Assembly: GCA_945862025.1 (NCBI GenBank)
Contig: CAMAWU010000010.1
Span: 1 to 34,208 of the forward strand
Direction of reading: 5' to 3'
Origin: Ferrithrix thermotolerans DSM 19514
Lineage (GTDB): Bacteria > Actinomycetota > Acidimicrobiia > Acidimicrobiales > Ilumatobacteraceae
DNA: 34,208 bases
Part shown: piece after piece, positions 1 through 34,208 of the stretch
Position numbering within the stretch: the stretch's first letter is position 1
Layout of the letters: the number at the start of each line of letters is the position of its first letter
Notes under the pieces: model-generated
Seen by the model: the letters and a program-made list of their open reading frames with translations, nothing else
What the model was told of the DNA's origin: nothing
The model's database searches: none
Translations under genes and position numbers: made by a program

Positions 1-6
1 TAAAAA

Positions 7-768
7 TTACTTAACGATGTAAGTAATCGTCTTTATCATTTGATCAAGATTCTTTGAGCCTTCGGCTGAAAGTGTGACTGAACAAATGCCAGGCTTCCTG
101 AACTCAATCTTGACACTTGAAGTGCCAGTTGTTGTGCAGATTGAACGAGTCTCAGGACTTGTCACCAATACTTGTTGACCTTTTGATGTCACAAGTTTGC
201 TAGCGCTGATTGAAACTGAAGTGCCGGCTTTATATTTTGCGCCGTCTTTTTTGAGACCAAGACTCGCAACCGTCACATCTTGGGTTGGCAAAAACTTTAA
301 CGGTACAACCGTGTCAAGAGTAGTGTCTGTTATTCCGCGGTGGTCACGATAAACAAAAATTGAGCAGTTATTCACACCACACTCATATGTTGTACTGACT
401 TTATTTGCGTCAACTTTTGTAAAACTTGAACGCAATGTTAGGACCAATTCAGTGCTCGCCGATTGTGAACCACGCGAGGCATCAGTAGTTGCCCAAATCA
501 TTGTGCCTTGTTCTGTAAGACTGCCGTTGCAAATCAGACCAGTTGCGGCCCGTTGACCCATTTGCGCCTTAAAACACTGCGAGATATACACGCCTTGCCC
601 AGCAGGAATGCTCGACAATTTAATTGAGACAACTTGAAGGTCAGCGAGTTTTGTAGTTTGACTTAAAGCGACGCCAACTGCAGCCGAAACGGGCGATGCA
701 ACCAGAGAGAAAGCTCCAGCGGAAACTAAAAGCGCGAGTGCTGTGCGAAGTATTGATTTGCTTTTCAT
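7..768 (-). CDS. Secreted protein with N-terminal signal peptide, neocarzinostatin-like 4-Cys domain and a C-terminal Ig-like region
   Basis: ORF 253 aa. Signal peptide MKSKSILRTALALLVSAGAFSLVASPVSA. Motifs GVYISQC...LICNG and YECGVNNCSIF (C-x4-C) resemble the next ORF and neocarzinostatin apoproteins. Confidence 0.7.
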   Translation of the reverse strand: MKSKSILRTALALLVSAGAFSLVASPVSAAVGVALSQTTKLADLQVVSIKLSSIPAGQGVYISQCFKAQMGQRAATGLICNGSLTEQGTMIWATTDASRGSQSASTELVLTLRSSFTKVDANKVSTTYECGVNNCSIFVYRDHRGITDTTLDTVVPLKFLPTQDVTVASLGLKKDGAKYKAGTSVSISASKLVTSKGQQVLVTSPETRSICTTTGTSSVKIEFRKPGICSVTLSAEGSKNLDQMIKTITYIVK

Positions 769-813
769 ATAAAAATCCTTTGTATCGGGGGGTGCTACAA
801 AATAATTAATTAG

Positions 814-1485
814 CTATGGATTCGTGTTAAATGTGATCGGAACAAAAACATCTTGCGTTCGATCTGTGTACCGCAGATGATCAGAACGGGTCACCACACC
901 ACACTTAACTAAAGTGCAATCTAAGTCTCCGCTCTTTGCAACAACGAGCACCGTTATGTTAAACGAACCGTCAGGCTGAAACTCAGTTGTGAGACCGATT
1001 GCATAGCTCGGCGGATTCGAACTAACCCAAACTGAACTCGGCGACGAACCGTCGATATTTATCCCACCAACACAAGTAGATTGCGGTCCTGGTGCCGCTT
1101 GAGTGCAAACAATTACATACACACCTTTTGTAATGTCATAACCCGATCCACGTACTGTGACGGAAGTCCCATTTGGATTTAAGTTTGTTGTCTGACTTAC
1201 CGTAAGTTTTGGACGACCAATTGTGGTTTGGTTTGAAACTGAAGTTGATACTTGCTTTTGTGGAACTGAAGGCAAAACTAACGTCGTCCCCGTAGTTGCA
1301 ACTACCGGCAGAGATTCGGTCGGACTCGTACTCGCCGCTGACGTTGTTGTCGCTGAACCCACCGAACTTGCAGTGCTAGTTGAACTTGAAGTAGCCACTG
1401 TTGTTTGAGCTGTTTGAGTGGTTTGGGTCGCCGATGAACAACCACCAATTAAAACTGTCATCAGCAACGGAGCGACAAATTTCAT
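814..1485 (-). CDS. Lipoprotein with Thr/Ser-rich linker and neocarzinostatin-like domain
   Basis: ORF track 814..1515. Likely start is the internal ATG at 1485, giving MKFVAPLLMTVLIGGCSS with lipobox LIGGC. Motifs GVYVIVC...STCVGG and LDCTLVKCGVVTRSDHLRYTDRTQDVFVPITF. Confidence 0.7.
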   Translation of the reverse strand: MKFVAPLLMTVLIGGCSSATQTTQTAQTTVATSSSTSTASSVGSATTTSAASTSPTESLPVVATTGTTLVLPSVPQKQVSTSVSNQTTIGRPKLTVSQTTNLNPNGTSVTVRGSGYDITKGVYVIVCTQAAPGPQSTCVGGINIDGSSPSSVWVSSNPPSYAIGLTTEFQPDGSFNITVLVVAKSGDLDCTLVKCGVVTRSDHLRYTDRTQDVFVPITFNTNP

Positions 1486-1550
1486 CTCCGCAAATTCTAC
1501 CAATCTGCATCGCACTAGTAGATTGAAAAGGCTATGGCCAAAGGTGAGAT

Positions 1551-2618
1551 GTGACGAAAAGCCTTAATCAGCGAACCTGTATTAACAGCACAACTCGCTC
1601 AATCCTGATGCTTATTTTCGCAGTCGCTTTCACTCAAGCAGCAACGTCTTGCACCAATTCAAGTTCAAAATCAACGCCAACAACAAGCATCCCAAGTTCG
1701 TTAACCGCACGACCAATTGTGATTGCTGCAGCAGATTTTGAACTACCAATTACCGACAATGCGAAATCCAAACTTCCCGTAACTGTCAAATCTGCAGACG
1801 ACCAAACTGTCACGGTCACTGACACTTCACGAATAATTGTTTTAAATGATGCGATCGCAGAAATTGTCATCTCACTCGGATTTTTTGAAAACATCATCGG
1901 TCGTGACGCCACGACGACTCTCGAAATGCTTAAAGCGATTCCAAAAGTGAGTAGTGGACACGATGTCAGTGCCGAAAGCGTGCTGGCATTAAGTCCGACA
2001 CTGATAATCGGTGATACTCGATCTGGGCCACCGGAAGCAATACAACAATTGCGAGGCGCAGGCGTATCAATTTTACTCGCTCCAGAAGTTTGGCAACTAA
2101 GTGATATCGCACCACGAATTTCACTTATCGCCGAGGCTCTTGGCGTTAAAGAATCTGGACAGAAACTTCTTCAAGAAACTCAAACACAAATAGATCAGGC
2201 ACTCACCGAATCAAAAACAAATCAGATAAATCCGCGTGTTGCATTTTTGTATGTCCGCGGAACCGCTTCGGTTTTTCTACTTGGCGGCAAGGGATCTGGT
2301 GCCGACGAAATGATTCGCGCGGCTGGAGGTATCGATGTCGGGACTGATCTGGGTCTGGCGTCTTTCACTCCACTAACTACCGAGGCAATCGTCAAAGCAA
2401 ATCCTGACATTCTTGTTGTGCTATCGCTTGGTCTTAAATCAGTAGGCGGAATCGACGGCCTGCTTGAACTCCCCGGAATCGCTCAAACTCCTGCTGCCCG
2501 AAATCGATCTGTGATTGCGATTGATGACGACTTGCTATTCTCTTTTGGGCCACGAACCGGATCACTAATTGTTCGTTTATCTGATTCTTTTGGCGCAATA
2601 ATGAAACCTGCTAACTAG
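1551..2618 (+). CDS. hmuT: Periplasmic substrate-binding lipoprotein of a heme/Fe-siderophore/B12-type ABC importer (HmuT-like)
   Basis: TroA/BtuF-like fold motifs (RIIVLNDAIAEIVISLGF...IIGRD, SAESVLALSPTLIIGD), adjacent to a FecCD permease and an ATPase. Substrate not proven. Confidence 0.75.
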   Translation: MTKSLNQRTCINSTTRSILMLIFAVAFTQAATSCTNSSSKSTPTTSIPSSLTARPIVIAAADFELPITDNAKSKLPVTVKSADDQTVTVTDTSRIIVLNDAIAEIVISLGFFENIIGRDATTTLEMLKAIPKVSSGHDVSAESVLALSPTLIIGDTRSGPPEAIQQLRGAGVSILLAPEVWQLSDIAPRISLIAEALGVKESGQKLLQETQTQIDQALTESKTNQINPRVAFLYVRGTASVFLLGGKGSGADEMIRAAGGIDVGTDLGLASFTPLTTEAIVKANPDILVVLSLGLKSVGGIDGLLELPGIAQTPAARNRSVIAIDDDLLFSFGPRTGSLIVRLSDSFGAIMKPAN

Positions 2619-2634
2619 AAAATCAACACATCAA

Positions 2635-3669
2635 ATGAACGACATCCGACGCATCAACCCAAAAATAGTTGGGATTGTATTAACTCTTACATTGATAGTT
2701 GTAGTTCTCAACGCACTTACAACTGGCGCCTACACAATTTCGTTTAATGAGTTGATCAAAGTTTTGTTTGAAGGGCCAACACACACCACTGGCACAGACA
2801 GTGTGAGCCATGCCGTGTTTTGGAATGTACGTTTACCACGAGTGATTCTGGCAATTATCGTTGGGGCATCACTAGCAGTCGCTGGCGTTGTAATGCAGGG
2901 AATCTTTCGTAATCCACTTGCCGAACCTGCAACAGTCGGTGTTTCAGGTGGCGCGGCAGTCGGAGCCGTGATTGCAATCACGCTTGGATTGAGCAAAGTT
3001 CCAATGGGTGTGCAACTCTCTGCTTTCATCGGCGGCACTTTGGCGACGGCCGTCGTTTACGGTTTATCACGCATCGATGGTAAAACCGATGTTGTCACTT
3101 TGATCTTGACCGGAATTGCGATCAACGCATTGTCGGGTGCGTTAATTGGTCTCGCGGTTTTCGTTGCAGATGATGATCAGATTCGTACTGTCACATTTTG
3201 GAGTCTCGGTTCACTTGGTCTTGCAACATGGCGAGCCGTGGCGATGGTCTTACCACTTGCGATTATTGGCATCGCTCTCACTACCCGATATACCCGCACA
3301 CTTGATCTGATGGCGCTCGGTGACAGGGCTGCAGCACATGTTGGTGTGCCCGTCGAGCGAGTGCGTTTGCAAACAGTTGCAATTGTTGGTTTGCTCGCGT
3401 CGAGCGCCGTTGCTGCTACCGGCATTATTGCTTTCGTTGGATTAATCGTGCCGCATATTTTGCGTCTCGTGCTCGGGCCCAAGCATCGCGATTTGTTGTG
3501 GGCCGCAGCATTGCTTGGTGCAATTGTCACGCTTCTCGCCGACCTTGCTGCCCGCACATTGCTCTCTCCAGCAGAATTGCCTCTTGGCGTGCTCACGGCA
3601 TTAATCGGTGCACCATTCTTTTTGTGGCTGTTGCGCAAGATGCGTTCAAGCGAAAGTAGTTGGACGTGA
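2635..3669 (+). CDS. hmuU: FecCD-family iron/heme ABC transporter permease (HmuU-like)
   Basis: VRLPRVILAIIVGASLAVAGVVMQGIFRNPLAEPATVGVSGGAAVGAV, the classic FecCD motif. Confidence 0.88.
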   Translation: MNDIRRINPKIVGIVLTLTLIVVVLNALTTGAYTISFNELIKVLFEGPTHTTGTDSVSHAVFWNVRLPRVILAIIVGASLAVAGVVMQGIFRNPLAEPATVGVSGGAAVGAVIAITLGLSKVPMGVQLSAFIGGTLATAVVYGLSRIDGKTDVVTLILTGIAINALSGALIGLAVFVADDDQIRTVTFWSLGSLGLATWRAVAMVLPLAIIGIALTTRYTRTLDLMALGDRAAAHVGVPVERVRLQTVAIVGLLASSAVAATGIIAFVGLIVPHILRLVLGPKHRDLLWAAALLGAIVTLLADLAARTLLSPAELPLGVLTALIGAPFFLWLLRKMRSSESSWT

Positions 3670-4448
3670 ACCTTGTCTCAAACCCAATAATTAAATGTGA
3701 AAATGTTTCGGTAGTGCGTGGCGAGACGACGATTCTTCAAGACGTTTCACTGCAAGCCAATCAAGGTGAGTTGATTGCGATTCTCGGACCAAACGGCGCA
3801 GGCAAATCAACGTTGCTTGGAGTACTTGCCGGAGATCTGATACCAAATTCTGGAACCGTCAATTTTGGCGGAGACCAAATTTCATCGCTCACAAAACGCG
3901 AACTTGCGCTGCGTCGCGCGGTTCTACCACAACAAGTAACAGTTTCGTTTCCGTTCAGTGTCGAAGAAGTTGTTGAAATGGGACGAGGCCCGAAACAAAC
4001 AGGCGCTGACCAAGACCTGATCGAGATGGCGATGAAACGAGTTGATGTACTTGAAATGCGAACTCGGCTTTATCGGTCGCTCTCAATTGGCGAGCAGGCT
4101 CGTGTCTCAATGGCGAGAATTTTGGCCCAAGATACGCCGTTGCTATTGCTTGATGAGCCAACTGCCGTTTTGGATATTGGCCAACAAGAAAAACTGATGA
4201 GAATTGTGCGATCACTAGTTGACGACGGTCGAACAGTTATTGCGGTGTTTCACGACCTCAATGTGGCGATGTCATTTGCCGATCGTGTTGTGCTGTTACA
4301 AAAAGGCAAACAGGTTGCAACTGGCGCACCGCGTGAAACAATGACCGCAGAAACTCTGAGCAACATTTACGAACACAAAATCGATGTAATTACTGTTAAC
4401 GATGACACTGGTCCAGTTGTGATTCCATCGCCGCGCGACCGAATCTAG
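3666..4448 (+). CDS. hmuV: Iron/heme ABC transporter ATP-binding protein (HmuV-like)
   Basis: Walker A GPNGAGKST, signature LSIGEQARVSMARIL, Walker B LLLLDEPT. ORF track start is TTG 3660. GTG 3666, which overlaps the hmuU stop, is an equally good start. Confidence 0.85.
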   Translation: MNLVSNPIIKCENVSVVRGETTILQDVSLQANQGELIAILGPNGAGKSTLLGVLAGDLIPNSGTVNFGGDQISSLTKRELALRRAVLPQQVTVSFPFSVEEVVEMGRGPKQTGADQDLIEMAMKRVDVLEMRTRLYRSLSIGEQARVSMARILAQDTPLLLLDEPTAVLDIGQQEKLMRIVRSLVDDGRTVIAVFHDLNVAMSFADRVVLLQKGKQVATGAPRETMTAETLSNIYEHKIDVITVNDDTGPVVIPSPRDRI

Positions 4449-4702
4449 TTAGTTGCGAGCGAACTTAGTTTCTCTTTTACTTTTGCAACAGACGGATTCG
4501 TCATCGCTTCACCGTCAGAAAATACAAGCGTCGGAACAGTTTGATTGCCGTTGTTTACACGCTCGACTATCGCCACAGCGTCTGGACTTTGTTCTAAATC
4601 AATTTCAGTGAACTCGATTCCGTCGGCATTTAGCATCGCCTTTAGTCGCTTGCAGTAGCCGCACCACTGAGTGCTGTACATCACGAAATTGTTTGTTTGC
4701 AT
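4445..4702 (-). CDS. Mycoredoxin/glutaredoxin-like protein
   Basis: YSTQWCGYCKRLK active site, QTVPTLVF cis-Pro loop, 85 aa. Confidence 0.85.
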   Translation of the reverse strand: MQTNNFVMYSTQWCGYCKRLKAMLNADGIEFTEIDLEQSPDAVAIVERVNNGNQTVPTLVFSDGEAMTNPSVAKVKEKLSSLATN

Positions 4703-4718
4703 GCGAAGAATTCTAGTT

Positions 4719-5315
4719 CTAAAAATTTTCGATTACGCAGCGAAAAGTTAAGTTGATACGTGGCTCATTGACTCGCTTGGTCTTTGCTACTTGATGCACC
4801 CAACAGTGCTGCGACTTTCCTGCCATAACCAACAGACTTCCCGATTCAAGTTGAATCTTGATCGTCTCGCCAGTTTTGCGGTGACGCATGTCAAAGCGAC
4901 GGGTCGCGCCAAGACTGACCGAAGCAATTGTTGGCTCTGGCCCGTTACAAGCCTCGTTATCAGAGTGCCAACCGAGACCGTCTTGACCGTTGCGATAGAA
5001 GTTGACGAGCACAGAGTTGAACGTTGCATTTGTAACTTCAGCACATCTGTTGCGAATATCACTGAGTATTTCTGAAAACGGCTGCGCGCGGCGCATTACA
5101 CCCGAATATTTGTAACCTTCACCAAGTTCGTTGTGCCAAGTTGAGAGCCTCGGTTCAAGAACGGTGTTGCCGAAAATTGTTATCTCGGGTTGCTCCCAAT
5201 CATTTTCAGTTTTAATTTGGTTGAAGGCCTGCGCAGCAAAGTCAGCAGAAAGAAAATCTTTAAATAAAGTTGCAGTGCCGTCAAAGGGCAAAAATTGTTG
5301 GGTCGTCAGGTGCAC
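4719..5315 (-). CDS. AlkB-like 2-oxoglutarate/Fe(II)-dependent dioxygenase (alkylation repair)
   Basis: Motifs NFYRNGQDGLGWHSDNE (HxD), SLGATRRFDMRHR, INLTFR. Confidence 0.85.
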   Translation of the reverse strand: MHLTTQQFLPFDGTATLFKDFLSADFAAQAFNQIKTENDWEQPEITIFGNTVLEPRLSTWHNELGEGYKYSGVMRRAQPFSEILSDIRNRCAEVTNATFNSVLVNFYRNGQDGLGWHSDNEACNGPEPTIASVSLGATRRFDMRHRKTGETIKIQLESGSLLVMAGKSQHCWVHQVAKTKRVNEPRINLTFRCVIENF

Positions 5316-5329
5316 TAGTTACAGGCCAG

Positions 5330-6709
5330 TTAAAAATTACTTAGAGAAACTTCACCGACAACTTTGCCCGGATTCATAATGCCATTCGGGTCAAGAGCAA
5401 ACTTAATGGCTCTCATTGCGTCAACGGCCTCATTGCCAAGTTCGCTAATGAGATATTCAATTTTGCCGATGCCGATTCCATGCTCGCCGGTACAAGTACC
5501 TTCAAGACTTAGCGATCGATTCACAAGTCTTGTATGAAATTCTTCTAGTCGTTCAATTGCTCGATGATCTTCTGGGTCGCAAGTTAACAAAACATGAAAA
5601 TTGCCGTCGCCCACATGCCCAACAATTGGCCCAAATATTTTCGAATCGCTTAAGTCTTTTTTGGTTTCTTCAACGCATTGCGAGAGTTTCGAAATCGGCA
5701 CACAAACATCTGTCGAAAATATACGACCATTAGGTTGATGCGCCCTGCACGCCAGACCAGCGTCGTGTCTTGCCTGCCATAACTTGCGTCGCTCGGCTTC
5801 GTCAGTTGTCTGCAAAAATCCGCCTCCGCCGTGCCGCTCAAGAATCTCTCTAGCTTGGGCAATGTCAATCGCAGTCGATTCGGCTGACCCATGAAATTCA
5901 AGCAATAAAAGATCTTTTTCTGGCAGGTCCGTATTCGAATATCGATTAACTGCGACCACTGCATCTTGATCGACGAGTTCAATTCGGGCAACATCCACGC
6001 CTAGTTGTATGACTTCAATTACGCCGTCAACGGCTTCACGGACAGTTTCAAATTGCATTGTTGCAGATGCGATAACTTCAGGAATACCAAAAAGTCGCAA
6101 AGTTAATTCTGTGATTACGCCGAGTGTGCCTTCTGAGCCAACGAAGAGATGCGTCAGGTCGTAACCAGCAGAAGTTTTTCGAGCACGACGTGATGTTGTG
6201 ATCACTTCTCCATTTGCGGTTACGACAGTAAGACTCATCACAAGTTGCTTCATTGCGCCGTATTTAACTGTCGTCGTTCCAGATGCACCCGTTGAAGCCA
6301 TACCACCCAAAGTTGCATCAGCACCTGGATCAACCGGAAAGAACAATCCATAACGCGATAAATATTCATTTAGTTGTTTGCGGCGCACACCGGGCTGGAT
6401 AGTGCAGTCAAGATCTTCGCCACTGACTCGCAAGATTTTGTCCATCTGTGAAAGGTCGAGCGATACTCCACCACGAATTGGCGTGCTGTTGCCTTCAAGC
6501 GAAGTACCGGCACCCCAAGCAACAACCGGAGTTTGATGCGCGTTGCAAATTTTTAATGTTGTCGCTACGTCTTGCGTGCAGGTGGCAAATACAACTGCAT
6601 CAGGCAAAGTTGGCGTATGAAAACTTTCGTCTTTTGAGTGATGCTCACGAATCGTGTCGTTGACGCTCACCTTCTGGCCAAGCGCCGCCCTTAATTCGTC
6701 AATCACCAC
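5330..6709 (-). CDS. FAD-linked oxidase, GlcD/D-lactate dehydrogenase-like
   Basis: PVVAWGAGTSLEGN FAD (PCMH) motif, GADATLGGMASTGASGTTTVKYG, C-terminal GEHGIGIGK...NPGKV. Confidence 0.88.
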   Translation of the reverse strand: MVIDELRAALGQKVSVNDTIREHHSKDESFHTPTLPDAVVFATCTQDVATTLKICNAHQTPVVAWGAGTSLEGNSTPIRGGVSLDLSQMDKILRVSGEDLDCTIQPGVRRKQLNEYLSRYGLFFPVDPGADATLGGMASTGASGTTTVKYGAMKQLVMSLTVVTANGEVITTSRRARKTSAGYDLTHLFVGSEGTLGVITELTLRLFGIPEVIASATMQFETVREAVDGVIEVIQLGVDVARIELVDQDAVVAVNRYSNTDLPEKDLLLLEFHGSAESTAIDIAQAREILERHGGGGFLQTTDEAERRKLWQARHDAGLACRAHQPNGRIFSTDVCVPISKLSQCVEETKKDLSDSKIFGPIVGHVGDGNFHVLLTCDPEDHRAIERLEEFHTRLVNRSLSLEGTCTGEHGIGIGKIEYLISELGNEAVDAMRAIKFALDPNGIMNPGKVVGEVSLSNF

Positions 6710-6779
6710 ATCTTGATCTTAAACCACAAACCAATTTTTCGCTAGAAATATTGATGTAATACAGTTAGTGTTGCTGGTC

Positions 6780-7727
6780 ATGAGTTATCTCGATGTCAAA
6801 CGGCGCTTAGATGCAGGCGAAATTATCGTTATTGACGGTGGTACTGGCACCGAACTGCAACGGCGCGGTGCACAGATGGACCCATCCGCGTGGTGTGGGC
6901 CAGCCTCGCTTAACAACAGCGAGTTACTGACGCAAGTTCATCTTGACTACATCAATGCTGGTGCTGATGTGATCACTGCAAACACTTTTGCTTCATCGCG
7001 ATTAATGCTTACCCCAGCAGGATACGCAGATCAAGTAAAAGAGATCAACGAAATCGCAGTTGAAGCGGCGTTACGCGCACGCGACTTGGCGAAGTCGACA
7101 TCACCTAGTCGCAAAATTGCCGTTGCTGGTTCACTCTCGCACATGTTGTCCGTGGCTGCTGGCACTGCAAAAGTTGATCAGGCCCAAGTGCCGTCGAACG
7201 GCGAACTCGCCCACGCATTTGGTGAACTCGCAGGTATTTTGAAATCTTCTGGCGTCGATCACATCATGCTCGAAATGATGTACGAGCCAAATCGCATACC
7301 GCTTGCGTTAAATGCCGCACTTGAAACTGGTCTGCCTGTTTGGTTTGGGATGAGTGCGCGCCGCGCAAGAGACGGTCGCGCAATAAGTTTTGATCAGCAT
7401 AATGAATTTCCGCTAGAAGAGGTAACCAAGTTGATTCCAAAAACTGGTGTTGACGTGGCCGGTGTGATGCATACTGGTGCCGAGATAATTGGCGAAACAC
7501 TCGCGGCGATTCGCAAAAACTTTTCTGGCCCGCTCTCGGCATATCCAGACTCGGGCTACTTCGAAATGCCCGACTGGCGATTCGTTGATGTCATCTCACC
7601 AGATCGTCTTGAAACTTTTTACGCCGAATGGATTAATCAGGGCGCGCAACTCATCGGCGGCTGTTGCGGTCTAACCGTCGACCACATCCACGCCGCCACC
7701 CGCGCCCTAAATACGCGAATTCGCTAA
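6780..7727 (+). CDS. Homocysteine S-methyltransferase family protein
   Basis: GGTGTELQRRG...ANTF...; C-terminal GGCCG Zn-Cys motif (QLIGGCCGLTVDHI). ORF track starts at GTG 6768; ATG 6780 preferred. Confidence 0.85.
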   Translation: MSYLDVKRRLDAGEIIVIDGGTGTELQRRGAQMDPSAWCGPASLNNSELLTQVHLDYINAGADVITANTFASSRLMLTPAGYADQVKEINEIAVEAALRARDLAKSTSPSRKIAVAGSLSHMLSVAAGTAKVDQAQVPSNGELAHAFGELAGILKSSGVDHIMLEMMYEPNRIPLALNAALETGLPVWFGMSARRARDGRAISFDQHNEFPLEEVTKLIPKTGVDVAGVMHTGAEIIGETLAAIRKNFSGPLSAYPDSGYFEMPDWRFVDVISPDRLETFYAEWINQGAQLIGGCCGLTVDHIHAATRALNTRIR

Positions 7728-7737
7728 AGTTTGAAGA

Positions 7738-8781
7738 CTAATTAATCAAGTCGTGCGCCAACGGGGTGCCGCGGGCGATATCTTTTTTTGCTTTTTTGCC
7801 GAGAGCTTGTTCATAAAACTTTGGTGCCAGCCCGTAACCAGGTCGAATCGCACGTACGTTACGCTCAGTCAAAGTTTCGCCCGCTTTAATATCTTCAACA
7901 ACATAAAGGCTTCGTCGAAACACAAGAGAAAGTTTCTCTTTTTCGGTTGGCCCATCTTGAATTATGCCAAGCGACTGCCATGCTCGTTCGGTTTCAATCA
8001 CAAGTTGCGCCATCTCGGCTGGTTCCATTGAAAATGTGCTGTCGACTCCACCGTCTGCACGATCAAGCGTGAAATGCTTTTCAATCACTGTTGCGCCAAG
8101 CGCGACGGCTGCGACTGAAACTCCGATGCCCATAGTGTGATCTGAGATACCAATTTCACAGCCATATCGTTTTCGCATTTCTGGAATCGTCAGAACATTT
8201 GAGTCGTCCGGTGTAGACGGATAAGTGCTCGTGCACTTCAGTAACACCAAGTCTTTACATCCAGCCGCGCGTGCAGCCTCAACTGTCTCGTCAAGTTCGA
8301 CAAAAGTCGTCATGCCAGTTGAGATAATCATTGGTTTGCCTGTTGCTGCAACTCGCCGAATCAGCGGTAGATCAGTATTTTCAAAAGATGCAATTTTGTA
8401 ACACGGAACATTGAGTTGCTCTAAATAATCAACTGCCGTGTCATCAAACGGCGTGCTGAATGCAATCATTCCATGTTGGTGCGCGCGATCAAAGATTGGC
8501 TTGTGCCACTCCCATGGCGTGTAGGCCTTTTCATAAAGTTCATAAAGCGATGAACCCTTCCAAAGACTCTTCGGATCAGAGATAAAAAATTCACGCTCAC
8601 GGATATCAAGTGTCATCGTCTCGGCCGTATAGGTCTGGATCTTAATAGCGTGCGCGCCAGCCTTCGCCGCCGCATCAACAATCTCAAGTGCTCGTTCTAA
8701 CGACTGATTGTGATTGCCCGACATCTCAGCAATCACCAACGGCGCACTCCCCGCCCCTACTTCTCGCCCACCAAATTTCAT
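7738..8781 (-). CDS. pseI: Pseudaminic acid synthase (NeuB family)
   Basis: NeuB motifs VIAEMSGNHNQSLERALEIVDAAAKAGAHAIKIQTYTAETMTLD; C-terminal SAF-like domain (RRSLYVVEDIKAGETLTERNVRAIRPGYGL). Confidence 0.85.
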   Translation of the reverse strand: MKFGGREVGAGSAPLVIAEMSGNHNQSLERALEIVDAAAKAGAHAIKIQTYTAETMTLDIREREFFISDPKSLWKGSSLYELYEKAYTPWEWHKPIFDRAHQHGMIAFSTPFDDTAVDYLEQLNVPCYKIASFENTDLPLIRRVAATGKPMIISTGMTTFVELDETVEAARAAGCKDLVLLKCTSTYPSTPDDSNVLTIPEMRKRYGCEIGISDHTMGIGVSVAAVALGATVIEKHFTLDRADGGVDSTFSMEPAEMAQLVIETERAWQSLGIIQDGPTEKEKLSLVFRRSLYVVEDIKAGETLTERNVRAIRPGYGLAPKFYEQALGKKAKKDIARGTPLAHDLIN

Positions 8782-10289
8782 TTACTAACCACCACGACCA
8801 TGTCTCCCAATTGGTATTCCAAAATCTCTGAATTATTTATCGATGTCTCAACGAACCCTAGTGTCCTGAATACAGACCATGAACGCACATTGGCTTTCTT
8901 GACTTGCGCCTTTAACAAGTGCGAATTTTGAATACGGAAAGCTTTAATTGCAACTTCGACTGCGGTTGCGGCCCAACCACGACCGCGCACTAACTCGTCT
9001 AATGAGTAATTAATTTCTGCAGTTTTATCCACTATTTCAAATCGAATCTGCCCGACCGGTAAATCTGAGGCCTCAAGCACATACATCTCAGTTGATTCTG
9101 AGTTGATCTTTTCGGTGAACCAATTCTGATGCCTAGTCCACTCGATATCAGCCGAATCCAAAGAGTTCTCGCGAACCTGAGGATCATTAGCCCAATTAAA
9201 ATAATCTATACAGTCGTGCGTTGTTGCGAGCCGGACTTTCAATTCACCTACTGAGGTGGGACACATCGCTTCTGCAACTCGCATGCAACCTTTACCGTCA
9301 ACAACAATTTGTGATTTAACTGAAGATGCTCTAAGTGCAGACTGCGTCTTCAAGAACTCGCGTACCGCACTAGCAACTGATTCATTAGTAACTTCAGATT
9401 GCGGGCCGAGATAACGAACGAAACCTTCTCTCGCTAGCTTCTCGCATGTTGGGACTTGATTCTCAGCAATGCTGACAATAATTGATGGCACACCAAGACA
9501 CATTCGCTCCCAAGTAGTCGTGCCGCCAGCGCCAATTGCAAGGTCTGAATTACTCATAATTTTCGCAAACTCATCGCCAGATTCGTGAAACTGGATATTC
9601 ATATCGTATTGATTTGTCGATCCTGATTTAAAATTTAGGTTCTGTGCACCAATTACGACATCAATTACTAAATCCGAAAACTCGTCGCCGCTCAATGCAT
9701 CAAGAACTGTTTTCGTTAAATTTTTCGGATCAGAGCCGCCGCAAAACACAAATATGCGCTTCAACTTATTTTTTGGCACCATCGAAACTTCGCGTATTTT
9801 TGCAAAAACTGAATTTAGCATTGCATATTTTGGGCCGATTAAAAACTCACATGTATCCGGCACCTGCCGATTAAAAGTCTCAACTGTGCGATCCGAGTAA
9901 TTCTGATCAATTAACAAATCACAATCGTGGTGCCGATCAGCGAGGTCTTCAATAACAGCAATTTTTTCAACGAAAGGCTGAACCGCGGTCTCCCACTGCG
10001 AGCCGAGAGAGTAATTATCCAGAACTACCCAATCTGGACGCACCCCTGCAAGTGATTCAATAAATTCGGACGCATCAACGCTCTGCAAAATCACATCAGT
10101 TGATCGGGGTAGCAAAACTGTGCGAAACAATTTCTCTTCAAGGGACGAAATGCCTGCGCCGTCAAGATCTCTGCAGACAAAAGTTACATCGTTACCTCGC
10201 AAGCGAAGCTCTTCAGCAAGGTTCGTACACCTTGAAAGATGTCCAAACCCAATCTCGCGCGAGGCATCAACCCTGAAAACTACAAACAT
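8778..10289 (-). CDS. pseG: Fused UDP-2,4-diacetamido-2,4,6-trideoxy-beta-L-altropyranose hydrolase (PseG) and GNAT N-acetyltransferase (PseH)
   Basis: N-terminus FRVDASREIGFGHLSRCTNLAEELR...FVFCGGSDPKNLT (PseG). C-terminal ~150 aa LATTHDCIDYFNWANDPQVRENSLDS...GRGWAATAVEVAIKAF is GNAT of PseH type. Confidence 0.82.
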   Translation of the reverse strand: MFVVFRVDASREIGFGHLSRCTNLAEELRLRGNDVTFVCRDLDGAGISSLEEKLFRTVLLPRSTDVILQSVDASEFIESLAGVRPDWVVLDNYSLGSQWETAVQPFVEKIAVIEDLADRHHDCDLLIDQNYSDRTVETFNRQVPDTCEFLIGPKYAMLNSVFAKIREVSMVPKNKLKRIFVFCGGSDPKNLTKTVLDALSGDEFSDLVIDVVIGAQNLNFKSGSTNQYDMNIQFHESGDEFAKIMSNSDLAIGAGGTTTWERMCLGVPSIIVSIAENQVPTCEKLAREGFVRYLGPQSEVTNESVASAVREFLKTQSALRASSVKSQIVVDGKGCMRVAEAMCPTSVGELKVRLATTHDCIDYFNWANDPQVRENSLDSADIEWTRHQNWFTEKINSESTEMYVLEASDLPVGQIRFEIVDKTAEINYSLDELVRGRGWAATAVEVAIKAFRIQNSHLLKAQVKKANVRSWSVFRTLGFVETSINNSEILEYQLGDMVVVVSK

Positions 10290-10368
10290 AAAAAGATCTC
10301 AACGTGTTTAGAATCTAAAAAAAACTCGCCACGACAGAAACCGAAAGCACACCGAAAAGACCCGACGC

Positions 10369-11130
10369 TCACAAACTTACCCTCATCGGGAAACCATCCT
10401 TGATGAGATCCTGCTTTATCCCGTTTGGGGTTAGTTCAGTGAAATGGAAAATGCTTGCCGCTGCGATTGCTGATGTTGATGTGTTTTTGAGAACATCAGC
10501 CATATGGCCTGAATTTCCGGCACCGCCAGAGGCAATCACAGGGACGTTCACCGAGTTGCAAACAACATCAATAAGTCCTAGGTCGTACCCGCCCATTGTC
10601 CCGTCTTTATCTATTGATGTAATCAAAATCTCGCCAGACCCACGGTCTGCCAACTCCTTTGCCCAAACTTCCGGCGCTATACCCGTTGAGACTTGCCCCG
10701 AGTTTCTCATGCACTCCCATCCACCATCAATCAAACGTGCATCAATACTTGCAACGAGGCATTGTGAACCAAATTGACTCGACGCCTTGCTCATCAACTC
10801 TGGATCCAAGAACAACGATGTATTTATTGCAACTTTATCGGCACCAGCCTCTAACAACTTCTCAATATGTTCCAACTTTGAAATCCCCCCACCAACTGTA
10901 AGTGGCACAAAACATTCTGCGGCGATTTCCTTAATCAGCGAATAATTGGGTTCATAACCGATAGTCGATGCGACTACATCACATAAAATTAGTTCATCAA
11001 CATCTCTTGAGTTGTAGACTTTTATAGCTGGATGGACTGGCCCGACCCGTCTCGAGTTTCCAAAATTCACACCCTTCACCAGCCCAATATCTTTCCAAAG
11101 CAATGTTGGGATCAATCGTGTTTTCAACAT
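10369..11130 (-). CDS. hisF: HisF-like cyclase subunit paralogue (surface-sugar amidation type)
   Basis: TIM-barrel HisF motifs PLTVGGGI, ADKVAINTSLF, IDKDGTMGGYDL, PVIASGGAG. Context is hisH plus an N-acetyl sugar amidotransferase, not a his operon. Confidence 0.85.
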   Translation of the reverse strand: MLKTRLIPTLLWKDIGLVKGVNFGNSRRVGPVHPAIKVYNSRDVDELILCDVVASTIGYEPNYSLIKEIAAECFVPLTVGGGISKLEHIEKLLEAGADKVAINTSLFLDPELMSKASSQFGSQCLVASIDARLIDGGWECMRNSGQVSTGIAPEVWAKELADRGSGEILITSIDKDGTMGGYDLGLIDVVCNSVNVPVIASGGAGNSGHMADVLKNTSTSAIAAASIFHFTELTPNGIKQDLIKDGFPMRVSL

Positions 11131-11753
11131 AATTCAACTTCGCAGAAATTCTTGAGAAGTAGTCTTCCTGCTTTAGAACTTTTCTCTGGATGAAATTGTG
11201 TTCCAAAAATATTGCCATGTTCAATAGAAGAAATATACTGCAAGCCATATTCAAAATTCGAGGAGACAATTGAATCATCTGCTGAATCAAAGACATAACT
11301 ATGACTGAAATAAAAATCAGTCATCGAAGGAATACCTTTCAGAAGAATACTTTCTTGATTTATAACCACTGAGTTCCAACCAATATGTGGGACTCTCAAT
11401 TCTTGGCTTGGAAATTTTCGGATGGTACCTTTTAAAAAAGACAAGCCACTAACCACTCCGCCCTCAGACCCGATTTCAGCAAATAGTTGCATCCCGAGAC
11501 AAATGCCTAAAATTGGTGTGCGTTTCTCAATAACTACATGACGGAGGGCATCGAACAAGCCGCGTTCATGAATCCTCCTCATCCCTTCACCAAAGGATCC
11601 TTGACCTGGAAAAATCAGCCGAGATTTTCCACTCAATTCACTTGGATCAGAAATAGTCTTCGGCATAAAACCGAGATTTAATATCGCTCTGCTGATTGAG
11701 CCTAAATTAGAAATACCACAATCAATGATCCCAATTTCTTTTTGAACATTCAC
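11124..11753 (-). CDS. hisH: HisH-like glutamine amidotransferase subunit paralogue
   Basis: IGIIDCGISNLGSI...LIFPGQGSFGEGM...ILGICLGMQLFAE...NIFGTQFHPEKS. Confidence 0.87.
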   Translation of the reverse strand: MNVQKEIGIIDCGISNLGSISRAILNLGFMPKTISDPSELSGKSRLIFPGQGSFGEGMRRIHERGLFDALRHVVIEKRTPILGICLGMQLFAEIGSEGGVVSGLSFLKGTIRKFPSQELRVPHIGWNSVVINQESILLKGIPSMTDFYFSHSYVFDSADDSIVSSNFEYGLQYISSIEHGNIFGTQFHPEKSSKAGRLLLKNFCEVELC

Positions 11754-11760
11754 CCTAATT

Positions 11761-12909
11761 TTAGGCTAACCAATCTTTCCGCTTTTGAAGATTTCCGTTC
11801 TCATCCTTAATCAGATTACCCTCCAAATCTGATGCAAAAAGTTCGCGATTAGTAAACCGATCACAAACTGCTACAAAATCGTCTACGGACATTTCAAGGG
11901 GCTTAAGAATTTGCTCCAACGTTTTTCCCAGATAGGACCACGGAAATCTGCCGTCACGCTCCCTGACTAGTCGTAATCCTTCATCGCGAGTCATTCTTCC
12001 TCGACGAATATGTAATGAAGCGATGTCAGTAGCTCTTCCAAATCCGAACTTCAAGTATTTGAAGTAGTCATGAATTCCCTGCTGGTAATTATCCAAATTT
12101 TCATAATTACCAATCGAACCTTCAATGTCAGCAGAATAAGGCAAGAACCCGGAGTCGGAAGCACACTTATAATTTTCAAAACCGTCCCAAGGGAGAAACT
12201 GTCCTAAAAAAATCGCGCTAACCCTGCTTTTTGATAATTCGTCTAAAGTGGGGTATTCGTACGGCACCAAGTTTTTTTTCGGGATCTTATAAGTTTCAGA
12301 TAAGTCCGAGACTCGCAGTCCTAGCAATCCGCCAAACTCTTCCATCCAACGACGATCCATTACATTTGCCTTTGCAGCCAAGTCAGGACCCCCGAACTCG
12401 TTTTGCGGATTTTCACCATAGATGATTAAGCCAACTTCATATTGGGATGCAACTTTGAATGGGATAGTAAAAATACCTACATGTTCCGGCCATTGAATAT
12501 CTCCTACCTCATTTAGACAGAGCCTGTTGAGTTTTCTTCTCACAAGAGGGTTTGGCGAAACTTGCAAATGATCAACACCCAAATTCTTTAGATTCTCAAT
12601 ATTTTTCCGACCAAGTTCAGATTCATCACATGTGGTCGCAGTAACACACAGCGGGTTCATACCAAATTCGAGCATTTTTATAACTTGGAACGTACTGTCC
12701 TTTCCGCCGCTGACTCCGATTAAACAGTCCCAGTAACCATCGCTTCGGCGATAAGTTTCTAAAATCTTTAACAATTCTGCTCTTCGTTTATCCCAATCGA
12801 TGTTTGGTCGATCAAAATAAGCAGTGCACGCAGTACATACCCCTTCTTCATCAAAATACAGATCAGGTTTACTTGACGGCAGCAGACAATTAACGCAAAG
12901 TCGAATCAT
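11761..12909 (-). CDS. pseA: N-acetyl sugar amidotransferase (PseA/WbpG-like)
   Basis: Zn-ribbon CVNCLLP...CTACTAY, PP-loop DCLIGVSGGKDSTFQVI, VIIYGENPQNEFGG-like motif (LIIYGENPQNEFGGPD). Confidence 0.85.
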   Translation of the reverse strand: MIRLCVNCLLPSSKPDLYFDEEGVCTACTAYFDRPNIDWDKRRAELLKILETYRRSDGYWDCLIGVSGGKDSTFQVIKMLEFGMNPLCVTATTCDESELGRKNIENLKNLGVDHLQVSPNPLVRRKLNRLCLNEVGDIQWPEHVGIFTIPFKVASQYEVGLIIYGENPQNEFGGPDLAAKANVMDRRWMEEFGGLLGLRVSDLSETYKIPKKNLVPYEYPTLDELSKSRVSAIFLGQFLPWDGFENYKCASDSGFLPYSADIEGSIGNYENLDNYQQGIHDYFKYLKFGFGRATDIASLHIRRGRMTRDEGLRLVRERDGRFPWSYLGKTLEQILKPLEMSVDDFVAVCDRFTNRELFASDLEGNLIKDENGNLQKRKDWLA

Positions 12910-12944
12910 AAACCTAATTTATCATCAATCCTTAGTTTGGTCAC

Positions 12945-13202
12945 TTAGAGATGACGCATGGTGACAATATGCGAAGTTCGGCATGATGCAAATAATGCAA
13001 TACACCCATCAAGTATTTCGGTAGTAAAATCGTGTCGGAAATTAGATGCAATGTAAAAAGCATCATCTCTGACCTCTAAGTCTGATTGCATCGTTTCAAC
13101 TGATCTCCGCAGCGATTCCAGCCTCTTTTGGACAAGGCGATCTCAAACCTCTTGGATTAAGGCCAAAAATTTCCTTGCAGGTTCTATTTCTTTCAGCCAC
13201 TT
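12945..13202 (-). pseudogene. Possible degraded ORF between pseF and pseA (86 codons, one internal TGA); the downstream part is also a 48-aa ATG-started ORF (13091..12945)
   Basis: Reading from 13202 on the minus strand: KWLKEIEPARKFLALIQEV*DRLVQKRLESLRRSVETMQSDLEVRDDAFYIASNFRHDFTTEILDGCIALFASCRTSHIVTMRHL*. Protein-like composition in one frame across the gap. Confidence 0.35.
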
Positions 13203-13204
13203 AA

Positions 13205-13894
13205 TTACTCCTTAATCTGATTTATGAATTTAACTTCGGCTGAAAGCCATTGCTTTTCGGTATCAATGTCTTGAACTCTACTTGAATCAATGAAGATGCC
13301 AATTGAATCTGCGCCGATTATTGGTTTGTCTGATTGCCAAGATCCAACTTTGCCCCAGTAAAACTGTGCTGCATCGCAAAAAATGCCAGGCAGATCTTGA
13401 GATCGCACTGAACAATTTTCAGGAAACAACATCTTGACCCGTCCATCACCGCTCTTTGTAAATGAACGAAAGACAACGGGGTCAAGATTGGTCATCGCAA
13501 AAGTGAAACTTGCGGCGCTTGAATCTAACTTAGTCAAACCTTCAATAAGTAAATCAACGGTCAAAAACACTGCAGTTGGATAAATACAACATATCTGACT
13601 TGCGAAATCTCTTTCAAGCCCGATCTCGGAAATCGCATGTTGAACAACCGACTTTGTGTCTGCAAAATCATCAGCCAACTTACTGGGTCTAACAAACGGT
13701 ACTGTTGCCCCAATACTTCTGGAAAACTGTGTGATTTCATCATCGTCGGTTGAAACAATCACCTTGTCAAATAACCCACTTTCAAGTGCTGCCCCGATTG
13801 GCCATGCGATAATTGGCTTACCTGCAAATTCGCGGATATTTTTTCTGGGTATGCGCTTGCTTCCACCTCGCGCGGGAATAATAGCAATACGCAT
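13205..13894 (-). CDS. pseF: Pseudaminic acid cytidylyltransferase (CMP-sugar synthase)
   Basis: IAIIPARGGSKRIPRKNIREFAGKPIIAWPI and CIYPTAVFLTVDLL; NeuA/PseF family. Confidence 0.87.
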   Translation of the reverse strand: MRIAIIPARGGSKRIPRKNIREFAGKPIIAWPIGAALESGLFDKVIVSTDDDEITQFSRSIGATVPFVRPSKLADDFADTKSVVQHAISEIGLERDFASQICCIYPTAVFLTVDLLIEGLTKLDSSAASFTFAMTNLDPVVFRSFTKSGDGRVKMLFPENCSVRSQDLPGIFCDAAQFYWGKVGSWQSDKPIIGADSIGIFIDSSRVQDIDTEKQWLSAEVKFINQIKE

Positions 13895-13903
13895 CGGTGT
13901 TGG

Positions 13904-15121
13904 TTAAAAAATCGTTTGGTGGCCGAGAGGTGTCATTAATTTCTTGACTACATCAATTTGTTGATCATCGGTTAACAACGGGAACATCGGCAGGCTGATT
14001 GCCTCGGAGTAATACTTTTCGGCTTCAAGAAAGTGACTCTTATCAAATCCCATCGCTGCGTAATATGGCTGGCGATAAACCGGAATGTAATGCAGATTTG
14101 CTAAAACTCCGTTAGCGCGCAAACGCTCGAAAACTTCGCGATGCGTGGTCTTCATTGCGGCAAAATCTGGCCGAACAATATAAAGATGAAACGAAGAGTA
14201 GGTATGCGGGTCTTGCCACGGAGTCTGAACTGGCTGACTTGCGAACAACAAATCATATTGCCGTGCAAGTTGTTGACGACGCTCAACATATTCATCAAGA
14301 CGATCCATCTGGCTAGCGCCGAGCGCCGCATAAATGTCTGTCATGCGGTAATTGAAACCCAATTCAAGTTGCTCGTAATACCAAAGACCGTCAGAGGGTT
14401 TGGTCATTTGCGAAGCATCACGCGTGACACCATGACTTCGCAAGCGCACCATCAAATCACCAAGCACTCTGTCATTCGTAACTGCAACTCCGCCCTCACC
14501 CGAAGTCACTATCTTGACCGGATGAAAACTAAAAACTGCAATATCGCTATACCGGCAGTTACCAACAGGCTCGCCGAGATATTTGGCTCCAATCGCGTGT
14601 GATGCATCTTCGATTACTTTGAATCCGTATTGTTTCGCCAACGCACCAATCGCTTTCATGTCACACGATTGGCCCGCCAAGTGCACGGGGATAACAACCT
14701 TCGGCAAGCGCCCACTCTTCTGCGCAACCTCAAGTTTTTCGGCGAGGCGATCGGAACTCATGTTGTATGTCTTCGGGTCGATATCTACAAAATCAACATC
14801 TGCTCCGCAATAACGCGCGCAATTTGCACTCGCCACAAAAGTAATCGGGCTAGTCCAAACAAGGTCACCAACGCCAACGCCAAGTGCCATGCACGCAATA
14901 TGTAACGCTGAAGTCGCGCTATTCACGGCAGTGGCCGTCGCGACGCCGCAATATTCGGCGACCACGCGCTCAAAAATTGGCACCATCGGACCTTGAGTCA
15001 AATAGTCAGACTGCAAAACCTCGACGACAGCCTTAATGTCTGCCGCTGTGATCTCTTGTCGGCCGTATGGAATTGTCATCGGGGGGGTCCTTAACGCTCT
15101 ACCAAACGATACAAGCGTCAA
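13904..15121 (-). CDS. pseC: UDP-4-amino-4,6-dideoxy-N-acetyl-beta-L-altrosamine transaminase (DegT/DnrJ family)
   Basis: IPYGRQEITAADIKAVVEVLQSDYLTQGPMVPIFE...FSFHPVKIVTSGEGGVAVTND; PLP Lys motif SFHPVK. The likely ATG start is about 14-15 codons inside (MTIPYGRQEI). Confidence 0.87.
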   Translation of the reverse strand: MTLVSFGRALRTPPMTIPYGRQEITAADIKAVVEVLQSDYLTQGPMVPIFERVVAEYCGVATATAVNSATSALHIACMALGVGVGDLVWTSPITFVASANCARYCGADVDFVDIDPKTYNMSSDRLAEKLEVAQKSGRLPKVVIPVHLAGQSCDMKAIGALAKQYGFKVIEDASHAIGAKYLGEPVGNCRYSDIAVFSFHPVKIVTSGEGGVAVTNDRVLGDLMVRLRSHGVTRDASQMTKPSDGLWYYEQLELGFNYRMTDIYAALGASQMDRLDEYVERRQQLARQYDLLFASQPVQTPWQDPHTYSSFHLYIVRPDFAAMKTTHREVFERLRANGVLANLHYIPVYRQPYYAAMGFDKSHFLEAEKYYSEAISLPMFPLLTDDQQIDVVKKLMTPLGHQTIF

Positions 15122-15190
15122 GCATCCAGGTCTCGGAAGCCCCGATAAAACCTGACTAAATTAGTCGGGTATAGGGGTAGGCTGGGGCGC

Positions 15191-15676
15191 ATGTCAAAGC
15201 GCTTTCCGTTTCCAAACCCTGTCAATGAAACATCAGCCCGACTTGTCGCCGCAGGTGTTGTTTTAATCAGCACAATTTTTCTGCTGACAAATTCGACCCT
15301 CGTCCTCGTCGCGTTGACATACGGGTTCGCCGCACGCGTCGCCGCCGGCCCAACTTTCAGCCCACTGGCAACAATCGCCACGCGGGTAATTACACCGCGT
15401 CTAAATCTCAATCACAAATTTGTTCCTGGTCCACCAAAAAGATTTGCTCAAACAATTGGATTAACCTTTGCCGCGACAGCACTCGCCCTAACATTGCTCG
15501 GCTTTTCAACTGTCGCACAACTCGTAATCGCCGCCTTGATCGTTGCGGCATTTCTTGAAGCCGCATTTGCAATCTGTCTCGGCTGTATTGCATTTAGTTT
15601 TTTAATGAAACTCGGCGTGATTCCGCAAAGTGTGTGCGAATCTTGCAATGATATTTCGTTGCGCGCACTCGCCTAG
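15191..15676 (+). CDS. DUF4395-family membrane protein
   Basis: FPNPVNETSARLVAAGVVLI...AAGPTFSPLATIATRVITPRL...GPPKRFAQTIG...CLGCIAF pattern. Confidence 0.8.
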   Translation: MSKRFPFPNPVNETSARLVAAGVVLISTIFLLTNSTLVLVALTYGFAARVAAGPTFSPLATIATRVITPRLNLNHKFVPGPPKRFAQTIGLTFAATALALTLLGFSTVAQLVIAALIVAAFLEAAFAICLGCIAFSFLMKLGVIPQSVCESCNDISLRALA

Positions 15677-17589
15677 TTGGTTTTATGTTTTGCGGTGACA
15701 AGATAGTCGCTTAGATCTGCATCGTGAGTCATTGACCAATAGTCGACAAATCGCCATGGCATTGGCGAAAATATTCGGCCTTGCGAATTTTTGTACCAAC
15801 TATCCATGCCTGGGTGCGACCATACAAGTTGATCGTGTTCATCATCGACTGCTTTGTTATACGCATCATGTACCTCGGGACGAACATCAACTGATGAGAT
15901 TTGCGATTCAATCATCTGCGTGATGCAACTCGTGATGTAACGCATTTGGCATTCGGCCTGAAAAATCACACTGCCACCGTGAGCCACATTCGTATTTGGC
16001 CCGTACAAGCAAAATAGATTCGGAAAATTAGGCATTGTCATACCTTTATATGCACGCGGATCATCGTCACCCCAAGTTTCGCGCAGTGTTATGCCGTTGC
16101 GGCCAGTTACAGCCACTGAAGCCAGCATCTTGCCGGCCTCAAACCCAGTCGCCAAAATGATTACATCGGCTTGGCGCGACGAACCGTCAAGGGCAACTAT
16201 TTGATTGCCGTCAATATGATCTACCCCAGACGCAACTAGTTCGACATTGTCACGCGTGAGAGATTTATACCAATCGTTATCGACAAGAATTCGTTTGCCA
16301 TACGGCGGATAATCGGGCAAAGTTTTAGCCACTAAGTCATCGTGACCCTCAAGTTGCGCAAGCAAATACTCGGTGAGTTGTACTCGATGTTTATCGTTGC
16401 GTGAATTCATTGATCGTTGCAGATGTGGCCAAGTTTCATCTCGGCGCAAAGTCGGCAACAATCCATCTCCGAATCTCCAAAAAAGACCAAACCGATACCA
16501 GTCAAAATAAAACGGCACATTCTCGAACAACCACATGGTTTGCGGTTTGACATCGCGGTGATAGTCATTGCTTGGTCGCACCCATTGCGGCGAACGCTGA
16601 AAAATTGTCACATCACTGGCTTGCGACGCAACCGTACGCAGAATCTGCATCGCACTTGCCCCAGTGCCAATGATCGCAACTCGTTTGCCAGAAAGGTCAA
16701 CATCGTGGCGCCACTGTGCAGAATGAAAGCAAGGGCCAGTGAAAGATTCAAGTCCATTAATGAATGACTTTTTTGGTCGATTAAGTTGTCCGACACAAGA
16801 AATCACTATATTTGCCGAGGTTTCGCGCGGTTCGTCGTTTTGATCTCGCAATACAACTTTCCATTTCTGCGACTCTTCATCCCATGTGGTTGATTCAACT
16901 TGGGTATTCAAACTGATTCGATTCGTGATATTGAATTTTTCAGCAACTGATTTGCAGTAATTCAAAACATCAAGTCGCTTCGAAAAATATTTCGGCCACC
17001 TGTGATTTGGTGCGAATGTAAACGAATAGAAGTGATTCGGGGTGTCAACTCCTGCTTCTGGATAATCATTCACGAGCCACGTGCCACCGATCTCAGAATT
17101 CGCATCAGCCAAAATCCACGGAATCCCAAGCCAATCAAGTTTTATCGCCGCGCAAATACCCGAAAAACCAGCGCCAATTATCAAAACATTAAAATTTGCA
17201 AGCGTTGCGTGTGGAACTGCCAAAGAGCTCGTCCAACTGATATCGCGAGAGATCAAACCCATCGCCTCCATCATCATCGGCGCATACTCAGGGGAAACTT
17301 CTTCAGCGACACAAAGGCTCATCATTTTTGTAAATAATTCAGTGTTGGGTGGTCCCGCAATTTTTCGCTCACCTGCAGAAATCTCGGCAAGCACAGTCGC
17401 GAGCGCGTCACGAATTTGTTGTTGTACCGATTCAGCGATGCCACCAGACTCATCAGCAAATAAATTCGTATCGCGCTTTGGCAAGAATGGCTCTCGCAAC
17501 CATGACTCGTCACCAGTGATTTGAACTAGACACATCAACAGTGTCGGTATCGAGGACTCTTGGAGGGCCTGTTCAAGATTAAAAGTCAT
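15673..17589 (-). CDS. Flavin-containing (Baeyer-Villiger type) monooxygenase
   Basis: NVLIIGAGFSGICAAIKL, FYSFTFAPNHRWPKYFS, KRVAIIGTGASAMQ, IILATGFEAGKML. Confidence 0.88.
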   Translation of the reverse strand: MTFNLEQALQESSIPTLLMCLVQITGDESWLREPFLPKRDTNLFADESGGIAESVQQQIRDALATVLAEISAGERKIAGPPNTELFTKMMSLCVAEEVSPEYAPMMMEAMGLISRDISWTSSLAVPHATLANFNVLIIGAGFSGICAAIKLDWLGIPWILADANSEIGGTWLVNDYPEAGVDTPNHFYSFTFAPNHRWPKYFSKRLDVLNYCKSVAEKFNITNRISLNTQVESTTWDEESQKWKVVLRDQNDEPRETSANIVISCVGQLNRPKKSFINGLESFTGPCFHSAQWRHDVDLSGKRVAIIGTGASAMQILRTVASQASDVTIFQRSPQWVRPSNDYHRDVKPQTMWLFENVPFYFDWYRFGLFWRFGDGLLPTLRRDETWPHLQRSMNSRNDKHRVQLTEYLLAQLEGHDDLVAKTLPDYPPYGKRILVDNDWYKSLTRDNVELVASGVDHIDGNQIVALDGSSRQADVIILATGFEAGKMLASVAVTGRNGITLRETWGDDDPRAYKGMTMPNFPNLFCLYGPNTNVAHGGSVIFQAECQMRYITSCITQMIESQISSVDVRPEVHDAYNKAVDDEHDQLVWSHPGMDSWYKNSQGRIFSPMPWRFVDYWSMTHDADLSDYLVTAKHKTN

Positions 17590-17712
17590 GATTAGTTCAC
17601 GGCTAATAGTACTGAGAGTTCATTTACTGGTTATCTGTGACAACTCTTAATTGATATTCCAACGAAATTTAAGCATTTTGGTCTAGAGTTAGCGCTCGGA
17701 GGAATTACAAAA

Positions 17713-17904
17713 ATGAAACCAGAAACTGTTTTACGAGTCACGACCCTTTTATCGGCAGCCGCCAGCCTCGTGCTCAGCGTGTGGCTCTACTTCCAGAGTT
17801 CGTCGGTTGAAGACCGACTGAACGGAATCTATGTTGGAGTTTGGGTGCCATCAATTCTTGCACTCGGAGCGTTTTTGCTATCGGGTAAGAACTCAAAGGA
17901 CTGA
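17713..17904 (+). CDS. Small two-TM hypothetical membrane protein
   Basis: 63 aa, GGAGG ribosome-binding site upstream at about 17698-17703, hydrophobic segments VTTLLSAAASLVLSVWLYF and GVWVPSILALGAFLLSG. Confidence 0.65.
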   Translation: MKPETVLRVTTLLSAAASLVLSVWLYFQSSSVEDRLNGIYVGVWVPSILALGAFLLSGKNSKD

Positions 17905-17906
17905 CC

Positions 17907-18044
17907 ATGTCACTAGCAGCACTGTTTGGTTTTGGAAGTGTGATCTTTCTAATCGTGATAACCGGTGCATTCGTCTATGGCATGACGGCGTTGCGCGCAG
18001 CGGCCGATCGAGACGACTATCGTCCAGGTTCAGCAAAAAACTAG
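17907..18044 (+). CDS. Tiny single-TM membrane protein (45 aa)
   Basis: Not in the ORF track (below length cutoff). ATG 17907, translation MSLAALFGFGSVIFLIVITGAFVYGMTALRAAADRDDYRPGSAKN, 2 nt after the previous stop. Confidence 0.6.
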   Translation: MSLAALFGFGSVIFLIVITGAFVYGMTALRAAADRDDYRPGSAKN

Positions 18045-18088
18045 ATATCTAGTTTGCTAGAAAGCTAGTGCTAGCTGACCAGTGCTAG
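18041..18088. repeat. Cluster of six CTAG tetramers in a convergent intergenic region; possible terminator hairpin
   Basis: CTAG at 18041, 18049, 18057, 18064, 18071 and 18085, with a 12-bp palindrome ctagatatctag and stem agctag-tg-ctagct. Confidence 0.55.
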
Positions 18089-18813
18089 GCGCGTCTGGGC
18101 AAGCCAACGCGAACTTGCACGCCACGAGAAAACATCACATTAGGTTCACCGTTGAGCTCTGCTCGTGGCGAATCAAAACCAGCAGCCTGAACGAGTGAGT
18201 CGTCTAGCGAAATAATTTTTGCGCGCTGCAGTAGCCAACGCTCGTGCGAAATTGGTGCATAGCGCAACGCACCTCCGCGAGTCGTCGTATATAAACCCCA
18301 CCGCGCGCTCAAAAATATTTCTAACGGCGACGGTTCGACAATCGGTTCTAAAATTTTTAAGTGAATCTTCGTTTCGGCAATACCCCGCGGCCACCGACGC
18401 ACAACTGATGTATGCAATTCGTCGCCAACACGTTTGTTGCTCGCCTTGCCAAAACAGTAAGGCAATGTATATGTTGTGCGCGCGACAATAGTCGGCAGCA
18501 ACCGATTGATATCCAACGAACAAAACCAAACGCCAGGTATGCCGTTGCGACGGACATAAGTGCGCACATTAACCTCAGGAAAAGATCCGAGATACGGCAC
18601 CCCCGGCAAACCCGGCACGCCAATGCCACGCATCGAAAACGGAATTAGTCCGACCCACGCTGAGCCATCACAAACATCAACTTCAAGACCCGGCGGCAAA
18701 ATGCGCGCAACTTCTTCAACTTTGTAGCGATAGTGAATGTATGCAAGGTCATACCAGCCTTGTTTCATTACCGCGCGTCGCACAGGCTGTGGGCAATCTT
18801 GTGAAGACATCAT
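18085..18813 (-). CDS. DUF2071 (YqjF/acetoacetate decarboxylase-like) protein
   Basis: MKQGWYDLAYIHYRYKVEEVARILPPGLEVDVCDGSAWVGLIPFSMRGI...FPEVNVRTYVRRNGIPGVWFCSLD. Confidence 0.85.
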   Translation of the reverse strand: MMSSQDCPQPVRRAVMKQGWYDLAYIHYRYKVEEVARILPPGLEVDVCDGSAWVGLIPFSMRGIGVPGLPGVPYLGSFPEVNVRTYVRRNGIPGVWFCSLDINRLLPTIVARTTYTLPYCFGKASNKRVGDELHTSVVRRWPRGIAETKIHLKILEPIVEPSPLEIFLSARWGLYTTTRGGALRYAPISHERWLLQRAKIISLDDSLVQAAGFDSPRAELNGEPNVMFSRGVQVRVGLPRRA

Positions 18814-18822
18814 CGCACCTCG

Positions 18823-19269
18823 TTACGACTGAAGAACTTGCAAAATCATTACAGAACACACCACTGCGCGCAACGACCACGCAATTGTGCGCGGCCAATT
18901 CGTCACAACTAGTCGTCGACCAACATCTGCAGTTGGGTTCGCCGCCATTTTTGCATGCAACGGCACAGACACGAAAACCGTGCTACCGAGCGCAACAGCC
19001 AACAAAACCGCACCAATCCAAGGCCAAATAATTTGCACACCTTCTGGTCGACTAATCAGTAGACCCAAAGTTGTGAAACCTTCAACAGCCATCGGTATTG
19101 CCAAGACTTGTCCTGTGCGCCGTTGATGGTCAGTCGCAGCATCAATCGCACGATCAACTGGCACACTCGCCAGCAGTGGATAATGCACCCACTGGACGAA
19201 CCAAATCACACCGGTCATCACACAAGTAGCGACGAAGTTCGCAAGCAAAACTGAATCAATCAAAAACAA
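18823..19269 (-). CDS. Four-TM hypothetical membrane protein
   Basis: 148 aa with hydrophobic segments at regular spacing; VQWVHYPLLASVP resembles DUF1772-like proteins. Confidence 0.65.
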   Translation of the reverse strand: MFLIDSVLLANFVATCVMTGVIWFVQWVHYPLLASVPVDRAIDAATDHQRRTGQVLAIPMAVEGFTTLGLLISRPEGVQIIWPWIGAVLLAVALGSTVFVSVPLHAKMAANPTADVGRRLVVTNWPRTIAWSLRAVVCSVMILQVLQS

Positions 19270-19363
19270 ACCTCAAATAAATCACAACAACACGATATCT
19301 CAAGAGCCAATTGCGGTAACGCTGGTGATTCCATCAATTCGTTTCGCACGTAGCCTGAGGGAG

Positions 19364-20263
19364 ATGAATGATTCGCGCCGAAATTCACAATCGGTGGCAA
19401 ATAGCAAACTTGTCGACACTTCAAATGGTGTTCATCTGCGTACTGTGACATGGGGTACGCGAGAGACACATCAACAGAAACCAATTGTGCTTGTACACGG
19501 ACTGGCGTCGAATGCAATGCTGTGGGAAGGTGCCGCACTCGCGTTGTGCGCACTCGGACATCTCGTTACCGCAGTTGATCTGCGCGGTCACGGACTAAGT
19601 GAAAAACCTGAAACTGGTTATGACATGCAAACGGTGACACAAGATTTAGCCGGAATATTGCGCGAAATTCAACAAGATGGTTTTGTTAATCCAGTCGTCT
19701 GCGGTCAATCGTGGGGCGGCAATGTTGTTCTTGAACTTGCACACAAGTACGCCGAGTTAGTTAGCGGTGTTGTCTGCGTCGATGGCGGATTTCTCGAATT
19801 ACAAAATCATTATCCGCAATGGGACGACTGCGCAGAAGCATTACGCCCGCCAACAATTGTCGGAACGCGCATAGATGATTTTCGAAACTACATGCAACGT
19901 GCTCACCCAAATTGGCCAGAAACCGGAATCAATGGCGCCTTGGCATGCATGGAGAATTTACCCGATGGCACTCTGCGTCCATGGCTAAATCTTGAGCGAC
20001 ACATGATGGTCTTGCGCGGATTATGGGAGCATCATCCAACACATATATATAGCCAGATTTCGGTGCCGGTTTTGTTTGTGCCAGCCGAAGGACCACAAGG
20101 CATTTTTAACGAAACTAAACGCAGTGCCATTGAGCACGCCGAGCAATTAGTGCCCAAGGTCAAGGTTGAATGGTTTAGCCCTGCTGATCATGACTTGCAT
20201 GCCCAACACCCTGAGCGTTTTGCACAGGTTGTGCATGCAGCGATAACCGACGGATTCTTCTGA
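19364..20263 (+). CDS. Alpha/beta hydrolase
   Basis: IVLVHGLASNAMLWEG, VDLRGHGLSEKP, nucleophile elbow CGQSWGGN, catalytic His ADHDLHAQHPE. ORF track start 19325; ATG at 19364 more likely. Confidence 0.85.
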   Translation: MNDSRRNSQSVANSKLVDTSNGVHLRTVTWGTRETHQQKPIVLVHGLASNAMLWEGAALALCALGHLVTAVDLRGHGLSEKPETGYDMQTVTQDLAGILREIQQDGFVNPVVCGQSWGGNVVLELAHKYAELVSGVVCVDGGFLELQNHYPQWDDCAEALRPPTIVGTRIDDFRNYMQRAHPNWPETGINGALACMENLPDGTLRPWLNLERHMMVLRGLWEHHPTHIYSQISVPVLFVPAEGPQGIFNETKRSAIEHAEQLVPKVKVEWFSPADHDLHAQHPERFAQVVHAAITDGFF

Positions 20264-21555
20264 TGACACTGCCACACATTCTTGCCGTAATGGGATCTGG
20301 TGAGACTGCCCCGACGATGGTCACAACACACCGAATGCTTGCGAGCAAACTTCAAAAACCAGCGCGCGCGGTGTTACTTGACACTCCGTATGGATTTCAA
20401 GAAAATGCACCCGAACTTGCAACCAAGGCCGTCGAATATTTTCAAACAAGCATCAACCTCGAACTTGAAGTTGCAGGGCTCACCGAAATAATCGGTGCTG
20501 ACGCGCTTGCCGTTGAGCGCGGACTACAAAAAGTTGCAGATGCTGATTATGTATTTGCTGGTCCTGGATCTCCGACATATGCGTTGCGCCAATGGTCTGG
20601 CACACCACTCGCAGGTTTACTAAATAAAAAACTGCGTGACGGCGGGATCGTGACTTTTGCATCAGCAGCCGCGCTGACGCTGGGTCGGTTTACTTTACCT
20701 GTCTACGAAATTTATAAAGTTGGTGAGGACCCACGCTGGTTAGATGGTCTAAATATCCTCGGCGAAATCGGTGTCAATGTTGCACTGATCCCGCATTACA
20801 ACAATGCCGAAGGCGGACATCACGACACTCGTTTTTGTTATATGGGCGAACGGCGGTTGTCGATGCTTGAACGCGAATTACCAGACGATGTTTATGTTCT
20901 CGGCGTAGATGAACACACCGGAATGGTGATTGATCTTGATGCCGAAACTGTAACTGTGGTCGGCAAAGGTGTCGTCACGATTCGTGTTCATGGCGAATCA
21001 ACGCAGATTACATCAGGTGAAACTTTTTCTGTGGATCGATTGCGTGATCCGGCACAAATAACGGCACGAGATACAAAAAAAGTGGTGACGAGTAAAGCAA
21101 AAACTTCGTCTATGACAACAGTGAGCGGGACACCTGTGGCTGAGGCGCCTGCAATTTTTGACACTAATTTGCGCGAAGCAACTGATCGACTAAATCAAGT
21201 TTTTTCTGAGGCACTTGCTAATTCAGACGCCGACGGAGCAGCCCGAGCAGCACTTGAATTAGACGACGCGATCGCTGGTTGGTCGGGCGACACCTTGCAG
21301 AGTGACGCAACTGATCATGCGCGCGCAGTTTTACGAAGCATGGTCACGCGTTTGGCTGCAGCGGCAACGGGCGGGTTGCGTGACCCACGCGACGTGCTCG
21401 GGCCGTTTGTTCAAGTGTTACTTGACTTGCGCGCTCAGGTGCGAAGCGATAAACGGTTTGATTTGTCTGACATTATTCGCGACCGTCTGGCCGCAATTAA
21501 TGTTGAAGTTCGCGACACACCAGAGGGTGCACAGTGGGGATTTCGAACTAGCTAA
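20263..21555 (+). CDS. Peptidase S51/cyanophycinase-like (class I GAT-like) domain fused to a cysteinyl-tRNA synthetase C-terminal-like domain
   Basis: N-terminus LAVMGSGETAPTMV...FAGPGSPTYALRQW...TFASAAALTLG...IPHYNNAEGG. C-terminus VQVLLDLRAQVRSDKRFDLSDIIRDRLAAINVEVRDTPEGAQWGF resembles the CysRS C-terminus. TGATG coupling with the upstream hydrolase. Confidence 0.75.
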   Translation: MTLPHILAVMGSGETAPTMVTTHRMLASKLQKPARAVLLDTPYGFQENAPELATKAVEYFQTSINLELEVAGLTEIIGADALAVERGLQKVADADYVFAGPGSPTYALRQWSGTPLAGLLNKKLRDGGIVTFASAAALTLGRFTLPVYEIYKVGEDPRWLDGLNILGEIGVNVALIPHYNNAEGGHHDTRFCYMGERRLSMLERELPDDVYVLGVDEHTGMVIDLDAETVTVVGKGVVTIRVHGESTQITSGETFSVDRLRDPAQITARDTKKVVTSKAKTSSMTTVSGTPVAEAPAIFDTNLREATDRLNQVFSEALANSDADGAARAALELDDAIAGWSGDTLQSDATDHARAVLRSMVTRLAAAATGGLRDPRDVLGPFVQVLLDLRAQVRSDKRFDLSDIIRDRLAAINVEVRDTPEGAQWGFRTS

Positions 21556-21567
21556 TTAGCGCGCGAA

Positions 21568-22419
21568 TTAAAGATGTCCGAGCGAAGCCATCTTGGCACG
21601 GTTTCTTGTGCCAGCAATTGCATAAACAATTACAAACACAAATGCATCAAGCAAAATGATTGTCGCACTTGCCGAAGTATCTAAGTGATAACTCAAATTC
21701 ATGCCGACGAAACAAGTTACAGCGCCAATGATCGGTGAGATCCACAACATCCTTGAGAAACTATTTGTAGTCATGCGAGCAGATGCTGCAGGGATAACCA
21801 ATAAAGCCGAAATTAAAAGTGTGCCGATCACTCGCATCGTCACCAAAATTGTTAACGAGATCATCGCCAGCAATACAGCCTCGACCAATGACACTCGCAC
21901 ATTACTGACTTGAGCAACATCGCGATCAAAAGTCGAGAAGAGCAATTTGCGATAACCGAGCACGACTACTGCTAGTCCGAGTAGCGCAACCGACGCGACT
22001 GCATAGATATCAACGACTTTCACTCCAAGCACGCTGCCGAACAAAACTGCTTCAATACTTTTTGACGCTTGACCATAGCGATTCATCAATGCGAGCCCGA
22101 GTGCAAACGAAGCCGTAGTCACGACGCCAATCGCGGCATCGGCACCAATCACGCGTCGACGAGCAACTCGGGCGATGAGCAAACCAGAAACAATGCCCCA
22201 GATACCTGCGCCCAAAAAATAATTCACTTTCATCACCGCGCTGGCTGCGGCTCCACCAAAAACCGCGTGGGATAAACCATGTCCGATATAACTCATGCCA
22301 CGCAGAATCACGAATACACCGAGCAAACCGCACAATGCTCCAGCGATCGTTGCCACGACTAGTCCGTTGCGAAAGAATTGGAACCCGTACGGCTCAAAAA
22401 TGTCAAGAGCAAGAATCAT
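21568..22419 (-). CDS. Metal (Zn/Mn) ABC transporter permease
   Basis: ZnuB/MntB family: GALCGLLGVFVILRGMSYIGHGLSHAVFGGAA...VIGTLLISALLVIPAASARM. Confidence 0.9.
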   Translation of the reverse strand: MILALDIFEPYGFQFFRNGLVVATIAGALCGLLGVFVILRGMSYIGHGLSHAVFGGAAASAVMKVNYFLGAGIWGIVSGLLIARVARRRVIGADAAIGVVTTASFALGLALMNRYGQASKSIEAVLFGSVLGVKVVDIYAVASVALLGLAVVVLGYRKLLFSTFDRDVAQVSNVRVSLVEAVLLAMISLTILVTMRVIGTLLISALLVIPAASARMTTNSFSRMLWISPIIGAVTCFVGMNLSYHLDTSASATIILLDAFVFVIVYAIAGTRNRAKMASLGHL

Positions 22420-23207
22420 TTGCCCTCTCCACGCATCGCCACCCGACCGTGATCAATCACGATTGGCATTCCGCCATGTTCAAGAACTTCCATTGGTGCG
22501 CCGTAAGTTGCTTCAAGAACTTTTGAAGTAAGTACCTCACGTGGGCTACCGTCAGCGAGCACGGTCTTATTGAAGCAAACCAAACGCGGAAGATGAGCCG
22601 CCAAACCATTCAAGTCATGCGTCGTTAACAAAATCGTCAGACCCTCGGCATGCAGATCGGCAAGAAGATGCAAAATCTCATGTCGTGTGCGGACGTCGAC
22701 ACCCGCGGTGGGTTCGTCCAAAACTAAAATATCGGGCTGACAGAACATCGCCCGAGCAAGAAACACGCGTTGCTGTTGCCCACCAGATAGTTCGCGAATG
22801 TGACGATGTGCCACATCGGCGATACCGAGTTTCTCGAGAACTTCTCGCACAGCGGTGCGTTCTTGAATTGTGATTCGTGGCCACCATTTTGTTTTTGAGC
22901 GAGTCATCACGATGACCTCTTCAACGGTCACAGGAAAGTACCAGTCAACGGTTTCAATTTGCGGGACATAGCCAATCGTCAGTTCGGGCTGAACAGTGAT
23001 TGAACCGTGGGCAACTGGTTGCGAGCCAATTATTGCTTTGAGCAAAGTTGTTTTGCCCGAACCCGACGGGCCGACGATGCCGACAAATTCTCGGCGATTA
23101 ATATTTAGATATACGTCGTGCAATACAGGTGAGTTTCCATATGTGCACGAAACATGCTCACACGCAATCAACGGGCTATCAGTTTTACTGAGGATACTTT
23201 GCCTCAT
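22416..23207 (-). CDS. Metal (Zn/Mn) ABC transporter ATP-binding protein
   Basis: GPSGSGKTTLLKAI, LSGGQQQRVFLARAM, ILVLDEPTAGVD; 4-bp overlap with permease. Confidence 0.9.
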   Translation of the reverse strand: MRQSILSKTDSPLIACEHVSCTYGNSPVLHDVYLNINRREFVGIVGPSGSGKTTLLKAIIGSQPVAHGSITVQPELTIGYVPQIETVDWYFPVTVEEVIVMTRSKTKWWPRITIQERTAVREVLEKLGIADVAHRHIRELSGGQQQRVFLARAMFCQPDILVLDEPTAGVDVRTRHEILHLLADLHAEGLTILLTTHDLNGLAAHLPRLVCFNKTVLADGSPREVLTSKVLEATYGAPMEVLEHGGMPIVIDHGRVAMRGEGK

Positions 23208-24210
23208 CTTTTACTACGTCCCGTACATCGAGCGATTTCAACGCCGAAGCATCACCACCTAACGCCTCAACAATTATTACAAAATTAAAACGCATCAAAC
23301 CGAGCCAAGAGTGTTCTTGGTCGCCGGGTTCGCCAATCAAATCATCATCACGCAGAACATCGACATATCGCACACCAGTTTCGGCACCGATTTGTTGAAG
23401 CACAGTTGACGGAAACACTTCGCTACCAAAAATAGCTTTGACCTTTTGACTTTTCACTTGCAGGATAAGTCCACCGATTTCTTTGGGAGTCGGCTCGTCG
23501 AAGGAAGAAGGTTGAATTGCGCCGATAACCGTGTAGCCATAATTATTTGCAAAGTAAGCGTATGCATCATGATAAGTGAGCAGTTTGCGCTGATCTTCCG
23601 GAATAGTTGCAGTAGCAACCGTTATTGCTTGGTCAAGCGCATCTATTTTTATAGCGAACGCAGAAAAGTTGCTCTCGTAAATCACCGCATTTGATGGATC
23701 TCGCCGCACGAGCACATCTCGCACAACCTGCGCATATTGTTTTGCCATCAGCGGATTTGTCCATAAATGCGGGTTTGGTTTGCCGCCTTCTTTAGGAAAT
23801 GAGAAGTCATAAATATATTCAGACACGGGCAAAATTTCAGTACCAAGTTCGCAGACATTTGCAGACTCTTTTAGATTTGCCATTGCAAGATCTTTAGTCG
23901 GTTCTTCAAGCACTAAACCGTTGATGAAAATGATGTCTGCAGACTCAAGTGATACTGCGTCACTTGGCTTGGGCTCAAAAGTATGCGAGTTCGTGCCCTC
24001 TGGAACGATGCCTTTAATAACTGTCGATGTGCCGCCAGCGATATTGGCAACAATGCTCGTAATCGGCGCAACAGTTGTTGCAATATTCAGCGTTCGACCA
24101 TTTACGACATCACCTAATTCGCATCCAATGTTCTGGCTTGATGAAACTTTTTCTGCAGGCGAACAACCTGCCACTAACGCCAAACCCAATACAAAACGAC
24201 TTATTTTCAC
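23185..24210 (-). CDS. Metal (Zn/Mn) ABC transporter substrate-binding lipoprotein (ZnuA/TroA family)
   Basis: LALVAGCSPAEKV lipobox, TTVAPITSIVANIAGG, GTNSHTFEPKPSDAVSLESADIIFINGLVLE, NPHLWTNPLMAKQYAQ, YHDAYAYFANNYG. Confidence 0.88.
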   Translation of the reverse strand: MKISRFVLGLALVAGCSPAEKVSSSQNIGCELGDVVNGRTLNIATTVAPITSIVANIAGGTSTVIKGIVPEGTNSHTFEPKPSDAVSLESADIIFINGLVLEEPTKDLAMANLKESANVCELGTEILPVSEYIYDFSFPKEGGKPNPHLWTNPLMAKQYAQVVRDVLVRRDPSNAVIYESNFSAFAIKIDALDQAITVATATIPEDQRKLLTYHDAYAYFANNYGYTVIGAIQPSSFDEPTPKEIGGLILQVKSQKVKAIFGSEVFPSTVLQQIGAETGVRYVDVLRDDDLIGEPGDQEHSWLGLMRFNFVIIVEALGGDASALKSLDVRDVVKDEAKYPQ

Positions 24211-25172
24211 AATTCCACACCATCAGCACTTCGTGAAGAAACTACTTGATCAAGAATTTGTGCGACTCGTAACGAATCAGCCAGCGGCATCACCCACCCC
24301 GAATTTGTCGCAACACTTTCACTAACTTGTTGAATCATCTCGACGAACGCATCAACTGAATCAAAATATTCAATGTGGCCATTGATTTGCAGCGAACTTG
24401 TTTCACGCCATGTCGAAAAAGATTCTCCACTTGCTGTGACCAAACTTCCAGCAGAACCAAGAATTTCAAATTTCTGTGGAGCATCGATTTCAAATGAACT
24501 CAACGAGTGCACTTTAATTTTGCCGTTGATTGTCGCCTTGACATCTGTAGTCAAATCAATTTTGGTTGGGCCAAGTTTTCTCTCGACAGTATTGATCTTC
24601 AGATCTTTCGCACCGTTTGTTAACGCGACCCATGCATTGGACTGATAGCAACCAATATCAAGTAATGCCCCACCACCAAGTGCTGGGTCAAGTCGATAAT
24701 TTTCAGTCATTTCTGATTTAAAGGTGAACTGCGACTCAATTGATGCGAGATCGCCGATTGCGCCAGATTCGACTAATTCTATGATGCGTTTAAACCGCGG
24801 GTGCCAGCGAGTCCAAACTGCTTCAACTAAAAGTCGATTACAACGTTGCGCACACTCAATCATTTTCTGAACTTCGATTGCGTTCAGACCAAGTGGTTTC
24901 TCACACAGCACATGTTTGCCTGCTTCAAGTGATTTCGTTACCCATTCAAGATGCTGATGGTTGGCGAGACTTATATAAACAACTTCGATTTGTGGATCAT
25001 CTAACAACTGTTGGTAAGAGTCGTAAACATTTTGTGGTTCGAACTTTGCTGAGCGGGCTCTATCACGACTTGCTACACCAAAAAGTTGCGCATTATTGGC
25101 AGCGTGAACGGCTGGCGCTGTAGCCCTATTGGCAATCCACCCAGCGCCAAGAAATCCCCACTTAATTGTCAC
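24207..25172 (-). CDS. Gfo/Idh/MocA-family oxidoreductase
   Basis: KWGFLGAGWIANRATAPAV, VLCEKPLGLNAIEVQKMIE, GGGALLDIGCYQSNAW. Confidence 0.88.
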   Translation of the reverse strand: MTIKWGFLGAGWIANRATAPAVHAANNAQLFGVASRDRARSAKFEPQNVYDSYQQLLDDPQIEVVYISLANHQHLEWVTKSLEAGKHVLCEKPLGLNAIEVQKMIECAQRCNRLLVEAVWTRWHPRFKRIIELVESGAIGDLASIESQFTFKSEMTENYRLDPALGGGALLDIGCYQSNAWVALTNGAKDLKINTVERKLGPTKIDLTTDVKATINGKIKVHSLSSFEIDAPQKFEILGSAGSLVTASGESFSTWRETSSLQINGHIEYFDSVDAFVEMIQQVSESVATNSGWVMPLADSLRVAQILDQVVSSRSADGVEL

Positions 25173-26221
25173 TACAAAACCGAACGAGACGAACTAGACG
25201 AGCGCATTTGTAGAACCACAGGAATTGCGTTGCTCCTCGCCGAAGATTCTGCTGCTTGCATAATCGCGACAACATTACGTGACTGCATTGCACTGACCGA
25301 CATCGGCGTACCACTCGTAAGATAGTCAACTATTGACCTGTGAAATTCAAATTCGTCTAATTTTTTGGGTTCAATAATTTGCGAGGTGCCGTCGTGGCGA
25401 TGCAAAGTTAAAATCGCTGGAAGGTCGGCAACTGCTGGCTCTGCTTGTGGGTTCCAATTTGCGACAATCGCACCGAGTGTGCCCAGAACATAAAACTTCG
25501 GCTTTCGTGCCGCCGCTAAATCTGAGTGAACAAAAGTTGCCTGCTTACCAGTTGTGAAAGTAATCGTCACTTGTGCATGGTCTGCATTTGTTGCATGCGT
25601 CCACACTCGTTTATGGTTCTGCCCACTGACATGCGCAACATCATCGTTGATGATGTTCAAAATCTGATCAATGAAGTGACTGCCCCAGTCGAAAATTGCG
25701 CCACCAGAAACAACTGAGTCAGAGTGCCAGTAGTCGCACGGCCTCGAGTATCCGCCGACGAAAGTATCGAACTGATAAACCTCACCGATTGCGCCGGACA
25801 AAATCTGCGAACGCATCGTGACGAAATCAGAATCAAACCGACGATTCTGATAAACAACAAGTAACAAATTTTTATCGAGTGACAATTGAATTAGTTGATC
25901 ACATTCGTCTGTCGTAAGAGCCATTGGCTTTTCGAGCACAACATGAATTCCGCGCTCGAGAGATTGTTTGGCCCAGTGAAAGTGGCTATTAGGCGGAGTA
26001 GAAATTACTACTAAGTCAATCAACCCAGAATCAAGCATCTCATTTGCGTCGCTGAAGCCAACAAAATCTGGTGCAACTTCTCGGGCAGCGACAATTCGCT
26101 CGGGTTTCGTGTCACAAACGGCAGCGAGTATTAATCCACTCGTATTTTGAACAGCCATGTTGTGCTCAGAGCCGATCGCGCCATAGGCGAGTAAACCGAC
26201 TCGAATTGGTTTAGTGCTCAT
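25172..26221 (-). CDS. Gfo/Idh/MocA-family oxidoreductase
   Basis: RVGLLAYGAIGSEHNMAVQNTSGLILAAVCD, VLEKPMALTTDECDQLI, SGGAIFDWGSHFIDQ. Confidence 0.88.
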   Translation of the reverse strand: MSTKPIRVGLLAYGAIGSEHNMAVQNTSGLILAAVCDTKPERIVAAREVAPDFVGFSDANEMLDSGLIDLVVISTPPNSHFHWAKQSLERGIHVVLEKPMALTTDECDQLIQLSLDKNLLLVVYQNRRFDSDFVTMRSQILSGAIGEVYQFDTFVGGYSRPCDYWHSDSVVSGGAIFDWGSHFIDQILNIINDDVAHVSGQNHKRVWTHATNADHAQVTITFTTGKQATFVHSDLAAARKPKFYVLGTLGAIVANWNPQAEPAVADLPAILTLHRHDGTSQIIEPKKLDEFEFHRSIVDYLTSGTPMSVSAMQSRNVVAIMQAAESSARSNAIPVVLQMRSSSSSRSVL

Positions 26222-26286
26222 CGTCGAAACAACTGTATTCTGACGACTGATGCATCACACACAAACCGCACCGTTGATCAACCAAA

Positions 26287-27231
26287 GTGACGAAAATGAC
26301 TAGTTCTTCAAACACAACGCCGTCTGGCGCGACTTTGAGTGGCTCGAGTTCAAGTGCCGCGACGCAGTGGCAGGCGCTGAGCGCACAGGCGTCATTGGCG
26401 TCGCACCGATTAGTTGGCTGGATCTATTGGGACCCCGAAGCAATTGCGCGGTACACCAAACTTGGCGTCGAAAATGGCTTTGGCTATTACATCGCCACTC
26501 GTTGTGCGCCTCTTGCAAGTGCTGGCGATGAAGTTGTGATCGCAGCGTGCTATTCAATTCATGCCGACTTTATTCGTCTGGCATTAAAACTCGCTCGTGA
26601 AAATACAACTTTTGCAGATGCATACCGCGTGCGCAATGAAGCCGTCGAACTCGGACTTGAAGAATTCGTGCCACAACTAGTCAATGAACTCGGAGCAATG
26701 GCGAGCGATCTATGGCAAGCAGCCGATTCATTGCCGATGTCGGCGCGGGTTTTATATTCGGCGCATCGTAGTTGGTCCCGTTACGAAAATCAGCCAGCAC
26801 TTTCTGCGTGGCTGGCAATTAATTGCATTCGCGAATGGCGCGGCGACACTCACTGGGCTGTTCTTGCCGCGCACGATGTCAACGGCGTGCAAGCAGGATT
26901 ATTGCATGATGCATTTTTGGGATATCCAGGCGACTGGATTCCGCGAAGTCGTGGTGCCAACGATGCGCAACTTAAAGAGGCATGGGATTCACTTGAACAG
27001 CGCGGCTTTGTCACTGAGCAAAAAGTTAACGCAAAAGGTCTACAGTTCCGACAACAGCTTGAAGATCTCACCGATCAGCTCAGCGAACGCGCGTGGCGAA
27101 ACCTCGGAGAAACGAAAACTCGCAAGTTCTGCGATCTCGTGATGCCCCACAGCCAAACATTGTTATCGCGCATCGACAAAACCGCGGGAGAAAATTGGAT
27201 GCCTGCCGCACGCGACTCGCGCCGCAAATAA
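26287..27231 (+). CDS. SCO6745-family (SalK-like) protein
   Basis: GWIYWDPEAIARYTKLGVENGFGYYIATRCAPL... and AWDSLEQRGFVTEQKVNAKGLQFRQQLEDLTDQL match this actinobacterial family. ATG 26296 is an alternative start. Confidence 0.7.
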   Translation: MTKMTSSSNTTPSGATLSGSSSSAATQWQALSAQASLASHRLVGWIYWDPEAIARYTKLGVENGFGYYIATRCAPLASAGDEVVIAACYSIHADFIRLALKLARENTTFADAYRVRNEAVELGLEEFVPQLVNELGAMASDLWQAADSLPMSARVLYSAHRSWSRYENQPALSAWLAINCIREWRGDTHWAVLAAHDVNGVQAGLLHDAFLGYPGDWIPRSRGANDAQLKEAWDSLEQRGFVTEQKVNAKGLQFRQQLEDLTDQLSERAWRNLGETKTRKFCDLVMPHSQTLLSRIDKTAGENWMPAARDSRRK

Positions 27232-27277
27232 CCTTCAGCGCAGACGATGCAAACGGTGCACGCCGCAAGCAGTGAAA

Positions 27278-28432
27278 CTAATTTTTAGTTGGATCACCAA
27301 ACGGCACCGGCGAAACTTCTGCACTGAACTCACCTGACGGTGTCTGCACCATAACTTTTGTGCCAATAGGCGTGTGTTCAATCGCCAATTGACCGAGCGC
27401 CACATTTGTTTTGAGTCGTGGTGACCAAACTGCCGAAGTCACCGAACCAATTTCTTTACCCGAAATTTTGACCGGCCACGGATTTCGATTCGCTGGCACT
27501 TTTGGCCCATCAATTTTCAAACCACAAACTCGACGATTGATGCCTCGTTTGGCCACCGCGCGAATTGCATCAAGACCAATCGCTTCAATGTCGGCGTCCA
27601 ACGAAACATATTGCTCCATTGCCGCTTCAAGAGGTGTGTCGGCACGAGTGATATCAGAACCGTAGGTCATCAATCCCGCTTCAATTCGCTCAATCAAATT
27701 CGGGCAACCTGGACCAATATCAAATTGTTTGCCAGCCGCTGCCAATGCATCGTAAAGTTGCACGCCAACTTCGGCATCATCCACATAAATCTCGAATCCG
27801 CCTTGCGCGCTCCAACCACTGCGCGCGACCAAAAATGGATGTCCCTGAAACTCAAGCGTGTTGAAACGAAAGAACTTTGTCTTGCGTGCGGCCTCACCAA
27901 ATACGGCGACAACAACTTCTTCGGCTTTCGGCCCTTGTACGGCGAGCGGCCAAATGTCTGGCTCAAAAATTTTGACATCTAGTTTCATGCCAAGAGCAAT
28001 ACCTTGTGCCCACAACAAAATATCGAGATCTGAAATTGAAAACCAGAAACGATCTTCGGCCACACGAATCGCCACTGGATCGTTCAAAAGAAAACCATCT
28101 TGGTCGCAAACTGGTGCAAGCGCACAGCGCCCAATATCTAGTTTGCGCAAATCGCGAACTGTCATCAACTGGGCAAGTCGTGCCGCATCGGGGCCGACTA
28201 ATTCAACTTGGCGCTGACAAGAAACATCCCACAGTTGAACATTGTTACGCAAGTGAAAATAGTCTTCTTCAACTCCACGAATGCGAGTTGGCAACAACAT
28301 GTGGTTATAGATCGTGTAAGCCTGCACGCCAAAGTCTTCAATACGATTTGAAAACGGTGTCGAGCGCGTGCGGCGAGTAATCGCCAACTGCGGCGCGTTC
28401 TTTGGCGCCTGAACCGTCGGTGTGTAGTTCAT
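27278..28432 (-). CDS. DmdA-like (GcvT superfamily) aminomethyltransferase; candidate DMSP demethylase
   Basis: TRRTRSTPFSNRIEDFGVQAYTIYNHMLLPT, WDVSCQRQVELVGPDAARLAQLMTVRDL, RSGWSAQGGFEIYV, GPGCPNLIERIEAGLMTYGSD; these resemble DmdA more than canonical GcvT. ORF track start 28462; ATG 28432 fits better just after the DUF1326 stop. Confidence 0.7.
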   Translation of the reverse strand: MNYTPTVQAPKNAPQLAITRRTRSTPFSNRIEDFGVQAYTIYNHMLLPTRIRGVEEDYFHLRNNVQLWDVSCQRQVELVGPDAARLAQLMTVRDLRKLDIGRCALAPVCDQDGFLLNDPVAIRVAEDRFWFSISDLDILLWAQGIALGMKLDVKIFEPDIWPLAVQGPKAEEVVVAVFGEAARKTKFFRFNTLEFQGHPFLVARSGWSAQGGFEIYVDDAEVGVQLYDALAAAGKQFDIGPGCPNLIERIEAGLMTYGSDITRADTPLEAAMEQYVSLDADIEAIGLDAIRAVAKRGINRRVCGLKIDGPKVPANRNPWPVKISGKEIGSVTSAVWSPRLKTNVALGQLAIEHTPIGTKVMVQTPSGEFSAEVSPVPFGDPTKN

Positions 28433-28434
28433 AT

Positions 28435-29070
28435 TTATGGGCCGACCCACTTGATTTGACAAATTTCAGCACTGCGACCTTCGAAGTTCCAAACATGACC
28501 AAACGCTCGCACCCGACCTTGCGACGCTTTGGCTACAACTACCTCTGAACCCATCCAATATTGAGTGTTAACAACGGTGACTTCTTCGCCGTCGCGCATA
28601 CCAGTGATCGGCTCAACCGAACCTTGAATGAATTTGCCGACCGAAAGCGTTCGCTTTTGACCCTCAGTGACAAAACTTATTGGTGCACGCTCGGCGCCAA
28701 GATATTTACCGACAAGCATCTTGAACAAACCCGTCGTACCACGACTCGCACCAGTGAATATCTTCTCGAGTTTCTCAAACTGTTCGTCGGTCGCACGATC
28801 GTCAATCCATAAACCGGTTGTCCAGTTGCCGCGCTCCATTTTGCCAGGGATGTCCAACAACATCGCCACATTTAAACCCGACAAAAATGTCAAACCAGAC
28901 TTGCCTTTATCAATTCGCACACCCAACCACGCCTGACAGTATCCCTCTGTTGGTGGATGCGCGCCGAGCGAAACAACACATGGGCAAAACACCGTGCAGT
29001 TGCAATTTAAAATTAATTCGCCCTCAATTGACCAAGTCTCTGCATTTTTTTGTTCTATTTTTGTGTTCAC
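28435..29070 (-). CDS. DUF1326-family protein
   Basis: LNCNCTVFCPCVVSLGAHPPTEGYCQAWLGVRIDKG. Confidence 0.85.
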   Translation of the reverse strand: MNTKIEQKNAETWSIEGELILNCNCTVFCPCVVSLGAHPPTEGYCQAWLGVRIDKGKSGLTFLSGLNVAMLLDIPGKMERGNWTTGLWIDDRATDEQFEKLEKIFTGASRGTTGLFKMLVGKYLGAERAPISFVTEGQKRTLSVGKFIQGSVEPITGMRDGEEVTVVNTQYWMGSEVVVAKASQGRVRAFGHVWNFEGRSAEICQIKWVGP

Positions 29071-29111
29071 AGTTTTTCTCTCTTTCGTTATTGTTAGATT
29101 TGGGTTTCAAC

Positions 29112-29867
29112 TTACGGATGAATATGACTCTGTGCGATATCGCCACCAGTAAACAGACTCGCCAATACTGCGACACCCCAAATAGTTATTAATACTCCAA
29201 GTGGCAAAGTAATTCGTCGGCCAATCACGGGAAACTTTTCAATCGCCATCACAGCAGCGCTAAGCACCATAAACCAAATGTTGCTTAATCCGCCGACAAA
29301 TGCCAGCAACATCAATGCCCAACAACAACCGACACATGTCATGCCGTGACGCAATCCCATTTTGAAACCACCAGCGACACCATCTCGCCAGTGGCGAAAG
29401 AAAAATTGCATCGGTGCAACGCACTCTGACTGACACCGCTGCTTAATTGATGAAAATTGATACAGACCAGCAGTGATCAGCAGTCCGCCACTGAGTGATT
29501 TGTTCAAACCGTTGTGCGCGTCAAACAAATTCAGTTCAGCAATCGCTAACTGCAATGACGAAGCCACCGAAGCAAAACTCAGCCAAACAATCAAATAAGC
29601 CAAAACGAAAGCCCACCAAACAGTTTGCGCATTTCGAGCGGCGCTACTTGTCGTAACACTATGCAACGACATCAACACGGGCACCGCGGTAGTTGACATC
29701 ATCACCAGCGTCATCAACATCCACATCAGAAAAACACTCGACGCGGTGTGCGCATGCACAGAACCGCTCGTAGTCACGTGCTGCTGCAACAGTCCATACC
29801 AGCCGACGGCAACGAACAACATAAACAGCGGCCACGGCGAATTTGTCAGCAATTTGCTCTGCATCAT
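29112..29867 (-). CDS. DUF2182-family predicted metal-binding integral membrane protein
   Basis: YQFSSIKQRCQSECVAPMQFFFRHWRDGVAGGFKMGLRHGMTCVGCCWALM. Confidence 0.87.
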   Translation of the reverse strand: MMQSKLLTNSPWPLFMLFVAVGWYGLLQQHVTTSGSVHAHTASSVFLMWMLMTLVMMSTTAVPVLMSLHSVTTSSAARNAQTVWWAFVLAYLIVWLSFASVASSLQLAIAELNLFDAHNGLNKSLSGGLLITAGLYQFSSIKQRCQSECVAPMQFFFRHWRDGVAGGFKMGLRHGMTCVGCCWALMLLAFVGGLSNIWFMVLSAAVMAIEKFPVIGRRITLPLGVLITIWGVAVLASLFTGGDIAQSHIHP

Positions 29868-29891
29868 TGCTGATTACTATAGTTATCACTT

Positions 29892-30674
29892 GTGGCAGTT
29901 AGCAAATCAAAACGGTCTGGAGAGTTGTTGCAGTTCAATGCGCAAGGGTTTGCCCAACTGCTGCATCGGCGGCGTCTACAACTTGGGCTCTCAACTCGCG
30001 AACTTGCCGCCCGAGCAAAAATCTCACAGCCTTATGTCGTGGCTCTTGAGCGCGCCCGCCAGGTTTCACCAGACGCCACACGCAACTTGCCGACCCCAAC
30101 AGTTGATGTGATTGCACAACTGGCCCACGCCTTAGACATTGAGCCCGTAAAACTTTTTCAACAAGCAATGCACTTGGCTTGTCGCCATGTGCTTTTAGTT
30201 GTCGACAACTCAAGTGCGACGCCACTGCAAATTGTTAAGCACGCCAATAGCAACCACACACACATCGACATTAAATTACGCAAGCGCAACTCGAGACACT
30301 ACAAACCATCCGACATTACTGACGCTCTCTATCGCCAACTACAAAACCTGCGAGACGAAATTTCAGGCAAAAGCCTCGGTTTAGTTTTCAGTGAGACTTC
30401 ATCGACGATGACCAAAGTTGACAATCCAGATGCAGTCATCGCATTTGAACATCAGTGGGCCGATATTGTGAATCGGGCAGCGACTTCGGCCGGCGCCCAT
30501 GCACTGTTCAATATCTGTGCATATAAAATTTCAGACTTGAAGTCGATGAAAAATCCAATCGCTACGGCGCGCGAACTTATCGAAGTACACGACGAAGTCT
30601 GGTCGTACCAAGATTCACGCCTAACAATCGGCACTGACAGCGAAAAACAAATCGTTCAGCAACTCACAAAATAA
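29892..30674 (+). CDS. XRE-family transcriptional regulator with uncharacterised C-terminal domain
   Basis: HTH: FAQLLHRRRLQLGLSTRELAARAKISQPYVVALERARQVSPDATRNLPTPTVDVIAQLAHALDI. Confidence 0.82.
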   Translation: MAVSKSKRSGELLQFNAQGFAQLLHRRRLQLGLSTRELAARAKISQPYVVALERARQVSPDATRNLPTPTVDVIAQLAHALDIEPVKLFQQAMHLACRHVLLVVDNSSATPLQIVKHANSNHTHIDIKLRKRNSRHYKPSDITDALYRQLQNLRDEISGKSLGLVFSETSSTMTKVDNPDAVIAFEHQWADIVNRAATSAGAHALFNICAYKISDLKSMKNPIATARELIEVHDEVWSYQDSRLTIGTDSEKQIVQQLTK

Positions 30675-30702
30675 ACAAATCACACGAAACGAGAACAACA
30701 AA

Positions 30703-31707
30703 ATGAACACACCAAATACATCACGAGCATTTACGGTTGGCAAAACCGAATCAGGCTGGGCGCGCAAAATCGTCGAAATGCCACTAGACAAACTCGGCGA
30801 CGGCGATGTGCTGATTCAAGTCGAATATTCGGGCATCAACTTCAAAGACGGACTCGCCAGCACCGAAGCAGGTCGCATCGCTCGCATTGATCCGCTTATC
30901 GGCGGCGTTGATCTCGCCGGCAAAGTCGTCGAATCGTTAAACCCAAATTTTAAAGTCGGCGACAATGTGATTGCGCACGGATACGACATCGGCGTTGCTC
31001 ATCACGGTGGCTTTTCGCAATATGCTCGCGTGCAATCGGCGTGGCTCGTGCCAATACCAAAAGGTCTTGACGCACGCACCGCGATGATGATCGGCACAGC
31101 CGGATACACCGCCGCACTTTCGGTTGACGCACTCGAAAAAGCGGGTCTCAAACCAAACACGGGCCCAATTCTCGTAACTGGCGCAACTGGCGGCGTCGGT
31201 TCAGTCGCCGTCGGCATGCTTGCGCTTCGCGGCTACGAAGTTGTCGCTAGCACTGGCAAACCAGAAACTGCCGAATGGCTTAAACAAATTGGCGCAAGCG
31301 AAATAATTGACCGCGCCGAGACTTCAGCCGAGTCGGCCAAACCACTTGAACGCGAGCGCTGGGCTGGTGCAGTCGACTGTGTCGGTGGCGCAACACTCGC
31401 CTACATTTTGCGTACTCTGCAATATGGATGCAGCGTCGCCGCGAGTGGACTTACTGGTGGCACAAGTTTGCCAACATCTGTTTTGCCATTCATATTGCGT
31501 GGCGTAAATTTGCTCGGCATAGACAGCGTGCAAACGCCGCTTGAGCCACGCAAGGCAATGTGGTCGCGAATCGCTACAGACTTGAAACCAACTTGGCTTG
31601 AAACGCAAAGCGTTGAGATCATTGGCCTCGACGATCTCAGTGAGCAACTTGACAAAATTCTCGCAGGCAAAATGCGCGGTCGCGTACTGGTTAATCCGCG
31701 TTTATAA
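30703..31707 (+). CDS. Zn-less MDR quinone-oxidoreductase-like protein, YhdH/AcuI type (acryloyl-CoA reductase family)
   Basis: VEYSGINFKDGLASTEAGRIARIDPLIGGVDLAGKVVES, GFSQYARV, GTAGYTAALSVDALEKAGL, VTGATGGVGSVAVGMLALRGYEVVASTGK. Confidence 0.82.
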   Translation: MNTPNTSRAFTVGKTESGWARKIVEMPLDKLGDGDVLIQVEYSGINFKDGLASTEAGRIARIDPLIGGVDLAGKVVESLNPNFKVGDNVIAHGYDIGVAHHGGFSQYARVQSAWLVPIPKGLDARTAMMIGTAGYTAALSVDALEKAGLKPNTGPILVTGATGGVGSVAVGMLALRGYEVVASTGKPETAEWLKQIGASEIIDRAETSAESAKPLERERWAGAVDCVGGATLAYILRTLQYGCSVAASGLTGGTSLPTSVLPFILRGVNLLGIDSVQTPLEPRKAMWSRIATDLKPTWLETQSVEIIGLDDLSEQLDKILAGKMRGRVLVNPRL

Positions 31708-31783
31708 ATTTAACGATTTATAGATTTATCGCATCTACCTGAACTGCGTTATTATTTAGGCAAACGCACAAAGGACAACACGC

Positions 31784-32683
31784 ATGAGCGCAATCATTAA
31801 CCCCGAACAACTTCAACGAGCAAAATCTGACAAAGGCTTCATCGCCGCACTCGACCAAAGTGGTGGCAGTACACCAAAAGCCCTCAAACTTTATGGCGTC
31901 GAAGAAACTGAATACAGCGGTGACGCCCAAATGTTTGACCTCATTCACGCGATGCGCTCACGCATAATTCAAAGCCCGGTGTTCACAAGCGAGCGCATTC
32001 TCGGTGCGATTCTGTTTGAAATGACGATGAATCGTAAGATCGAAGGCAAAGGCACAGCCGAATTTCTCTGGCAGAATAAGCAGATCTTGCCATTTTTGAA
32101 AGTCGACAACGGCCTCGCCGATGAAACAAATGGCGCTCAGATAATGAAGCCGATACCAGAACTCGGCACGCGGCTTGAAAGTGCAAAATCGCACGGAGTC
32201 TTCGGCACAAAAATGCGTTCAGTGATCAAACTTGCAAGTCAAACCGGTGTCGCCGATGTTGTGCGCCAGCAGTTTGAGATTGGCAAACAGATTATTTCTG
32301 CTGGTCTCGTGCCGATTATTGAGCCAGAAGTTGACATTAATAGTCCAGAAAAAAGCGCCGCAGAAATTATTTTGAAAACCGAAATAATTAGCCAACTCAA
32401 CGCTCTAAATAACGATCAAAATGTGATGCTTAAACTGACACTGCCAAACGAAACAGGGTTTTACGCAGAGTTAGTTAAGCATCCACGAGTTGTGCGGGTC
32501 GTTGCATTGTCTGGTGGTTACAGCCGTGAAGAGGCCAACAAAAAACTGGCGCTTAATCACGGCGTAATCGCAAGTTTCTCTCGCGCACTCACAGAAGGGC
32601 TTTCAGCCAAGCAATCTGAGGCCCAATTTAATGGCACTTTAGACACCACGATTCAGGCGATTTATCAGGCGTCTAATACCTAA
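31784..32683 (+). CDS. fda: Class I fructose-bisphosphate aldolase
   Basis: GFIAALDQSGGSTPKALKLYGV, FEMTMNRKIEGKGTAEFLW, VPIIEPEVDI, VVALSGGYSREEA. Confidence 0.88.
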   Translation: MSAIINPEQLQRAKSDKGFIAALDQSGGSTPKALKLYGVEETEYSGDAQMFDLIHAMRSRIIQSPVFTSERILGAILFEMTMNRKIEGKGTAEFLWQNKQILPFLKVDNGLADETNGAQIMKPIPELGTRLESAKSHGVFGTKMRSVIKLASQTGVADVVRQQFEIGKQIISAGLVPIIEPEVDINSPEKSAAEIILKTEIISQLNALNNDQNVMLKLTLPNETGFYAELVKHPRVVRVVALSGGYSREEANKKLALNHGVIASFSRALTEGLSAKQSEAQFNGTLDTTIQAIYQASNT

Positions 32684-32779
32684 AACGATTTTGTTCAGTG
32701 ATAAAACCTATAAAAGCCATATAAAATAAGGGTCGCCTATCACCCATCTCGCATAATTTTGTGCGTATCATCTTGGCAT

Positions 32780-33130
32780 ATGAAAAAACGTGACCTCATC
32801 CAAGCAGTAGCCATCCACGCCGACGTCGACAAAAAAACAGCAACTGCTGTTGTCGAAGGCACAATTGATGTAATCCTGGCAACAGTTGCCAGTGGTGATG
32901 TCGTGAATATTTCTGGCTTCGCAAAGTTCGCCAAGAAATCGCGACCAGCGCGCATGGCTCGTAACCCAGCAACTGGTGAGCAAGTTCAAGTGAAGGCAAA
33001 GACTGTTGCAAAAATTACTGCGCTTAAAGGATTCAAAGACATCGCTCTTGGAGTCGCTTCACCACCAAAGATCATCACAGTGCGCAAGCCTGTTGCTGTT
33101 GCACCGAAAGCCAGCGCAAAACGCAGGTAA
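32780..33130 (+). CDS. HU/IHF-family nucleoid DNA-binding protein with short basic tail
   Basis: MKKRDLIQAVAIHADVDKKTATAVVEGTIDVILATVASGDVVNISGFAKFAKKSRPARMARNPATGEQVQVKAKTVAKI. ATG at 32780 inside the 32759 ORF. Confidence 0.88.
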   Translation: MKKRDLIQAVAIHADVDKKTATAVVEGTIDVILATVASGDVVNISGFAKFAKKSRPARMARNPATGEQVQVKAKTVAKITALKGFKDIALGVASPPKIITVRKPVAVAPKASAKRR

Positions 33131-33152
33131 ACCTGCATTAGCAGCAAGTTTG

Positions 33153-34208
33153 CTAGCCAACGATTGTTACGAGTTGGAAGATCGGTAGGTACAGCGCAAT
33201 TACTGCTGTACCTACGATCACACCAAGACCCAAAATCAAATACGGTTCAATTGCCTTTGCGAAATCTTCGCCGTCGCGCTTGATGTCTTCTTCGGTGTCA
33301 GCCGCATACCGCCCAAGAACACCGGCAAGGTCTCCGGAAGCATCACCGACTGCTGCCAGATCGCGAAACACTAATGGCAACTCGTCGATACTTGAAAACG
33401 AGTCGGTAACGGATTCACCTTGTGCAATTAAATTTTGGATCCCCAGAAATGCTTCTTGAAACACCACATTGCCACTTGCCTCACCGGTCATTTCTAAAGA
33501 GTCGAGCATTGAAACTTTCGCTGTGAGCAAAGCGCTCAATGTTGCAGCACTGCGAGTAGTAATTGACCGATGAATAAGCGCACCAAGTCGAGGCACCTTT
33601 AGAAATAAATTATCTGTGATAATTCGCCCAGTTGGAATCTTTCGAAGAAGAAACAGAAGAACAATTATCAAACCCAAAACAGTAGGAAACGCCCAGGCTT
33701 GCCGAGTAAGTGTGATGCTGAGATTGACTACAAACTGAGTTAAGGCTGGAAGCGGCGCGTTGAGTTGCGAATACATGTCAACAAAGCGCGGCACCACGAA
33801 GAACACCATTGCCAGCAAAACCGTGATCGTTGTTGACATAACCGCTAACGGATATTGAACTGCGCGCTTAAGATTTTTTCGCAATCGAATTTGAGCATCG
33901 CACAAATCAATAATGCCCTTAAATGTTGCAACTAGTGACCCTGTGGCCTCGCCAGCTTTGATCATCGCAGTCGGAACTTTGCCGAGACGATGCTGTTGAG
34001 CAACGAATGCGTCGCCGACGCCCATTCCTGCTTCGAGATCAAGTCGAATTTTTGTCATGACTCGCGCCGGTCGCTTGCCTGGTCGTTGATCTGTAATTAG
34101 TTCGCAAGCCTCCGGAAGTCGGATACCACTGGTCAACAAACTTGAAAGATTACGAGAGATCCAGAGCACTTCTTCTAGTGGCAATCTTGGATGAATGAAA
34201 TCTAAATC
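33153..34208 (-). CDS. PilC/GspF-type inner-membrane platform protein, 5' end cut by the window edge
   Basis: LSSLLTSGIRLPEACELI, VPTAMIKAGEATGSLVATF, three TM segments. The frame stays open to base 34208 (DLDFIHPR precedes the TTG at 34184). Confidence 0.85.
   Translation of the reverse strand, partial: DLDFIHPRLPLEEVLWISRNLSSLLTSGIRLPEACELITDQRPGKRPARVMTKIRLDLEAGMGVGDAFVAQQHRLGKVPTAMIKAGEATGSLVATFKGIIDLCDAQIRLRKNLKRAVQYPLAVMSTTITVLLAMVFFVVPRFVDMYSQLNAPLPALTQFVVNLSITLTRQAWAFPTVLGLIIVLLFLLRKIPTGRIITDNLFLKVPRLGALIHRSITTRSAATLSALLTAKVSMLDSLEMTGEASGNVVFQEAFLGIQNLIAQGESVTDSFSSIDELPLVFRDLAAVGDASGDLAGVLGRYAADTEEDIKRDGEDFAKAIEPYLILGLGVIVGTAVIALYLPIFQLVTIVG

Follow-up and report, generated by a model that had tools for sequence, protein, structure and literature searches.

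The window (the whole stretch of DNA that we analyzed, 34,208 nucleotides) is contig C10 of a genome of 1.73 Mb that is 84% complete. Within it, two gene units point away from each other across a short gap:

27278..28462, minus strand: DmdA, DMSP-dependent demethylase (start TTG at 28462 or ATG at 28432)
28435..29070, minus strand: DUF1326 protein, cassette subclade, with the motif NCNCTVFCPC (PF07040, E 5e-51)
29112..29867, minus strand: DUF2182/PpoB2-type membrane protein, cassette subclade (PF09948/PpoB2, E 7e-54)
29868..29891, between the two units: divergent gap of 24 bp, candidate promoter/operator, with the palindrome GATTACTATAGTTATC at 29872-29887
29892..30674, plus strand: XRE-family regulator (HTH_3)
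30703..31707, plus strand: YhdH/AcuI-family acryloyl-CoA reductase (TIGR02823)

A first-pass annotation of this DNA had proposed the same five ORFs, the gap of exactly 24 bp and its sharing by both arms, and we found all of these as described, with the families now assigned by profile matches. It began DmdA at the internal ATG (27278-28432); the TTG start extends the ORF to 28462.

The DmdA identity proposed there also held. In profile searches the protein scored 489 bits against the NCBIfam equivalog NF009133 (cut-off 410), and the best GcvT model gave 164 bits where that model requires 300. Against solved structures, Pelagibacter DmdA (3tfh) scored 351 bits and the best GcvT 114. W197, Y206, D108 and E204 (3tfh numbering), which we take to be DmdA-type motif residues, are all kept, as are the DmdA-type positions F178, Q200, N235 and E238. 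Many Acidimicrobiia also carry DmdA-like paralogues that score below the cut-off (284-393 bits) and depart from this pattern at several positions (Y178, R238, E200). Phylogenies placed the window protein inside DmdA, in an Ilumatobacteraceae clade (100/100) apart from those paralogues and far from the genome's own GcvT. Alphaproteobacterial DmdA formed a separate clade (100/100), and the trees did not resolve the backbone between DmdA clades or the relation to the named clades A-E. Judged by sequence, the protein at 27278-28462 is a true DmdA. We think it improbable that this member of the GcvT family removes methyl groups from a compound other than DMSP (glycine betaine, DMSOP or another sulfonium), and that the main role of the cassette lies outside DMSP use. 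Acidimicrobiia carry several sub-cut-off DmdA-like paralogues without an assigned substrate, and this analysis documents no DMSP supply in lakes, both of which leave some room for the idea. Against it, the window protein passes the equivalog cut-off for DMSP demethylase, keeps the residues at which the sub-cut-off group differs, and adjoins AcuI as in the DMSP operons of Roseobacters.

The AcuI assignment stood at the level of the family and fell short at that of the equivalog. The MDR protein scored 438 bits against TIGR02823, the YhdH/acrylyl-CoA reductase subfamily (cut-off 297), and 307 bits against the YhdH/AcuI structure 5gxe, but it reached only 380 bits against the strict AcuI equivalog NF051456 (cut-off 440). 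It lies far from the PIG3 quinone reductases (84 bits, cut-off 297). A YhdH mutant regained tolerance of acrylate from cloned acuI genes of several bacteria, E. coli yhdH itself among them, and there is no DMSP-specific clade of AcuI (PMC3338564). The missed equivalog therefore lowers the name that can be given to the protein rather than its likely activity.

The closest DmdA relatives (62-91% identity) are MAGs of Actinomycetota, Acidimicrobiia and Ilumatobacteraceae, several of which have titles that indicate a lake or reservoir (Baikal and Lanier, for example). Two records that bear the names Bifidobacterium and Ferrithrix are probably MAGs with wrong labels. An actinobacterial host had been suggested and is supported, as an Ilumatobacteraceae MAG; the "marine Roseobacter-type" setting that came with the suggestion is wrong for this lineage and its lake and reservoir relatives. 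The DUF2182-DUF1326-DmdA unit diverges from XRE-AcuI in Acidimicrobiia loci L003-L016, L020, L021, L046 and L056. Flanking genes are shared within the genus (aldolase, Gfo/Idh genes, Znu transporter) and differ in other genera (trpD/thrB and queG in L012, recA in L021). Since the arrangement recurs across these Acidimicrobiia contigs on unrelated flanks, it is not due to chance; the cassette is real and is mobile relative to its flanks. Some Ilumatobacteraceae DmdA loci (L100, L019) have neither the DUF pair nor XRE, with AcuI and DmdA directly divergent, so the DUF pair is not essential to DmdA. No trans-encoded XRE was found in the genomes that have DmdA outside a cassette.

Outside the Actinomycetota, the set DUF2182-DUF1326-DmdA-AcuI is collinear in Roseobacters, Roseibium, Neomegalonema and the plasmids pMaD9 and pSMS3-2, and in alphaproteobacterial relatives (L026-L045 and others) a single strand likewise encodes all four families. 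The Roseobacter dmdA-acuI operon (Ruegeria pomeroyi SPO1913-SPO1914; PMC3338564), taken with its DUF neighbors, shares with the window the four families, the order DUF2182, DUF1326, DmdA and an adjacent AcuI. There, all four genes lie on one strand with AcuI downstream of DmdA, whereas in the window AcuI sits behind XRE on the opposite strand, across a symmetric palindromic predicted promoter. The cassette in the window thus shares gene content and the DmdA-linked DUF subclades with the Roseobacter-type cassette but not its collinearity. Among Roseobacter-type loci, L029, L101 and L102 have a divergent GntR gene next to DUF2182, and in L026 and L031 a DinB gene separates DUF1326 from DmdA. The plasmids pMaD9 of Marinovum algicola and pSMS3-2 of Antarctobacter encode DUF1326 proteins 61-63% identical to the window's, within DUF2182-DUF1326-DmdA-AcuI sets; they differ from the window in having a GntR regulator and a DmdA of the alphaproteobacterial clade, and pMaD9 has an additional acyl-CoA synthetase and SBP56/MtoX. 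Transfer of the whole cassette from the Stappiaceae/plasmid type was rejected, as DmdA refuses such a grouping (AU p 1e-8); nesting of DUF1326 within Alphaproteobacteria was not significant (p 0.16). Both DUF genes of pMaD9 carry the annotation "(transmembrane) protein involved in DMSP breakdown", which shows that annotators were already aware of the DUF-DMSP association. The "new locus design" proposed for this locus consequently holds for the divergent arrangement with XRE and not for the gene set, which is known in Roseobacters and plasmids.

In earlier literature, marine Alphaproteobacteria were named as the home of the DMSP demethylation pathway by a 2017 review (PMC5395565), another review lists Roseobacters, SAR11, SAR116 and Gammaproteobacteria (PMC13360808), and a 2021 paper mentions DMSP-utilization genes in Acidimicrobiia from a stratified lake (PMC7887784). 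The novelty lies in the Ilumatobacteraceae version, with XRE and AcuI split off divergently and a palindromic gap. A DmdA cassette across a lake-associated actinobacterial family would place the key gene of DMSP demethylation in a different phylum and habitat. The finding offers two openings, a DMSP-dedicated DUF1326/DUF2182 pair and a symmetric palindromic predicted promoter.

The DUF pair tracks DmdA closely. Across 201 Ilumatobacteraceae genomes, DmdA was found in 37 (E <= 1e-80) and DUF1326 in 30, with both in 24, DmdA alone in 13 and DUF1326 alone in 6 (Fisher p 2e-16 for co-occurrence, uncorrected for relatedness among the genomes). Within the window's genus the two occur together in 10 of 23 genomes, and the other 13 have neither. 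In a class-wide sample of 296 genomes, DUF1326 at least 80% identical to the window's was present in three genomes, all with an over-cut-off DmdA; 15 other genomes had only a distant DUF1326 (<=38%) and no DmdA match. The only two DUF1326 matches above 60% identity in 72,556 plasmid records are both in DMSP loci, and the remaining plasmid proteins, among the matches listed, are below 40%. In trees, DmdA-linked DUF1326 forms one group (SH-aLRT 99, 36 rows) and DmdA-linked DUF2182 another (support 99, 42 rows), each with both phyla inside; two Neomegalonema/Rhodobacteraceae DUF2182 rows fall outside. Generic DUF1326-DUF2182 pairs, with which we would presumably group the Marinomonas PpoB2 copper chaperone, consist of the same two adjacent families but are at most about 38% identical, lie outside the DmdA-linked clade and come without DmdA.

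C23, C25, C29, C31 and C45 are invariant in DUF1326 (the set NCxC...FCPC...C), and M52, M56, M57, C145, C149, C178, C181 and C182 are conserved in DUF2182, whose Pfam family (PF09948) is named "Copper chaperone". We read the two proteins as the form of a widespread pair that is dedicated to DMSP. On the basis of this name and the Cys/Met sets, they most likely handle Cu(I) for the pathway, which is the weakest step in our reading. An acetoacetate-decarboxylase-like fold was considered for DUF1326 and set aside, as the best PDB matches reached only TM 0.41-0.44 at an rmsd of ~13 A. Literature searches for a role of DUF1326/DUF2182 or a DMSP link, and for SPO1910-1912, found no publication. Since it tracks DmdA in two phyla and has no published role that we could find, the pair marks a definite hole in the knowledge of a sulfur pathway that is otherwise well studied. 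It is unlikely that the pair instead serves DMSP uptake or sensing, as a membrane permease with a cytosolic partner. No other transporter is encoded in the cassette, DUF2182 belongs to a membrane family, and the DMSP-linked forms make up clades of their own and occur together with DmdA, all of which would suit that role. The generic pair, however, is widespread without genes for methylated substrates (e.g., in Streptomyces, Sinorhizobium and Nocardioides), and the copper-chaperone name and conserved Cys/Met clusters, which lack a typical permease pattern, argue for metal handling.

In the gap between the two arms, a 17-nt block, TGATAACTATAGTAATC, is invariant in 13 genus-level loci, in which 120 flanking columns have a mean identity of 80% and the longest other invariant run is 5. 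The block corresponds to the near-palindrome GATWACTATAGTWATC. L011-L013, L016 and L021 have a perfect palindrome, GATCACTATAGTGATC, and the remaining XRE cassettes have variants with few changes. The site in the form that the window carries has a single exact match in the window's genome, and at <=2 mismatches it is no commoner there than a reversed control. TATAGT stands exactly 8 nt before the start codon on each strand in the 12 distinct genus sequences (9/9 in L011-L013). In the genus, each TATAGT is preceded by a TTGC at a distance of 18 nt, although these -35 positions overlap coding sequence, which makes their conservation weaker evidence. The TATAGT/TTGC spacing and standard promoter geometry predict back-to-back near-leaderless promoters under one operator. 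In our reading, the gap is a bidirectional promoter, symmetric and near-leaderless, with which a putative operator overlaps; the obvious ligand of this operator would be XRE. The AlphaFold2 model of XRE had a pLDDT of 85. Only its HTH matched solved structures; the search with its C-terminal domain returned no informative match and no solved relative. Acrylate co-induces dmdA-acuI in Ruegeria (PMC3338564), which makes it a candidate inducer here. At 24 bp, the symmetric promoter/operator makes for a clear and cheap regulatory prediction.

We favor, with reasonable confidence, a cassette for DMSP methyl harvest and acrylate protection that is under XRE control and has its own DUF pair, probably for handling Cu(I). 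DmdA, identified by homology, would demethylate DMSP to MMPA and pass the methyl group to tetrahydrofolate, which yields 5-methyl-THF, and AcuI, judging from its family, would reduce acryloyl-CoA. The Cys-rich cytosolic DUF1326 and the Met/Cys-rich membrane protein DUF2182 may supply Cu(I) to the pathway or, alternatively, may shield Cu sites from the thiols that the pathway yields. XRE would bind the 16-bp palindrome, an operator suggested by conservation, that overlaps the back-to-back -10 boxes. There it would repress itself and AcuI together with the DUF2182-DUF1326-DmdA unit until released, presumably by a pathway metabolite.

Methanethiol oxidase (SBP56/MtoX) is a copper enzyme, and the DUF pair could be its copper chaperone, with MtoX removing the MeSH from demethylation. 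On pMaD9 an SBP56 gene does follow DUF2182-DUF1326-(acyl-CoA synthetase)-DmdA-AcuI, and the model could hold on that plasmid. SBP56 occurs in only 6 of the 201 family genomes, none of them with the cassette; by MAG content the chaperone model is refuted for this lineage, and as an account of the pair we consider it very improbable. Acyl-CoA dehydrogenases with PF12806, which we take to be a domain of DmdC and hence a DmdC marker, were found in 0/24 cassette genomes versus 73/177 others; NCBIfam did not name these proteins DmdC, which makes their absence no more than a hint. The favored cassette may serve mainly for methyl harvest into 5-methyl-THF. A bolder version, which we hold only tentatively and with somewhat more doubt than belief, is a freshwater actinobacterial DMSP module that uses the methyl group only, without a classical MMPA-CoA dehydrogenase or MeSH oxidase. 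The DMSP-dedicated DUF Cu(I) pair would then be a functional pathway component that has gone unrecognized in two phyla, with both arms switched at one XRE-repressed, mirror-symmetric leaderless promoter.

In L018 and L100, DmdA is followed by an uncharacterized 143-aa protein and a multicopper oxidase.

The XRE regulator (29892-30674, plus strand) evolves much faster than the genes of its cassette. Within the genus the protein retains 54-60% identity, where DmdA and DUF1326 hold 88-97%, and the operator, the palindrome in the 24-bp divergent gap, is invariant even though XRE varies far more than either. Two public MAG records titled Bifidobacterium breve (L014) and Ferrithrix thermotolerans (L009) bear the cassette of the window's lineage, with DmdA identities of 88-91%; both labels are probably wrong.

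Three Ilumatobacteraceae DmdA loci of the cassette-less type (no DUF1326/DUF2182 pair, no XRE) have AcuI directly divergent from DmdA:
L018, 9422-11448
L100, 1-1201
L019, 7890-9781
This type has a related palindrome, GATNACKATMGTNATC, between the two genes. No XRE was found in genomes G120 and G098, although the related palindrome is present in this type. At all three loci DmdA is followed by an uncharacterised ~140-aa ORF, and then, in L018 and L100, by a multicopper oxidase.

In two Rhodobacterales loci, a DinB-family gene lies between DUF1326 and DmdA:
L026, 7448-7987
L031, 7532-8035

Acidimicrobiia genomes (G390, G452) carry up to three DmdA-like GcvT-family paralogues each below the NF009133 DMSP-demethylase equivalog cut-off (410 bits), with other residues at DmdA-type positions. 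One sub-cut-off gene, in another Ilumatobacteraceae genus, adjoins an SBP56/methanethiol-oxidase-type gene, divergent across about 150 bp:
L140 (G076:C168), about 258-1367, DmdA-like gene
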